Assembly: GCF_001422405.1 (NCBI RefSeq)
Contig: NZ_LMMV01000012.1
Location: 908,830-972,829 of the forward strand
Direction: 5' to 3'
DNA length: 64,000 nt
Source of the DNA: Pseudorhodoferax sp. Leaf267
GTDB taxonomy: Bacteria; Pseudomonadota; Gammaproteobacteria; Burkholderiales; Burkholderiaceae_C
The notes under the pieces: generated by a model
Told to the model about the DNA's origin: nothing
Database searches by the model: none
Seen by the model: the letters and a program-made list of their open reading frames with translations, nothing else
Shown here: positions 1 through 64,000 of the stretch, in pieces
Layout of the letters: each line of letters opens with the position of its first letter
How positions within the stretch are numbered: the first letter of the stretch is position 1
Translations under genes and position numbers: made by a program

Positions 1-380
1 AGACCGAGAACCTCATGGACGCCGCCGCCTTCGCCGCCATGCAGCCCACGGCGTATTTCATCAATGCCGCGCGCGGCAACCTGGTCGACGAGGCCGCGCT
101 GCTGCGCGCGCTGGACGCCGGCCGCATCGCCGGCTGCGCGCTCGACGTGGGCCGCGCGCCGGACCAGATGCCCAGCCCGGCGCTGGCGCGCCACCCGCTG
201 GTGCGCGCCACGCCGCACATCGGCGGGCTCACGCCGCCGGCCATCGAGCACCAGTCGCTGGAGACGGCCGCGCAGGTCGCCGCCATCGTGCAGGGTCGCA
301 TCCCGCCCGGCGCCGTGAACGCGGCGCAGGCGCTGCGGCTGCAGGCCCGCTTTCCCATTACCCCAGGAAGGAATCCATGA
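1..380 (+). CDS. D-isomer-specific 2-hydroxyacid dehydrogenase, C-terminal part (5' end outside window)
   Basis: This is the C-terminal part of an NAD(P)-dependent 2-hydroxyacid dehydrogenase; the gene starts before the window. The reading frame is open from base 3. Visible family marks are the segment AARGNLVDEAALLRAL, which is the strand-helix after the nucleotide-binding fold, and TPHIGG, which carries the catalytic His of the Arg-Glu-His triad. Such enzymes reduce 2-oxoacids or oxidise D-2-hydroxyacids in the cytoplasm. The stop TGA overlaps the ATG of the following amidohydrolase (ATGA), so the two are translationally coupled and probably serve one catabolic route. The substrate cannot be read from the fragment. 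Confidence 0.85.
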   Translation, partial: TENLMDAAAFAAMQPTAYFINAARGNLVDEAALLRALDAGRIAGCALDVGRAPDQMPSPALARHPLVRATPHIGGLTPPAIEHQSLETAAQVAAIVQGRIPPGAVNAAQALRLQARFPITPGRNP

Positions 381-1198
381 CCGCTGCACCTTTTCCGCCC
401 GGCGCCTGCGACTGCCATGTGCATGTCTACGAGCAAGGCTTTCCGGTCGCGCCGAGCGCCGTCTCCCAGCCCCCGCACGGCCCGCTCTCGGCTTACCGCG
501 AGGTGCAGGCCACGCTGGGGCTGCAGCGCGTGGTGCTGGTGCAGCCCACGGCCTATGGCTTCGACAACCGCTGCATGCTGGAGGCCCTGGCGCAATTGGG
601 CGACACGGCGCGCGGCATCGCCATCGTGCCGCCGGACGCCAGCGATGCGGAGCTGCAGCGCCTGCATGCCCAGGGCGTGCGCGGCGTGCGCTACATGACG
701 ATTCCGAACGCGGGTGGCATCGTCTCCTGGGACAGCATCGAGGCCATGGCCGCACGCATCGCGCCGCTGGGCTGGAACCTCAACCTGCAGCTCGACGGCC
801 GCGACCTGCCGCAGCGCCAGGCCGTCATCGACCGCCTGCCGTGCAAGGTGGTGATCGACCACAACGGCAAGTTCCTCGAACCCGTGGCGCCGGAGCATCC
901 GGCCTTCGAAGCACTGCTAGCTGTGCTGGCGCGCAAAGACCGCTGGATCAAGCTGTCGGCGCCCTACGAGACCTCCAGGGCCGGCCCGCCCGGCTACGAC
1001 GACGTGTCCACGCTGGCCCGGGCGCTGGTGCGCGCGCACCCCGACCGCTGCCTGTGGGCCAGCAACTGGCCGCACCCGGGCCGGGTGCCGCCGCCATCGA
1101 ACACGGCCCTGGCGGCGCTGCTGTCGGGGTGGGCGCCCGACGAGGCGGTGCGCCGCGCCATCCTGGTGGACAACCCCGCCGCGCTGTACGGGTTCTGA
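377..1198 (+). CDS. amidohydrolase family protein (2-pyrone-4,6-dicarboxylate-hydrolase-like TIM barrel)
   Basis: This 273-residue protein belongs to the amidohydrolase-2 group of metal-dependent TIM-barrel hydrolases and lactonases, which includes LigI. Near the N-terminus CDCHVHVYE gives the HxH metal-binding motif. VVIDHNGKF sits on a mid-barrel strand, and WASNWPHPG near the C-terminus is the usual W-x-S-(N/D)-W-P-H end motif. The TIM-barrel length is normal. The ATG overlaps the stop of the dehydrogenase gene, and both are followed by a LysR gene, which suggests degradation of an aromatic-derived or lactone substrate. The exact substrate is not determined; a dicarboxylate lactone is plausible. 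Confidence 0.85.
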   Translation: MTAAPFPPGACDCHVHVYEQGFPVAPSAVSQPPHGPLSAYREVQATLGLQRVVLVQPTAYGFDNRCMLEALAQLGDTARGIAIVPPDASDAELQRLHAQGVRGVRYMTIPNAGGIVSWDSIEAMAARIAPLGWNLNLQLDGRDLPQRQAVIDRLPCKVVIDHNGKFLEPVAPEHPAFEALLAVLARKDRWIKLSAPYETSRAGPPGYDDVSTLARALVRAHPDRCLWASNWPHPGRVPPPSNTALAALLSGWAPDEAVRRAILVDNPAALYGF

Positions 1199-1238
1199 GG
1201 GCGCCCCTGTCGCGCTGGCTACGAAGTAAATTGGCCGC

Positions 1239-2132
1239 ATGGCCTTCAGCTCCGACAGCGTCACCGTGTTCCTCGCCGTGCTCGACCACGGCTCCTTCTC
1301 GGCGGCCGCGCGCGCGCTCAAGCGCGTGCCCTCGGCCGTCAGCATGGCGATCGCCAACCTGGAGGCCGATCTTGCGCTGCCGCTGTTCGACCGCGGCGGG
1401 CGCGAGCCCCAGCCGACGGCCGCCGCCCGCGCGCTGGAGCCGCAGGCGCGCCAGCTGGCGCTGCAGCTGCGCGCGCTCGATGCCCATGCGCTGTCGCTCA
1501 CGCAGGGCCTGGAGAAACGGCTCACGCTGGCCATCGCGCCCGAGCTGCTGTCGGCGCGCTGGAGCGGCCCGCTGGCGGTGCTGGCGGCCGAGCACCCGCT
1601 GCTCGACGTGGAGGTGCTGGTGGCGCCGCAGACCGACGCGCTGGCGCTGCTGCACACCGGCCGCGTGCAGCTGGCGCTGGTGTTCGAGCGCCCGCTGCTC
1701 GACGGCCGTGAGGGCTTCGAGCAGGTCGGCGACGAGACCCTGGTGGCCGTGGCCGCGCCGCGGCATGCGCTGATGCACGCAGCCGAGCCGCTGGGCGAGG
1801 CGCATCTGACGGCCACGCGCCAGGTCGTCATCGCCGGGCGCGACACCGGCGTGGCCGACACGCGCGTGCTGTTCGCACGCCACCAGTGGCACACCGACAG
1901 CCCCGAGGCCGCCTGCGGCCTGCTGGAGGCGGGCCTGGGCTGGGGCTGGCTGCCGCGCAGCATCGTGCAGTGGCGGCTGGACGCCGGCACGCTCGCGCTG
2001 CTGCCGCTCGAGGGCCTGGCCAACGCGCAGACGCTGTGCGTGGACATCGTGTGGTCGCGCGAACGGCCGCTCGGCCTGGGCGCGCGGCATTTGATCGACG
2101 GCATGGCCCGCGCGCGCAAGCCTGCCGGCTGA
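1239..2132 (+). CDS. LysR family transcriptional regulator
   Basis: This 297-residue LysR-type regulator has an N-terminal winged helix-turn-helix at about residues 3-60, with FSAAARALKRVPSAVS as the HTH and an LPLFDRGG wing. A periplasmic-binding-protein-like effector domain follows from about residue 90. It lies 40 bases after the amidohydrolase and in the same direction, so it may be cotranscribed with the dehydrogenase-amidohydrolase pair. LysR genes are more often divergent from their target, so its target could also be elsewhere. The start ATG is the first methionine before the HTH and gives the usual family length. Confidence 0.9.
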   Translation: MAFSSDSVTVFLAVLDHGSFSAAARALKRVPSAVSMAIANLEADLALPLFDRGGREPQPTAAARALEPQARQLALQLRALDAHALSLTQGLEKRLTLAIAPELLSARWSGPLAVLAAEHPLLDVEVLVAPQTDALALLHTGRVQLALVFERPLLDGREGFEQVGDETLVAVAAPRHALMHAAEPLGEAHLTATRQVVIAGRDTGVADTRVLFARHQWHTDSPEAACGLLEAGLGWGWLPRSIVQWRLDAGTLALLPLEGLANAQTLCVDIVWSRERPLGLGARHLIDGMARARKPAG

Positions 2133-2255
2133 GGTTGTGGATGTGGGCGCGCGTCCGACACGCGTGCGGCCTGGCAGACGGCTGCGCCACGGAGCCGTGC
2201 GGCGTACAACGGAACGCTCGCGACGCACGCTCGCACGACTTCCAAGGAGAACACC

Positions 2256-3395
2256 ATGAACGTACCCACGCAACCTCATCCAGGCGCGCCGGCCGTGGAC
2301 CAGAACCTGGCCGAACAGGCCCGCCCCGGCTACGGCATTCCCTCGCAGGACCCGCGGGCGGACGCACAGCTGCCGCTCGGGCCGGCCGAGGTCATGCGCG
2401 AGGCGAATTCCGTGCTCGTGGGGGGCGGCGCCATGGCCGGCACGGCGGCCGGTGCGGCCATCGGCGTGGCGCTGGGTGGCCCGGTGGGCGTGGTCGTGGG
2501 CGCGGCCATCGGCAGCGTGGCGGGTGCCGTCGGCACGGCTGCGGCCAGCATCGCGGCCAGCCATGCGGGTGACGCGGACGGCACCGCTGCATCCGGCGTG
2601 CAGCTCCACGTCGACGACACGGGCGGCACTGGCCGGCCGGTGGTGCTGATCCATGGCTGGCCCCTGTCCGCGCAGGCCTGGGAGTCGCAGACCGGCGCGC
2701 TGCAGGCCGCGGGCTTCCGTGTCGTGGCCTACGACCGGCGCGGCTTTGGCCGCTCCGACAAGCCCGCGTCGGGCTATGGCTACGACGAGCTGGCCGACGA
2801 CCTGGCCCGCGTGCTGGACGAACGCGACCTGCGGGACGTGACGCTGGTCGGCTTCTCGATGGGCGGCGGCGAGGTGGCGCGCTACATCGCGCGCCATGGC
2901 GAGTCGCGCCTGCACAGCGTGGTGTTCGCCGCGGCCGTGCCGCCCTACCTCATGCAGGGCCCCGACAACCCCGAGGGCCCGCTGACTCCCGAGAAGGCGC
3001 AGGAGATGAAGGCCGGCCTGGAGCAGGACCGCGGCGCCTTCTTCGAGCAGTTCACGCGCGACTTCTTCTCGGCCGGCGGCACGCTGCAGGTGACCGAGCA
3101 GCAGCGCCAGGCCGCCGTCGCGCTGTGCCACCAGTCGGCGCAGCCGGCAGCGCTGGCCTGCATGGAATCCTTCGGCACCACGGATTTCCGCGACGACCTC
3201 GAGAAGGTGACGGTGCCCACGCTGGTGCTGCACGGCGATGCGGACGCCATCGTGCCGGTGGAGGGTTCGGGCCTGCGCACGCACCGCGCCGTGGCGCACA
3301 GCCAGCTCGTCACCGTGCCCGGTGCGCCGCACGGCCTGAACGTGTCGCATGCGAGCGCGTTCAACGAGGCCTTGCTCGCGTTCCTGCGCAACTAG
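2256..3395 (+). CDS. alpha/beta hydrolase (non-haem chloroperoxidase-like) with glycine-zipper N-terminal segment
   Basis: The 379-residue product has two parts. Residues about 110-379 form an alpha/beta hydrolase close to non-haem chloroperoxidases and arylesterases. VLIHGWPLSAQAWE is the oxyanion-hole strand, GFSMGGGE carries the nucleophile Ser, LHGDADAIVP the Asp, and APHGLN the His. Residues about 45-105 are a Gly/Ala-rich stretch with repeated small-residue spacing, like a glycine zipper. It could form a hydrophobic hairpin or membrane segment. Family members usually begin at the hydrolase domain, so the roughly 110-residue extension is unusual. AAGGAG precedes the ATG. No operon partner is evident. 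Confidence 0.85.
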   Translation: MNVPTQPHPGAPAVDQNLAEQARPGYGIPSQDPRADAQLPLGPAEVMREANSVLVGGGAMAGTAAGAAIGVALGGPVGVVVGAAIGSVAGAVGTAAASIAASHAGDADGTAASGVQLHVDDTGGTGRPVVLIHGWPLSAQAWESQTGALQAAGFRVVAYDRRGFGRSDKPASGYGYDELADDLARVLDERDLRDVTLVGFSMGGGEVARYIARHGESRLHSVVFAAAVPPYLMQGPDNPEGPLTPEKAQEMKAGLEQDRGAFFEQFTRDFFSAGGTLQVTEQQRQAAVALCHQSAQPAALACMESFGTTDFRDDLEKVTVPTLVLHGDADAIVPVEGSGLRTHRAVAHSQLVTVPGAPHGLNVSHASAFNEALLAFLRN

Positions 3396-3448
3396 CGGCG
3401 CAGGCGGGCTACGATGCCCGCCTTGACGACACGGCACGAGGAGCCGAA

Positions 3449-3892
3449 TTGAACTGCTTACGCGCGCTCGCCCTGGTGGGGCTGTTGCTGGCCCCAGGGC
3501 TCGCCCCTGCGCAGAAAGCCGCGCCCAGGATCACCGTCGACCGCGAGTCGTACATGACGCGCTGCATCGCCCAGCTCTACCCGCTGGACGAGACGCTGCT
3601 GGACAACCTGGCCAAAGGTGACGGCTTCGACCGCAAGGCGCGCTTTTACCTGCGCGTCACGCGCGACGTGTGCGGCTGCAGCCTGGAGCAGGCGCAGATG
3701 GCGCTCAACGCGCGCCAGCAGCTGCTGTTCGCCTACCGCGGCTTCGAGCCGGTGGAGCAGGGCGTGGGCCAGGTTTTCGAGCAGGCCGACCGCGATGCCG
3801 TGGCCAAGTTCGAGCAGGAGCACAAGGGCTACCAGCAATGCGCGCAGAACTTCGACCGGCGTGTGCGCGAGGGGCCGGACGGCAAGCGCTGA
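3449..3892 (+). CDS. small secreted protein of unknown function (TTG start)
   Basis: I do not recognise this 147-residue protein. A TTG start is chosen because GAGGAG lies five bases upstream and because it yields a typical signal peptide: NCLRALALVGLLLAPGLAPA, with predicted cleavage near Ala-Gln. An ATG-only search would miss the correct start. The mature part has three or four cysteines (RCIAQLYP, DVCGCSLE, QQCAQNF), compatible with disulfides in the periplasm. It follows the hydrolase gene by 53 bases on the same strand and could be cotranscribed with it. Function is unknown. Confidence 0.7.
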   Translation: MNCLRALALVGLLLAPGLAPAQKAAPRITVDRESYMTRCIAQLYPLDETLLDNLAKGDGFDRKARFYLRVTRDVCGCSLEQAQMALNARQQLLFAYRGFEPVEQGVGQVFEQADRDAVAKFEQEHKGYQQCAQNFDRRVREGPDGKR

Positions 3893-3958
3893 GGCCGGGC
3901 GCGGAGGGCGTTCAGTGAAGCATCGGCGCTGAAGCCCACGTCCTGCACACCCTGGAGA

Positions 3959-4072
3959 TTGGAACACTATGAAGTCGCGCTCGCGCAGGCGGCGCGCCAG
4001 GTCCGACGCATCGCTCAGGCTGCCGCGTGGTGCCGGGCCGCGAGCGAAGGGGATGAACATGTTGTAGCCGAA
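3959..4072 (-). pseudogene. remnant of a TIR-domain protein gene
   Basis: The 316 bases between the small secreted protein and the sensor kinase hold no intact gene. On the minus strand the frame reads [17 protein letters not shown] and then DLARRLRERDFIVF. From memory this matches the first beta-strand, loop and helix of bacterial TIR-domain proteins, where xDVFISxA is followed by a conserved ASDLARRLRERDFTVFFS-type helix-strand. The similarity ends abruptly, the BB-loop and catalytic Glu are absent, and no upstream start fits. I read it as a decayed fragment of a TIR gene, perhaps from a defence or signalling locus. The similarity is recalled, not computed. Confidence 0.45.
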
Positions 4073-4208
4073 CAGCCGGGCGGCGTCGTTGCGCTGGGCC
4101 CCGGGCCGCGTGGCCGCGGTGGTGCAGGTGTGCATGCGCGGCAGTACGGCTTGGCGGCCACCGCGCGCGCACCGGGGCATCGTGCATCCGGTGGATGCGC
4201 CAGTGCCG

Positions 4209-7709
<3,501 letters not shown>

Positions 7710-7989
7710 GGCCCCTTCGGGGTCGGACTGGCGGATGGAAGCGGCTCGCCGGTGGCCTTGCGTTGCGCATGGGGCGGTGGACGGGGCAACGCAGGTTCGC
7801 CAGACACCGGTCCCCGGCCGCGGCCTGGCAGCGCTGCCCCGGGGATGGTGCGCATTGTTCGGGTTGGGCCTGGGCAGATTGCGTCGGCTTTGTGACGTGG
7901 CGAGCCCAGGGCGCCGGAATGCGGTCAGGGCGTTAACTTGTGCCGCGGTCGAGCCCGGCCGGGAGCGGCACGCACGTGCGTTCGAACAG

Positions 7990-8014
7990 CAAAAAGGCCA
8001 CCGGAGGTGGCCTT
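7990..8014 (-). terminator. intrinsic terminator of the proVWX-like operon
   Basis: A 9-bp perfect stem (AAGGCCACC / GGTGGCCTT) with a 3-base loop is followed on the minus strand by five T residues. It lies about 20 bases after the stop of the substrate-binding protein gene, as expected for the end of the ABC operon. Confidence 0.8.
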
Positions 8015-8032
8015 GCGAGTACGTTCAGCGAC

Positions 8033-9040
8033 TCAGTCAGCTGCTTTCAGCGCCGCATCGATCCAGCCGTCGAACGTCTTCTGGTGGCCCTTGATCCACG
8101 CATCGGTATGCCGCTCCACGTCGGCCGGCTTGTTCTGCCCGTCGCGCATGCGCAGGTTCTGCGCGTTGATGTCGGAAACCGACAACTGCATCACCTCGAA
8201 CAGCTTGGCCGCGGCCGGGTTCCTGGTCACGAAGTCCTTGTTGGCCACGATGCGCTGCGTGTTCATGACGAAGCCGTAGTTCTGGCCGCTGGCGAGCTTG
8301 GTGTCCAGCTTGCTCTGCTCGCCGGGCAGCGAGGAGAACGGCACCTTTAGCCAGACCACTTCCTGGCCCGGCCGCAGCACGCCGCTCACCCAATAGGGCG
8401 TCCAGGTGTAGTACAGGATGGGCTGGCCGGCCTTGAAGCGGGCGATGGTGTCGGCCATCAGCGCGGCGTAGCTGCCCTGCGTGTGGCTCACGTGGGCGCG
8501 CAGCTTGTAGGCGTCCAGTTGGTGCTCGATCACGGCCTCGCAGCCCCAGCCAGGGTTGCAGCCCGTCATGTCAGCCTTGCCGTCGCCGTTGGTGTCGAAC
8601 AGCTTGGCAATCTCTGGCTTGGCCAACTGGTCGACCGAGGTGATCTTGTAGCGGTCGGCCGTCTTCTTGTCGATCAGGTAGCCCTGGGCCGCGCCGGTGG
8701 AGTATTGGCCCGTGCGCGAGAGCTTGGCGTCGCCGCCGGCGTTCTTGTAGAAGTCGGCGTGCAGCGGGTCCCAGTGGTCGGCCATGAAGGTGGCGTCGCC
8801 GTTGGCGATCGCGACATGGGCCGTGGGGTATTCCACTTCCTTGATGGGCTGCACGTCGTAGCCCAGCCTGGCGAGCGCGCGCGAGACCAGCAGGGTCTGG
8901 AAGGTTTCTTCGGCGATCGAGCTTTGCAGCGGCTGCACGCGCACGCCCTTGCCGGGCAGGTCCTGCGCCATGGCGGCGGTGGCTGCGCTAGCGATCAGGG
9001 TGGTGGCGAGCAGGGCGCGCAAGGTCGGCTTCAAATGCAT
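8033..9040 (-). CDS. proX: glycine betaine/proline ABC transporter, substrate-binding protein
   Basis: This 335-residue periplasmic binding protein is ProX-like, of the OpuAC family. The chosen ATG gives a clean signal peptide ([19 protein letters not shown], cleavage before Gln-Asp). Without it the frame would run on into the permease region. It keeps the Trp/Tyr-rich ligand-cage segments of the family ([18 protein letters not shown]), which bind quaternary ammonium groups through cation-pi contacts. AAGGA lies about 10 bases upstream. It is the last gene of a three-gene operon, 26 bases after the permease, and is followed by a terminator. The ligand is probably glycine betaine or proline betaine; choline or carnitine is also possible. 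Confidence 0.93.
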
Positions 9041-9066
9041 GGGGTCGGTTCCTTTTGGAGGGTGGA

Positions 9067-10272
9067 TCAATGGATGCGGGCGGCGAGTGCGAGCTCGGCG
9101 CTTTCGGGTTCGTGCACAGCCGGGGCTGGCTTGGCCGGCGCGGGCCGCAGCGCGCGCAGCACCAGCCCGGCCGGGCCGGTCTGCCACCAGTGGCGGGCGC
9201 CGCGGCGCGGCTGGCCCATGGCCTGGGTGATGCGGTCCAGCGTGATGGCCAGTAGCACGATGCCCAGGCCGCCCACGGTGGCCAGGCCCATGTCGAGCCG
9301 GCCGATGCCGCGCAGCACCATCTGGCCCAGGCCGCCGACGGCGATCATGGAGGCGATGACCACCATGGACAGCGACAGCATCAGCGCCTGGTTGATGCCG
9401 GCCATGATGGAAGGCATGGCCAGCGGCAGCTGCACCTTGGTCAGCAGTTGCCACGGCGAGGCGCCGTAGGAGCGCGCGGCCTCGATCAGGTCGGGCCGCA
9501 CCTGGCGGATGCCCAGCGTCGTCAGGCGCACCAGCGGCGGCAGCGCGAACACGATGGTCACGATCACGCCCGGCACGTTGCCGATGCCGAACAGCATCAC
9601 CACCGGCACCAGGTAGACGAAGGCCGGCGTGGTCTGCATCGCGTCGAGCAGCGGCCGCATGATGCGGTTGGCGCGGTCGGATGCGGCCAGCAGGATGCCC
9701 AGTGGCAGCCCGATCACGAGGCAGAACACCAGCGAGGTGAGCACCAGCGACAGCGTGGTCATGGCCTCGGGCCAGATGCCCAGCATGGCGATCAGCAGCA
9801 GCGAGACCACGCCGCCCAGCGCGATCGCGCGGCCCGCGCATTGCCAGGCGATGAGGCCCAGCAGCGCGACCATGGCCAGGGTGGGCACGGACAGCAGCAG
9901 TGCCTCGACGCTGGCCAGCGTGGTGTCGATGGGCGCGCGTACGGTCTGGAAGAAGGGGCGGAAGTGCTCCACCGTCCACGCCAGGCCCTGGTTGATCCAG
10001 GACTCGACCGGCAGCGAGCCGTCCCACAGCTGCGAGAAATGAAAGCCTGCGGCGTCGGCGCCGTCCAGGGCCGTGGCGGGCGCGTCCAGCCAGTCGTCGG
10101 CGCCGGCAGCCGGCTCGGAGCCACCCCAGGCCGAGCCGGCTTCGGGCGCGGGCTGCGGGCTGGCCCAGGGGTCGGCCGCGGGTGTCTCAACCGGTGCGGC
10201 GGGCGTGCCGGCGGCGTCCCAGGGGTTGGCGTCGGCCTGGGCGATCGAGGTGGTGGTGTTGTGGTCTTGCAT
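9067..10272 (-). CDS. proW: glycine betaine/proline ABC transporter, permease
   Basis: The 401-residue ProW-type permease has an N-terminal cytoplasmic region of about 100 residues rich in Pro, Ala and Gly, then at least six to seven membrane helices from about residue 120. The EAA-type coupling loop appears as [20 protein letters not shown], contacting the ATPase. It passes betaine-type osmolytes received from the binding protein across the inner membrane. It lies between the ATPase and binding-protein genes, 17 bases from the former. The repeated Ala/Pro/Trp-rich N-terminal tail (PWASPQP, NPWDAAG) is longer than in E. coli ProW and may be disordered. Confidence 0.93.
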
Positions 10273-10289
10273 GTGGTGTCCTCGTGTGG

Positions 10290-11489
10290 TCAGTCCGTGC
10301 CCTTGTCCATGAAGCGCAGCAGCGTGGTCTTGCTGATCGCGCCCACGTAGCGGCCCTGGTCGTCGATGACGGGCAGGGGCCAGGGCGACTGCGCGACCTG
10401 GCCGAACAGTTCGTTGACGGGGTGGACGGCCGGCACGGTCTGCACGTCGGGCAGGAAGGCGTGCTGCAGGCCCAGCGTGCCCTCGTGGTGCTTCAATGCC
10501 GTGCGCAGCGAATCGGCCGAGACCATGCCCAGCAAGCGCTGCTTGGGATCGACCACGTACGCATAGTCGCGGTCCAGGTCTTCCAGCATCTTGAGGGCGG
10601 GGCGCGCGCCGCGGTTCGGGTTTTCCGACACCACGACCTGGCTGCGCCGCGCGATGTCGCCGGCCTTGAACACGGCGGCCGCGTCCACGCCGCGCACGAA
10701 GCTGCGCACGTAGTCGTTGGCGGGCTGGCGCAGGATCTCCTCGGGCGTGCCGACCTGCACGACCTGGCCGTCCTTCATGATGGCGATGCGGTCGCCGATG
10801 CGCATCGCCTCGTCCAGGTCGTGCGAGATGAAGACGATGGTGCGGCGCTTGACCTGCTGCAGCCGCATCAGCTCGCTCTGCATCTCCGTGCGGATGATCG
10901 GGTCCAGGGCCGAGAAGGCCTCGTCCATGAGCAGGATGGACGGGTCGGACGCCAGCGCGCGCGCCAGGCCCACGCGCTGCTGCATGCCGCCCGACAGCTC
11001 ATCGGGGTAGCTGTCGCCCCAGCCGTCCAGGCCCACCTGGGCCAGCGCCAGGTCGGCCTGCTCCAGCCGCGTGCGCTTGCTGGCGCCGGCCAGCTCCAGG
11101 CCGAAGGCGGTGTTCTCGCGCACCGTCATGTGCGGCATCAGCGCGAACGACTGGAACACCATGCTGATGTCCTTGCGGCGCAGCGCGCGCAGTTGCCGGT
11201 CGGAGTGCTCGTTGATGTCGGCGCCGTCGATCACGATGCGGCCGGCACTGGGCTCGATGAGCCGGTTGAGCAGCCGCACGAGCGTGGACTTGCCCGAGCC
11301 CGACAGGCCCATGATCACGAAGATCTCGCCCGCCTGGATGTCGAAGCTGGCGTCGAAGACACCGATGGATTGGCCGGTCTGGGCCAGGATCTCCTGCTTG
11401 CTGAGCCCCTGGCGCACGAGGGCCAGCGCTTCCTCGGGTTCGTCGCCGAACACCTTGAAAACGTGGTCGATGTGGATGTCTTTTGCCAT
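10290..11489 (-). CDS. proV: glycine betaine/proline ABC transporter, ATP-binding protein with CBS domain
   Basis: The 399-residue ProV-type ATPase has Walker [10 protein letters not shown] at about 59-67, signature [15 protein letters not shown], Walker B ILLMDEAF and a D-loop. The C-terminal region after about residue 270 forms a CBS pair ([22 protein letters not shown]). In OpuA and ProV, CBS modules sense ionic strength and gate transport. The start was placed at the ATG with GGGAGGA seven bases upstream rather than an in-frame codon 24 residues earlier that lacks a ribosome site. It is the first gene of the operon, preceded by a leader of about 310 bases and a strong promoter. Confidence 0.94.
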
Positions 11490-11807
11490 GCGGCAGTCCT
11501 CCCGGTTCGTGTTCTGTATCAGGCCGCCCACGAGGCAGGCGGCCGCGATCCGCAGCCGCACGGGCAGGCACTGAAGACGACGAGAGACGACGCAACCAGA
11601 GCCTGTCGGGCGCCAAGGGGGCGATCAGCGGGCCTGGTCGAGGGGGCTGAAGGCGATGGCGCGACGCGGCGTCGGGTGGCCGGAAGAACCGGCCGGGGAT
11701 GCAGGGCCAGGCCCTGCGAGAGCCTTCGGTACCGCGACGGGATGCAAGGAGATCCGCGAGTAGTACCGAAGCGCCAACATACTCAGTTGGCTGTTAAGAG
11801 GGGCGCG
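11490..11807 (-). other. long 5' leader of the proVWX-like operon with stem-loop and possible leader peptide
   Basis: This stretch between the promoter and proV has no conventional gene. It holds a long-range inverted repeat CTTCGGTAC (11724-11732) / GTACCGAAG (11763-11771), with a CGCG/CGCG inner pairing. A frame of 40 codons on the minus strand opens with TTG at 11747, inside the loop, and ends with TGA at 11625 (...RRAIAFSPLDQAR). Whether the peptide is made is unknown. I do not recognise a known riboswitch class here. A structured leader fits post-transcriptional osmotic control, but that is inference. Confidence 0.4.
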
Positions 11808-11847
11808 ATTCTAACTTTTTGGTCTAAGTCATGTCAAGTCATGACTT
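11808..11847 (-). promoter_or_regulatory. sigma70 promoter and overlapping operator of the proVWX-like operon
   Basis: On the minus strand there is a consensus -35 TTGACA (11832-11837), an 18-base spacer and -10 TAGAAT (11808-11813), in a locally AT-rich patch. Over the -35 lies the perfect palindrome AAGTCATGACTT (11836-11847), next to a second direct copy AAGTCATG at 11826-11833. A repressor bound there would block RNA polymerase. The MarR-type osmoregulators CosR and EctR bind comparable repeats upstream of compatible-solute genes. The regulator is not in the window. Confidence 0.75.
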
Positions 11848-11859
11848 ATTTTCTGGCTG

Positions 11860-12462
11860 TCAGTGTCGCGCGTTCTCCGTGGCCGACATCATCTTGTCGG
11901 TGTAGGCGATCGCCATCGCCGAGAACAGGAAGGCGATGTGGATCGCCGTTTGCGCCAGCAGCACCTTCTCGGTGTAGTTGTCGGCGTTGATGAAGGTCTT
12001 GAGCAGGTGGATCGAGCTGATGCCGATGATGGACATGGCCAGCTTGACCTTGAGCACCGAGGCGTTCACATGGCTCAGCCACTCGGGCTGGTCCTCGTGG
12101 CCTTCCAGGTTCATGCGGCTCACGAAGGTCTCGTAGCCGCCCACGATCACCATGATGAGCAGGTTGGAGATCATGACCACGTCGATCAGCGCCAGCACCA
12201 CCAGCATGATGACGGTCTCGTTCAGCGTGGTGATGGGCGCGTCGGTCTTGTAGCCGATGCTGTTGATCAGCGCCTGCAGCGCCGGGCCGCTGCCGAACGC
12301 GGCCTCGACCAAGTGCGTCAGCTCGACCAGGAAGTGCACGACGTAGACCGCCTGCGCGACGATCAGGCCCAGGTACAGCGGTAGCTGCAGCCAACGGCTG
12401 GCAAAGATCAGCTTGGGCAGCGGGCGCATCGGCGAAGCCTTGGACGGTATGGGTTCTGACAT
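11860..12462 (-). CDS. UPF0114 (YqhA/TIGR00645) family inner-membrane protein
   Basis: This 200-residue integral membrane protein belongs to the UPF0114/TIGR00645 family. Hydrophobic segments include LYLGLIVAQAVYVVHFLVEL, VIMLVVLALIDVVMISNLLI and the C-terminal IHIAFLFSAMAIAYTDKMM. The central GGYETFVSRMNLEGHEDQPEW is the family signature. The molecular function is unknown; the fold is predicted to be a small multi-helix membrane protein. It is divergent from the acetyl-CoA synthetase gene across 145 bases. Its 3' end lies only about a dozen bases before the proV promoter region. Confidence 0.9.
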   Translation of the reverse strand: MSEPIPSKASPMRPLPKLIFASRWLQLPLYLGLIVAQAVYVVHFLVELTHLVEAAFGSGPALQALINSIGYKTDAPITTLNETVIMLVVLALIDVVMISNLLIMVIVGGYETFVSRMNLEGHEDQPEWLSHVNASVLKVKLAMSIIGISSIHLLKTFINADNYTEKVLLAQTAIHIAFLFSAMAIAYTDKMMSATENARH

Positions 12463-12607
12463 GGGTTGGAGGGTTGGCGAAAGGGCGCGATTGTAGGAGC
12501 GCCGCGTGCACGCAAAATGAATGCCCGGCCGGTTGTCAGCCTGCTGTCAAGGCCGGCCGCGACAGTCGCGGCGGCCCGTTCCATCGCCTACAAGAGGAGA
12601 CAAATCC

Positions 12608-14593
12608 ATGAGTGCCATCGAATCCGTGCTGGTCGAGAACCGCGTGTTTGCGCCGCCTGCCGCCGCCCAGCAGGGCGCCCGCATCGCCAGCATGGCGGCC
12701 TACCAGGCCCTGTGCGACGAGGCCGAACGCGATCGCGACGGCTTCTGGACCCGGCTGGCGCAGGAGAACCTGGTCTGGACGACGCCCTTCACGCTCGTGC
12801 TGGACGAGTCCAACGCGCCGTTCTACCGCTGGTTCGACGACGGCCAGCTCAACGTCTCGGCCAACTGCCTGGACAAGCACATGGGCACGCCGGTCGAGAC
12901 CCGCACCGCCATCGTGTTCGAGGCCGACGACGGCACGGTGCTGCGCGTGAGCTACCGCGAATTGCTGGGCCGCGTGGCCCGTTTCGCCAATGCGCTCAAG
13001 GCCCAGGGCGTGGGCAAGGGCGACCGCGTCGTCGTCTACATGCCCATGGGCGTGGAGGGCATCGTCGCCATGCAGGCCTGCGCGCGCATCGGCGCCACGC
13101 ATTCCGTGGTGTTCGGCGGCTTCTCGGCCAAAGCGCTGCAGGAGCGCATCATCGACGCGGGCGCCGTGGCCGTGGTCACCGCCAACTACCAGCTGCGCGG
13201 CGGCAAGGAGCTGCCGCTCAAGTCCATCATCGACGACGCCATCGCGCTGGGCGGCTGCGACACGCTCAAGACCGTGCTGGTCTACGAGCGCACGCGCACG
13301 GCCTGGAGCAAGGTGGCCGGCCGCGACAAGAGCTTCGACGAGGCGCTGGCCGGGCAGGGCGAGGACTGCCCGCCGGTGGCAGTGGACGCCGAGCACCCGC
13401 TGTTCATCCTCTACACCTCGGGCTCCACCGGCAAGCCCAAGGGCGTGCAGCATGCCAGCGGCGGCTACCTGCTGTGGGCCAGGCTCACGATGGACTGGAC
13501 CTTCGACCTGCGCCCGGACGACGTGTTCTGGTGCACGGCCGACATCGGCTGGATCACCGGCCACAGCTACGTGGCCTACGGCCCGCTGGCGGCCGGCGCC
13601 ACGCAGGTGGTGTTCGAGGGCGTGCCGACCTTCCCGCACGCAGGGCGCTTCTGGCAGATGATCGAGAAGCACAAGGTCAGCATCTTCTACACGGCGCCCA
13701 CGGCAATCCGCTCGCTGATCAAGGCGGCCGAGACCGACGAGAAAGTGCACCCGAAGAACTGGGACCTCACCAGCCTGCGCATCCTGGGCTCGGTCGGCGA
13801 GCCGATCAACCCCGAGGCCTGGATGTGGTACCACCGGAACGTGGGCGGCGAGCGCTGCCCCATCGTCGACACCTTCTGGCAGACCGAGACCGGCGGCCAC
13901 GTCATCACGCCGCTGCCGGGCGCCACGCCGCTGGTGCCGGGCTCGTGCACGCTGCCGCTGCCCGGCATCGCCGCCGCCATCGTGGACGAGACCGGCAAGG
14001 ACCTGCCCGATGGCGCGGGCGGCATGCTGGTCATCAAGAAGCCCTGGCCGTCGATGATCCGCACGATCTGGAACGACCCCGAGCGCTTCAAGAAAGCCTA
14101 CTTCCCCGAGGAGATGGGCGGGCGCATCTACCTGGCCGGCGACGGCGCGGTGCGCAGCACGGACCGCGGCTACTTCCGCATCACGGGCCGCATCGACGAC
14201 GTGCTCAACGTCTCGGGCCACCGGCTCGGCACCATGGAGATAGAGTCGGCCCTGGTGTCCAAGACCGACCTCGTGGCAGAAGCTGCCGTGGTGGGCCGGC
14301 CCGATGACGTGACAGGCGAGGCCGTGTGCGCCTTCGTCGTCTTGAAGCGCGCGCGGCCCGATGGCGACGAGGCCAAACAGATCGCCAAGGCGCTGCGCGA
14401 GTGGGTAGCCAAGGAGATCGGCCCGATCGCCAAGCCCAAGGACATCCGCTTCGGCGACAACCTGCCCAAGACGCGCAGCGGAAAGATCATGCGGCGGCTG
14501 TTGCGGTCGATTGCCAAGGGCGAGGCGATCACGCAGGACACCAGCACGCTGGAGAACCCGGCCATCCTGGAGCAGCTGGGCCAGGCGTACTGA
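12608..14593 (+). CDS. acs: acetyl-CoA synthetase (AMP-forming acetate--CoA ligase)
   Basis: The 661-residue ANL-superfamily enzyme converts acetate, ATP and CoA to acetyl-CoA via acetyl-AMP. Core A3 is [14 protein letters not shown]5 is [10 protein letters not shown], and the hinge is near [16 protein letters not shown]. The catalytic C-terminal Lys lies in TRSGKIMRR, the site usually acetylated by Pat-type enzymes. The Trp in the FWQTETGG region favours acetate over longer acids. The start is ATG after GAGGAG; an upstream in-frame extension has no ribosome site. A strong bidirectional terminator follows the stop. Propionyl-CoA synthetase is the main alternative, but length and motifs fit Acs. 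Confidence 0.93.
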
Positions 14594-14611
14594 GCCGGAT
14601 CGCGCCCACAA

Positions 14612-14639
14612 AAAAGCCCGCTGCATGCAGCGGGCTTTT
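14612..14639. terminator. bidirectional intrinsic terminator between acs and cytochrome c genes
   Basis: The perfect palindrome AAAAGCCCGCTGCA / TGCAGCGGGCTTTT has A- and T-runs on both flanks, so it can stop transcription from acs (plus strand) and from the cytochrome gene (minus strand). Confidence 0.9.
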
Positions 14640-14655
14640 GCGTTGGCGCCCAGGC

Positions 14656-14964
14656 TCAATTCAGGCTCATGACCCAGGCTGCGAGCTTCTTCGAATCGGC
14701 CTCGTTGACCTGCGGGTTCGCCGGCATCGGCACCGGGCCCCAGACGCCCGAGCCGCCCTTGACGATCTTGGCAGCCAGCTTGTCGACGGCGCCCTTGTCG
14801 TCCTTGTATTTTTCGGCGATGGCCTTGTAGGCCGGGCCGACCAGCTTCTTGTCAATGGCATGGCAGGTCATGCAGTTCTTGGACGTGGCCAGGGCCTGGT
14901 CCGCCCAGGCGGGAACAGCCGCAAAGCCGGCCAGCAAGGCCACCGTCAGCAGAGCACGTTTCAT
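14656..14964 (-). CDS. periplasmic c-type cytochrome (c551/c552 class)
   Basis: The 102-residue precursor has a signal peptide (KRALLTVALLAGFAAVPAWA) and a mature chain of about 81 residues. The haem motif CMTCH is near the N-terminus of the mature chain. The likely axial Met lies in GPVPMPANP, and the C-terminal helix contains KKLAAWVMSLN, as in class I cytochromes c551/c552. It acts as a soluble periplasmic electron carrier, probably to cytochrome oxidase or peroxidase. GAGGAAAA precedes the ATG. The frame extends far upstream without a start that would keep the signal peptide at the N-terminus, so the ATG shown is chosen. It converges on acs over the terminator. Confidence 0.93.
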   Translation of the reverse strand: MKRALLTVALLAGFAAVPAWADQALATSKNCMTCHAIDKKLVGPAYKAIAEKYKDDKGAVDKLAAKIVKGGSGVWGPVPMPANPQVNEADSKKLAAWVMSLN

Positions 14965-15062
14965 CTTTTTCCTCGTTGGGGGTTGGGGTACAGTCTTTCG
15001 ATTCATTGTAGTAAGACAGGTTCCCGCTGCAGGCCGCGGTGGGACTGGTGTGAAGGGCTGCC

Positions 15063-15305
15063 ATGTACCTGCTCGGAATCGGAATCGTGCTGCTCGCGCT
15101 GCGGTGGCTCGAGATCGGCCCGTTCGCCACCTGGAGCTGGTGGGCCGTGGCCGCGCCCTTCGGCCTGGCCGTGCTGTGGTGGGCGTGGGCCGACAGCAGC
15201 GGCTACACCAAGCGCAAGGCCGTGGAGCGTGAAAACGCGCGCAAGGCCGAGCGCCTGGAACGCCAGCGCGACAAGCTGGGGCTGCGCCCCAGGAAGCCGC
15301 GCTGA
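15063..15305 (+). CDS. small Trp-rich membrane protein, TIGR04438 family
   Basis: This 80-residue protein starts with two hydrophobic stretches rich in tryptophan (YLLGIGIVLLALRWLE and WSWWAVAAPFGLAVLWWAWAD). A basic, charged tail follows (KRKAVERENARKAERLERQR). This is the pattern of the TIGR04438 small Trp-rich proteins of betaproteobacteria, predicted to sit in the inner membrane with the tail in the cytoplasm. Its function is unknown. It is divergent from the cytochrome c gene and ends ten bases before the convergent ilvD stop. Confidence 0.85.
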   Translation: MYLLGIGIVLLALRWLEIGPFATWSWWAVAAPFGLAVLWWAWADSSGYTKRKAVERENARKAERLERQRDKLGLRPRKPR

Positions 15306-15315
15306 GCATTGGCCA

Positions 15316-17007
15316 TCAATAGTCGTCCAGCACCGCGCCCTTGCTCGCCGTGCTCGCGTTGAACGCGAACTTGGCCTGCACGCCGCGCGTGTAGCGCGGC
15401 TTGGGCGCCGTCCAGCCTTCGCGGCGCTTGGCCAGCTCGGCCTCGGGCACGTTGAGTTCCAGCACCAGCTTGTGCGCGTCGATGGTGATGGAGTCGCCCT
15501 CCTGTACGAAGGCGATGGTGCCGCCGGCCGCGGCCTCGGGGGCCACGTGGCCCACCACCATGCCCCAGGTGCCGCCGGAGAAGCGGCCATCGGTGATCAA
15601 ACCCACGCTCTCACCCAGGCCGGCGCCGATCAGCGCGCCCGTGGGCGCCAGCATCTCGGGCATGCCGGGGCCGCCTTTGGGACCAAGGTAGCGCAGCACC
15701 ATCACGTCACCCGCGACGATCTTGCCGTCCAGAATGGCCTTGAGCGCCGACTGCTCGTCGTCGAACACGCGGGCCGGGCCGGTGATGACAGGGTTCTTCA
15801 GGCCCGTGATCTTGGCCACTGCGCCTTCGGGCGACAGGTTGCCCTTGAGGATGGCCAGATGGCCTTCGTCGTACATGGGCTTGTCGATCGGGCGGATCAC
15901 GTCCTGGTCGGCGCGCAGCGCCGGCACGTCGGCCAGCGTCTCGGCAATCGTCTTGCCGGTGATGGTGATGCAGTCGCCGTGCAGCAGGCCCGCGTCGAGG
16001 AGCACCTTCATCACTTGCGGAATGCCGCCGGCCTTGTGCAGGTCCACCGCCAGGTACTTGCCGCTGGGTTTTAGGTCGCAGATCACGGGCACCTTCTTGC
16101 GCATGCGCTCGAAGTCGTCGATGGTCCATTCCACGCCGGCCGTGTGGGCGATGGCCAGGAAGTGCAGCACCGCGTTGGTCGAGCCGCCCGTGGCCATGAT
16201 CACGGCCACAGCGTTCTCGATCGACTTCTTGGTCACGATGTCGCGCGGCTTCAGGTCCTTCTTGATCGCCTCGATCAGCACCTTGGCCGACTCCTTGGCC
16301 GAGTTCTGCGTCTCGTCGTGCGGGTTCGCCATGGTGGACGAGTAGGGCAGGCTCATGCCCAGCGCTTCGAACGAGCTGGACATGGTGTTGGCCGTGTACA
16401 TGCCGCCGCACGAGCCCGTGCCGGGGATGGCGCGGCGTTCGATCTCGGTCAGGTCTTCGTCGCTCAGGTTGCCGGCCGCGTTCTGGCCCACGGCCTCGAA
16501 CACGCTCACGATGTTCAGGTCCTGCCCCTTGTAGCGGCCCGGCAGGATGGTGCCGCCGTAGACGTAAATCGCGGGCACGTTGGCGCGCAGCATGCCCATC
16601 ATGCCGCCCGGCATGTTCTTGTCGCAGCCGCCAACGACGAGCACGCCGTCCATCCACTGGCCGCCGACGCAGGTCTCGATGCAGTCGCTGATGACCTCGC
16701 GGCTGACCAGCGAGTACTTCATGCCTTCCGTGCCCATGGCCATGCCGTCCGAGATGGTGGGCGTGCCGAACACCTGAGCGTTGCCGCCGGCTTCCTCGAT
16801 GCCCGCGATGGCCGCGTCGGCCAGCTTCTGCAGGCCGCTGTTGCACGGCGTGATGGTGCTGTGGCCGTTTGCCACGCCGACCATGGGCTTCTTGAAGTCG
16901 CCCTCTTGGTAGCCCATGGCGTAGTACATGGAGCGGTTGGGCGCGCGCGACTTGCCTTCGGTGATGTTGGCCGAACGGCGGTTGATCTGGATGGTCTTGG
17001 TTTCCAT
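15316..17007 (-). CDS. ilvD: dihydroxy-acid dehydratase
   Basis: The 563-residue IlvD catalyses dehydration of 2,3-dihydroxyisovalerate and 2,3-dihydroxy-3-methylvalerate in branched-chain amino acid synthesis. Iron-sulfur ligand cysteines lie in GGCDKNMPG and in [24 protein letters not shown] near the C-terminus is the family signature, and the length is typical. The start is METKTIQIN, the first methionine preceding the conserved N-terminus. An upstream extension of the frame is non-coding in character. It is divergent from a LysR gene, with a dyad in the 101-base gap. Sugar-acid dehydratases of the same superfamily are less likely. Confidence 0.95.
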
Positions 17008-17095
17008 GGGGTCGTCTCTCGTGGGGGAGTTTTTTGCAGCGCGAAGTATGCGCCGGGCCATCCATTTATTCCAATCCGTTTCCGCACCGCCATTG

Positions 17096-17110
17096 ATATG
17101 CTCGGCATAT
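17096..17110. promoter_or_regulatory. LysR-type operator between ilvD and its divergent LysR gene
   Basis: The perfect 6-bp dyad ATATGC-TCG-GCATAT contains a T-N11-A LysR box. It overlaps the ATG of the LysR gene at 17109, so binding could repress the regulator's own expression while acting on the divergent ilvD promoter. Confidence 0.6.
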
Positions 17111-18056
17111 GAATGACACGTTCGTCGAACTCCGCGTGTGGCGCCAGTTCCTGACGGTGGCCGAAGAGCTGCACTTCGGCCGCGCCGCACACCGCCTGCA
17201 CATGACGCAGCCGCCGCTGACGCAAGCCATCGCGCAGCTGGAGCGCGCGCTGGGCGTGCCGCTGTTCGAGCGCACCAGCCGGCGTGTGGCGCTCACGCCC
17301 GCAGGCCAGGCGCTGCTGCCCGATGTGCGCGACCTGCTTACACGTGCCCAGGCCTTGCCCATGCGTGCGCGCGAGGCGGCCGGCGGCGAGGTCGGCCGCA
17401 TCCGGCTGGCCTTCGTGTCCACGGTGGGCTTCGAGCAATTGCCGGCCTGGGTGCGCGCCTTTCGCGCCGCCAACCCGCGCGTGGCGCTGGAGCTGGTCGA
17501 GGCCACGGGCGATGTGCAGCTCCAGGCTTTCGAGCGCGGCGAAATCGACGCCGGCTTCATGCTGCATTCACCGGGCTTCGCGCCGCCGGCCCTGGCCCAT
17601 TTGCAGGTGGCGACCGAGCCGCTGGTGCTGGCGCTGCCGGCGCATCATCCTTTGGCGGCTGCCGAGCGCCCGGCCTGGCCGGCCGTGCTGGCCGAGCCGC
17701 TGGTGATCTTCCCGCGCCGCATCGTGCCCTCTCTGCACGACGCCGTGTTCGGCCTGTACCACGCGGCCGGGCGCTTGCCCGTGGTGGCTCAGGAGGCCAT
17801 CCAGATGCAGACCATCGTCAACCTGGTGTCGGCCGGCATCGGCGTGGCCTGGGTGCCCGAGAGCGTGATGCAGTTTCGACGCCAGGGCGTGGTCTACCGC
17901 GTGCCCGATGCGCGCAAGCGCAAGGGCCAGCCCGGCGCGACGCCGGTGTGCGAGACGAGTCTGGTGTGGCGCGGCGAGGTCGATGGTGCGGGCGTGGCGC
18001 CCGCGCTGGCGCGCTTCGTGGCCTTCGTGCGCGCGCAGGTCGAAGAGGGCGACTAG
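17109..18056 (+). CDS. LysR family transcriptional regulator (divergent from ilvD)
   Basis: This 315-residue LysR protein has the N-terminal [22 protein letters not shown] and wing [14 protein letters not shown]. The effector-binding domain covers about residues 92-300. The HTH sequence resembles the BenM/CatM/CbbR side of the family. It is transcribed away from ilvD over a dyad operator, so control of ilvD or of itself is likely. It converges with the bacterioferritin gene, and the two stops share the palindrome CTAG, overlapping by four bases. Confidence 0.92.
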
Positions 18057-18529
18057 ACGCCGGCCTCTGTCTGCGACTGCAGGTAGTTCTCCAGGCCGAC
18101 CTTGTCGATCAGGCCGAGCTGCTTTTCCAGCCAGTAGGCGTGGTCTTCCTCGGTGTCGCGCAGTTGCGTGAGCAGCAGGTCGCGGCTTACGTAGTCGCCC
18201 ACGCTCTCGCACAGCGCCATGCCCTGCTGAAGCGCTGCGCGCACTTCGTATTCGGTGGCCAGGTCGGTGCGCAGCATGTCGGGCACGGTCTGGCCCGGCG
18301 TGAAGGGCTTGGGCTGCATGTCGGGCATTCCACCCAGGAACAGGATGCGGCGCAGCAGTGCATCGGCATGCTGCGTCTCTTCCTGCATCTCATGGTCCAG
18401 CCGCGTGTAGAGCTTGACGAAGCCCTGGTCTTCGTAGATGCGCGAGTGAATGAAGTACTGGTCGCGTGCGGCCAGCTCGCCGCGCAGCAAGTCCTTGAAA
18501 TAGTCGATGACCTGTGTGTTTCCCTGCAT
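18053..18529 (-). CDS. bfr: bacterioferritin
   Basis: The 158-residue bacterioferritin stores iron in a 24-mer cage. Ferroxidase ligands are present: Glu18 ([10 protein letters not shown]), Glu51 and His54 (EETQHAD), Glu93 or its neighbour, Glu127 and His130 (TEEDHAYW). By direct alignment with E. coli Bfr, the haem-ligating Met52 is replaced by Thr (EETQHAD against DEMKHAD). The cage may therefore lack its own haem, as in Neisseria BfrA-type subunits that pair with a Met-containing partner. No bacterioferritin-associated ferredoxin gene was found beside it. The stop overlaps the convergent LysR stop. Confidence 0.92.
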
Positions 18530-18776
18530 GTTCTCGTCCTGTTCGAATGCGCCGAGTATCCCGTGGCGCGCGCATTTGCGCCGAATGGCCCCCACGCAGC
18601 GCTGTGCATGCGAGGGCACGGGGCTCCTCACCTCGGCCGGCTGATCGGACTGCTGACGCTGGTCGTGGTCTGTATCGCCGGCGTGGGCCTGGCGGGCGCT
18701 GGTAGGGAAGCAGCTCGACCCGGTGCCGGCCCGCTGGCTGCCTGTGCATGGTCGAACCGCTGCAGAATGGGCCTGG

Positions 18777-19841
18777 ATGATCCGACCTTTCCATCCGACG
18801 CTGCGGCTGGCAGTTCTGGCCCTGGGGCTGCACGCGTGGCAGGCGCAGGCCCAGACGCCGCCGCCCGCCATCGCCCCCGCCGGCAAGCCATGGTCCACCG
18901 GCGCCGGCTTCGAGTTTGCCGACCAGCAGAAGAAGACCCGCCAGTCCGTGAGCGGCATCGCCTGCGCGCCGAACGCGGCTGGCGTGCGCATGTGCCTGGT
19001 GGTGTTCGACGAGGGCACGCAGGCGCGCTTCGCCGAGGTGGACGCCGGCCGGGTCGTGCCGCAGCCCGGCGGCGTGCTGTTCGGCGTGCCTGGCAAGGAG
19101 CTGGATGCCGAGGGTGCCGCCACCGACGGCCGCTTCTTCTATGTGACGGGCTCGCATGCCGTCAAGCGCAGCGACTGCGCACCCAACGAGGCGAGCCAGT
19201 ACGTGCTGCGCTTCGCGCGCGACGGCGCCACCGGCCAGGCGCTGCCGCCCGCGCCAGGGGCCGTGACGCCGGGCGGCTACCAGCACACACGGCGCCTGCG
19301 GGCGCTGTTCGCCAACGACTTCCAACTGCAACCCAGCCTGGGCGTGGGCCGCTGCCTGGGCACCGGCGCGCTCGACATCGAGGCCCTGGCCGTGCGCGAC
19401 GGGCGGCTGCATTTCGGGCTGCGCGGCCCGACCGAGGCCGACCACGCCTTCATCGCCTCGGTCGACGCAGACGCGTTCTTCAGCGGTGCCGACGCCGGCC
19501 TCACCGTCACGCGCGTGCCCGTCGGCTACCGGCGCGGCCTGCGCGACATGGCGGTCGTGCCGCAGGGCATCTTGCTGCTGGCCGGCCCCGACGACCATCC
19601 CGACAGCCGCGACGCGGGCTGGGCGGTCTCGCTGTGGGACGACAAGAGCGCCGGCCGGTTGGCCGCGCCCCGGCTGCTGGCCACGCTGGATCTGCGCACA
19701 GTCGCGCGCAGCAAGTGCGACGACGACACCAAGCCCGAGGCCATGGCGCTGCTGGAGGAGACCGCGCAGGCCTACCGCGTGCTCGTGCTGTCCGATGGCA
19801 TGTGCGACGGAGGGCCGCTGGTGTTCGACATTCCGCGCTGA
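18777..19841 (+). CDS. DUF3616-type exported protein
   Basis: This 354-residue protein has a signal peptide ([16 protein letters not shown]) and a DUF3616-like body that reads like a beta-propeller. Repeated strand-turn motifs include [43 protein letters not shown] and [17 protein letters not shown]. The starting ATG is chosen because it begins the signal peptide; an in-frame ATG 18 codons earlier would mask it. Function is unknown; it is predicted periplasmic or extracellular. The 247 bases before it hold no convincing gene, although one plus-strand frame contains a hydrophobic run ([19 protein letters not shown]) without a good start. Confidence 0.8.
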
Positions 19842-19853
19842 GAAGACGCAGCA

Positions 19854-21464
19854 TCAAGGCCCTGCGAACACGCCCAGCAGCAGCCCCGTGAGTTCGTGCA
19901 TGCCCCCGATCGCCGGCCCGGTGGGCGACAGACCGGCCTTGAAGCCCGCGCGCTCCAGGCGCTGCAGCAACCGTGGATCTGCGCTGATCACGTGCACGGG
20001 CACATCCCATGACGCGCCCGCGCCGCTGACGCCGGCGAACGCCTGGTGGTCGCCGACCACGATGGTCAGTAACCCGGTTGGCGCGCGCTCGCCGAGATAG
20101 GCGCCCAGCCACTCCCAGGTGGCCGCGATGGACTGCACATAGGCCGGCACCGGCTCGCGCAACGACGCGGGCTCGTCCAGTGCATGGGCGCGTTGCTCCG
20201 CGGTGTAGGGCTCGGGGCTTGTGAGCCGGTCCCAGTCCGCCACGAAGGGCGGGATGGGGCGGAACGGCACGTGGCTGTTGACGGTGGGGAACACGATGAA
20301 GCGCGGCGCACGGGAGGCTGCAGGCTTGGCCAGCTCCTGCGCATGCAGCAGCGCCATGGACGCCTGGTCCGGGATGCGCCAGGGGCCGAACGGCAGGCCG
20401 GCATAGCCCATGTCGTCGGCGTCGACATAGTGGTCGAAGCCGAAGAAGCGGCCTTCTGGCCAGGGGCGCTGCAGGCCCGGCATCCAGCTCACGGTGCGCC
20501 AGCCGTGCGCGCTGAAATGCTGCGCCAGCGTGCGGCGCTGCGTGCTGAGCAGCACCTCGTAGTCCAGCGGGTCGCGCGTGTCCACGCCCGTGAGCAGCGC
20601 GCCATGCGCCAGCCACGAGCCACCGGCATACGTGGGCGAGCGCACGCGGGCCGACACGACATGGCGGCCGCTGGCGGCAATGGCGCGGGCCAGGGCGTCG
20701 CGCGGGGCGGCCAGCTGGCGCGCCTGCTGCGGATCGTCCAGCGTGCTCACGCCGTAGGACTCGAAGAACAGCAGCAGCACGTCGGCGCCGCGCAGGCCCG
20801 CCAGGTCGGTTTCGAACGCGGGGCTGGGCGTCAGCCGCGACTCGGAGCCGCGGTCGTGCAGCAGCGCGGCGACCAGCTGCGTCTGGCGTGCCAGCACCGG
20901 CGTGATGCTGCCGGCGAAGAGCGGCGGCGTGTCGGGCGCGACGCGCAACTGCACCGCAAACACCGCCAGCAGCGCGGCCGACAGCGCCGCCGCGCCATGC
21001 CGCTGCGGGCGCCGCGCCAGCGTCTGCTGCAGGGCCTGCCAACACCCGCGTGCCAGGCGGTACAGCAGCCACAGCGCCAGCAGCACGCTGGCCACGGAGG
21101 CGGCGATCTGCCACCACGGCGTGGCGTTCATGGCCAGCATCCGGCCCACGTGGCGGCCGTCCCAGTACAGGTGCAACGGGCGGCCGAACAGGGCGGCCGA
21201 GGTGATGTCGATAAAACGCACCGCGATCAGCGCGGCGGTGGCGAGCGCGAACGCGCGCAGCGGCAGCCGGCCGCGCCAGGCCATGCAGCCGGTGGCCAGC
21301 AGCACGGCGATGCACAGCTCGGGCGCCACGCGCGGCGTGGGCTGCGGCCAGGGCGTCGGCCCGGGGTTGACCAGGGTCAGCAGCACGTTGAGCAGCAGCA
21401 ACGCCGCAGCGCCGGCCACGATGGGCGCGCCCTGGCGGGCCGGGGCCAGGGGCACCGGCCTCAC
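19854..21464 (-). CDS. membrane sulfatase / LTA-synthase-like phosphotransferase
   Basis: The 536-residue alkaline-phosphatase-superfamily protein has four or five N-terminal membrane helices (to about residue 190) and a periplasmic catalytic domain. Metal and nucleophile regions are LLLFFESYG, TYAGGSWLAHGALLTG (candidate nucleophile in GGSWLA), TVNSHVPF and VVGDHQAF. This layout matches LtaS, EptA and OpgB-like enzymes that transfer phosphoglycerol or phosphoethanolamine, or hydrolyse sulfate esters. Its GTG start overlaps the TGA of the YceI gene (GTGA), so it is translationally coupled with YceI and the CDP-alcohol phosphotransferase. A role in modifying a lipid or glycan head group is inferred. 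Confidence 0.82.
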   Translation of the reverse strand: MRPVPLAPARQGAPIVAGAAALLLLNVLLTLVNPGPTPWPQPTPRVAPELCIAVLLATGCMAWRGRLPLRAFALATAALIAVRFIDITSAALFGRPLHLYWDGRHVGRMLAMNATPWWQIAASVASVLLALWLLYRLARGCWQALQQTLARRPQRHGAAALSAALLAVFAVQLRVAPDTPPLFAGSITPVLARQTQLVAALLHDRGSESRLTPSPAFETDLAGLRGADVLLLFFESYGVSTLDDPQQARQLAAPRDALARAIAASGRHVVSARVRSPTYAGGSWLAHGALLTGVDTRDPLDYEVLLSTQRRTLAQHFSAHGWRTVSWMPGLQRPWPEGRFFGFDHYVDADDMGYAGLPFGPWRIPDQASMALLHAQELAKPAASRAPRFIVFPTVNSHVPFRPIPPFVADWDRLTSPEPYTAEQRAHALDEPASLREPVPAYVQSIAATWEWLGAYLGERAPTGLLTIVVGDHQAFAGVSGAGASWDVPVHVISADPRLLQRLERAGFKAGLSPTGPAIGGMHELTGLLLGVFAGP

Positions 21465-22057
21465 TTGCGGATCGCTTCGAACTCGATGATCAGCTGCACC
21501 TCGTCGCCAACCCAGCCGTTGGCCACGCCGTAGTCCATGCCGTAGGCGCTGCGCTGCACGCTGCCGCGCGCCGACACGCCCATCACATGCTGCTTGGTGA
21601 TGGGCGAGGGCGCGCTCTTGTTCCAGGTGGCCTGCAGCACCAGCGGCTGGCTGCGGCCCAGCAGCTCCAGCGTGCCGGCGATCTCGAAGGTGCGATCACC
21701 CGTGCGCTTGCCGCCCGGCGCCGTGAACACCATGCGCGGGAACTGCGCGGCGTTCAGGAAGTCGCCGCCGCGCACATGGCGGTCGCGCCCGTTGTGGTTC
21801 GTGGTCGCGCTGGCGGACTCGACCTCCACGCGCACGTCGCTGAGCGCGCCCGTGGCCTCGTCGAAGCTGTAAGTGCCGCGCGCCTTGGTGAACTGGCCCA
21901 GCACCTTGGCGTAGCCGATGTGCGCGACCAGGAAGCCCAGGCTCAGGTGGTCGGGGTCGACCTCGTAGCGCGCGCTCTGTGCGGCAGCGGGCAGGGTGGC
22001 CAGCGCCAGGCAGGCGGCCAGGGCCGTGCGACGCGAGAAACGTGCGATGCGGTTCAT
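21461..22057 (-). CDS. YceI family protein (periplasmic lipid/isoprenoid-binding lipocalin-like)
   Basis: This 198-residue protein has a signal peptide (RRTALAACLALATLPAAAQ) and then the YceI fold: YEVDPDHLSLGFLVAHIGYAKVLGQF at the start, VSARGSVQRSAYGMDYG in the middle and a C-terminal strand VQLIIEFEAIRK. YceI proteins form a closed beta-barrel that binds a polyisoprenoid or amide lipid. It overlaps both neighbours by four bases: its ATG with the stop of the CDP-alcohol phosphotransferase, and its stop with the GTG of the sulfatase. The three genes are one operon, which hints that the barrel binds a lipid made or modified by the other two. Confidence 0.9.
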   Translation of the reverse strand: MNRIARFSRRTALAACLALATLPAAAQSARYEVDPDHLSLGFLVAHIGYAKVLGQFTKARGTYSFDEATGALSDVRVEVESASATTNHNGRDRHVRGGDFLNAAQFPRMVFTAPGGKRTGDRTFEIAGTLELLGRSQPLVLQATWNKSAPSPITKQHVMGVSARGSVQRSAYGMDYGVANGWVGDEVQLIIEFEAIRK

Positions 22058-22827
22058 GAAGCAGCCTCCACGGAATGCGGCCGGCGCCGTGCCAGCCACA
22101 GCGTGTCCACGGCGAACGACCAGGCCAGCGCGGCCAGCCCGGCCGCGGCGATCCACTGCGCCAGCGCGGGCGGCACGATGGGCGCCAGGCACACGATCAG
22201 CGTGACGATCTGCACCACGCAGACCGTCTTGCGGCGCAGGCTGGGCGGCAGCGGCGCGGCCAGCCAGGGGCAGGCGATGGCCGCCAGCACGAAGGCATAG
22301 CGCAGCGCGCCGGCCGCCAGCACCCAGGCGCCGGCCTGGCCCAGCGCGTAGACCAGCAGGCTCAGCACCAGGATCAGCAGGGCGTCGGTCTCCATGTCGA
22401 AGCGCGCGCCGAAGGCGCTGGCCTGCCGTCTGCGCCGCGCGAGCGGGCCGTCGACCGCGTCCAGCACGGCGGCCAGCGTGGCCAGCCCGAGCGCAGCCCA
22501 AGCCCAACCCGGCGCGGCGCTCTCGCCCAGGCCCGCGGCCAGCAGGCTCACCATGGCCAGACGCAGCAGCGTGATCCCATTGGCCGCGCCGAAGCGCGCA
22601 TGCGGCCGGTGGGCCGCCAGCCCATGCCAGACGCAGCCGGCGGCGACGGCGAACAGCGCCAGTGCCTTCACCGTGAACCAGGGGCTCAGGTCGGCGGCGC
22701 TGGTGGCCAGCAGCGCCACGGCCAGCAAAGGCAGCGCCGTGGCCGCGATCGCCAGCGCCGCATTGCGCCGCAGCGCCAGGTGCGCGCGGGCCAGCGATGG
22801 CCTGGGCAGGGAAGGGGATGGGTGCAT
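22054..22827 (-). CDS. CDP-alcohol phosphatidyltransferase family membrane protein
   Basis: The 257-residue membrane enzyme has six to eight predicted helices. The family signature DG-x2-AR-x8-G-x3-D-x3-D is intact: D-AV-DG-PL-AR, then eight residues, then G-ARF-D-MET-D, at about residues 118-143. Such enzymes join a CDP-linked donor to an alcohol acceptor to make phospholipid-type products at the inner membrane. The acceptor is unknown; it does not look like PgsA or PssA. It is the first gene of a three-gene operon and is divergent, by 36 bases, from the MDR/PTPS/glycosyltransferase/methyltransferase genes, which suggests a shared product. Confidence 0.85.
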
Positions 22828-22863
22828 GGTTCTAAGATGGCGCGCCGCCGCAACCGACACAGC

Positions 22864-23862
22864 ATGCCAGCATTGCATCCCCACATGGTTTCCGATGGTT
22901 TCCGCGCCTGCTGGACCGAGGCGCCCGGCCGCGCCGCCATCCGCAGCGGCACGCTCGCGCCGCCCGCCGATGGCGAGGTGCGCGTGCGTGCGCTGCACAG
23001 CGCGGTGAGCCGCGGCACCGAGCTGCTGGTGTTCCGTGGCGAGGTGCCGGCCAGCGAGTTCGCCCGCATGCGCGCGCCGTTCCAGCAAGGTGAGTTCCCC
23101 GCGCCCGTGCTGTATGGCTATGCCAACGTCGGCCTGGTCGAGGCCGGGCCGCCTGCGCTGCAGGGGCGGCACGTGTTCTGCCTGTTCCCGCACCAGACGC
23201 ACTACAACGTGCCGGCCACTGCCGTCCACCTGCTGCCCGAGGGCGTGCCGCCGGCGCGCGCCGTGCTGGCTGCCAACATGGAGACGGCCGTCAACGCGCT
23301 GTGGGATGCCGCGCCGCGCCTGGGCGACCGCATCGCTGTGGTGGGCGGGGGCGTGGTCGGCCTGCTCGTGGCCTGGCTCGCCTCGCGCATGCCGGGCTGC
23401 GCGGTCGAGCTGGTGGACCTGCGCCCCGAGCGCGCGGCCGTCGCCGCGCAGCTGGGCCTGCGCTTCGCCCTGCCGCAGGCGGCTGCCCCGGATGCCGACC
23501 TCGTCGTGCACGCCAGCGGCCAGCCGCAGGGCCTCATCACGGCGCTGGGTCTGGCCGCCTTCGAGGCCACGGTTCTCGAGCTGAGCTGGTACGGCAGCCG
23601 CGCCGTCGCACTGCCGCTGGGCGAGGCCTTCCACGCGCGCCGGCTCACGCTGCGCAGCTCGCAGGTCGGCCACGTGGCAGCCGCGCAGCGCAGCCGCTGG
23701 AGCCATGCGCGGCGCATGGCGCTGGCGCTGGCGCTGCTGCGCGACGACGCGCTCGACGCCCTCATCACCGACCACGCCCCGTTCGACGATCTGCCGCAGG
23801 TGATGCAGCGGCTTGCCGGGGGTGCCCCCGACACGCTGTGCCACCGCATCGATTACCCCTGA
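22864..23862 (+). CDS. medium-chain dehydrogenase/reductase family protein lacking the zinc motifs
   Basis: The 332-residue MDR-type oxidoreductase has a GroES-like N-terminal half ([17 protein letters not shown]) and a Rossmann half with [15 protein letters not shown] at about residues 158-172. The catalytic zinc Cys and the HE pair of true alcohol dehydrogenases are missing (SRGTE in place of the Cys segment), so it is probably a zinc-independent reductase. Two in-frame ATGs (22864, 22885) are both possible; the first is given. It heads a plus-strand run with PTPS-like, glycosyltransferase and methyltransferase genes and is divergent from the CDP-alcohol phosphotransferase. Confidence 0.82.
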
Positions 23863-23872
23863 AAGACAAGCC

Positions 23873-24280
23873 ATGTACACCGTCAACGTCCGCGACCATT
23901 TCATGATCGCCCACAGCTTCCACGGCGAAGCCTTCGGCCCGGCGCAGCGCCTGCATGGCGCGACCTATGTGGTCGATGCCGCGTTCAGCCGCCGCGCGCT
24001 CGATGCCGACGGCATGGTGGTGGACATCGCCCGCGCCACCGAGGTGCTGCGCAGCGTGCTGGCCGAGTTCAACCTGCGCAACCTGGACGACGACGCCGCG
24101 TTCACGGGCCAGAACACGACCACCGAGTTCATGGCGCGCGTGGTGTTCGAGCGCATCGCGGCGCGCGCGCAGGCTGGCGAGCTGGGTGCGCACGCCAGTG
24201 GCATCGAATCGCTGCGCGTGCAGCTGCACGAGTCGCACGTGGCCTGGGCCAGCTACGAGGGCGTGCTGGGCGCGGGCTGA
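23873..24280 (+). CDS. 6-pyruvoyl-tetrahydropterin synthase/QueD-like protein with degenerate active site
   Basis: This 135-residue protein has the PTPS/QueD fold (T-fold) but lacks key residues when aligned to E. coli QueD by eye. Zn ligand 1 is kept (His14 in IAHSF), and so is Zn ligand 2 (His28 in RLHGA). The third ligand is Ala30 (HGA, not HGH). The nucleophile Cys position is Ala24. The catalytic Asp-His pair (LDHHYLND) is Asn67-Leu68 (FNLRNLDD). The substrate-anchoring Glu120 (LHESHVAW) is kept. It probably cannot do the normal QueD or PTPS reaction and may bind a pterin-like or other ligand. It lies ten bases after the MDR gene and five before the glycosyltransferase. Confidence 0.85.
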   Translation: MYTVNVRDHFMIAHSFHGEAFGPAQRLHGATYVVDAAFSRRALDADGMVVDIARATEVLRSVLAEFNLRNLDDDAAFTGQNTTTEFMARVVFERIAARAQAGELGAHASGIESLRVQLHESHVAWASYEGVLGAG

Positions 24281-24284
24281 AGCC

Positions 24285-25346
24285 GTGCACGGCAAGGCCT
24301 GCATCTTCCTGGTGCCCGGCGACTGGGATGCCCGCACGGGCGGCACGCTGTACGACCGCCGTATCGCGCAGGGCCTGCGAGCGGCCGGCTGGCAGGTCGA
24401 ACGGCGCTCGCCAGGCGACATGTTTCCGCTGCCCGACGCTGCCGCGTTGCGTCAAGCCAGCGAGGTCGTCGCGTTGCTGCCCGACGGTGCGCTGGTCGTG
24501 GCCGACGGGCTGGCCTTCGGCGCCATGCCGGCGATTGCCGAAGACCACGCTGCACGCCTGCGCTGGGTCGCGCTCGTGCACCACCCGCTGGCGCTGGAGA
24601 CCGGCCTGTCGCCCGCGCAGCAGGCTGCGCTGCGCGACAGCGAGCGGCGCGCGCTGGCCTGCGCGCGCCAGGTCGTCGTGACCAGCCGCTCCACCGCGCG
24701 CGCGCTGGTGGCGTTCGATGTGCCGGCCGCGCGCATCTCCGTCATCGAGCCCGGCACCGAGCCGGCGCCGCGTGCGGTGGGTGGCGGCGCGGGCAGCGGG
24801 GCCCTGTCGCTGCTGTGCGTGGCCAGCGTCACGGCGCGCAAGGGCCACGCACTGCTGCTGCAGGCCCTGGCGGCCCTGCAGGATCGCCCCTGGCAACTGC
24901 ACTGCGCCGGCAGCCTGGCGCGCGATGGCGACACCGTGGCCCAAGTGCGGCGCATCGCAGCGCGCCTGGGCCTGCAGGACCGCGTGGTCTGGCACGGCGA
25001 GGTCGATGCAGGCCGGCTGGAGCTGCTCTACGCGCAGGCCGACCTGTTCGTGCTGCCGTCCTGGTACGAGGGCTACGGCATGGCGCTGGCCGAAGCCCTG
25101 GCGCGCGGCCTGCCCGTCGTGAGCACGGCGGCCGGTGCCATCGTCGACACCGTGCCGGCCGGTGCCGGCGTGCTGGTGCCACCGGGCGATGCCGATGCGC
25201 TGTGCCATGCGCTGCAGCGGTTGATGGATGACCGCGCGGCACGCGCTGCGTTGGCCGCAGGGGCTGCAGCGGCCAGCACGCGGCTGCCCACCTGGCCCGC
25301 AGCCGTCACGCGTTTCGCCTCCGTGCTGCAAGGCGTGCCGCAATGA
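24285..25346 (+). CDS. glycosyltransferase family 4
   Basis: This 353-residue GT-B enzyme of the GT4 type is probably cytosolic. The N-terminal half starts at FLVPGDWDARTGGTLYDRRI, with the Gly-rich acceptor loop. The C-terminal half has LSLLCVASVTARKGH and the donor-binding motif PSWYEGYGMALAEALARGLP, containing the two glutamates of the EX7E motif. It is a retaining transferase, most often from a UDP- or GDP-sugar. The start is GTG at 24285, five bases after the PTPS-like stop. The 3' end overlaps the methyltransferase ATG (ATGA). The context suggests it glycosylates the product of this cluster; the acceptor is unknown. Confidence 0.87.
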   Translation: MHGKACIFLVPGDWDARTGGTLYDRRIAQGLRAAGWQVERRSPGDMFPLPDAAALRQASEVVALLPDGALVVADGLAFGAMPAIAEDHAARLRWVALVHHPLALETGLSPAQQAALRDSERRALACARQVVVTSRSTARALVAFDVPAARISVIEPGTEPAPRAVGGGAGSGALSLLCVASVTARKGHALLLQALAALQDRPWQLHCAGSLARDGDTVAQVRRIAARLGLQDRVVWHGEVDAGRLELLYAQADLFVLPSWYEGYGMALAEALARGLPVVSTAAGAIVDTVPAGAGVLVPPGDADALCHALQRLMDDRAARAALAAGAAAASTRLPTWPAAVTRFASVLQGVPQ

Positions 25347-26239
25347 CAGGCTTCAGCACCGACTGGCTGGCCCTGCGCGAGCCCTTCGACCACGCCGCGC
25401 GCACGGCGGCCGCCGCGGCGCTGGACTGGCCGGCGCTGGCAGCGCATCTGCCGGCAGGCGGAGAGCCGACCACCGTGCTCGACCTGGGCTGCGGCACGGG
25501 CGCCACGCTGCGCGCGCTGGCGCCGCGGCTGGGCAGCCGGCAGCGCTGGACGTTGGTGGACCACGACGCCCGCCTGCTTGACGCCATGCCCGCAGCGCTT
25601 GCCCCCTGGTCGGCATGCCAGGGCCTGCATCTGAAGGAGCGGGGCGGCGTCCTGCTGCTGCAAGGTGGGGGTCGCCGCATCGAGATCGAACGCCGCCGGG
25701 CCGACCTGGTCGCCGGCTTCGACCAGCTGCGATTCGAGAGCGCGCAACTGGTCACGGCCTCGGCGCTGCTGGACCTCGTCTCGGCGCCGTGGCTGGCGGC
25801 CCTGGTTGCGCGTTGCCGCGCAGCGAACGCGGCCATCTGCTGGGCGCTGAATGTCGACGATCGCATGGACTGGCAGCCGGTGGACCCGTCCGACGTGCCG
25901 GTCCACGCGCTGTTCCAGGCGCACCAGCAGCGCAACAAGGGATTCGGCCCGGCCCTGGGTGGCGCAGCCGTCACGCAAGCCGGCGCGCTGCTCGTGCAGG
26001 CGGGCTACCGCGTCAGCCGAGCCGCCAGCGACTGGCTTGTGGATGGCATGCGTGGCGCGCAGGATCGCGCCATGTTGCGCGCGATGGTCGAGGGGGTGGC
26101 GCTGGCGGCCCTCGAACAACAGCCGGCCTCACACGCCGAAGTCGACGACTGGAAGGCCCGGCGCCTGGGTCTGGTGGCCGACACGTGCCTGCGTGTGGGC
26201 CATGTCGATGTGCTGGGCATTCCTGCAGCGCCGCGCTAG
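25343..26239 (+). CDS. class I SAM-dependent methyltransferase
   Basis: The 298-residue protein has a Rossmann methyltransferase fold with motif I VLDLGCGTGATLRAL at about 49-63 and the acidic motif II WTLVDHDARLLDA. FDQLRFESAQLVTASALLDL corresponds to the middle strands. It overlaps the glycosyltransferase stop by four bases and ends with a TAG that shares CTAG with the convergent RibD-C gene. The target of methylation is unknown; a small molecule is more likely than DNA or protein given the neighbours. Together with the upstream three genes it forms a tight operon. Confidence 0.85.
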   Translation: MTGFSTDWLALREPFDHAARTAAAAALDWPALAAHLPAGGEPTTVLDLGCGTGATLRALAPRLGSRQRWTLVDHDARLLDAMPAALAPWSACQGLHLKERGGVLLLQGGGRRIEIERRRADLVAGFDQLRFESAQLVTASALLDLVSAPWLAALVARCRAANAAICWALNVDDRMDWQPVDPSDVPVHALFQAHQQRNKGFGPALGGAAVTQAGALLVQAGYRVSRAASDWLVDGMRGAQDRAMLRAMVEGVALAALEQQPASHAEVDDWKARRLGLVADTCLRVGHVDVLGIPAAPR

Positions 26240-27054
26240 GCGCGCAGGTCCATGTCCCACAGCACATCGCCGCCCAGCGCGAAGGTGCGCACGGGCGGGC
26301 GCAGCGCGTCGGCCATGGCGTCGGAGCGCTTGACCCGCAGCCCGGGGTGGCCGGCGCCGATCAGGACGGGCGCCACGATCAGGTGCAGCCGGTCCAGCAA
26401 GCCTTGCTGCACGAACTGCGACACCGTGACGCCGCCGCCCTCGATGAACAGCGTGCGCAGGCCACGCGCGCGCAGCGCGGCCAGGACCGCGGGCAGCGCC
26501 AGCACAGCACCGCCCGATGGGTGGGCGGGCAGCGCAACCACGCGGTCTGCGCCCAGCCGGGCCTCGGCCTGCGTGCGGTGGGCGGCGTGGCAGACCAGCA
26601 GGGTCGGCGCCTGGCCGTCGCGAAAGAGCTTGGCGTCGGCCGGTACGCGCAGCCGCGGGTCCAGCACCACGCGCGTGGGGTTGGGGCCGGGCACGCGGCG
26701 CGTGGTGAGCTGCGGGTTGTCCAGGCAGGCCGTGCTGGCGCCCACGACCACGGCGTCGCACAGCGCGCGCAGGCGGTGCAGGTGCACCAGGCCCTCGGGG
26801 CCGTTGACGAAGCAGGCGTCACCCGTGTGCGTGGCGATGCAGCCGTCCAGGCTCTGGCCGAGCTGGCCGATGGTCCAGTCGGCCGCATCGCCCCGGCGGT
26901 CGAGCAGCGGCTTGAACAGCGCGAACAGCGACTGGGCGTCGGCATGCCAGCCTTCGGGCAGGGCGTAGCCCGCGTGGGCCGACCAGTGCAGCGGCAGCCG
27001 CGCATCGGTCGGCGGCAGGCCGCGCCGGCGGCGCTGTGCGATGTCCAGCAACAA
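26236..27054 (-). CDS. RibD C-terminal (dihydrofolate-reductase-like) family reductase
   Basis: The product is about 272 residues with a C-terminal RibD_C/DHFR-like reductase domain. GQLGQSLDGCIAT is the N-terminal strand with the substrate-binding Asp. The NADPH region follows (CDAVVVGASTACLDNPQLTTRR), then LFIEGGGVTVSQF and LHLIVAPVLIGAG. RibD_C enzymes reduce pyrimidine or pterin intermediates with NADPH. No deaminase domain is present. The start is uncertain: no ATG precedes the conserved part in frame, so a TTG at 27054 is used; an upstream non-ATG start is possible. It converges on the methyltransferase gene (CTAG shared). Pterin or flavin-type chemistry would fit the PTPS-like neighbour. 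Confidence 0.8.
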   Translation of the reverse strand: MLLDIAQRRRRGLPPTDARLPLHWSAHAGYALPEGWHADAQSLFALFKPLLDRRGDAADWTIGQLGQSLDGCIATHTGDACFVNGPEGLVHLHRLRALCDAVVVGASTACLDNPQLTTRRVPGPNPTRVVLDPRLRVPADAKLFRDGQAPTLLVCHAAHRTQAEARLGADRVVALPAHPSGGAVLALPAVLAALRARGLRTLFIEGGGVTVSQFVQQGLLDRLHLIVAPVLIGAGHPGLRVKRSDAMADALRPPVRTFALGGDVLWDMDLRA

Positions 27055-27214
27055 GGGCCACAGCGCGGCGACATCGCCGAGCGGCTGGGGGACGGCTGGC
27101 GAAAGGGGATGGGCGCTCAGAAGACGGCCTCTCGGAATGGCGCGCCGCGGAGGATGCCGCGGCAGCGCCCATGCTAGCCGCGTCCGGTGTGACCGGATGT
27201 AGTACGGCGTCGCG

Positions 27215-29365
27215 TTAGAAGTCGGCCGTCATGGCCAGGCGCACGGTGCGCGGCGTGCCCGTGAACAGGTAGACGTGGCCGAACTGCGTCGGCGATTCCT
27301 TCCAGTAGCGCCGGTTCGCCAGGTTCTCCACGCCCAGCGTCCAGTGCGTGGCCAGTCCCTGCACCCTGGCCGCGTAGCGCAGGCCGGCGTCCAGCCGCGT
27401 CCACGACGGCAGCTCGATGGACTGGTCGGGCAGCACCGAGCGGCGGCCTTCGTGCACCAGGCCGCCGTCCAGCGCCAGGCCCGGCACGGCCGCCACCGTG
27501 TAGGCGGCCTTGGCGCGCAAGACCAGGCGCGGCACGTTGACGGGGCGCGTGCCGTTCAGCGCCGCGTTCTCCGTGCTGCCGCGGCGCTCGGCATCCAGCA
27601 GCGTGAAGCCGCCGTCCAGCCGCCAGGGCCCGCCTGCCCAGCCCAGCGTGGCTTCCAGGCCCTGGTGCAAGGCGTTGCCGTCGTAGCGGGCTTCGCATGG
27701 CGTGTCAGGGACTGCCGGCGTGCACGACTCGATATTGGTCACCGGCCGCTCGATGCGGAACCACGCCAACTGCCAGCCCCAGGTCGATGTGCCGCCCTTG
27801 GCGCCGACCTCCCATTGCCGGGACTTGCGCACCGGCAGTGCAACGCCGGCATTGCTGTACCGCGAGGCCCTGTTCGGCACGAGTTCCGATTCCACGCCCT
27901 GGCCGTAGCTCGCGTAGACCAGCGGGCCGCTGGCGATCTGGTAGCCCAGCGAGACCCAGGGCGTGGTCAGGCTGGCGTCGTAGCCGGTCGGGCGCGAGCC
28001 ATCGGTGCGCACGCTCTCGCGGTCAAGGCGCGTATGGCGCAGGCCCAGCCAGGTCGTCCACTGCGGCGACCAGCGGATCGTGTCCTGCAGCGACAGCTCC
28101 AGCGAGCGCTCGTCGCGGTTGGTGCTGGGGTCGGTCAGCGTCGGGTCGGCCGTCGTGATGGCCGTGCCGTCCACGTTGCCCACGCCCACATAGTTGTAGG
28201 CCTGGGCCTGGAAGCGGTTGCGCACGCGCGAGTGCAGCAGGCCCACGCCCAGGTCGTGCGTGATGCCGCCCGTGGCCACGCGGCCCTTGAGCTTGACCTG
28301 CGCGGCGGTCTGGCGGCGCTGCTCGTTCTCGCTGCGAAAGTCGTACAGGTCGTAGCTGCCATCGCTGCAGTAGCGGTCTGCGAGGTAGAAGTCCGGGCCC
28401 GTGCAGCCAAAGGCATAGGCCAGCCGGTCGTCCGTCTTGAGCCGCTGCTGCCCGACCTGGGCCGACCAGCTCCAGTCGGTGGTCAAGGCCTGCTCGATGC
28501 GCACGGTGCCCGTCAGCGCGCCGAACACCGAGGGCTGCGACCAGGGCTGGTTGTTCAGGTTCAGGTGCGGGCTGGGCACGGCCGGCAGGATGTTGCCCAG
28601 CAGGCTGTAGCCGGCCTGGCTGGGCTGCGACTTGCGGCTCCACTCGACCTCGGCTTCCACCACGGTGTCGCGCCCCACGCGCCAGTCGGCCGCCAGCGCC
28701 ACCAGGCTGCGCCGGCCGTCCAGGTCGTCGATGCGCGGGCGCAGCGTTTCGTGCGCGACGTTGAAGCGGTAGCCGAACACGCGGTCCACGCCGAAGCGGC
28801 CACTCAGGTCGATGGCGCCCAGCACGCCGCCGTTGCCCGAGACCTCCACCGTGGCGCGGCGCAGGTCGTTCTCGGTCGGCCGCTTGACCGCGTAGTTCAC
28901 CAGGCCGCCAGGCGCACTGGTGCCGGCCTGGATGCCGCTCGTGCCCTTGAGGATCTCGATGCGGTCCTTGTTGTCCAGCGGGATGGAGGTCTCCGCGCTG
29001 ATCGGCAGGCCTTCGCGCCGGTAGTTGAAGCGGTTGTCCAGCGTGAAGCCGCGGATGGTCAGGTAGTCCCAGTAGCCCGGCGAGTTGTAGGCATCGGTGA
29101 CCGAGGCGTCGAACCTGGTCAGGTCGGCCAGCCGGCGCGCGCCGCTGGCCTGCAGCGTGGCGGCGTCGATGACGGTGACCGACAGCGGCAGCTCGCGCAG
29201 CGGCTGGTCGCCAAAGCCCGTCACATCAGCCCGCGGGGCCTGCTGGCCGGCCTGGACGGTCACGGCCGGCAGTGTGGGGGCGGGGGCCTGTGCCGCAGCG
29301 GCCAGCGCGCACAGCGCCGCCGCTGCGCCGGCCAGGGCCTGCAAGGGAAAGGAAAAACGGTTCAT
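27215..29365 (-). CDS. TonB-dependent outer-membrane receptor, predicted thiamine/precursor importer
   Basis: The 716-residue TonB-dependent receptor has a signal peptide (LAGAAAALCALAAAAQA), a plug domain at about 40-190 (GTSGIQAGTSAPGGLVNY) and a 22-strand barrel ending in the aromatic C-terminus VRLAMTADF. By sequence it resembles ferric-siderophore receptors of the FhuA/FpvA type. However, a TPP riboswitch lies directly upstream on the same strand, 95 bases before the ATG, which points to uptake of thiamine, its phosphates or its pyrimidine precursor. The start is the ATG that begins the signal peptide; the open frame extends upstream through the riboswitch and is not coding there. Confidence 0.9.
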   Translation of the reverse strand: MNRFSFPLQALAGAAAALCALAAAAQAPAPTLPAVTVQAGQQAPRADVTGFGDQPLRELPLSVTVIDAATLQASGARRLADLTRFDASVTDAYNSPGYWDYLTIRGFTLDNRFNYRREGLPISAETSIPLDNKDRIEILKGTSGIQAGTSAPGGLVNYAVKRPTENDLRRATVEVSGNGGVLGAIDLSGRFGVDRVFGYRFNVAHETLRPRIDDLDGRRSLVALAADWRVGRDTVVEAEVEWSRKSQPSQAGYSLLGNILPAVPSPHLNLNNQPWSQPSVFGALTGTVRIEQALTTDWSWSAQVGQQRLKTDDRLAYAFGCTGPDFYLADRYCSDGSYDLYDFRSENEQRRQTAAQVKLKGRVATGGITHDLGVGLLHSRVRNRFQAQAYNYVGVGNVDGTAITTADPTLTDPSTNRDERSLELSLQDTIRWSPQWTTWLGLRHTRLDRESVRTDGSRPTGYDASLTTPWVSLGYQIASGPLVYASYGQGVESELVPNRASRYSNAGVALPVRKSRQWEVGAKGGTSTWGWQLAWFRIERPVTNIESCTPAVPDTPCEARYDGNALHQGLEATLGWAGGPWRLDGGFTLLDAERRGSTENAALNGTRPVNVPRLVLRAKAAYTVAAVPGLALDGGLVHEGRRSVLPDQSIELPSWTRLDAGLRYAARVQGLATHWTLGVENLANRRYWKESPTQFGHVYLFTGTPRTVRLAMTADF

Positions 29366-29460
29366 TGCCACAACGCTTTCGACGTCATAGCAGGTCGGCC
29401 TGCCGGATCGTGGCGGCCGCTCGAGAGGCCACCGGGTGCGGTGGCGCGGCCTATCCTGGT

Positions 29461-29556
29461 CAATGCTTCCCTGCGCGAGGATGACCTCAATCAGGTTCAA
29501 AGGGACTTTCTCAGTCGCGAACCACCCCGGAAGGACAGCTCGCCACACCCCTAGCG
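29461..29556 (-). promoter_or_regulatory. TPP riboswitch (THI element)
   Basis: The minus strand carries the conserved THI-box parts in order: 5' stem CGCTAGGGGTG, the core CTGAGA in GACTGAGAAAGTCCC, the block TTTGAACCTGAT, and the closing segment GCAGGGAAGC. Spacing matches known TPP aptamers. It sits between the upstream solute-binding protein gene and the TonB receptor. Downstream, before the ATG, GCCACC-N6-GGTGGC may be part of the expression platform. Confidence 0.92.
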
Positions 29557-29590
29557 ATGCGCCCTTGCGGGCGCGGAGCGGATTCTATGG

Positions 29591-30538
29591 CTACTGCGGC
29601 TTGCTGACCGACAGCGTCTGGATGATGGCTTCGAGCTGCGGGCTCATCGGCAGGTTGATGCTGGTGCCCGAGGGCAGGCGGCGCAGGAACCAGCGGTTGT
29701 ATTGCCGCTCGATCTCACCGTCCTCGGCCAGCAGGCGGAAGCTGTCGGTGATCACACTGGCCAGTTGCGGGTCGTCCTTGCGGTACATGATCCCGTAGGG
29801 GTCGTACGACAGGAACTCGCCGACCACCTGGAACTTGCCACCCTGGTTGGCGTTCTCGGCGATCAGGCCATACAGCAGCACGTCGTCGGTGGCAAATGCA
29901 TCGGCCGCGCCATTGGCCACCTGCGCGAAGCTGGCGGCGTGGTCGGGCATGGCGACGATCTGCGTGTCCAGCTTGAACCTGGCCACCAGGTCGCGCATTG
30001 ACTTCTCGTTCGTCGTGCCGGCCGTAACCACCACCTTCTTGCCCGCCAGATCACGGAACGAGCGCACGGGCGAGCCGGCCTTCACCATGAGCTTGGTGCC
30101 CGAGACGAAGATGATGGGCGAGAAGGCCACGCGCTTTTGGCGCTCCAGGTTGCTCGTGGTCGAGCCGCATTCCAGGTCGGCCTGGCCGTCGGCGATGGCG
30201 TCGATGCGCGACTCGGACGTGACCGGCACCCAGGTGATGGTCAATGTCTTCTGCACGGCGTCGGCGATGGAGTTCACGAGCGCCTTGCACAGTTCGATCG
30301 AATAGCCGATCGGCTCCTTGCGCGCATTGAAGTACGAGAACGGCACCGAGGATTCACGGTGCGCGATCGCGATCGTTCCGGTATTGCGCAGCTTGGCCAG
30401 CGTGCCGGTGAGCTGCGTGGGCGCGAATGCCGAAGAGGGCGGCCGGGGCCGCTCCACCTCGTCTTCCGCCCGCGCCGCACCGCCCGCCAGCGCGGCCCAC
30501 AGGCCGATGGCCAGACATGCCTTCCATGACGTGTTCAT
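29591..30538 (-). CDS. amino-acid ABC transporter substrate-binding protein (GltI-like, orphan)
   Basis: The 315-residue binding protein has a signal peptide (WKACLAIGLWAALAGGAARA) and a type II periplasmic binding fold like GltI/DEBP. Ligand-site segments are AHRESSVPFSYFNARKEPIGY, ADLECGSTTSNLERQK and TAGTTNEKS. It should bind glutamate, aspartate or a related amino acid. No permease or ATPase gene is adjacent; instead it follows the dicarboxylate symporter by ten bases and closes the gab/decarboxylase operon, so it may work with a distant ABC system or as a sensor ligand-binding protein. Confidence 0.88.
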   Translation of the reverse strand: MNTSWKACLAIGLWAALAGGAARAEDEVERPRPPSSAFAPTQLTGTLAKLRNTGTIAIAHRESSVPFSYFNARKEPIGYSIELCKALVNSIADAVQKTLTITWVPVTSESRIDAIADGQADLECGSTTSNLERQKRVAFSPIIFVSGTKLMVKAGSPVRSFRDLAGKKVVVTAGTTNEKSMRDLVARFKLDTQIVAMPDHAASFAQVANGAADAFATDDVLLYGLIAENANQGGKFQVVGEFLSYDPYGIMYRKDDPQLASVITDSFRLLAEDGEIERQYNRWFLRRLPSGTSINLPMSPQLEAIIQTLSVSKPQ

Positions 30539-30548
30539 GGCGCGCGCC

Positions 30549-31856
30549 TCAGGCATGAGCCGGATGCGCCAGCGTGGCCGCGGCTTCCCGGTCCAGTGCC
30601 TTGGCGTTGGCGTCGGCTTCGGCCTCGGGCAGCAGCTCACCTTCCCACTTGGCAACGACGGCCGTGGCGATCGAATTGCCGACCGCGTTGGTGGCCGAGC
30701 GGCCCATGTCCAGGAAGGTGTCCACGCCCAGGATCAGCAGCAGGCCGGCCTCGGGGATGTTGAACTGGTTCAGCGTGGCGGCGATCACCACCAGCGAGGC
30801 GCGCGGCACGCCGGCCATGCCTTTGGAGGTCAGCATCAGGATCAGCAGCATGGTGATCTGCGTGCCCATCGACAGCTCGATGCCGTAGGCCTGCGCGATG
30901 AACAGCACGGCGAAGGTGCAGTACATCATCGAGCCATCGAGGTTGAACGAGTAGCCCATGGGCATCACGAAACTGGAGATCTTGCGCTTGACGCCGAAAC
31001 GGTCGAGCGCGTCCAGGATCTTGGGGTAGGCGGCTTCCGAGCTGGCCGTGGCGAACGACAGCAGGAAGGCTTCCTTGATCAGCACCAGCAGCTTGAACAC
31101 GCGCGGACCCAGGAAGGCCAGGCCCGCCAGGATCAGCACCGCCCACAGCACGAACAGGCCCAGGTAGAAGTCGCGCATGAACACGGCGAACTTGAGCAGG
31201 ATCTCCAGGCCATTGACCGACACTGTGGCGGCCATGGCGGCCATCACGGCCAGCGGGGCCAGCTTCATCACGTAGCCCGTGATCTTCAGCATGGCGTGGG
31301 CCAGCTCGTCGATCGCGGCGACCAGGGTCTTGCCCTTTTCACCCAGCGCGGCCAGCGCGACACCGAAGAACATGGAGAACACCACGATCTGCAGGATCTC
31401 GTTGTTGGCCATGGCCTCGGCGAAGGACTTGGGCACCAGATGGCTGATGAAGTCCTTGAGAGTGAACTTGGACGTGGCCAGGTTCGCCGAGGCCCCGATG
31501 TCGGGCAGCGGCAGCCCCAGGTTCACACCCGGCTTGAGCAGGTTGGCCATCACCAGGCCCAGCACCAGCGAGATGAGCGATGCGGTCACGAACCAGCCCA
31601 GCGCCTTGCCGAACACGCGGCCCACGGACGAGGCATCGCCCATGTGCGCAATGCCGACCACCAGCGTGGAGAACACCAGCGGGCCGATCAGCATCTTGAT
31701 CAGCCGCAGGAACACGTCCGACATGATGGAGATGTAGCCGGCGATCTGCGCCGCGGTCTTCTTGTCGGGGAAGTTCGTGAACACCATGTAGCCGATCAGG
31801 ATGCCGACCACCATGGCCAGCAGGATCCAGACGGCTGGGGGTAGTTTCTTTTTCAT
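30549..31856 (-). CDS. dicarboxylate/amino acid:cation symporter (DAACS family, DctA/GltP-like)
   Basis: The 435-residue glutamate/dicarboxylate symporter has eight membrane helices and two re-entrant loops. The Ser-rich loop ATASSEAAYPK, the NLDGSMMY motif (Na+/substrate), AGVPRASLVV and the C-terminal ATNAVGNSIAT motif are all typical. It imports succinate, glutamate or a related anion with Na+ or H+. GGAG lies eight bases before the ATG. It is 89 bases after the C45 hydrolase gene in the large minus-strand operon. The substrate could be the compound that the operon degrades, or succinate. Confidence 0.9.
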   Translation of the reverse strand: MKKKLPPAVWILLAMVVGILIGYMVFTNFPDKKTAAQIAGYISIMSDVFLRLIKMLIGPLVFSTLVVGIAHMGDASSVGRVFGKALGWFVTASLISLVLGLVMANLLKPGVNLGLPLPDIGASANLATSKFTLKDFISHLVPKSFAEAMANNEILQIVVFSMFFGVALAALGEKGKTLVAAIDELAHAMLKITGYVMKLAPLAVMAAMAATVSVNGLEILLKFAVFMRDFYLGLFVLWAVLILAGLAFLGPRVFKLLVLIKEAFLLSFATASSEAAYPKILDALDRFGVKRKISSFVMPMGYSFNLDGSMMYCTFAVLFIAQAYGIELSMGTQITMLLILMLTSKGMAGVPRASLVVIAATLNQFNIPEAGLLLILGVDTFLDMGRSATNAVGNSIATAVVAKWEGELLPEAEADANAKALDREAAATLAHPAHA

Positions 31857-31945
31857 TTCAAAGTCTCCATGCAAACGTTTTGGGAATGGTTGTGGTGGGT
31901 GGTGCAGTGCGCGCGGCCTGTCACCCGCGGCCGTGCGCTGGGGGT

Positions 31946-32941
31946 TCAGGATGGTGCGTTGGGATAGACGATGTCGTGTTGGCCCTCGTCGAACTGCGCG
32001 ATGGATTGCTCCCAGCGATGACCCGGCCAGAGCAGCTCGGCGCGGCCGGACTGTGGCCGGTAGACCGCCGTGTACAGCGTGCCGTAGCCGCGCATCCAGG
32101 CCGTCTGGTAGAGCGGCGGCTGCAGCAGTGCGTCGATGGCCTGCTGCGCCGGGGCCGGTGTTTCCACCTGTTGGCGCAGCGCCGCCAGCCGCTCGGGCGA
32201 GCGCGTGGCCTGCGCATGCTCGGGCCATTCCACGGCGTTCTGGAAGTTGGTCACGGCCTTGTGGCGCGTGACTTGCACCGGCCGGTCGGGCGCGACGAAC
32301 ACGGTGGCCCAGTCGGCATGGCGGTCCAGCAGGGTGATGCTGTAGCTCATGTGCACCGGCACGCGCTGCAGGATGGCGACGGCCTGCGCCGTGGTCTGCG
32401 CGACTTCGAGCACATAGCGCAAGACCAGCGGGATGCCGAAGCCGGTACCGGCCACCGTGCTCCCGCCGAACGACAGCGAGGCGGCCAGGCCGCTCTCGTT
32501 GATGCCGTCCAGCGCGCCCCACAGGCAGTCACTCATCGCCACCACACGCTGGCCCGTCCAGCGGGAGGCCAGCCAATTGCCCTCCAGCAGTGCGGGCGCG
32601 AAGTCGTAGTTGCGCAGCAGCACGGGCTCGTCCCGGCCCTGTGGGTCGATCCAGACCGCCTGCGAGCAGCCGGCGATGTAGGGCGGCGGGCACCACAGGG
32701 ACAGGAAGCGCGCCTCCACGTCGCCGCCGCCCGCCAGTTCGACCAGCCGCTCCCAGGTCGGCACCAGCTCGGGCATGTGCTCTCGCAAGGCACGCCGCGA
32801 TTCCAGGAAGCTGGGCCGGCCCACCGCACCGCTGCGCAGGAACCAGGCCCGGTAGCCGGGCCAGGACCGCTCGAACAGCGCCTTCCATTGCGCGCCGGGG
32901 GTGTCCTCGGCGACGGCCTGGAAGTGGATGCTGATGGACAT
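31946..32941 (-). CDS. C45-type N-acyltransferase/hydrolase (Ntn hydrolase, carcinine-hydrolase-like)
   Basis: The 331-residue protein resembles peptidase family C45 (acyl-CoA:isopenicillin N acyltransferase, carcinine hydrolase, linear amide hydrolases). The segment GCSQAVWIDPQG gives the candidate nucleophile Cys at about residue 91, which would be freed by self-cleavage after Gly. LLRNYDF and SDCLWGALDGINESGLAASLSFGG follow as in Ntn hydrolases. It has no signal peptide, so it is cytosolic. It lies two bases after the ATP-grasp gene. Cleaving or forming an amide made by that ATP-grasp partner is a reasonable inference, not shown. Confidence 0.78.
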   Translation of the reverse strand: MSISIHFQAVAEDTPGAQWKALFERSWPGYRAWFLRSGAVGRPSFLESRRALREHMPELVPTWERLVELAGGGDVEARFLSLWCPPPYIAGCSQAVWIDPQGRDEPVLLRNYDFAPALLEGNWLASRWTGQRVVAMSDCLWGALDGINESGLAASLSFGGSTVAGTGFGIPLVLRYVLEVAQTTAQAVAILQRVPVHMSYSITLLDRHADWATVFVAPDRPVQVTRHKAVTNFQNAVEWPEHAQATRSPERLAALRQQVETPAPAQQAIDALLQPPLYQTAWMRGYGTLYTAVYRPQSGRAELLWPGHRWEQSIAQFDEGQHDIVYPNAPS

Positions 32942-32943
32942 CG

Positions 32944-34401
32944 TCAGAGGATCTTGAACGAGCCGGGTGCCGGCGCGGCCTCGTGCTGCGTGGTCAAGAT
33001 GGGCTTGCCCGCGTAGTACTGGCTGATGCCGCGGACCCAGTCGCGTGCGCGGATGTTGAGCTTGAAGTTGTCGTCCATCGAGCGCCCGCGCGTGATCAGG
33101 ATGCCCAGGTCGGCGCCGTTGTAGCGGTAGTCGCCCGGGCCCGTGATGCGCAGGAAGAAGGCCTCGCGCTCGGTGTCGATGGCGCGGCGCGTGTAGTCGA
33201 AGCGCTGGTAGGCCACGGTGCCGTCCTCGGCCATGCGGTAGATGCCGGTGGCCGGCGCGTGCGTGACCTGGTCGACCTTGTCTTCCGTGTACTTCATGAC
33301 CACCTGCGACCACGAGTCGATGAAGTGCGGCTGCGCCCAGCGCTCGTTGATTTCCTTGACGTTCAAATCGAATGGCACGCCCGAGAACTCCAGCAGGTGG
33401 AACAGGAACAGCGGCGCGTCGGCATAGGCGAAGGCGGCGTGGTTGGTCATGGGGCTGGCGCCGCAGATGCGCGGGTTCAGCTCGCCCAGGTAGACCTCGC
33501 CGTTGTCCTGGTCGATCAGAAAGTCCAGATCGAAGTAGCCGCGGTAGCCTTCGGCCAAGAGCTGGTTGCCGAACTTCTCGGCCATGTCGCGGGCCTTGGC
33601 GCGCACCGTTTCGGAGAAGGCACCCGGGAACACTTCGTTGCCGCACCAGCCGCCCTTGTAGGGCGTGAGTTCGCGCGCGCCGACCACCTCGGTCAACAGC
33701 GGGCCGACGAGGGTGCCCGACTGCGTGGCGCACGCTTCCAGCGTGGCGCCGCGGCAGTTGATGCGCTTCATGATCTTGACCTCGGGGTCGCCCACGATCT
33801 CGTCCTTGTGCTTGTTGAAGTCGTCTTCGCTGGCGATGAAGAAGGTGGTGTGGCCCGAGTCGCCGAAGGCCGACTGCACGACCAGGTCCTTGCCCAGGCC
33901 GGCGCGCTCTGCGATCTGCATCAGGTGCTGGAAGCTGTCGACCTTCTCCAGCGCGTTGGGCACCGAGTACACGCCGGCCTTGTTGCCGATGCGCACGGTC
34001 TCCATCTTGTTGTCGCAGCGCTGGCGCAGCTTGGCCGGCGGGAACCAGACCTCCATGCCGAGCTCCTTGGACAGCTCTTCGGTCTTCTCGTCGAACATCA
34101 GGAACGTGGCCACGGGCTTGCCGCCGCGGCGCTCGATCAGGTCGACCACGTCCTTGTGCTGCAGCAGGTAGTTGTTGATGTCCTCGATGGAGGTGAACTC
34201 GTCGTGCGGTGTCTCCTTGGGCACGAAGACGTTGGGGTGGCGCCCGTCGAAGCAGTCGATGTAGTTGATGTAGCGGAAGCGGTTGACCCAGCGGTCCATG
34301 CCGAGCAGGTTGAAGTTGGTGGCGCTGATGAAGTAGATGGGCCGCTCATTGCGGTGGAACATCAGCAGCAGGTCGGAAATGCTCTTGACCTTGTTGGTCA
34401 T
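32944..34401 (-). CDS. ATP-grasp domain enzyme (often labelled biotin carboxylase)
   Basis: The 485-residue ATP-grasp protein has nucleotide-binding segments DLVVQSAFGDSGHTTFFI and VKIMKRINCRG, then the metal and catalytic residues in GYFDLDFLIDQDNGEVYLGELNPRI, split by a short insert. The C-terminal region has YRYNGADLGILITRGRSMDD. There is no biotin carboxyl carrier nearby and no clear bicarbonate-site signature, so carboxylate-amine ligation fits better than biotin carboxylation. Its ATG overlaps the decarboxylase TGA. It lies between a PLP decarboxylase that makes amines and a C45 amide hydrolase, which suggests ligation of a carboxylic acid to an amine. Confidence 0.75.
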   Translation of the reverse strand: MTNKVKSISDLLLMFHRNERPIYFISATNFNLLGMDRWVNRFRYINYIDCFDGRHPNVFVPKETPHDEFTSIEDINNYLLQHKDVVDLIERRGGKPVATFLMFDEKTEELSKELGMEVWFPPAKLRQRCDNKMETVRIGNKAGVYSVPNALEKVDSFQHLMQIAERAGLGKDLVVQSAFGDSGHTTFFIASEDDFNKHKDEIVGDPEVKIMKRINCRGATLEACATQSGTLVGPLLTEVVGARELTPYKGGWCGNEVFPGAFSETVRAKARDMAEKFGNQLLAEGYRGYFDLDFLIDQDNGEVYLGELNPRICGASPMTNHAAFAYADAPLFLFHLLEFSGVPFDLNVKEINERWAQPHFIDSWSQVVMKYTEDKVDQVTHAPATGIYRMAEDGTVAYQRFDYTRRAIDTEREAFFLRITGPGDYRYNGADLGILITRGRSMDDNFKLNIRARDWVRGISQYYAGKPILTTQHEAAPAPGSFKIL

Positions 34402-37283
34402 TTCTTGCTCCTCGAGGTGGACTTCTTGGGCGCCAGTCCTGCGGTCGCCAGTTCGGGTTCTGGGCGCTGCTGCGCCTCTTGCTCTTGTGTTTGTGCAGCG
34501 CGGCCGGCCACGGCCAGCGCGGCGCGTGCGGCCGTGGCCTGGGCCGCGCGCTCCAGCGCGGCGTCGCTGAAGATGCGGAAGCCCAGCTCGGGCCTGAAGC
34601 CATGGATCTCGCGCACGTCCAGCGCGGCCATGAACTGCAAAATCTCGGCGCTGATGACCTGGCCCGGCACCAGGATCGGAAAGCCCGGCGGGTAGGGGAT
34701 CACGAACAGCGCCGACACCAGCTCGCGGCCCGCCGCGATGGCGCGCGCGGCCTCGGGCATGTCGATGTATTCGCAGTTGACGTCGTCGTAGGACAGGAAG
34801 AACGCGCTGCGGATGTCGCCGTCGCGCGTCTCGGCCCGGCCCTCGACCGAGCGGCCACGGAACGCGAAATGGAAGCTGGAGAAATCCGGCAGCGGCGGCT
34901 GCTCCAGCGTCAGCGACTTCACGCGCTTCTCGTGGATGCGGCGCTCGATGGCGCTCATGTCGGCGATGCGCGCGTCCACGTCGCGCGCGATCTTGACCAG
35001 CACCTCGATCAGGTAGGCGATGGCCGAGCGCGTGCTGCCGATGTTGGTCATGAACAGCACGGTGTTGCGCGAGGTCTTGTTGATCTGGATGCCGTACTTG
35101 TCCATCAACTCGCGGTTCTTGAACTGGTCGCCGTCCAGGCCCGTGGCGCCGATGGTCAGCGTGGCGCGCGTGGGGTCCAGCGCGAACTCGTCGGTGCGCC
35201 AGGCTGCCTCCAGGTTGTTCCAGCCGTTCTCGTCGTTGTAGTAGCTCTCCACGCCGGACTCGCGGTAGGCCGCCGGGATCACGTCGCCCACGCGCAGGAA
35301 GCGGAAGTAGCGCTTGAGCAGCGGGTGGTTCAGCACCTGCTCGCGCAGGCTCATGGCCAGCTCCAGCTGGCGCTGGATCAACTCGTAGCCTTCGAGCTCC
35401 ACCTGGCGGCGGCCCACGTCCAGTGAGGCCAGGATCTGGTAGTTGGGCGATGTCGAGGTGTGGGTCATGTAGGCCTCGTGGAAGGCCTCTTCGGCCTTGT
35501 CCTTGAAGTCCTGGTCCCACACATGGATCATCGAGCCCTGGCGCAGCGCGGTCAGCGTCTTGTGCGTGGAGTGTGTGGCGTAGACGCGGATGCGGGCCTT
35601 GGCCGGGTCGGGCAGCAAGCGCGTGTTGAGCAGCGCCTCGTCGTCGTTCCAGTCGATCTCGGCCTGGAATTGCGCGTAGCGCTTGGCGTAGGCAGGCTCC
35701 TTGAACATCTCGCACAGACGAGCGGCCGTGGCCATGCCGGTGCGCTGGCGGTAGATGGGGTGGCAGCGCGCGAAGGCGAACCAGGCTTCGTCCCACAGGA
35801 ACACCAGGTCGGGCTTGATCGCCAGGCATTCCAGCATCACGCGTTCGACGTCGTAGACGATGCCATCGAAGGTGCAGTTGGTCAGCAGCACCATGCGCAC
35901 GCGGTCCAGCGTGCCGGCGCGGCGGAAGCCCAGCAGCGTCTCCTTGATGTGGCGGATCGGCACCGCGCCGTACATGGAGTACTGGTCCAGCGGATAGGAG
36001 TCGAGGTAGGCCACCTGCGCGCCGGCCAGCACCAGGCCGTAATGGTGCGACTTGTGGCAATTGCGGTCGACCAGCACGATGTCGTCGGGCCGCACCAGGG
36101 CCTGCACCACGATCTTGTTGCAGGTGCTGGTGCCGTTGGTGGCGAAGTAGGTGCGCCGCGCGCCGAAGGCCCGGGCCGCGTACTCCTGCGCCAGCTTGAG
36201 CGGGCCGACCGGGTCGAGCAGCGAGTCCAGCCCGCCCGAGGTGGCAGAGGTTTCGGCCATGAACAGGTTCATGCCATAGAACTGCGCCAGGTCGCCGATC
36301 CAGCTGCTGTTCATGATGGACTTGCCGCGCGCCAGCGGCAGCGCGTGGAACACGCCCGTGGGCTGCTTGGCGTAGTCGCGCAGCGCGTGGAAGAACGGCG
36401 TGCGGTGGCGTTCGCCCACGCCCTTCATGATGGAGCTGTACAGCTCGATGTGGTCTTCCTCACCGAAGAAGATGCGCTTGAACGCCTCGCCCACGCGGGC
36501 GGCGATGTCTTCGACGTTGACGTCGGTGACCAGGTACAGGTCGAGCTCGGGCCGCAGCTGCGCGATCTGCCGGCCCAGTAGCGGGCCGCGTTCGAACTCG
36601 GGCATCTGCTCGATGCTCTCGTCCACGCTGTCCAGGAAGCGGCGCAGCATGTCGTTGTGGTTGACCGAGCGGAACGGAAAGCCGTGGCGGATCACGACCG
36701 CCTGCAGGTTGAAGTTGACCAGCGTGGCGATCAACGCGTCTTCATACGTGGGCACGACCACCACGTCGAAGATGAAATCGTCGTCGGTGCTCCGCTTGCG
36801 CAGCACGCGGCGGCGCAGCGCGTCTTCTTCGGCCGGGCTCATCTCGTCGACGATCAGCACCTCGAAGTAGGGCCGCGACAGCTGCGCCTGGCGTTCGCTC
36901 TCGGTTTCGATCTGCGACGGCAGCTCGTTGTCGCCCTCCAGCGCACTGCTGTCGTGGCGGTAGGTGCGGGCCGCCAGCACGCGGTGGATGCGGCGCGCGG
37001 CCTGGTGGGCGCGGGCCAGTTCCTCGCGCTCGATCCACTGGCACAGCTCGCCGAAGACGCGGCCGCCGGGGAAGGCCCAGTAGCTTTCGATGGGCGCCAG
37101 CGACTCGATGATCTGGTGGATGTGGGCCAGGCGGCGCTGGCGCTCGGGGTCGTCCGGCGGCAGGATGGCCGAACGGCTCAGGTCGTCCACCAGGCTGATC
37201 CAGCCGTCGGCACGCATCTCCCAGACGCTGCGGTGACGGCTGAGCGAGGTGCGGGTCCTTGTTGGAGTGTTGGTCTTCGTCAT
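34398..37283 (-). CDS. Orn/Lys/Arg-type PLP-dependent amino acid decarboxylase, large form
   Basis: This 961-residue fold-type I decarboxylase resembles bacterial inducible Orn/Lys/Arg decarboxylases. The N-terminal wing/flavodoxin-like part covers about 130-260 (YFEVLIVDEMSPAEED, LDLYLVTDV). The PLP domain has NGTSTCNKI (phosphate), SHHYGLVLAG, Asp498 in FLWDEAWFAFA, and Lys575 in THSTHKTLTALRQ as the Schiff-base lysine. Family members are usually 710-760 residues; this one is longer at both ends, with an Ala/Gln-rich tail after about 900. Substrate specificity is not readable. It overlaps the ATP-grasp gene by four bases. Confidence 0.85.
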   Translation of the reverse strand: MTKTNTPTRTRTSLSRHRSVWEMRADGWISLVDDLSRSAILPPDDPERQRRLAHIHQIIESLAPIESYWAFPGGRVFGELCQWIEREELARAHQAARRIHRVLAARTYRHDSSALEGDNELPSQIETESERQAQLSRPYFEVLIVDEMSPAEEDALRRRVLRKRSTDDDFIFDVVVVPTYEDALIATLVNFNLQAVVIRHGFPFRSVNHNDMLRRFLDSVDESIEQMPEFERGPLLGRQIAQLRPELDLYLVTDVNVEDIAARVGEAFKRIFFGEEDHIELYSSIMKGVGERHRTPFFHALRDYAKQPTGVFHALPLARGKSIMNSSWIGDLAQFYGMNLFMAETSATSGGLDSLLDPVGPLKLAQEYAARAFGARRTYFATNGTSTCNKIVVQALVRPDDIVLVDRNCHKSHHYGLVLAGAQVAYLDSYPLDQYSMYGAVPIRHIKETLLGFRRAGTLDRVRMVLLTNCTFDGIVYDVERVMLECLAIKPDLVFLWDEAWFAFARCHPIYRQRTGMATAARLCEMFKEPAYAKRYAQFQAEIDWNDDEALLNTRLLPDPAKARIRVYATHSTHKTLTALRQGSMIHVWDQDFKDKAEEAFHEAYMTHTSTSPNYQILASLDVGRRQVELEGYELIQRQLELAMSLREQVLNHPLLKRYFRFLRVGDVIPAAYRESGVESYYNDENGWNNLEAAWRTDEFALDPTRATLTIGATGLDGDQFKNRELMDKYGIQINKTSRNTVLFMTNIGSTRSAIAYLIEVLVKIARDVDARIADMSAIERRIHEKRVKSLTLEQPPLPDFSSFHFAFRGRSVEGRAETRDGDIRSAFFLSYDDVNCEYIDMPEAARAIAAGRELVSALFVIPYPPGFPILVPGQVISAEILQFMAALDVREIHGFRPELGFRIFSDAALERAAQATAARAALAVAGRAAQTQEQEAQQRPEPELATAGLAPKKSTSRSKK

Positions 37284-37340
37284 CTTGTGTCTCCTCGGCC
37301 GGGCCCGACGCCCCGGCCCTTGTCTCTCGGGTCGGGTGTG

Positions 37341-38218
37341 TCAGTCGGGCTTGGTCAAGGGCCCCAAGGTCTGCAGGTACGGAAAGCTGGCCGCAGCCTC
37401 CTTGTCATAGACCGCGACGTGCAGTCGCGGTCGCGAAAGCTCTTGAGCGGCTGGCCCAGGTTGCTGCGCAGGCCGCGCTCACGCTCGCGGCGCAGGCGCG
37501 CGAAGTCCACGTCGATGGCCATGATCTCGGGGCCGCTCTCGGCCTGGTGCAGCACGTAGCCGGACGGGTCGCAAATGATGGAGCGGCCCACGCCGCCATG
37601 GCCCACGCCGTTGACGTCGAAGAAATACACCTGGTTCTGCACGGCCGACGCGCGCGCGATGGCCAGCTCCACGTCGCGGTCGATGGTGTCGGTCATGGTG
37701 GGGTGCAGGATCACCTCGGCGCCCATGGCGGCCAGCGTGCGCGTGGTCTCGGGGAACCACATGTCATAGCAGATCGACACGCCGAAGCGGCCCGCGCCGG
37801 GGATGTCGAACACGCAGAACTCGGTGCCGCCCTCGACATCGCGCTCGTAAGGGCGGAACGGGAACAGCTTGCGAAAACGCGTGATGACCTCGCCCTCGGG
37901 GTTGATGACCGGCGTGGTGTTGTAGACGCGCGTGCCGTGGGGCCCGTCGACCTGCTCGAACAGCGAGCCGGGAATCAGCCACAGACCGGTTTCGCGTGCC
38001 AGTTCGCACAGCCGCGCTTCGGTCGGCCCGGGCAGCGGCTCGGCCGTGCTGTGCTTGGGGCCCAGTGCGGCGAGTTCAGAGAACAGCACCATGCGCACCC
38101 ACGGGAAGCGGGTGCGGATGTGGCGCAGGTAATTGCCCATCTGCTCGACGTTGCTGTCGAACGCCGAAACGTTCATCTGCACGCCGGCGATGCCGAATGT
38201 CTGCAAATCCAAACTCAC
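37341..38218 (-). CDS. carbon-nitrogen hydrolase (nitrilase superfamily), frameshifted near the 3' end
   Basis: The nitrilase-superfamily triad is complete: Glu in FSELAALG, Lys in FRKLFPFRPYE, Cys in SICYDMWFPE. It hydrolyses an amide or carbamoyl-amide. The GTG start overlaps the gabD stop (GTGA). The uninterrupted frame stops at 37355 with a tail (DCTSRSMTRRLRPAFRTC) unlike the family. One base out of frame, from about 37434 to 37422, the DNA encodes LHVAVYDKEAAASFPYLQTL and ends at TGA 37341, a normal-looking C-terminus. A single missing base in CGCGACCG(C)CGACTG explains both. This is either a real frameshift or a sequencing error. The catalytic part is intact either way. Confidence 0.8.
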
Positions 38219-39678
38219 TTGTCGATGCCCCCCAGGCAGACGTACTTGGTTTCCAGGAACTCCTCGATGCCGTACTTGGAGCCCTCGCGGCCCAGGCCCG
38301 ATTGCTTGACGCCGCCGAACGGCGCCTCGGCCGTGGAGATCAGGCCAGTGTTCACGCCGACCATGCCCGACTCCAGCTGCTCGGCCACGCGCATCACGCG
38401 GCCGATGTCTCGGCTGTAGAAGTAGGCGGCCAGGCCGAACTCGGTGTCGTTGGCCAGCCCGATGACTTCAGCTTCGGTGTCGAACGCGAAGATCGGCGCC
38501 AGCGGGCCGAAGGTCTCTTCCTTCGCGAACAGCATGTCCGCCGTTGCGCCACCGATCACGGTGGGCTCATAGAACAGGCCGCCCAGTGCATGCGGCTTGC
38601 CGCCGGTCAGCACGGTGCCGCCCTTGGCCACGGCGTCTGCCACGTGCTCTTCGATCTTGGCCACCGCCTTGGCATCGATCAGGGGGCCTTGCGTGACGCC
38701 GGCATCCAGGCCGTTGCCGACCTTCATGGCCTGCACCTTGGCGACCAGCTTGCGCGTGAACTGCTCCAGCACGCCGCGCTGCACATACAAACGGTTGGCG
38801 CAGACGCAGGTCTGGCCGGTGTTGCGGTACTTGGAGACCATCGCGCCCTCGACGGCGGCGTCGATGTCGGCATCGTCGAACACGATGAAGGGCGCGTTGC
38901 CGCCCAGTTCCAGCGACAGCTTCTTGATCGTGTCGGCCGATTGGCGCATCAGCGTGCGGCCCACTTCGGTGGAGCCCGTGAAGGTCAGCTTGCGCACCAC
39001 GGGGCTGCGCGTCATCTCGCCGCCGATCTCCGAGGCCGAGCCGGTCAGCACCGACAGCAGGCCCTTCGGAACACCCGCGCGCGCCGCCAGTTCGGCGAAG
39101 GCCAGCGCGGAGTAGGGCGTCTGCGTCGCGGGCTTGACGACCATGGAGCAGCCTGCGGCCAGGGCCGGGCCGGCCTTGCGCGTGAGCATCGCGGTCGGGA
39201 AGTTCCAGGGCGTGATCGCGGCCGTCACGCCGATGGGCTGCTTGAGCGCGAAAATGCGCTTGTCGCCGCTGGTGGCGGGGATCGCGTCGCCGTACACGCG
39301 GCGCGCCTCGTCGGCGAACCACTCGATGAAGGACGCGGCGTAGGCGATCTCGCCCTTGGACTCGGCCAGCGGCTTGCCCTGCTCCGTGGTCATGATGAGC
39401 GCCAGGTCGTCCTGGTTCGCGAGCATCAGGTCGTTGAGCCTGCGCAGGATGGCCGCGCGTTCCTTGGCGGGCACGTCGCGCCAGGCGCGCTGGGCGCTGG
39501 CTGCGGCAGCGATGGCGCGTTCGGTCTCGGCCGTGCCGCACATCGGGATGGTGCCGATGGTTTCGCCGGTCGCGGGGTTGGTCACGGTGGTGGTCTTGCC
39601 GCTGTCGGCGTCGACCCATTCACCTGCCACGTAGGCCTGCTGGCGCAGCAGGCTGGGGTCTTTCAGTTGCTCCAACAT
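38215..39678 (-). CDS. gabD: NAD(P)-dependent succinate-semialdehyde dehydrogenase
   Basis: The 487-residue aldehyde dehydrogenase is of the GabD subgroup. ITPWNFPTAMLTRK and FTGSTEVGR bind the cofactor; LSLELGGNAPFIV carries the general-base Glu; NTGQTCVCANRLYV carries the catalytic Cys. EAPFGGVKQSGLGREGSKYGIEEFLE is the C-terminal GabD-like end. It oxidises succinate semialdehyde (or glutarate semialdehyde) to the acid. It starts two bases after the gabT stop and overlaps the hydrolase start. With gabT it completes conversion of GABA or 5-aminovalerate to the dicarboxylate. Confidence 0.93.
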   Translation of the reverse strand: MLEQLKDPSLLRQQAYVAGEWVDADSGKTTTVTNPATGETIGTIPMCGTAETERAIAAAASAQRAWRDVPAKERAAILRRLNDLMLANQDDLALIMTTEQGKPLAESKGEIAYAASFIEWFADEARRVYGDAIPATSGDKRIFALKQPIGVTAAITPWNFPTAMLTRKAGPALAAGCSMVVKPATQTPYSALAFAELAARAGVPKGLLSVLTGSASEIGGEMTRSPVVRKLTFTGSTEVGRTLMRQSADTIKKLSLELGGNAPFIVFDDADIDAAVEGAMVSKYRNTGQTCVCANRLYVQRGVLEQFTRKLVAKVQAMKVGNGLDAGVTQGPLIDAKAVAKIEEHVADAVAKGGTVLTGGKPHALGGLFYEPTVIGGATADMLFAKEETFGPLAPIFAFDTEAEVIGLANDTEFGLAAYFYSRDIGRVMRVAEQLESGMVGVNTGLISTAEAPFGGVKQSGLGREGSKYGIEEFLETKYVCLGGIDK

Positions 39679-39680
39679 AT

Positions 39681-40982
39681 TCAGGCCTGCAGGGCTTGGG
39701 CCAGGATGTCCAGGCCTTCTTCGAGCAGCGCGTCCTCGATGGTCAGCGGGAACAGGAAGCGCACCACGTTGGCGTGCACGCCGCAGGTCAGCAGCAGCAG
39801 GCCGGCGTCGCGGGCGCGCTGTTGCACGAGCTTGGTGAAGTCGGGGTCGGGCGTGCCGTCGGCCTTGGCGAATTCCACGGCGACCATGGCGCCCAGGCCG
39901 CGCACGTCGCTGATCTGCGGCACGCTCTTCCTGAGCGCGTTCAAGCGTGACTTGAGGTGCTGGCCCAGGCGCTCGGCGCGGGCGCACAACTGCTCTTCCT
40001 CGATCACGTCCAGCACGGCATGGGCCGCGGCAATCGCCAGCGCATTGCCGGCGTAGGTGCCGCCCAGGCCACCGGGCAGGGGTGCGTCCATGATCTCGGC
40101 GCGGCCAACCACGCCGGACAGCGGCAGGCCGCCGGCCAGGCTCTTGGCCACCGTCATGAGGTCGGGCAGCACGTCGTAGTGCTCCATCGCGAACATCTTG
40201 CCGGTGCGCGCGAAGCCGGTCTGGATCTCGTCGGCGATCATCACGATGCCGTGGCGGTCGCAGATCTCGCGCACGGCGCGCATGAACTCGGGCGGCTGCA
40301 CGTAGAAGCCGCCTTCGCCCTGGATCGGCTCCAGGATGATGGCCGCCACCTGCTCGGGGTCGATGTCGGCCTTGAACAGCTGGTTCAGCGCGGCCAGCGA
40401 ATGCTTGACGGTCACGCCGTGCAGCGCAACCGGCGCGGGCACGTGGTAGATGCTGCCCGGGAACGGGCCGAAGCCGGTCTTGTACGGCACGACCTTGCCC
40501 GTGAGCGCCATGCCCATGAAGGTGCGGCCATGGAAGGCGCCGGTCAGCGCGACCACGCCGGGGCGGCGCGTGAAGGCACGTGCGATCTTGATGGCGTTCT
40601 CGACGGCTTCGGCGCCGGTGGTGAAGAAGGCCGTCTTCTTGGCGTGGCTGCCGGGCGTCGCCGCGTTCAGGCGTTCGGCCATCGCGACCGAGCTTTCATA
40701 GGGCACGACCTGGTAGGCGGTGTGCGTGAAGCGTTCGAGCTGGTCCTTCACGGCCTGCATCACGCGCGGGTGGCGGTGGCCGGTGTTCAGCACGGCGATG
40801 CCGGAGCCGAAGTCGATGTAGCGGCGGCCTTCCACGTCCCAGATCTGGGCGTTCTCGGCGCGGTCGGCGTAGATGTTGAAGCCGATGCCCACGCCGCGCG
40901 GCGTGGCCGCGATGCGGCGAGCGTCGAGCGCCTGGTTGCTGGTGGCGCAAGACTCGGAATGCGCAAGGGTGGCAGTGGTCAT
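39681..40982 (-). CDS. gabT: 4-aminobutyrate (or 5-aminovalerate) aminotransferase
   Basis: This 433-residue class III aminotransferase has [16 protein letters not shown] for the PLP phosphate site, [14 protein letters not shown], the Asp in [17 protein letters not shown], the Schiff-base Lys in [14 protein letters not shown], and [14 protein letters not shown]. It transfers the amino group of GABA to 2-oxoglutarate, giving succinate semialdehyde. The start is ATG at 40982; a longer frame exists upstream but crosses the operator region. It is the first gene of the eight-gene minus-strand run and is divergent from a MocR-type regulator. Confidence 0.92.
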
Positions 40983-41043
40983 GGTGTGGTGCGCAGGCCC
41001 AGGGGCCGCAGGGGGGTTGGACAACGGCGCAGTCTACGAATAC

Positions 41044-41091
41044 ATTGATTCCAATAGAAGAACCAATTCGGATTGATTCGATGGAACCAAT
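41044..41091. promoter_or_regulatory. double dyad operator between gabT and the MocR-type regulator
   Basis: The dyad appears twice in tandem: ATTGATTC (41044-41051) with GAACCAAT (41060-41067), and ATTGATTC (41072-41079) with GAACCAAT (41084-41091), offset 28 and 24 bases. Each pair is an inverted repeat with one mismatch. The second copy overlaps the regulator's ATG at 41081. MocR/GabR proteins act as dimers on repeated sites in just such divergent gaps. Confidence 0.7.
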
Positions 41092-42565
41092 TTTTCCGCA
41101 CGAGGCCAGTGGCCTGCCCGATTTCATGCTGCAGCAGTTCGAGCACGGCACGGGGGAATACAACCACCTGCAGCTCTACCGCATCCTGCAGGCCGGCATC
41201 CGCCAGTCGACCTTGCCGGCTGGGCTCAAGCTGCCGCCCACGCGTGAGATGGCGCAGGTGCTGGGCATCGCGCGCAACACCGTGGTGCAGGTCTACGAGC
41301 AGCTGGTGCTGGAGGGGCTGGCGCAGGCCGGCGTGGGCCGCGGCACCTATGTCAAGGCGATGGCACCCGGCTTCATCGGCCGCGCCCGGGCGGCGCCGGC
41401 CCGGCGTGCGAACGCCTTGTCGCACCGCGGAGACGATCTGGTGCAGGGCGCGCGCGCGAGCCCGCTGCAGTGGGGTGCGTTCGCGCCGGGTGTGCCCGAG
41501 GTGCGGATGTTCCCGGCCAAGGTCTGGAGCCGGTTGCAGGCGCAGGCCTGGCGCGAAGTGGAGCCAGCGCACCTGAGCTACGCCACCGGCGCCGGCCACC
41601 CGGACGCGCGCGAGGCCATTGCCGAGTACCTGCAGGGCACGCGTGGCGTGGTGTGCAGCGCCGAGCAGGTCGTCATCACCAACGGCACGCAGCAGGCGCT
41701 GCACCTCGTGGCGCAGCTGCTGGCCGACAGTGGCGACACGGTCTGGCTGGAAGACCCGGGCTACTGGGGCGCGCGCAGCATCTTCCGCAATGCCGGCCTC
41801 GTGCTGCAGCCCGTGCCGCTGGATGCCGAGGGCATGGCGCCCACCGCGCAGCAGCAGCTGAGCCCGCCGCGGCTGATGTTCCTGTCGCCCTCGCACCAGT
41901 ACCCCACAGGCGTGCTGATGAGTCACGGCCGGCGCCGCCAGTTGCTGGACTACGCGGCACGCCATCACACGTGGATCGTCGAGGACGACTACGACAGCGA
42001 GTTCCGCTTCGCGGCCCGCCCGTTGCCGGCCTTGCAGGGGCTGGACGAGCAGGGCCGCGTGCTCTACCTGGGCACCTTCTCCAAGACACTGTTCCCTTCG
42101 ATGCGGCTGGCCTACCTGGTGCTGCCGCGCGACCTGGTGGACCACTTCTCGCGTGCGCTCAACGAGCTGTTCCGCGAGGGGCAGACGCTGCAGCAGGTGG
42201 TGCTGGCGCGCTTCATGCGCGAGGGCCACTACGCGCGCCACATCCGGCGCATGCGTGGCGTGTACGCCGCGCGGCGCGGCGCGTTGATCGAGGCGATCGG
42301 CCAGCGGCTGGGCCAGCAGCTGCCGGTGCTGGGCAGCGATGCCGGCCTGCACCTGGTGCTGGGCCTGCCGGCCGAGCTGGACGATGATGCCGTGGCGCGC
42401 GAGGCACTGGCGGCCGGCGTCATGACGCGGCCACTGTCGCTGTACTCGCTGCGCAAGCCGGTGCCGGCGCGTGGCCTGGTGCTGGGCTATGGCGCCGTGA
42501 CCGAGCAGGAGGTGCGGGCCAGCTTCGACCGGCTGGCGCAGGTCCTCGAGCGCTTCCTGCGCTGA
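41081..42565 (+). CDS. MocR/GabR-type transcriptional regulator (GntR HTH fused to aminotransferase domain)
   Basis: The 494-residue MocR regulator has an N-terminal GntR winged HTH at about 20-90 (LPPTREMAQVLGIARNTVVQVYEQL) joined by a linker to a fold-type I aminotransferase-like domain. The domain includes ITNGTQQALHLVAQLL and the PLP Lys region YLGTFSKTLFPSMRLAYLVLP. GabR and PdxR use bound PLP and an amine or GABA to switch transcription. It is divergent from gabT over a double dyad, so it likely controls the gab/decarboxylase operon. ATG at 41081 is chosen over an in-frame TTG 12 codons upstream inside the operator. Confidence 0.9.
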   Translation: MEPIFPHEASGLPDFMLQQFEHGTGEYNHLQLYRILQAGIRQSTLPAGLKLPPTREMAQVLGIARNTVVQVYEQLVLEGLAQAGVGRGTYVKAMAPGFIGRARAAPARRANALSHRGDDLVQGARASPLQWGAFAPGVPEVRMFPAKVWSRLQAQAWREVEPAHLSYATGAGHPDAREAIAEYLQGTRGVVCSAEQVVITNGTQQALHLVAQLLADSGDTVWLEDPGYWGARSIFRNAGLVLQPVPLDAEGMAPTAQQQLSPPRLMFLSPSHQYPTGVLMSHGRRRQLLDYAARHHTWIVEDDYDSEFRFAARPLPALQGLDEQGRVLYLGTFSKTLFPSMRLAYLVLPRDLVDHFSRALNELFREGQTLQQVVLARFMREGHYARHIRRMRGVYAARRGALIEAIGQRLGQQLPVLGSDAGLHLVLGLPAELDDDAVAREALAAGVMTRPLSLYSLRKPVPARGLVLGYGAVTEQEVRASFDRLAQVLERFLR

Positions 42566-42573
42566 CGGCCCGG

Positions 42574-43476
42574 TCATCGGCATAGCCAGGCCCACAGTTC
42601 GTCGACCACGGACTTGGTACTGGGCATGGCGCGGTACAGCCGCACCTCCAGCTGCGTGACCCACTCGTCGCTGCCGGCAATCGCCAGCTTGCCCTCGGCC
42701 AGCTCGTCGGCGACGCAGCTCTCGGGCAGCCAACCCACGCCGTGGCCGGCCACCAGCATGGCCTTGAGTGCCTCGGACATATGGGTTTCGAAGCCGCGCG
42801 ACAGATGGCTGGGCGTGCGGGCATTGAGCCGGATCATCTCGACCACGTTGCCGATGAAGGCGCCGGCAGAGTAGGCGAGGAAGGGCAGGGGCCGCTCGGC
42901 GCTGCCCGGCAATTGGTGGAGCGGCCGGCCCGCACCATCGGCGGCCGAGAAGGGCAGGATGCGCTCGCGGCCCAGCAGCAGGTGCGGGTACTGGTTGGCG
43001 TCCAGCAGGATGGGCAACTGCGGATGGTGGAAGGCCAGCAGGATGTCGCACTCGCCCTCGACCAGCTGCTGTACCCCTTCGGGCACGTTGACCGCATGCA
43101 CGCGCGCGGGCAGCGGCCCGAAGTCGTCGTGCAGCTTCTTGAGCCACTGCGGGAACAGCGTGAACACCAGCGTGTGGGCCACGGCGAACTGCACCACCTT
43201 GTGCGGCTCGGCCAGCGGCTGATGGCCGCCGAGCAGCGTGCGCGCGGCGTAGGCGTCGCGCAGCAGGTCTGCCGCGATGCGGCGGAACAGCCAGCCGGCC
43301 GAGGTGAGCTTGGCCGGGTGCACGCTGCGGTCGACCAGCTCGACGTTGAGCCATTCTTCGAGCGCCATGATGCGGCGGCTGAAGGCCGACTGCGTGATGT
43401 GCCGGTCGGCCGCCGCACGCGAGAAGCTTCTGGTCTCGGCCAGGCTCAGGAAATCCTCCAGCCATTTCGTTTCCAT
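42574..43476 (-). CDS. LysR family transcriptional regulator (divergent from aspA)
   Basis: This 300-residue LysR protein has the HTH FSRAAADRHITQSAFSRRIM and wing VELVDRSVHPAKLT. The effector domain covers about residues 92-295. The start METKWLEDFLSLAE is the usual LysR N-terminus; a second ATG ten codons upstream is less likely. It is convergent with the MocR gene (8-base gap) and divergent from aspA across 284 bases that contain a LysR box, so it most likely controls aspA. Confidence 0.9.
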   Translation of the reverse strand: METKWLEDFLSLAETRSFSRAAADRHITQSAFSRRIMALEEWLNVELVDRSVHPAKLTSAGWLFRRIAADLLRDAYAARTLLGGHQPLAEPHKVVQFAVAHTLVFTLFPQWLKKLHDDFGPLPARVHAVNVPEGVQQLVEGECDILLAFHHPQLPILLDANQYPHLLLGRERILPFSAADGAGRPLHQLPGSAERPLPFLAYSAGAFIGNVVEMIRLNARTPSHLSRGFETHMSEALKAMLVAGHGVGWLPESCVADELAEGKLAIAGSDEWVTQLEVRLYRAMPSTKSVVDELWAWLCR

Positions 43477-43655
43477 GAAGCGCTCGCCCCCGTTGATTGC
43501 ATACACCCTTGCGGGGTCGGAATCTTATGCGTGACGCGTCGTCGATGCGGTGCACGATCCATGCTGTTTTCGACTGACGCAATGCGTAGTTCGCAACAGG
43601 CTTGGCGCCGTCGCGTTTGTCGGGTCAGGCCGCGGACATGCGCCACGCCACAGGC

Positions 43656-43676
43656 GCGATGCGTTGTTTGCATCGC
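43656..43676. promoter_or_regulatory. LysR box upstream of aspA
   Basis: GCGATGC-N7-GCATCGC is a perfect 7-bp dyad holding a T-N11-A core. It lies 84 bases before the aspA ATG and in the shared lysR-aspA gap, a typical activation-site position. Confidence 0.6.
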
Positions 43677-43760
43677 ATTGGTACACCCGCGAGCCACTCC
43701 TACACTGGCGCCCCGGTCCGACCGCCTGCCGGAACGACCTGGCCCCCAAGGAGACAACAC

Positions 43761-45176
43761 ATGCCCAGCCCCAACTTTCGAATCGAGCACGATTTGCTCG
43801 GCGACCGCGAAGTGCCCGCCGACGTGTATTACGGGGTGCACACCCTGCGCGCAGTGGAGAACTTTCCGATCACCGGCACCACCATCTCGATCTACCCCGA
43901 GCTCATCAAGGCCCTGGCCTGCGTGAAGCAGGCCGCCGCCCACGCCAACCACGAGTTGGGCCTGCTGGACGAGAAGCGCTGCAGCGTGATCTCCTCGGCC
44001 TGCGACGAGCTGCTGGCCGGCAAGCTGCACGACCAGTTCGTGGTCGACGTGATCCAGGGCGGGGCCGGCACCTCGACCAACATGAATGCCAACGAGGTGA
44101 TCGCCAACCGTGCGCTGGAACTGCTGGGCCACCAGAAAGGCGAGTACCAGTACCTGCACCCGAACGAGCAGGTCAACATCGGCCAGAGCACCAACGACGT
44201 CTACCCCTCGTCGCTGAAGATCGCGACCTGGTTCGGCATCCTCGGCCTGATCGACGCGATGGACGTGCTGCGCAAGTCGTTCGCGGCCAAGGCCGAGGAG
44301 TTCAAGGACGTGCTGAAGATGGGCCGCACCCAGCTGCAGGACGCCGTGCCCATGACGCTGGGCCAGGAGTTCGGCACCTATGCCGTGATGATGGAAGAAG
44401 ACCAGGCCCGGCTGCGCGAGGCCGTGACGCTGATCTGCGAGATCAACATGGGCGCCACGGCCATCGGCACCGGCATCACCGCCCACCCGGACTACGCGCC
44501 GCTCGTGCTCAAGCACCTGCAGCGCATCACCGGCATCCCGCTGGTCACCGCGCCCAATCTGATCGAGGCCACGCAGGACTGCGGCTCCTTCGTGCAGCTG
44601 TCGGGCGTGCTCAAGCGCGTGGCGGTCAAGCTCTCGAAGATCTGCAACGACCTGCGGCTCTTGTCCAGCGGCCCGCGTGCCGGCTTCAACGAGATCAACC
44701 TGCCGCCCATGCAGGCCGGCTCCAGCATCATGCCGGGCAAGGTCAACCCGGTGATCCCCGAGGTGGTGAACCAGGTGGCGTTCGAGGTGATCGGCAACGA
44801 CATCACGGTGAGCTTCGCGGCCGAGGCCGGGCAGCTGCAGCTCAACGCCTTCGAGCCCATCATCGCGCACAGCCTGTTCAAGAGCGTGAGCCACCTGCGC
44901 ACGGCCTGCCTCACGCTGGCCACGCGCTGCGTGGACGGCATCACGGCCAATGCCGACCACCTGCGCGCGCTGGTGGCCAACTCCATCGGCATCGTGACCG
45001 CGTTGAACCCCTACATCGGCTATGCCAACGCCACGGCCGTGGCGCAGGAGGCGCACCTGAGCGGCGGCAGCGTCTACGACATCGTGCTGGCCAAGGGCCT
45101 GCTGTCCAAGGCGCAGCTCGACGAGATCCTGCGGCCCGAGGTGCTCACCCGGCCGGTGCCGTTGACGCGGCCCTGA
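43761..45176 (+). CDS. aspA: aspartate ammonia-lyase
   Basis: The 471-residue aspartase of the fumarase/aspartase superfamily deaminates L-aspartate to fumarate in the cytoplasm. IEHDLLGDREVPADVYYGVHTLRA starts the protein. GAGTSTNMNANEVIANRALE and GQSTNDVYPSS line the active site. The superfamily signature GSSIMPGKVNP with the flexible SS loop is intact. AAGGAG lies seven bases before the ATG; the open frame upstream is not used. It is regulated probably by the divergent LysR gene through the dyad. Its stop faces the M23 peptidase stop three bases away. Fumarase C is excluded by length and aspartase-type motifs. Confidence 0.94.
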   Translation: MPSPNFRIEHDLLGDREVPADVYYGVHTLRAVENFPITGTTISIYPELIKALACVKQAAAHANHELGLLDEKRCSVISSACDELLAGKLHDQFVVDVIQGGAGTSTNMNANEVIANRALELLGHQKGEYQYLHPNEQVNIGQSTNDVYPSSLKIATWFGILGLIDAMDVLRKSFAAKAEEFKDVLKMGRTQLQDAVPMTLGQEFGTYAVMMEEDQARLREAVTLICEINMGATAIGTGITAHPDYAPLVLKHLQRITGIPLVTAPNLIEATQDCGSFVQLSGVLKRVAVKLSKICNDLRLLSSGPRAGFNEINLPPMQAGSSIMPGKVNPVIPEVVNQVAFEVIGNDITVSFAAEAGQLQLNAFEPIIAHSLFKSVSHLRTACLTLATRCVDGITANADHLRALVANSIGIVTALNPYIGYANATAVAQEAHLSGGSVYDIVLAKGLLSKAQLDEILRPEVLTRPVPLTRP

Positions 45177-45179
45177 GCC

Positions 45180-46052
45180 TTACGCGGCGATGAACAGTGC
45201 CGGGTCCACCATGGCCCGGTTCAGCATCACCGACCAGTGCAGGTGCGGGCCGGTCACGCGGCCGGTGGCGCCCACGCTGCAGAACGCATCGCCGGCGCGC
45301 ACGGTGTCGCCGACCTGGCAATCCATCGCGCTCAGGTGGCAATACATGCTCAGCAGGCCGGCGCCGTGGTCCAGCCAGACCGTGCCGCCATTGAAGAAAT
45401 AGTCGCCGACGTCGATCACGCGCCCGTCCAGCGGCGCGCGCACGGGTGTGCCCGTGGCCGCGGCGATGTCCATGCCGCTGTGCGGATTGCGCGGCTGGCC
45501 ATTGAACACGCGGCGCAGGCCGAACGAGCCCGAGCGCCGGCCCGGCACGGGCACCTGCATCTGCAGTTGCGCCGGCACGGCGTCGGTGAACGTGGCCATC
45601 ACGGTCGCCAGGTGGCCGCGCTCGCGTTCGTAGCGGGCCTGGTCCTCGGGCGACAGGTCGACGGTGCGCGGCGCGACGGTCAGTCGCTGCTCCTGGTACT
45701 GCTTGCCGGCGATGCGGTAGGCCAGCCGCCGGGCCGGCGCGTCGGCTTGCGCTGCGATCGTGATGGCCGCATCGCCCGTGGTCGCGGCCAGCGGGATGCC
45801 GACCAGCGCCGTCCACTCGATCACGTCGCCGGTGACCAGCAGGGGTATGTCGTCGGCATGCGCCACCGGGCGCCGCGCGGCGGGGCCCAGGGACAGGCGG
45901 GCCACGCCGCCGGGCACCTGCGAAGGACGCGGCCAGACGGCGGGGGGCGGGGGAGGGTTTTGGCGCGGTGCGGACCGCGCGGCCGGCAGTGCGAGCAGGC
46001 TGGCGGCGGCCAGCAGGGCACTGCGGCGAGAAGGAGAGGGGGGCACTTGCAT
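45180..46052 (-). CDS. M23 family metallopeptidase (periplasmic)
   Basis: This 290-residue exported protein has a twin-Arg-like or Sec signal (SRRSALLAAASLLALPAARS), a Pro-rich linker, a beta-domain at about 45-150, and a C-terminal LytM/M23 domain at about 180-285. Zn ligands are in NPHSGMDIA (H-x3-D) and GPHLHWSV (HxH). SMYCHLSAMDCQVGDTV carries the fourth conserved His. It is a predicted peptidoglycan DD- or glycyl-endopeptidase or a remodelling enzyme. It converges with aspA. No operon partner is evident. Confidence 0.92.
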   Translation of the reverse strand: MQVPPSPSRRSALLAAASLLALPAARSAPRQNPPPPPAVWPRPSQVPGGVARLSLGPAARRPVAHADDIPLLVTGDVIEWTALVGIPLAATTGDAAITIAAQADAPARRLAYRIAGKQYQEQRLTVAPRTVDLSPEDQARYERERGHLATVMATFTDAVPAQLQMQVPVPGRRSGSFGLRRVFNGQPRNPHSGMDIAAATGTPVRAPLDGRVIDVGDYFFNGGTVWLDHGAGLLSMYCHLSAMDCQVGDTVRAGDAFCSVGATGRVTGPHLHWSVMLNRAMVDPALFIAA

Positions 46053-46170
46053 GCCCCCATTGTTTCAGCCCTCGAAGAACTCCACGCCGCCGTCGTTCAG
46101 GTCGTAGGGCCCTCCTTCAGCAGGGCCAGCGCCTGCGCCGGCGGCAGCGATCGCTTTGTGCGCACGCGGG

Positions 46171-46869
46171 CTAGGTCGCCGGCCCTGGCTCGGCCGCGCG
46201 GCGCGCATAGACCGCCAGCACGATGCGTTCGGAATGGACGAGGTAGTCGTTCAGCGCCGCGGCGGCCTCCGCATAGCGCCCGGCCTCCGTCAGATCCAGG
46301 ATCTTGACATTCATGTCCACGTAGGGCGCATGCAGAAACTCGGCGTCCTGCAGCATGCCGAAGGCCAGCCGCAGCTCGGCCAACACGGGCGCGAACATGC
46401 CGTTGAGCCGCTCGCTGTCGGCCAGTTCGACCACGGCCATGTGGAACTGCATGTTGGCCGTGCCCACGCCTGACCAGTCACTGCCGTCGCGCAGCCGCAG
46501 CGCGGTTTCCACGGCGGCGCGCATGCGCTTCTTGGCCGGGTGGCGGGGATAGGCCTGGGCCAGCGCCTGGCATTCGATGAGCCGGCGCACCCGGTAGATG
46601 TCGATGATGGACGCGATGCTGGGGATGGCGACGAACACGCCGCGGTTGGGCGCGTGCTTGATCAGACCGTCGCGCGTCAGCACCCGGAAGGCCTCGCGCA
46701 AGGTGTTGCGCGACACCCCCATGCTCTCGCTGAGCGCCTGCTCGGGCAACCGCTGGCCCGGCAGCAGTTCGCCCGATGCGATGCGCTGGCGCAGCTGGGC
46801 GGCCAGACGCTCGGGCAGCGTCTGGTCCACGGCAGGGGCGGGGGCGGAGGTGGGGGGGGGAGTTGTCAT
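46171..46869 (-). CDS. GntR family regulator (FadR/FCD subfamily)
   Basis: The 232-residue GntR protein has a winged HTH at about 18-80 (LPEQALSESMGVSRNTLREAFRVLTRDGLI) and a C-terminal FCD domain with metal-binding His (NMQFHMAVVELA and the LRLAFGMLQ region). FCD domains bind small carboxylates. It is divergent from the 5-oxoproline operon, with a TTGT-N3-ACAA operator between them, so it is probably that operon's repressor, with pyroglutamate as a plausible ligand. The ATG at 46869 is used because the upstream ATG (46932) would add a non-homologous tail. Confidence 0.88.
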   Translation of the reverse strand: MTTPPPTSAPAPAVDQTLPERLAAQLRQRIASGELLPGQRLPEQALSESMGVSRNTLREAFRVLTRDGLIKHAPNRGVFVAIPSIASIIDIYRVRRLIECQALAQAYPRHPAKKRMRAAVETALRLRDGSDWSGVGTANMQFHMAVVELADSERLNGMFAPVLAELRLAFGMLQDAEFLHAPYVDMNVKILDLTEAGRYAEAAAALNDYLVHSERIVLAVYARRAAEPGPAT

Positions 46870-46969
46870 GCAGGCGCGGTTGTAGCAGATGCGCACATCC
46901 GCTTCAGTTCTCCCCAGCACCAGGGTTTGCACCAGGTTCCGTGGGCTTTGCGGTGCCCGTAGACTCTGG

Positions 46970-46982
46970 ATTGTTCAACAAT
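46970..46982. promoter_or_regulatory. GntR-type operator upstream of the 5-oxoproline operon
   Basis: ATTGTTCAACAAT is a perfect dyad with the TTGT-N3-ACAA core of FadR-type GntR sites. A half copy ATTGTTGAT follows at 47013-47021. Both lie in an AT-rich patch between the divergent GntR and Bug-protein genes. Confidence 0.6.
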
Positions 46983-47062
46983 CAATTTAGTTATGTTCTT
47001 CATAAAGTGAGTATTGTTGATTCATTTTCCCTTCCTCAAACCTGGATTGCTGGAGAGCCACG

Positions 47063-48037
47063 ATGCCGATTCGCCCCTTGATCGCCGCTGCCGCGGCACT
47101 GCTCTTGCTGGTGCAGCCGCTGTCTGCCTCGGCCACCGACTATCCGGCCAAGCCGGTCCGCATCGTCGTGCCGTATGCGGCCGGTGGCTCCACCGACACG
47201 CTGGCGCGCCTGGTCGCCGAACGACTGGGCAAGCAGCTCGGTCAGCCCGCCGTGGTCGACAACCGGCCCGGCGCCAGCGAGCAGATCGCGATCAGCCACG
47301 TCGCCAAGTCGGCGCCCGACGGCTACACGCTGCTGCTGTCCACCCTGAGCGGCCTGGCGGTCAACCCCGGCCTGTATCCCAAGCTGCCGTACGACGTGCA
47401 CAAGGACCTCACGCCGATCGTGCTGGCGGCCACCGTGCCCAGCGTGGTGGTGGTCCATCCCTCGGTGCCGGTGAAGACCATGGCCGAGCTGTCCGCCTGG
47501 CTCAAGGCCAAGCCCGGCGCCATCAGCTACGCGTCGGCCGGCGCCGGCACGCCCAGCCACCTGGGCATGGAGTACTACAAGCGCGCCACCGGGGTCGACC
47601 CGGTGCATGTGCCGTACAAGGGCGGCGCGCCGGCCCTGGCCGATGTGATGGGCGGCCAGGTGCCCTTGATGATGGCGCTCGTGCCCGAGGCCATGCCCAT
47701 GGTCAAGGGCGGCAAGCTGCGCGCGCTGGCCGTCACCAGCGCCAGGCGCCTGGCCGCTTACCCGGACCTGCCCACCGTGGCCGAGGCCGGCGGTCAGGAC
47801 CTGGACGTGACCTTCTGGTACGGCTTCGTCGCGCCGGCCGGCACGCCGCCGGCCATCGTGGCCCGCCTGAACGAGGCCATCAACCAGATCCTTGCCGACC
47901 GGCAGGTGCAGGCTAGGCTGGCAGAGATGCAGCTCGATGTGGTCGGCGGCGCGCCCGCACAATTGACCGCGCTGATCCGGACCGACACCGCGCGCTGGAA
48001 GAAGGTGATCGACGAGGCCGGGATCAAGGTCGACTGA
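47063..48037 (+). CDS. tripartite tricarboxylate transporter substrate-binding protein (Bug/TctC family)
   Basis: This 324-residue Bug-family protein has a signal peptide ([19 protein letters not shown]) and the typical mature start [19 protein letters not shown]. Ligand-pocket segments are [20 protein letters not shown] and [18 protein letters not shown]. It captures a small organic acid in the periplasm. No TctA or TctB membrane genes are adjacent, which is common for Bug proteins in betaproteobacteria. It is the first gene of the 5-oxoproline operon, so pyroglutamate or a pyroglutamyl compound is the likely ligand. Confidence 0.92.
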
Positions 48038-48056
48038 CCACCACCCAAGGATGCCC

Positions 48057-48728
48057 ATGCCGTCTGCTGCCGCCATTCCCGTTGCACCGACCGTCCTGGT
48101 GACGGGCTTCGAGCCCTTCGACCAGGACCTGGTCAATCCCTCGTGGGAAGTGGCGCGCGCGCTCGAGGGCGCCAGCATCGCGGGCGCCACGGTGCGCGCC
48201 GTGCAGCTGCCCTGCGTGTTCGGCCTGGGGGCCGAGCGGCTGCTGGAGGCGTTGCACACGCTGCGCCCGCAGCTCGTCGTGGGCCTGGGCCTGGCGGGTG
48301 GCCGCAGCGACTGGCAGCCCGAGCGCGTGGCCATCAACTGCAACGACGCGCGCATCCTGGACAACGCCGGGCAGCAGCCTATCGACACGGCCGTGGTCCC
48401 AGGCGGGCCGGCCGCGTATTTCTCCAGCCTGCCGATCAAGGCCATCGTGCAGGCGCTGCGCGCCGCGGGCCTGCCGGCCGCGGTGTCGAACTCTGCCGGC
48501 ACCTTCGTCTGCAACCACGTGTTCTATGCGCTGATGCACGCACTGGCCACGCAGCCCGGCGTGCGCGGTGGCTTCGTGCACGTGCCCTGTCTGCCCGAGC
48601 AGGCCGCGCGTTCCCCGGGCATGCCGAGCATGGCGCTGGCGACGCAGGTCCAGGCCTTGCGTGTGCTGCTGCATACGGCCTTGACCACACCGGTCGACAT
48701 CGCGATGGGCGATGGCCGCGAACATTGA
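48057..48728 (+). CDS. pcp: pyroglutamyl-peptidase I
   Basis: The 223-residue C15 cysteine peptidase removes N-terminal 5-oxoproline from peptides in the cytosol. [18 protein letters not shown] is the signature start. The triad is Glu89 (PERVAIN), Cys152 ([16 protein letters not shown]) and His175 ([12 protein letters not shown]), with the same Glu-Cys spacing as in Bacillus enzymes. The ATG at 48057 is preferred over 48051 because CAAGG at 48046-48050 is then properly spaced. It lies 19 bases after the Bug gene and 10 before pxpA. Confidence 0.92.
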
Positions 48729-48738
48729 AGGAGCCTTG

Positions 48739-49497
48739 ATGCACATCGACCTCAACAGCGACCTGGGCGAAAGCCTGGCCGCCTGGACCATGGGCGACGA
48801 CGCCGCCATGCTGGCCATCGTCTCCAGCGCCAACGTGGCCTGCGGCTTTCATGCCGGCGACGCGGCCGGCATCCTGAAGACGCTGCGCGCAGCCGCCGAG
48901 CGCGGCGTGGCCGTGGGCGCCCATGTGGCCTACCCCGACCTGGCCGGCTTCGGCCGGCGCAACATGGACGTGGCCAGCGCCGACCTGCAGGCCGACGTGG
49001 TCTACCAGATCGGCGCGCTGCAGGGCCTGGCGAAGGTGGCCGGCACGCGCGTCACCTACGTGAAGCCACACGGCGCGCTCTACAACACCATCGCCCATGA
49101 CGAGCGGCAGGCGCGCGACGTGATCCAGGCCATCCGCGCCATCGACCCGCAGCTGGTGCTGGTCGCGCTGGCCGGCGCGCCGCTCGTCGATTGGGCGCGC
49201 GAGGCCGGCCTCACCGTGGTGGCCGAGGCCTTCGCGGACCGCGCCTACACGCCGCAGGGCACCCTGGTCTCGCGCCGCGAGAAAGGGGCCGTGCTGCACG
49301 ACCCCGACACCGTGGCCGCGCGCATGCTGCGGCTGGCGCGCGAAGGCGTGCTCGAGGCCATCGACGGCAGCCTGGTGCGCGTGCGGGCCGATTCCATCTG
49401 CGTGCACGGCGACAGCCCCGGCGCCGTGGCCATGGCGCGCCAGGTGCGCCAGGTGCTGGAGCAGGCCGGCGTAACGGTGCAGGCGTTCGTGAAATGA
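48739..49497 (+). CDS. pxpA: 5-oxoprolinase subunit PxpA (LamB/YcsF family)
   Basis: The 252-residue PxpA is the ATP-dependent 5-oxoprolinase subunit of the PxpABC complex, which opens pyroglutamate to glutamate. The N-terminus [20 protein letters not shown] carries conserved acids; [11 protein letters not shown]-type sequence appears as [22 protein letters not shown] is the next signature, and [17 protein letters not shown] follows. GAAGGAG precedes the ATG. It lies in the order pcp-pxpA-pxpBC. Confidence 0.94.
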
Positions 49498-49511
49498 ACC
49501 CATCCACGTTT

Positions 49512-49560
49512 GGACTTCTCACTTCGTGTAGAAGTCCCATCCCCCCTCAAGGGGGCGCCG
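49512..49560. repeat. intergenic palindromic repeat (Comamonadaceae-type) before pxpBC
   Basis: GGACTTCT (49512-49519) / AGAAGTCC (49530-49537) form a perfect 8-bp hairpin. A second short palindrome, CCCCCTCAAGGGGG, and a GC-rich tail follow. From memory such blocks recur between genes in Comamonadaceae. It splits the otherwise tight pxpA-pxpBC pair by 189 bases and may fold in the mRNA. Confidence 0.6.
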
Positions 49561-49686
49561 CCAGCGCCCGGGCAGAGCCCGTTGCGCGGCGTCCGTTGGC
49601 ATGGCCTGCTCCGCGGCCTCTCGACCAGCGACGTGCGCCCCTGTTTCATGCCCTACGGATGGCGCGCAGCGCCGTGGACCACTGAG

Positions 49687-51255
49687 ATGCGATTCCTGCC
49701 CGTCAACCTCGATGCGCTGCTGGTCGAGCTCGATGACCTGCCGCAGACGCTGGCGCTGCTGGCCTCGCTGCAGGCCGAGCCCATCGCGGGTGTCGACGAG
49801 CTGGTGCCGGCTGCGCGCACGATCCTGGTCCGTTACCGGCCGCACACCGTCGCCCGCGCGGCGCTGGTGCGCGCCATCGCCGCGCGGCGGCTGGACGGCC
49901 CCGTCGAGCGCAACGCCACCTTGGTCGAAATCCCTGTGCACTACGACGGCGAAGACCTGGACGAAGTGGCCGGCCTGCTGGGCGCTACGCGCGAGCAGGT
50001 GATCGGCTGGCACTCGGGCAGCGACTACACCGTGGCCTTCGTGGGCTTCGCGCCCGGCTTCGCCTACCTGAGCGGGGGCGACCCGCGCCTGGATGTGCCG
50101 CGCCGCGCCACGCCGCGCACCCGCGTGCCGGCTGGCGCCGTGGCGCTGGCCGGCCGGTTCAGCGCCGTCTACCCGCAGGACAGCCCGGGCGGCTGGCAGT
50201 TGATCGGCGTGACCGACGAGCCCATGTGGGACCTCGCACGCGAAGTGCCCGCGCTGCTGCAACCCGGTGCGCGCGTGCGTTTCGTCGATGCCGGTGCCCG
50301 GCGGCCACGGCGCTCGCCGGCGCCCGCCCAGGCCGAGCCGGCCGCCATCACCGGCCCCGCGCTGCAGGTGCTGCAGCCCGGCCCGCAGTCGCTGCTGCAG
50401 GACCTGGGCCGCGCCGGCCAGGCAGGCCAGGGCGTGTCGGCCTCCGGCGCCATGGACCGTGGCGCGCTGCGTGCCGCCAACCGCCTGGTGGGCAACGCGG
50501 TGGACGCGGCCTGCATCGAAGCCGCCCTGGGCGGCCTGCAACTGCGCAGCCGTGGCGAGCACGTGGTCGCCGTCACGGGCGCTGCCGGCCCGCTGACGCT
50601 GACCAGCGCCGACGGCCGTTCCTGGCCCGTGCCGCGCCATGCGCCGCTGGCGCTGGCCGATGGCGATGTGCTGCTGCTGGGCGCGCCACAGGCCGGCCTG
50701 CGCAGCTACGTGGCGGTGCGCGGCGGCTTCGACGTGCCGCCGGTGCTGGCCAGCCGCAGCACCGACATGCTGGCGCGCCTGGGGCCGCCGCCACTGGCCG
50801 CAGGCACCGTGCTGCCAGTGGGCCCAGCCGTTGGCGTCGTCGGCATGCCCGACACTGCGCCCGCCAGCCTGCCCACGCTGGATGCCACCGTCACGCTCGA
50901 CGTGGTGCTGGGCCCGCGCACCGACTGGTGCACGCCCGAGGCCGTGGCCCTGCTGGCCACGCAGGACTGGACCGTCACGACGCAATCCAACCGTGTCGGC
51001 CTGCGCCTGGCCGGCGAGCGGCCGATCACACGCGCCAACACCGCCGAGCTGCCCAGCGAAGGCGTGGTGCGCGGCGCCATCCAGGTGCCGCCGAGCGGCC
51101 AGCCCGTGCTGTTCCTGGCCGACCACCCGTTGACCGGCGGCTACCCCGTCGTCGGCGCCGTCGCCCCGCACCACCTGGACCTGGCGGGGCAGATCCCTCT
51201 TGGCGCCCGCATCCGCTTCCACCCCATCCGTTCGTTCGAGGTCATCGCGCCATGA
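49687..51255 (+). CDS. pxpBC: fused 5-oxoprolinase subunits PxpB and PxpC
   Basis: This 522-residue fusion has PxpB (KipI/AHS1-like) at about 1-225, with [18 protein letters not shown] and [15 protein letters not shown], and PxpC (KipA/AHS2-like) at about 230-522, with [21 protein letters not shown] and [18 protein letters not shown]. In E. coli these are separate proteins. With PxpA they hydrolyse 5-oxoproline using ATP. The ATG follows the palindromic repeat; the upstream in-frame extension is repeat sequence. The stop overlaps the carboxylase start (ATGA). Some members are named urea amidolyase-like, but context fits 5-oxoprolinase. Confidence 0.92.
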
Positions 51256-52982
51256 AAAAAGTTCTGATCGCTAACCGCGGCGAAATCGCCGTGCGCATCG
51301 CCCGCGCCTGCGCCGACTACGGCGTGCAGTCCGTCGCCGTCTACGCCGACCCCGACCTGGATGCGCTGCACACCCGCGTGGCCGACGAGGCCTGGGGCCT
51401 GGAGGGCAGCCGCCCGGCCGACACCTATCTCGACATCGACAAGCTGCTCGCCATCGCGAGGAACAGCGGCGCCGACGCCGTGCACCCCGGCTACGGCTTC
51501 CTGTCCGAGAACGCCGGCTTCGCCCAGGCCGTCATCGACGCCGGCCTCACCTGGATCGGCCCGCCGCCGTCCGCCATCGCCGCACTGGGCGACAAGGTGC
51601 AGGCCCGCAAGCTCGCGCTGGAGGTCGGCGCGCCCTTGGTGGCCGGCACGCCCGGCCCGGTGCAGGGCGCCGACGAGGTGCTGGCCTTCGCCGAGCAACA
51701 CGGCCTGCCGATCGCTATCAAGGCCGCCTACGGTGGCGGCGGCCGTGGCATCAAGGTCGCGCGGCGCATGGACGAGGTGGCCGACCTGTACGAGTCGGCC
51801 GTGCGCGAGGCCATCGCCGCCTTCGGCCGCGGCGAGTGTTTCGTCGAGCAGTTCCTGGACCGGCCGCGCCATGTGGAGGCCCAGGTGATCGCCGACCAGC
51901 ACGGCCACGTCGTCGTGCTCGGCACGCGCGACTGCTCGCTGCAGCGGCGCAACCAGAAGCTCGTGGAGGAGGCGCCCGCGCCCTTCCTCACGGACGCGCA
52001 GCGCGCCCGCATCCACCAGTCCGCCAAGGACGTGTGCGCACGCGCCGGCTATGTGGGTGCCGGCACGGTGGAGTTCCTCCTCAGCACCACGGGCGCCATC
52101 TCGTTCCTGGAGGTCAACACGCGGCTGCAGGTGGAGCACACGGTGACCGAGGAGACCGCAGGCATCGACCTCGTGGTGGAGCAGCTGCGCGTGGCCGACG
52201 GGTTGCCGCTGTCCATCACCGAGACGCCGGTGCCGCGCGGCCATGCCTTCGAGTTCCGCATCAACGCCGAAGACGTGGGCCGCGGCTTCCTGCCCGCGCC
52301 CGGCCCGGTGCGCGTGTTCGAGGCGCCCGGCGGCATCGGCGTGCGCGTGGATTCGGGCGTGGTGGCGGGCTCGGTCGTGGCCGGCCAGTTCGATTCCATG
52401 ATGGCCAAGCTCATCGTGACCGGCGCCACGCGCGCCCAGGCGATGGCGCGCGCACGCCGCGCGCTCAGGGAGTTCCGCATCGAAGGCCTGGCCTCGGTGC
52501 TGCCGTTCCACCGCGCGGTGATGGACCACCCGGACTTCACGGACGAGGGCCAGTTCAAGGTCCACACGCGCTGGATCGAAACCGACTTTGCCAACGACCT
52601 GGCGGCCGCGCTGCGCGCCGAGCCGCAGGGCGATGCGCGGCTGCTGCGCACGGTGGCCGAGATCGACGGCCGGCGCGTGGTGCTGGGCTTGCCGGCGGCG
52701 CTGCTGAGCGGCCTGCAGGCCGGCTCGTCCGCCCCTGCAACGGCGCCGGAACCAGGTGCCGACCCCGCCGTCGTGGCGGCCCCGGTGGCAGGCACCGTGG
52801 CGGCCTGGAAGACCGAGGATGGCGCCACGGTGGCCCAGGGCGACCTCATCGCGGTGATGGAGGCGATGAAGATGGAAACCCAGGTGATCGCGCACCGCGC
52901 GGGGCGGCTGGTGCGGATGGCGGCGCAGGGGGCCTATCTGGCGGAGGGCTCGGCGGTGGGCAGGGTCGAAGCCATCGCTTGA
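51252..52982 (+). CDS. biotin-dependent carboxylase: fused biotin carboxylase and BCCP domain
   Basis: The 576-residue protein has a biotin carboxylase body ([55 protein letters not shown]) at about 1-450 and a C-terminal biotinyl domain with Lys540 in MEAMKMET. It resembles AccC-type and acyl-CoA carboxylase alpha subunits. No carboxyltransferase gene is adjacent; the pxpBC partner supplies KipI/KipA-like domains of the kind found in urea carboxylases. It may carboxylate an intermediate linked to 5-oxoproline use, or be an accessory. It overlaps pxpBC by four bases. Confidence 0.9.
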
Positions 52983-53046
52983 AGCCACCTGTCGGGCGCG
53001 CCGTGGTCACGCGTCGACGGCGCCCTGAGGGGGGCCTTGGCGCTCC

Positions 53047-53074
53047 AGCGTCGCCGAGCGCGCAGCCCGACGCT
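53047..53074. terminator. possible terminator/stem-loop between convergent genes
   Basis: AGCGTCG (53047-53053) pairs with CGACGCT (53068-53074), inside a wider imperfect GGCGC/GCGCC match. It lies in the 91-base gap between the carboxylase and the convergent lipoprotein gene. There is no clear T-run, so this is weak. Confidence 0.3.
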
Positions 53075-54849
53075 CAAGGCGCCGGCTTGTGGAACAGCAC
53101 CATCTGCGTGCTCACCGTCACGTCCTCGGTTGCATTCGCTTCGCTGCGCGTCGTGAATTCCTTCGTGGCCATCACGTCGCCGCCCACGATGCGCCAGTCG
53201 CCGATCGCCATGCCCAGCGTGGGGTCGGCGAAGGGGTTGAGCCAGGTCGGGTAGGCGTAGTTGACCCAGTTCTCCGGCAGTGTGGCGGTGGCGGGCTGAT
53301 CGCAGCCGCTGGGGGCGCGCGGGGACGACAGCGTCACGCTGTAGCTCGACCCGAAGCCGTTCGGCACGACCGGCAGCGTCAGGTAGAAGTCCTGTACCTC
53401 GGCGCGCTGCGCCACGCCGCCGGACTTGGCCGTGAAGCCCAGCATGCCCATCACGCCGGCGTTGACCGGCGCCGTGCTGTTGACCGAGGCGCACACGTGC
53501 GGATAGGCCACCTCGTAGCGCACCGAGTTCAGCGGCGCGGGGCCGGTGGTGCCGGACACGTAGGAGCCGCCGCTGGCGAAGAACGCGATGCCCAGGTTGA
53601 AGGGCATGGGCACGCGGGCGCTGACGTTCTCGCGCACGGTGTGCGCGTCCACGTCGGCGCCAGTGCTCAGCACCATCTGCGAATCGACCTGCAGCTCGAA
53701 GTTCAGGCAGTTGGCCGTGGCGGCCTCGGCGTTCTGCAGCCAGGCAGGGTCGGGCGTGCTGGCGCTGCCGGCAAGGCCCAGCAGCTGCGCCTGGCGCGAC
53801 AGGCCGAGGTAGTACGGCAGCATGCGCGTGATGATGTGCTGGTCGCGGCACAGCGCGTATTCCTCGCGCGTGCAGGCGTCGCTGGCCTGGCCGAGCACGG
53901 TGCCGAACGTGGCGGCGTCGCTCAAGGCGTCGTCGGGCAGGCCCATCAACTGGCGCTGACGGGTGCGGCCCAGCAGCGTTTGGACGGCCAGCCGGCCCGC
54001 GGCGCAGCTGCTGCCGGCGGCGGCCAGGCGCGGCTTGAGCACCTCCTCGTCGTACTGGCGCATGAGGTCGCCGAGCACGGTCTCCAGGTCGGTCGCCGGC
54101 TGGCCGGCCAACTGGCGCTGGCGTTCCTGCAGCAGGCGTTCGGCGGTGGCGCTGGTGAGCCGGGCCTCGGCATCGCCGCCCAGCCGGTGGCGTGCGGGCT
54201 CCAGCGTGGCGTTCGTGCCGTTGCGCGCCAGCAGCAGCGCGTAGCCGCTGAAGTGCAGCAGCTTCAGGTGCACCTCGCGCGAGGTCTTGTCCAGCGAGGC
54301 CAGCGCCACGACGTTCTGCTCGCCGGCCCAGCCGATCGGGATCTGCTGGTCGATCGGTGCGCTGGTGCCGGGCGGTGGCGTGATGGTGAGCGTCACGAAA
54401 TTGCTGAAGCGGGCGCCGTCCGGCCCGAGTTGCACGCCATAGGCGGCGTTCGCGGGCAGGTCGGCGACCGACAGGCTGGCCAGCGGCGTGACGGTGATGT
54501 CGGTCGGCGCCAGCAGCGCATCGGCCGGCACGGTCAGCGTGTAGAGAGCGCCGTCGGCCCCCGTGGCCACGATGCTGCCGCCGGCCAGGGGCACGGTCTG
54601 CGTGACGCTGCGCGCAGTGTCGGGCACCACGGTGGCGCGCAGCGGGTTGGCGTCCACGACCAAGCCGGTGCCCGTGCTGCCGCCGCCCGTCCCGCCGCCG
54701 GTGCCGCCACCCGCGCCGGGCGCGGGCGCCGCGTTGTCGTCACTGCCGCCGCCGCAGGCCGCTAGGGCCATCAACGCGCAGCACAGCAGGGCGGCGAGGG
54801 GGCCGCGCAGGCGGCGGCGAGGGGCGGTGGGCGATGCGCTCTCGTGCAT
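53074..54849 (-). CDS. predicted lipoprotein of unknown function
   Basis: I do not recognise this 591-residue protein. It has a lipoprotein signal with lipobox ALAACGGGS, then a Gly/Thr-rich linker (GGGTGGGTGGGSTGTG) and a beta-rich region at about 60-220 that includes a ZU5-like or Ig-like run (TLTVPADALLAPTDITVTP). A Gln/Arg-rich helical part and a C-terminal domain with paired cysteines follow. It is likely anchored in the outer membrane or facing the periplasm. The upstream 113 bases before the cfa gene hold nothing recognised. Confidence 0.75.
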   Translation of the reverse strand: MHESASPTAPRRRLRGPLAALLCCALMALAACGGGSDDNAAPAPGAGGGTGGGTGGGSTGTGLVVDANPLRATVVPDTARSVTQTVPLAGGSIVATGADGALYTLTVPADALLAPTDITVTPLASLSVADLPANAAYGVQLGPDGARFSNFVTLTITPPPGTSAPIDQQIPIGWAGEQNVVALASLDKTSREVHLKLLHFSGYALLLARNGTNATLEPARHRLGGDAEARLTSATAERLLQERQRQLAGQPATDLETVLGDLMRQYDEEVLKPRLAAAGSSCAAGRLAVQTLLGRTRQRQLMGLPDDALSDAATFGTVLGQASDACTREEYALCRDQHIITRMLPYYLGLSRQAQLLGLAGSASTPDPAWLQNAEAATANCLNFELQVDSQMVLSTGADVDAHTVRENVSARVPMPFNLGIAFFASGGSYVSGTTGPAPLNSVRYEVAYPHVCASVNSTAPVNAGVMGMLGFTAKSGGVAQRAEVQDFYLTLPVVPNGFGSSYSVTLSSPRAPSGCDQPATATLPENWVNYAYPTWLNPFADPTLGMAIGDWRIVGGDVMATKEFTTRSEANATEDVTVSTQMVLFHKPAP

Positions 54850-54962
54850 GGGCTCTCCAGTGCGGCGCCAGGCGAGGGGCCGACGGCCGCGTATGGTAAG
54901 CACGATCAGTGCCGCCGAACAGGGGAGCGGCATCCCGTGGATGCGCGATGACGGGCGCGCGT

Positions 54963-56219
54963 TCAGCCGGCCGGTGACGCGGCCGCGTGCCGCAGGCTGT
55001 ACAGCCCCACATCGACGCGACCGCTTCGGAAGCCGGCCTCGCAGTAGCTCAGGTAGTACTCCCACAGCCGCCGGAAGTTCGCGTCGAAGCCCAGCGCCTC
55101 GATGGCCGGCCAGGCCGTCAGGAAGCGCTGGCGCCAGTCGACCAGCGTGGCGGCGTAGCTGGCGCCGAAGGTCAGCTCCTCCTGCAGCACCAGGCCGGCG
55201 CGCGCCGCGTGCTCGCGCAGCGCCGTGGGCGAGGGCAGCATGCCGCCCGGGAAGATGCAGCGCTGGATGAAGTCCGCCCCGCGCCGGTAGCTCTCGAAAT
55301 GCGCATCGGCGATGGTGATGGCCTGCACGACGGCATGCCCGCCGGGTTGCAGCCGCGCGCGCAGCGTCTCGAAATAGGTGGGCCACCAGGCCTCGCCCAC
55401 GGCCTCGACCATCTCGATGGAGACGATGCGCGCGTACTGGCCCTGCACGTCGCGGTAGTCCTGCAGGCGCAGGTCCAGCTGCGGGGCCAGGCCCTGCTCC
55501 ACGGCGCGCTGCTGCGCGAACGCGAGCTGCTCGGTCGACAGCGTGAGGCCGGTCACGCGCGCGCCGTGCTGGCGCGCCAGGGCCAGCGCCAGTGCGCCCC
55601 AGCCGCAGCCGATCTCCAGCACGTCGGCGCCCTGCGGCACATCCAGCAGCGCCACGATGCGGGCCAGCCGGGCCGCCTGGGCCTGCTCCAGCGACTCGTC
55701 GCCGCGCGCGTACAGCGCGCTCGAATACAACATGCTGTCGTCCAGCCATTGGGCGTAGAACGCGTTGCCCAGGTCGTAGTGGAAGGCGATGTTGTCGCGG
55801 CTGCCGCGCCGCGTGTTCGCGCGGCGCATGTGCGCCAGGCGCGACAGCCAGCGCGACCAGCCGCGCCCCTGCAGCGCGGCACCGGCCGCCGCGTCGTTGG
55901 CCGCGCCGAACTGCAGCAGCGCCACCAGGTCGGGTGTGGACCAGTCGCCATCGCGGTAGGACAGGGCCAGGCCCAGGTCGCCCTGCGCCATCAGGCGGCG
56001 CAGCGGGCGCCAGCGGTGCAGCACCAGTTGCGCGTGCGGGCCGGCTTGCGCGCCGCGTGCCACCAGGCGTTCGCCATGCGGCAGCACGACGACGAGCTCG
56101 CCGCAGGGCAGGCGGTCCAGCAGGGAGCGCAGCACGCGCCGCAGCGGCCAGCTCAGCTTCGATGGGCGCCCGGCGGGCGGCAGGGAGGCGGTGGCGGCGG
56201 GGTTGGTGCCGAGCTTCAT
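54963..56219 (-). CDS. cfa: cyclopropane-fatty-acyl-phospholipid synthase family methyltransferase
   Basis: The 418-residue CFA synthase family enzyme carries a SAM site VLEIGCGWGALALALARQHG, the acyl-pocket FHYDLGNAFYAQWLDDSMLYSSA and the C-terminal RLWEYYLSYCEAGFRSG. It methylates the double bond of membrane phospholipid acyl chains. In Rhodobacter, a cfa homologue belongs to the ChrR-RpoE singlet-oxygen regulon, and the same arrangement occurs here: FAD oxidoreductase, DUF1365 and Cfa overlap by four bases each and are divergent from an ECF sigma/ChrR pair. It may also act in furan-fatty-acid-like lipid modification. Confidence 0.9.
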   Translation of the reverse strand: MKLGTNPAATASLPPAGRPSKLSWPLRRVLRSLLDRLPCGELVVVLPHGERLVARGAQAGPHAQLVLHRWRPLRRLMAQGDLGLALSYRDGDWSTPDLVALLQFGAANDAAAGAALQGRGWSRWLSRLAHMRRANTRRGSRDNIAFHYDLGNAFYAQWLDDSMLYSSALYARGDESLEQAQAARLARIVALLDVPQGADVLEIGCGWGALALALARQHGARVTGLTLSTEQLAFAQQRAVEQGLAPQLDLRLQDYRDVQGQYARIVSIEMVEAVGEAWWPTYFETLRARLQPGGHAVVQAITIADAHFESYRRGADFIQRCIFPGGMLPSPTALREHAARAGLVLQEELTFGASYAATLVDWRQRFLTAWPAIEALGFDANFRRLWEYYLSYCEAGFRSGRVDVGLYSLRHAAASPAG

Positions 56220-56998
56220 GGCGTCTGGGATTCCTTGGCGACCAGGGTCACGCCCTGTATGGGTGCGGGTGGGTGGGGATGCAGGCGGGCGCCCTTGAGC
56301 CACAGGCGCAGGGCTTCCCAATGGATGGCGGCGACGACCTTGATCGTCAGCAGCGGGTGGGTGCAGAACGCGCGCAGCAGCGCGGCATCGCCGAGCGGGC
56401 GGCGCTGCGCGTCGAAGCGGGCGAGCAGCATGGGCCCCAGAGTGTCGTGCGCCTGCACGCCGATGGACAAATCCTCGCCGGGCGGGCGGATGCGGAAGCG
56501 GTAGTGCATGTCCAGCCCCAGGAAGGGCGAGACATGCATCTTCTTGTCGCATCGCTGAGCGATCCAGTTCTGGTCCTGGTCGGAGGCCACCTCGATGAAA
56601 TAGCTATGGCGCTCGCCGAAGGTGTTGTTGACCTCGTACAGGATGGCCTGCAGCGCGCCGCCGGGCGCATGGCAGAAGTAGACCGACAGCGGGTTGAATG
56701 CATAGCCCAGGATACGCGGCATGGCCAGCAGGCGGATCGCCCCGCCCGTGGGCAGGCCGGCCGCGCGCAGCTGGCGCTCCACATGCGCGCGCGGGCCGGC
56801 GGCCTCGCCAGCGCCATGGTCGCGCAGGTGGATGCTGAACAGGTTGAAGCGGTCCACCGACAGCAAACGCAGGCGCTTGGCCAGCGCCGGCAGCTCGTCC
56901 AGGTCCACCAGCAGCGAGAACACCCGGTAGCGCAGCCTGTGCCTGAGCGGGCGCAGCCGCTGGTGCATGACGGTGCCGGTGTAGAGCGCGCTGTTCAT
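56216..56998 (-). CDS. DUF1365 domain-containing protein
   Basis: This 260-residue protein belongs to DUF1365. The N-terminus has LYTGTVMHQRLRPLRHRLRYRVF and LLVDLDELPAL; the middle has RILGYAFNPLSVYFCH and VEVNNTFGERHSY-like text (YEVNNTFGERHSYFIEV), and KKMHVSPFLGLDMHYRF closes the conserved part. Its biochemical role is unknown. DUF1365 is repeatedly found between an amine-oxidase-like flavoenzyme and Cfa in proteobacteria and seems to serve membrane-lipid modification under oxidative stress. Both ends overlap the neighbours by four bases. Confidence 0.9.
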   Translation of the reverse strand: MNSALYTGTVMHQRLRPLRHRLRYRVFSLLVDLDELPALAKRLRLLSVDRFNLFSIHLRDHGAGEAAGPRAHVERQLRAAGLPTGGAIRLLAMPRILGYAFNPLSVYFCHAPGGALQAILYEVNNTFGERHSYFIEVASDQDQNWIAQRCDKKMHVSPFLGLDMHYRFRIRPPGEDLSIGVQAHDTLGPMLLARFDAQRRPLGDAALLRAFCTHPLLTIKVVAAIHWEALRLWLKGARLHPHPPAPIQGVTLVAKESQTP

Positions 56999-58365
56999 GG
57001 ATGGACGGCGACCGGCTCGCCCAGGTGGATGCGGCCTGACTCGTCGGTCACCTGCCAGGGCCGGCGCACGCCGCCCAGGGCCTCGGCCACGGCCAGGCCG
57101 GCCTGCAGGCCGTCCTCATGGAAGCCGGCGCCGAAGTAGGCGCCGCAGAACCAGGTGCGCTCGCGGCCCTGCAGCGACCACAGCCGGCGCTGCGCGCGCA
57201 GTGCGGCGGCATCGAACAGCGGATGCTCGTAGACCTCGGTGCGCAGCAGATGCTCGGGCCGGGGCGGCTGGATCGGGTTCAGCGTGACGAACAGCGGGTG
57301 CTCTTCGGCGATGCCCTGCAGCCGGTTCATCCAGTAGCTGACGCACAGCGCATCGGGCCGCGTGCGGTCGGCCAGGTAGTTCCAGGCCGACCACACGGTG
57401 CGGCGCCGCGGCATCAGCGCCGGGTCGCGGTGCAGCACGGCCAGGTTGCGGCCGTAGCCGAACGCGCCCAGCAGCTGCGATTCGTCCGCGCTGGCATCGG
57501 GCAGCAGGCGCAGCGCCTGGTCGGCATGGCAGGCCAGCACCACTTGGTCGAAGCACTCCGGGTGCCAGCCATGGCGCGTGCGCAGCCGCACGCCGCTCTC
57601 GCCGCGCTGCAGCTCCAGCACGGCGCTGTCCAGGTGCAGGCGGTCGGCAAAGCTGGCTGTAAGCCGCTGCACATAGGCACGGCTGCCGCCCTGCACGGTG
57701 CGCCATTGCGGCCGGCCGCTGACCTGCAGCAGGCCATGGTTCTGGCAAAAGCGCACGAAGGCCTCGGTCGGGTAGCGACCGACCTGGGCGGCCGGGGTCG
57801 ACCAGATGGCTGCGGCCATCGGGTAGAGATGGTCCTCCCGCATGGCGCGGCCGTAGCCATGGGCGTCCAGGTAGTCGTCCAGCGGCTGCAGGCCGGCGGC
57901 GGCCGCATCGCGCGGCGCCTCGCGGTAAAACCGCATCAGCTCGCGCAGCATGGCCCAAAAACGCGGGCGCAGCAGGTTGCTGCGCTGCGCGAACAGCCCG
58001 TTCAGGTCGCTGCCTGCGTATTCCAGCGCGCCATCGTCCAGGCTCACGCCGAAGGACATGTCGGTCGCCTGCGTCGGCACGCCCAGGTGGGCGAACAGCG
58101 CTGTCAGGTTCGGGTAGGCCGGCTCGTTGTAGACGATGAAGCCGGTGTCCACCGGCACGCTGCCGCGCGGCGTGGGCGCATCCACCGTGTGGCTGTGGCC
58201 GCCCGGGCGGCCGGCGGCCTCGAACACCCGCACGCGGTGGCGTTGCGCCAGCAGCCAGGCCGCCGACAGGCCCGCGATGCCGCTGCCGACCACGGCCACG
58301 CGCAGCGGCGCGCCTGCGTGCGGCGTGACGGGATGGGCGGCGGTGGTGTCGGTGGCATCTGGCAT
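56995..58365 (-). CDS. NAD(P)/FAD-dependent oxidoreductase (amine-oxidase-like)
   Basis: The 456-residue flavoprotein has the N-terminal dinucleotide fold VAVVGSGIAGLSAAWLLAQ and VFEAAGRPGGHSHTV. The C-terminal part has WFCGAYFGAGFHEDGLQAGLAVAEAL for the FAD. It resembles the flavoenzyme encoded next to cfa in the RpoE-ChrR regulon, inferred to oxidise acyl or lipid groups. The ATG at 58365 is preferred over a GTG one codon earlier. It is the first gene of the operon with DUF1365 and cfa. A TGATCC-type promoter starts about 31 bases before the ATG. Confidence 0.88.
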   Translation of the reverse strand: MPDATDTTAAHPVTPHAGAPLRVAVVGSGIAGLSAAWLLAQRHRVRVFEAAGRPGGHSHTVDAPTPRGSVPVDTGFIVYNEPAYPNLTALFAHLGVPTQATDMSFGVSLDDGALEYAGSDLNGLFAQRSNLLRPRFWAMLRELMRFYREAPRDAAAAGLQPLDDYLDAHGYGRAMREDHLYPMAAAIWSTPAAQVGRYPTEAFVRFCQNHGLLQVSGRPQWRTVQGGSRAYVQRLTASFADRLHLDSAVLELQRGESGVRLRTRHGWHPECFDQVVLACHADQALRLLPDASADESQLLGAFGYGRNLAVLHRDPALMPRRRTVWSAWNYLADRTRPDALCVSYWMNRLQGIAEEHPLFVTLNPIQPPRPEHLLRTEVYEHPLFDAAALRAQRRLWSLQGRERTWFCGAYFGAGFHEDGLQAGLAVAEALGGVRRPWQVTDESGRIHLGEPVAVHP

Positions 58366-58402
58366 CACGGGTCCTGCGGTCGCACGGGCGACCCTTAGGC
58401 TG

Positions 58403-58431
58403 CATTACGCAGGGGGCTGTAGTTTGGATCA
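58403..58431 (-). promoter_or_regulatory. RpoE/ChrR-type promoter for the FAD oxidoreductase-DUF1365-cfa operon
   Basis: On the minus strand: -35 TGATCC (58426-58431), an 18-base spacer and -10 TAATG (58403-58407). This is close to the Rhodobacter sigma-E consensus. The predicted start site is about 31 bases before the oxidoreductase ATG. Confidence 0.7.
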
Positions 58432-58441
58432 ATCGCGCGGG

Positions 58442-58470
58442 TGATCCAGGCGCGCCATGCGTGCGTAAGA
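58442..58470 (+). promoter_or_regulatory. RpoE/ChrR-type promoter for the sigma factor gene
   Basis: TGATCC (58442-58447), an 18-base spacer and TAAGA (58466-58470) match the Rhodobacter sigma-E consensus exactly. The ATG of the sigma gene (58477) falls at the predicted +1, so the transcript would be leaderless. It is ten bases from the divergent copy. Confidence 0.75.
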
Positions 58471-58476
58471 TGGTGC

Positions 58477-59151
58477 ATGGACCTGCAGCCCCAACCCGCC
58501 ACGCCATCGGAACCGGTGCCGTTGCGGCCGCGTGCCAGCCATCTGTCGGTCGTGCCCGAGGCCGCCCCGCGCAGTGGCGTGCCCACCCCCGACCAACTGG
58601 CCCTGTGGATTCGCGACGTGGCCCATGCCGGGGACCGTGAGGCCTTCTCGGCGCTGTTCCTGCATTTCGCGCCCCGGGTCAAGTCTTACCTGCTGCGCGC
58701 CGGTGCCGGCGACGAGCAGGCCGAAGACCTGGCCCAGGAAACGCTGGTGATGCTGTGGCGCAAGGCGGCGCTGTTCGATGCGCGCCAGGCCGGCGCATCG
58801 ACCTGGGTCTTCACCATCGCGCGCAACCTGCGTGTGGACCGCTTCCGGCGCCAGGGCGGTGCCGCCGCGCTGCAGGTCGACGACACCGACATGGACACGC
58901 TGCTAGGCGACGACCCTGCGCCCGAGACCCGGCTGCACACGGTGCGCATGGAGCGCCATGTGCGCTTGGCCATGGGGCAGCTGCCGCCCGAGCAGGCCCA
59001 GGTGCTGCAGCTGTCCTTCTACGACGACGAGCCGCATGCGCGCATCGCCAGCCTGCTCGGCATTCCCCTGGGCACCGTCAAGTCGCGTGTGCGGCTGGCC
59101 GTGGCCCACTTGCGGCGCCTGCTCGCCCAATTCGACGATTCCACGCCATGA
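58477..59151 (+). CDS. rpoE: ECF sigma factor (RpoE/ChrR-type)
   Basis: The 224-residue ECF sigma has region 2 at about 55-120 (AFSALFLHFAPRVKSYLLR, DLAQETLVMLWRKA, TWVFTIARNLRVDRFRR) and region 4 at about 160-215 (LPPEQAQVLQLSFYDDEPHARIASLLGIPLGTVKSR). It belongs to the ECF11 group paired with ChrR, which answers singlet oxygen. It overlaps the anti-sigma gene by four bases. Its own promoter and that of the divergent lipid operon carry the cognate motif, so autoregulation is likely. ATG at 58477 is chosen; an upstream in-frame GTG lies inside the promoter. Confidence 0.92.
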   Translation: MDLQPQPATPSEPVPLRPRASHLSVVPEAAPRSGVPTPDQLALWIRDVAHAGDREAFSALFLHFAPRVKSYLLRAGAGDEQAEDLAQETLVMLWRKAALFDARQAGASTWVFTIARNLRVDRFRRQGGAAALQVDDTDMDTLLGDDPAPETRLHTVRMERHVRLAMGQLPPEQAQVLQLSFYDDEPHARIASLLGIPLGTVKSRVRLAVAHLRRLLAQFDDSTP

Positions 59152-59798
59152 GCATCCAACACCATCCTGGCGACGATCTGCTGCTGGCCCAGGCGGCCGG
59201 GCAGCTGCCGATGGGCCCCTCGCTGGTGCTGGCGAGCCATGTGGAGAACTGCGCGCGCTGCCAGGCGCAGCTGCGCCTGCTCGAATTCGCCGGCGGCGCC
59301 TTGCTGGAGGCCCTGCCCGAGGCCGGCCTGCGCAACGACGCACTGGCGCGCACCCTGCAGTGCATCGACGCATCGCAGAGCGTGCCCATCACGCCCGTGC
59401 AAGGCCCGCCGCCGCTGCCGGCCGGCACGAGCTGGCCGCGCGCGTTGACCGGCTGTGCGATTGCGCGCTGGCGCTGGGTGGCACCGGGCATCCACTACAG
59501 CCGCGTGCAGGTCGCGCAAGACCCGGACGCCAACCTGTTCCTGCTGCGCATCGCGGCCGGCAAATACCTGCCGCAGCATACGCACAGCGAGCGCGAGTTC
59601 ACCCAGGTGCTGCATGGCAGCTTCCATGACGGTCGCGCCCAGTTCTCGGCCGGCGACTTCGACGCCACCGACGGCCGCGTGCACCACCAGCCGGTGGTAC
59701 AGGCCGGCGGCGAATGCATCTGCCTGGCGTCGGTGGAGGGGCGGGTGCTGTTCGACGGGTTCTTCGCGCGCCAGCTCGGGGCGCTGATGGGCATGTGA
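59148..59798 (+). CDS. chrR: ChrR-family zinc anti-sigma factor with cupin domain
   Basis: The 216-residue anti-sigma factor has an N-terminal zinc-binding ASD at about 1-80, with His6 in HHPGDD and HVENCARC supplying the H-x3-C-x2-C ligands. The C-terminal ChrR-cupin domain at about 110-200 has a metal site QHTHSEREFTQVLHGSFHD and HHQPVVQAGG. In Rhodobacter, ChrR releases RpoE on singlet oxygen, with the cupin domain needed for the response. All four zinc ligands seem present. It is encoded directly after rpoE with a four-base overlap. Confidence 0.93.
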   Translation: MSIQHHPGDDLLLAQAAGQLPMGPSLVLASHVENCARCQAQLRLLEFAGGALLEALPEAGLRNDALARTLQCIDASQSVPITPVQGPPPLPAGTSWPRALTGCAIARWRWVAPGIHYSRVQVAQDPDANLFLLRIAAGKYLPQHTHSEREFTQVLHGSFHDGRAQFSAGDFDATDGRVHHQPVVQAGGECICLASVEGRVLFDGFFARQLGALMGM

Positions 59799-59813
59799 AG
59801 CTGGGCCTGTGGC

Positions 59814-60242
59814 TCAGTCCTTCGCGAGCCACCCATACACCCACGGCGCCAGCGCGGAGGCTGCCGCGGCCGAGACACCGGTCACGAAACTGCCCCAGGC
59901 CAGGTCGGCCAGTGTGACGCGCCAGGGCCAGTCCTTCAGCGTGGCCTGGTTCGTCAGGTCGTACGTTGCATAAGCCAGCAGGCCGAGCAATGCCCCCAGG
60001 CCCAGCGCAGCCAGTACCGGGCGACGCATGCCCTGCGCCGGTGCCACGGCGAAGAACACGATGCCTGCCACGTACAGCACATAGAAGATGACAGCCGGTG
60101 CCAGCGCGAAGCTCGGCGCCATCAGGTGGCCGATGGCCGGCCGGTACAGCCGGTCGGCCATGGCGCCGAGCCAAATGGCGTCCAGCCCGAGGAAGACCAC
60201 GGCGGTCACGGCGTAGGCGATGGCGATCTGGGGCAATGGCAT
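59814..60242 (-). CDS. DUF2177 family membrane protein
   Basis: This 142-residue protein has four membrane helices (AIAYAVTAVVFLGLDAIWLG, FALAPAVIFYVLYVAGIVFF, VLAALGLGALLGLLAYATYDL, and a C-terminal one). YDLTNQATLKDWPWRVTLADLAWG is the DUF2177 signature. Function is unknown. It is often encoded near ChrR-RpoE or photolyase/cfa genes and may belong to the same stress response. It converges on chrR with a 15-base gap. Confidence 0.88.
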   Translation of the reverse strand: MPLPQIAIAYAVTAVVFLGLDAIWLGAMADRLYRPAIGHLMAPSFALAPAVIFYVLYVAGIVFFAVAPAQGMRRPVLAALGLGALLGLLAYATYDLTNQATLKDWPWRVTLADLAWGSFVTGVSAAAASALAPWVYGWLAKD

Positions 60243-60297
60243 GCGGGGCTCCGGCGGTGGTTGTTGCCCCAGCGTACGCAGTGCAAAGCGCCGTGGA

Positions 60298-63006
60298 TCA
60301 CTGCGGCAGCAGCACCAACCCGGGCGGCAGCGCCTCGCCGAACACGCGCCGCTGGTCGGCCTCGTCCAGCACCATCACCTCGCGCACCATCGCTGCCCAG
60401 CGCGGGGCGGCGTGTGCGGCCTCCAGCTGCGCCGCGATGGCCAGGCGCTGGGCCTCGGGCAGGTCGCGTGCGCGGTCGCCCGTGGCCTGCGCGATCTGGG
60501 CCACGGCGAAGGCGGCTGGCTCGGTGCGCGCCCAGTCGGGCGTCTGCTGCGCGATCCGCGCGAGCCAGGCCTGTGCGGTGTCGGGCGGCAGCACGTGGTG
60601 CAGGCTGGCATACAGGGGCTGGCGCGCACCGACCCGGCCCAGCGCCCACCAGATCTCGGCACCGCCACCGTCCTGCAGGCGCTGCAGCAGCCAGCCGCCG
60701 AACTGCGTCTTGGCGGCCACGCTTAGGCGCTCGAACGAGGCCGCCATGCGCAGCAGCTCGTCCACGGCCTGCATGGGCGGGCCTTCGGGCTTGTCGATGT
60801 CGGTGCCGCCGGCCGGCTGCAGGTAGTACGCAACGGCCTCGAACACCATCTCCTGCTGCTCGGCGTCCAGCCCGCCGGCGATGCGGCGCCACAGGGTCCA
60901 CCACTCGGACCACTGCTGGCTGTCGTGGCTGTGCGCGATGCCGGGGCCGAACAGTTCCCACATCTGCGCCATGCGCCAGCCGTCCAGTGGATCGCCGTAG
61001 CCGGGGCGCAGCGTGTAGCCCACCAGGCTGAACCAGCTGCGCTCGTGCGGCAGCGTGCGGCGCCGGCGTTTGGCGCCTTGCAGCAGTGCGCCAAAGAGGG
61101 CGCGCAGCAGCGGCGCCGCCCAGGTCTCGCGCTTGCCGAGCAGGTGCTCCAGCGTGGCGCGCAGCTGGCGCACCTCCTTGGCGTCCACGCCTTGCTTGCG
61201 GTCGCCATACACGCGCGCGATGGCCACGAGCGCATCGGGCAGGCGCGGGTGGGCGGCGACGGGCGCGTCGGCGGGCTCGGCAGCGGCCTGGCCGCGCAGC
61301 TGGAACTCCAGCTTCCAGCGCTGGCGCGGGTTGTCGGCGGCCACGCAGTGCATCTCCAGCGTGCCGACCTCGGTGATCTGCGTGGACAGCAGCACCTGCA
61401 CGTCGCCGGCCGCGCCGGCCTTGGGGTGGAGCACGGTGGCGATCGGGGGCAGGCGCAGGAACTCGCCCGCGGCCAGCGGCACAACGTCGCCGGGGCGGTG
61501 GTGCAGGTCGGCCGCGCTTGTGGCCAGGTTGAAACGCACGGGGCGGCCCAGGCGCAGGCTGAAGCGCTGGGTGTCCAGCGTGACGGGCGCCGCCTCGGGC
61601 GTGCCGTGCGGCAGCAGGCAGATGCCCTGGCCGTCTTCCAGCACCAGGTAGTAGCCGCGCGCCGCGCCGCTGCGGATGCGCGGCGCCGTGCCGGCGCGGG
61701 CCATGGCATAGGCAACGGCGCCGCGGGCCACGGCGGCGTCGAGCTGCGGCGTGTCCAGCAGGCGCAGCGGCGGGGCGCCCGCGCTCTGCCAGCTGCGCAG
61801 CGTGGCGAGCAGGCGCTCGCGCAGCGCTTCGGCATGGAACACGCCGCCGTTCAGCAGCACGGTGTCGGGCAGCGCGCCGCCGCTGCGGCGCAGGAAGGCC
61901 GCAATGTGGCGCGTGATGGCCGCGTCGCTGGCGTAGGGCAGGCCGAACTCGACCAGGGCGCCGCGTGCGCGCTGGGGTTGCGCGTCCACGCCGACCTGCG
62001 GGAAGAAGCCTTCGACGAGCAGCTGGTCCAGGTCGGCGCGCGTGAGCACGGCCGAGCGCGCGCCGCCGATGAGCTTGCTGCCGCTGCCCTGCAGCGCGAC
62101 GGTGGTCTCGGGCGGCGCGTTCGGCGCGAGCAGCCGTTCCTTGGCGCTGCGGCAGCGCTGTGTCAGCTGTGCGAGCTGGATGGCGGACAGGCGCCCGCTG
62201 CCGCTCAGCCGTGGCTCGATCCAGTGCGCCAGCGCCAGGTCCATGTTGTCGCCGCCCAGCACCAGGTGGTCGCCCACGCCGGTGCGGGCCAGCTGCGGCT
62301 GCCCGTCCTGTAGCGTGATGTCGATCAGCGTGAGGTCGGTGGTGCCGCCGCCCACGTCCACCACCATCAGGCGCTGTGTGCCGGCCAGTTGCTCGGCGAG
62401 GCGGTCGCGGTGCGCGTAGACCCAGTCGTAGAACGCGGCCTGCGGCTCCTCGATCAGGTGCACGCGGGGCAGGCCGGCCAGGGCGGCGGCCTGCAGCGTG
62501 AGCTGGCGCGCGCCCTCGTCGAACGAGGCCGGCACGGTCAGCACGATCTGCTGCTGCGCGAGCGGGGCTTGCGGGTGGGCCAGGTCCCAGGCCTGGCGCA
62601 GGTGGCGCAAATAGCTCGCGCTGGCGTCCAGCGGCGAAACCTTGGCCACGTCCTCGGGCGCGCCCCAGGGCAGGATGGCGGCCGTGCGATCCACGGCCGG
62701 GTGCGACAGCCAGCTCTTGGCGCTGGCGACCAGGCGGCCCGGCGTCTGCTGGCCGAGTTCGCGTGCGAAGGTGCCCAGGATGGCGGGCTCGTCGGAAGGC
62801 CAGGGCAGCAGCAGGTCGGCCGCGGCCAATGCGCCCTGGGCGGCGTGGAAGCGCAGCGAGGGCAGCAGCGGGCGCGGGGCGACCTCGCCGGCCGCGACGG
62901 TCTGCGCAATGGGGAAGACCTGGATCTCGCCGCCGGCGAGCGGCGCGAAGGCCAGCACGGTGTGGGTCGTGCCGAGGTCGATGCCGATGCGGTAGGTGGG
63001 CTTCAC
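60298..63006 (-). CDS. Hsp70 family protein (large, non-DnaK)
   Basis: The 902-residue Hsp70-family ATPase has the phosphate-1 motif IGIDLGTTHTVLAFAPL, LMVVDVGGGTTDLTLI as phosphate-2, and VLLNGGVFHAEALRERL in place of the DnaK adenosine motif. The N-terminal ATPase covers about 1-390. The rest (about 400-902) is longer than and unlike the DnaK lid and ends with a family-specific helical region of HscC-like large Hsp70s. It follows a related partial gene over a palindromic repeat on the same strand. Its clients are unknown. Confidence 0.88.
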   Translation of the reverse strand: MKPTYRIGIDLGTTHTVLAFAPLAGGEIQVFPIAQTVAAGEVAPRPLLPSLRFHAAQGALAAADLLLPWPSDEPAILGTFARELGQQTPGRLVASAKSWLSHPAVDRTAAILPWGAPEDVAKVSPLDASASYLRHLRQAWDLAHPQAPLAQQQIVLTVPASFDEGARQLTLQAAALAGLPRVHLIEEPQAAFYDWVYAHRDRLAEQLAGTQRLMVVDVGGGTTDLTLIDITLQDGQPQLARTGVGDHLVLGGDNMDLALAHWIEPRLSGSGRLSAIQLAQLTQRCRSAKERLLAPNAPPETTVALQGSGSKLIGGARSAVLTRADLDQLLVEGFFPQVGVDAQPQRARGALVEFGLPYASDAAITRHIAAFLRRSGGALPDTVLLNGGVFHAEALRERLLATLRSWQSAGAPPLRLLDTPQLDAAVARGAVAYAMARAGTAPRIRSGAARGYYLVLEDGQGICLLPHGTPEAAPVTLDTQRFSLRLGRPVRFNLATSAADLHHRPGDVVPLAAGEFLRLPPIATVLHPKAGAAGDVQVLLSTQITEVGTLEMHCVAADNPRQRWKLEFQLRGQAAAEPADAPVAAHPRLPDALVAIARVYGDRKQGVDAKEVRQLRATLEHLLGKRETWAAPLLRALFGALLQGAKRRRRTLPHERSWFSLVGYTLRPGYGDPLDGWRMAQMWELFGPGIAHSHDSQQWSEWWTLWRRIAGGLDAEQQEMVFEAVAYYLQPAGGTDIDKPEGPPMQAVDELLRMAASFERLSVAAKTQFGGWLLQRLQDGGGAEIWWALGRVGARQPLYASLHHVLPPDTAQAWLARIAQQTPDWARTEPAAFAVAQIAQATGDRARDLPEAQRLAIAAQLEAAHAAPRWAAMVREVMVLDEADQRRVFGEALPPGLVLLPQ

Positions 63007-63120
63007 TCCCTCTCCCCTCGTGGGAGAGGGTGGGGGAGAGGGGGCCGTTCAGCCCACCGGCCGCGCCAGTCGCTCACGCCCCCTCTCCCCAACCCCTCCC
63101 CCGCGAGAGGGGAGGGGCTA
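63007..63120. repeat. REP-like palindromic intergenic element
   Basis: CCCTCTCCC (63008-63016) pairs with GGGAGAGGG (63022-63030). A second block near 63079-63118 (CCCCTCTCCCC and GAGAGGGGAGGGG) pairs with the first, giving a double hairpin. This is the widespread proteobacterial CCCTCTCCC-type extragenic repeat, here separating the two Hsp70 genes. Confidence 0.8.
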
Positions 63121-63136
63121 AAAGACAGGCCCCGCC

Positions 63137-64000
63137 TCATCCGTTCTCGCGCACGTCGAACTCCACCTTCCACTGCTGGCCACCGGCCGCTTCGGCCAGC
63201 AACTCCAGCGTGCCGATCTCGGTCACGCGCGCGCGCAGCTGCACGGGCACGACGTCGCCCACGGCGCGGCCTTCGGCAGGCAGCAGGGCCTCGATCTGGG
63301 CCAGCTCCTGCAGCTCGTCGGGCGACCAGAAGTCCAGCAGCGTGCCGGGCTGGTCCTCGCGCCGCACGGACGAGCCGAAGAAGCGGAAGCGCACCGACTC
63401 ACCGACCACCAGGCCGAGCTGCTGCGGCGGCAGCGGGGCTTCCGTGCCTTCTTCCATGCCGAAGGGCGCGACGCACAGCGCCTGTACCGGCGGCTCCAGA
63501 CCCGGCACGGCCGGCATGCTGGACTCGATGCCCACGTAGTAGGCCTGGGCCGTGCCGCCGCGGATGCGGATGCCCTGGCCCCGGCGCACCTGGCCGTAGT
63601 AGGCGGCGCCGCGCGCGACGGCGAAGTCCAGGTCGGCGCCTTGCAGCAGCCGCGCCTCCGGTGCACCGTCGGCTGCGAGCCAGGCGTTCAGCGTGGACAG
63701 CACGCGCTGCGTGAGCAGGTCGGACTTGAATACGCCCCCGTTGAACAGCACGGCCGTGGGGTGCAGGAAGCTCGCGCCTTCGCGTGCCGTGAAGCCGGCC
63801 AGCGCATCGGTGGCGCCCCCCTGGCGGCCCAGCAGCGCGGCGAGGTGGCGGGTGATGGCGGCGTCCTGTGCATAGGGCAGGCCGATCTGCGTGAGGCCGG
63901 CGCGGGGCCGGCTCACGGGGCGCGCATCGCTGGCGACGACCGGGAAGAAGCCTTCGAGCAAGATGGTGGTCAGCAGCTCGCGCTTCAACTCCGTTTTGAT
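63137..64000 (-). CDS. Hsp70 family protein, C-terminal part (5' end outside window)
   Basis: This is the C-terminal 287 residues of a second Hsp70-family protein; the gene continues beyond the right edge. LLEGFFPVVASDARP, AVLFNGGVFKSDLLTQRVL and GADLDFAVARGAAYYG correspond in order to segments of the neighbouring Hsp70 (LVEGFFPQVGVDAQP, VLLNGGVFHAEALRERL, LDAAVARGAVAYA), so the two are tandem paralogues. The end (VRARVTEIGTLELL-type: RARVTEIGTLELLAEAAGG) matches a segment before the extra C-terminal region of the neighbour. This copy therefore ends about 300 residues earlier and is the shorter type. Confidence 0.87.
   Translation of the reverse strand: MKTELKRELLTTILLEGFFPVVASDARPVSRPRAGLTQIGLPYAQDAAITRHLAALLGRQGGATDALAGFTAREGASFLHPTAVLFNGGVFKSDLLTQRVLSTLNAWLAADGAPEARLLQGADLDFAVARGAAYYGQVRRGQGIRIRGGTAQAYYVGIESSMPAVPGLEPPVQALCVAPFGMEEGTEAPLPPQQLGLVVGESVRFRFFGSSVRREDQPGTLLDFWSPDELQELAQIEALLPAEGRAVGDVVPVQLRARVTEIGTLELLAEAAGGQQWKVEFDVRENG

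Follow-up and report, generated by a model that had tools for sequence, protein, structure and literature searches.

The PTPS Locus

The window, a stretch of 64,000 nucleotides from Pseudorhodoferax sp. Leaf267, carries eight neighboring genes between positions 19854 and 27054, as read from its open reading frames. These are the eight genes that an earlier reading of this DNA from its sequence only had placed there; the last entry of each line gives the standing of the gene in the comparison of loci described below.

19854–21464, minus strand: sulfatase/LTA-synthase-like membrane protein, 536 aa (open reading frame); accessory
21461–22057, minus strand: YceI-family protein, 198 aa (PF04264, 9.6e-35); accessory
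22054–22827, minus strand: CDP-alcohol phosphotransferase (CDP-OH), 257 aa (PF01066, CDP-OH_P_transf, 1.9e-18); semi-core
22864–23862, plus strand: MDR-type (BchC-like) oxidoreductase, 332 aa (sub-cut-off family matches); core
23873–24280, plus strand: PTPS-IV T-fold protein, 135 aa, FGPAQRLHGATY (Pfam PTPS, 1.5e-26); core
24285–25346, plus strand: GT4-type glycosyltransferase, 353 aa, GTG start (PF00534, Glycos_transf_1, 2.7e-32); core
25343–26239, plus strand: class I SAM methyltransferase, 298 aa (PF13649, Methyltransf_25, 1.2e-6); core
26236–27054, minus strand: stand-alone RibD_C reductase, 272 aa, TTG start (PF01872, 1.8e-38); core

The four-base overlaps that had been taken as a sign of tight coupling at this locus are present at four junctions: sulfatase-like/YceI, YceI/CDP-OH and GT4/methyltransferase, each on the same strand, and likewise the convergent methyltransferase/RibD_C pair. 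Gaps of 10 and 4 bases separate MDR from PTPS and PTPS from GT4. The two operons had been described as overlapping, but they do not overlap each other: with the starts chosen here they are divergent, with 36 bases between them. No sigma-70-like site was found in the divergent region (22700–23000), which says little, and no tRNA genes were found in the window.

The PTPS-IV Protein

The window PTPS has a T-fold and retains the pterin-anchoring Glu120, which is invariant in the 55 rows of alignment A1 (the window sequence plus 54 close loci out of 80, nine of an initial 63 being omitted and L041 truncated; alignments of the cluster proteins omit matches of less than 70% of the query length). Aligned with the canonical PTPS proteins of three genomes (L138, L139, and L145), it has Ala24 in place of the Cys of CxRLHGH, and Asn67-Leu68 in place of the catalytic Asp-His pair; Asn67 is nearly invariant in A1. 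Ala30, invariant in the same 55 rows, replaces the second His of HGH, so that His14 and His28 are kept of the zinc ligands and the third is absent. The description of the protein as a degenerate PTPS was thus apt.

With no catalytic Cys, only two zinc His and no Asp-His pair, the protein falls outside PTPS-I/QueD and PTPS-II, for which two studies give the motifs CxxxHGH and CxxxxxHGH (PMC5041015, PMC5445326). CxxxHGH occurs in none of the 81 aligned PTPS rows and HGAT in all 81, while FGPAQ, given as the PTPS-IV signature in PMC5445326, is found in the window and in 79/81 rows (it is absent from L040 and L074). Judged by these motifs, the window PTPS is of the published PTPS-IV type.

Distribution of the Cluster

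Among 299 evenly drawn Pseudomonadota genomes (the even sample; PTPS match cut-off E<=1e-15), 21 gave a match, 19 of them strong, including the genome of the window itself. The two weak matches read as canonical PTPS, and MDR, GT4, methyltransferase, RibD_C, CDP-OH, flippase, and RibA-like genes were found beside neither of them, with the exception of a single weak GT4 match (59 bits) at a distance of 6 kb. Even-sample fractions given below refer to the 18 strong loci besides the window genome and cover the full length retrieved for each (20 kb at most); those for the 80 close loci count the best HMM match at E<=1e-8 anywhere in the locus, with a repeat count restricted to 8 kb around PTPS, and these 80 loci also supplied the clusters from which the HMMs were made. 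The two sets overlap, as L124 is apparently the same record as L070.

The cluster is also found in Acidobacteriota, Gemmatimonadota, and Actinomycetota, with phyla read from record titles and many of the records being MAGs. The conserved neighborhood in many genera that the sequence-only reading had predicted for a single pathway is therefore borne out, across four phyla by these titles, and the cluster is not confined to close relatives, the outcome that had been named as counting against it. Plasmid records with a PTPS relative number 19 of 72,556 at E<=1e-20; among the nine inspected, L141 has none of the usual neighbors and was left out of the counts, and L098 carries no annotation. Gene-distance correlations range from 0.65 to 0.87 over 28 gene pairs; common descent would also give such values, and they are not counted as proof because the shuffles do not keep relatedness. 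As judged from sequence comparison, the conservation of the cluster proteins across many species shows more than chance.

The Other Core Enzymes

The constant neighbors of PTPS are MDR (78/80 close loci; adjoining PTPS in 18/18 even-sample loci) and GT4 (80/80; within 5 kb in 18/18), followed by the methyltransferase (77/80 and 16/18) and RibD_C (64/80 and 16/18). Departures from this arrangement are seen in L129 and L130, where GT4 lies upstream of MDR and the methyltransferase is absent, and in L097, which has neither CDP-OH nor a core GT4. RibD_C is missing from L020, L052, L062, L075, L076, and L080, each with at least 7 kb available on both sides. The methylated and glycosylated pterin- or pyrimidine-like molecule of the sequence-only reading fits this conserved core.

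For MDR only sub-cut-off family matches were obtained, the best in NCBIfam being bchC (41.5 bits against a cut-off of 291.25). Zinc-dependent MDR alcohol dehydrogenases bind zinc through a GHE motif; the alignment has a conserved YGY at this place, setting the protein apart from the zinc-dependent enzymes. GT4 carries the E-x7-E donor motif. The window RibD_C has the conserved SLDG, D-P-LT, and EGGG motifs of a PF01872 reductase and no deaminase domain. Its nearest solved structure is 6p8c (3e-25), a 2,5-diamino-6-ribosylamino-4(3H)-pyrimidinone 5'-phosphate reductase that likewise stands alone, with the related reductase 2azn at 8.7e-21; the window protein differs from both, and from the C-terminal domain of bacterial RibD, in sitting with a methyltransferase, a GT4, and lipid genes. 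The eubacterial RibD model (99.4 bits) and the archaeal reductase model (97.4 bits) score about equally, favoring neither ancestry for it. A search of 108 loci for the RibD-type zinc-deaminase motif gave four matches, three of which read as TadA-like and one as spurious.

These families raise the question of whether the genes are extra copies that supply a known cofactor, namely riboflavin, F420, or queuosine. RibA and RibD_C are riboflavin-type families, the label given to the PTPS in database records is 6-carboxytetrahydropterin synthase, with a queuosine GO term, and QueC is encoded in the window genome, which lacks a second PTPS. To our knowledge, however, GT4, the methyltransferase, and CDP-OH have no place in any of the three pathways, and we consider this explanation highly improbable. 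A queuosine role was rejected on the missing triad and zinc His, despite QueC and the lack of a second PTPS, and the protein has no QueD motif; 13/40 genomes of the kin set are without any PTPS, so that a missing QueD is common in the kin of this strain. The automatic label of queuosine synthesis on cluster genes is probably wrong. The riboflavin pathway (RibD) has a deaminase domain or gene beside the reductase, which is lacking here. A role of PTPS-IV in archaeal F420 synthesis is claimed in a review that cites unpublished work; this role does not fit here, as the window genome has no CofH match, and F420 was rejected on that ground, which bears on the role in this genome and not on the sequence family.

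The GTP Cyclohydrolase Partner

A GTP cyclohydrolase partner, for which the sequence-only reading had suggested looking, does exist, but as a type II-like (RibA-like) enzyme, encoded in 29/80 close loci (27/80 within 8 kb) and 7/18 even-sample loci; the one such protein scanned matches PF00925 at 5e-56. In Palleronia (L142) it opens a co-directional five-gene operon, RibA-MDR-PTPS-methyltransferase-RibD_C, without CDP-OH. Type I was rejected as the partner: a query with FolE of the window genome, run without a valid self-match control, matched 1/108 loci. In this one, L047, the FolE-like gene is a neighbor of the cluster and would supply a pterin directly. The single FolE of the window genome (C12:792452) lies ~136 kb from the cluster.

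A family search of the window genome and a search with one cluster RibA found no cluster-type RibA. The family search gave two GTP_cyclohydro2 proteins outside the cluster, at C22 (probably RibBA) and C1; the cluster-RibA query returned the C1 protein alone, at 33% identity, and is not sensitive, as it missed the one at C22.

Creatininase genes are present in 32/80 close loci and absent from the window cluster. The Tyr before EGR is presumably needed for deformylation, and since the 26 clustered RibA-like proteins keep it, the creatininase has no evident role. A creatininase homologue elsewhere in the genome (C3:82505) was rejected as a pathway member, its neighbors (a solute-binding protein, regulators, and an SDR) reading as catabolic. 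'FolE2' in the neighborhood of PTPS-IV had already been noted by a 2017 network study.

The Lipid and Envelope Genes

The lipid half of the locus is accessory, not core, and here the sequence-only reading, which had the molecule attached to a lipid, holds less well. The sulfatase-like gene occurs in 31/80 close and 3/18 even-sample loci and YceI in 26/80 and 3/18. No Pfam or NCBIfam family matches the window sulfatase-like protein itself; a homologue in L048, 38% identical, matches PF00884 at 1.2e-8, and a periplasmic phospho-group transferase is predicted. CDP-OH is more frequent (61/80, of which 60/80 within 8 kb of PTPS; 7/18), and has the complete DxxDGxxAR-x8-GxxxDxxxD motif of CDP-alcohol phosphotransferases, conserved across a 61-row alignment. 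A flippase is encoded in 29/80 close and 7/18 even-sample loci.

On these low even-sample counts the product could instead be a soluble glycosylated, methylated pterin-like compound (a signal, cofactor, or light screen), with the lipid genes serving a separate envelope function that shares the place. Small clusters without CDP-OH do exist (L097, L142), cyanobacteria are known to have pterin glycosides, and a Chlorobium pteridine glycosyltransferase has been described (PMC5683033). Against this stand the presence of CDP-OH in four phyla, its company with the flippase in 28 of the 29 flippase loci among the 80, and its position next to RibA in Spirillospora (L076) and in Peteryoungia and Agrobacterium (L096 and L140), and we regard a soluble product as possible but rather doubtful. 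In the even sample, flippase and CDP-OH occur in the same seven loci; 33 of the 61 CDP-OH loci, the window cluster included, are without a flippase.

A different destination is suggested by OpgH-like genes, present in 9/18 even-sample loci and in seven of these divergent from and adjoining MDR; none of the seven has CDP-OH. OpgH is also found in 16/80 and OpgG in 12/80 close loci, and an annotated mdoH adjoins MDR in Methylosinus. The cluster might accordingly serve to modify glucans of the periplasm or other glycans of the envelope, its product being transferred by the sulfatase-like protein to a glucan of the OpgH/OpgG type. We hold this to be improbable: OpgH and OpgG are absent from the window cluster and from loci L007–L030, and the seven divergent OpgH-like proteins score 485–617 bits, against 937–1016 in the Halomonas loci (except the cut-off L069, 264), so that they may do something else.

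A Proposed Pathway

Taken together, we consider it likely that the cluster encodes one dedicated pathway that works on a 2-amino-4-oxopyrimidine or pterin derived from GTP. We give an even chance to the fuller reading, in which this is a biosynthetic cluster, widespread and so far uncharacterised, that is built around PTPS-IV and follows the GTP-to-decorated-pterin route below; lipid attachment as part of the pathway gets somewhat less than that. The analysis establishes the conserved linkage, the families, the lost residues and the fold, while all reactions, their order and the product are inferred.

The route would start with a GTP cyclohydrolase II-like enzyme that opens GTP to 2,5-diamino-6-(phosphoribosylamino)pyrimidinone; such an enzyme is encoded within over a third of the close loci, and the window strain would need its housekeeping GTP cyclohydrolase II. 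The stand-alone RibD_C would reduce the ribosyl to a ribityl chain, and as no deaminase is encoded with it, the 2-amino-4-oxo (pterin-type) edge would be kept. PTPS-IV, with its Glu gripping this edge, and the BchC-like MDR may then complete or remodel the second ring or the side chain, after which the methyltransferase and GT4 would decorate the ring product. In loci like that of the window, CDP-alcohol phosphotransferase could join the product to a phosphatidyl group; by analogy with PgsA, ribityl phosphate would plausibly serve as the polyol-phosphate acceptor. Where there is a flippase, it would bring the lipid to the outer side, with YceI and the sulfatase-like protein acting in the periplasm.

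In its fullest form the proposal is tentative, and unlikely to hold in every part: at least four phyla may share a lipid-anchored, pterin-like, methylated, glycosylated, GTP-derived N-ribityl 2-amino-4-oxo cofactor or signal. A dedicated CDP-alcohol phosphotransferase would link it to a phosphatidyl group, and after flipping to the periplasm it would be used there together with membrane proteins of the YceI type and, in some loci, of the cytochrome b type.

Comparison with Known Systems

No description of the combined cluster or of its product was found in the open-licence literature among the matches listed. Its earlier characterization as undescribed stands to that extent; the PTPS-IV subfamily, however, is published, and a structure of it has been solved. 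Three known systems bear on parts of the cluster. BrbF is a creatininase-type formamidase of riboflavin synthesis that acts on the first GTP-derived pyrimidine (PMC9478397). The creatininases of the close loci belong to its family, and the window cluster has none. The pteridine glycosyltransferase of Chlorobium tepidum (PMC5683033) would carry out the step analogous to the proposed glycosylation. QueD, or 6-pyruvoyltetrahydropterin synthase, differs from the window PTPS in that its Cys, Asp, and His and one zinc His are replaced there.

The window PTPS itself resembles SCO6650 of Streptomyces coelicolor (PDB 3d7j), a PTPS-IV protein with the same FGPAQ motif, to which the model of the window PTPS compares with 58% identity and an rmsd of 0.7 over 132 residues. 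The structure paper reportedly found neither zinc nor the triad, and PTPS activity was likewise absent. In Streptomyces fungicidicus (L093) the PTPS has like kinds of neighbors: CDP-OH, MDR, GT4, methyltransferase, creatininase, RibA, and flippase. The structure 3d7j was released in 2008 and is yet listed as an uncharacterized protein. The neighborhood described here, in which PTPS-IV lies with a GTP cyclohydrolase II, a deaminase-less reductase, a methyltransferase, a glycosyltransferase and, in many loci, a flippase and a transferase of the phospholipid type, gives this subfamily a testable pathway.

Gene Organization of the Cluster

All eight genes that the sequence-only reading had described around a PTPS-like gene (19854..27054 of the window) were found at those places, and this observation is sound. 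Four-base overlaps occur at four junctions; the MDR/PTPS and PTPS/GT4 junctions have none.

Genes of the cluster, with the basis of each assignment
19854-21464, minus: sulfatase-like (open reading frame; family known only via a homologue)
21461-22057, minus: YceI (Pfam/NCBIfam)
22054-22827, minus: CDP-alcohol phosphotransferase, CDP-OH (Pfam/NCBIfam)
22864-23862, plus: MDR, BchC-like oxidoreductase (sub-cut-off matches, best bchC)
23873-24280, plus: PTPS-like (Pfam/NCBIfam)
24285-25346, plus: GT4 glycosyltransferase (Pfam/NCBIfam)
25343-26239, plus: methyltransferase, MT (Pfam/NCBIfam)
26236-27054, minus, convergent: RibD_C reductase (Pfam/NCBIfam)

Upstream of RibD_C on the same strand, 160 bases off, lies a TonB-dependent receptor gene (PF00593, PF07715; 27215-29416, minus), adjoined by that of an SBP_bac_3 protein (29591-30541). 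Left of the cluster are encoded a ferritin-family protein (18053-18559, minus) and a DUF3616 protein (18723-19841, plus), for neither of which did tblastn find a relative in fetched loci L004-L086.

Distribution of the Cluster

Scanning genome contigs with the PTPS gave at least 502 relatives, the best 80 of which, chosen by nearness to the query, were examined for partners (best HMM match per locus). By record titles they comprise Pseudomonadota (66), Gemmatimonadota (8), Acidobacteriota (5), and Actinomycetota (1). The commonest partners are GT4 (80/80), MDR (78/80), MT (77/80), RibD_C (64/80), and CDP-OH (61/80), followed by creatininase (32/80), sulfatase-like (31/80), the LPG_synthase_TM flippase (29/80), FkbM (28/80), YceI (26/80), OpgH (16/80), OpgG (12/80), a second methyltransferase (8/80), and TenA (7/80). 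Sixty of the loci extend 7 kb or more to either side; there, partners within 8 kb were GT4 and MT in all 60, MDR in 59, RibD_C in 54, and CDP-OH in 48.

As this set was selected for similarity to the PTPS used as query, an even draw of 299 Pseudomonadota genomes was added and searched with the PTPS alignment of the window and 54 loci (E<=1e-15). Matches were found in 21 genomes, 19 strong (own genome included) and two weak; the weak ones read as canonical PTPS by the motif CARLHGH and show no cluster partner besides a single weak match to GT4 at a distance of 6 kb. The 18 other strong loci encode MDR and GT4 throughout, MT and RibD_C in 16 each, OpgH-like in nine, CDP-OH, flippase, and RibA-like in seven each, FkbM in four, YceI, sulfatase-like, and OpgG in three each, and creatininase in two. 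L129 and L130 have no methyltransferase, and their GT4 gene precedes MDR on its upstream side. Among 60 kin genomes, nine match the PTPS (E<=0.001): all six members of the genus, counting the own genome, a further genome at 58% identity, and two weakly. The cluster is thus not restricted to this strain or its near kin, and the gene neighborhood is real and widespread.

A PTPS relative on a Streptomyces anthocyanicus plasmid (L141, 9001-9426; 53% identity) is missing the usual annotated neighbors. Kin genomes G012, G018, G040, and G050 encode tandem PTPS-domain proteins, with three PF01242 stretches in a single frame of 368-461 aa.

GTP Cyclohydrolase Partners and the Pyrimidine Edge

The most telling extra gene for the cluster chemistry is the RibA-like one. 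The GTP cyclohydrolase partner that the earlier reading had suggested seeking is present as this type II-like gene in 29 of the 80 close loci, and as a FolE-type (type I) relative adjoining the cluster in one of 108 loci (L047, 7420-8058; 31% identity, 3e-24). The one RibA-like protein scanned matches PF00925 at 5e-56. Palleronia has a co-directional operon RibA-MDR-PTPS-MT-RibD_C; in Spirillospora the gene precedes CDP-OH and MDR, in Peteryoungia and Agrobacterium it adjoins CDP-OH, divergent from MDR, and in Streptomyces fungicidicus a creatininase lies beside it. Conserved Tyr and Cys residues have roles in GTP cyclohydrolase II. As the Tyr before EGR is kept in all 26 clustered RibA-like proteins, and the three Cys in the eight inspected in sequence, ordinary cyclohydrolase II chemistry would be expected. 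No cluster-type RibA was found in the own genome, whose two GTP_cyclohydro2 proteins, neither of that type, are on other contigs than the cluster, and whose single FolE lies ~136 kb away; there, the first pyrimidine would thus have to come from a housekeeping enzyme, or a pterin from FolE.

RibD_C is a stand-alone protein, its best solved relative being 6p8c, a 2,5-diamino-6-ribosylamino-pyrimidinone phosphate reductase (3e-25). A zinc-deaminase motif search of 108 loci gave four matches, read as three TadA-like and one spurious. Taken together, the RibA-like partner, a RibD_C without deaminase, and the kinship to 6p8c suggest retention of the 2-amino-4-oxo edge of GTP.

The own genome has one PTPS, of the PTPS-IV type, and encodes QueC (G000:C1:881048-881713; L143, L144), beside a carbohydrate-kinase-like gene, but no canonical QueD. 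The small Rhodobacterales clusters L097 (7834-8754, 12020-13132) and L142 (5171-5974, 10997-11887) contain a ribokinase or PfkB-type kinase, with an MtnA-like (IF-2B) or inositol monophosphatase-type gene nearby.

Lipid Genes

The catalytic motif of CDP-OH is complete in sequence and alignment. The flippase occurs with CDP-OH in 28 of its 29 loci among the best 80 (exception L080) and in the same seven of 18 even-sample loci, a co-occurrence suggesting that CDP-OH makes a lipid product which the flippase then flips. However, the flippase is absent from 33 of the 61 CDP-OH loci and from the window cluster. An OpgH-like gene divergent from MDR replaces CDP-OH in seven of 18 even-sample loci and in Methylosinus; neither gene is present in L097 or L142. 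Both YceI and the sulfatase-like gene occur in only part of the locus set. Relatives of an annotated cytochrome b (read as b561-type) occur in 13 of 108 loci, adjoining RibD_C in L095, L096, and L140. The proposal of a decorated small molecule joined to a lipid fits in its general idea of a decorated molecule; the lipid step, though possible, is accessory.

Relation to Known Systems

BrbF of Sinorhizobium is a creatininase-family formamidase whose substrate is the first GTP-derived pyrimidine (PMC9478397). With this precedent the creatininase genes at the loci would appear less odd, though BrbF does not show their role here. The cluster had been put forward as matching no described pathway; paper searches found no description of one in the literature they reached, but the PTPS-IV subfamily itself is already published.
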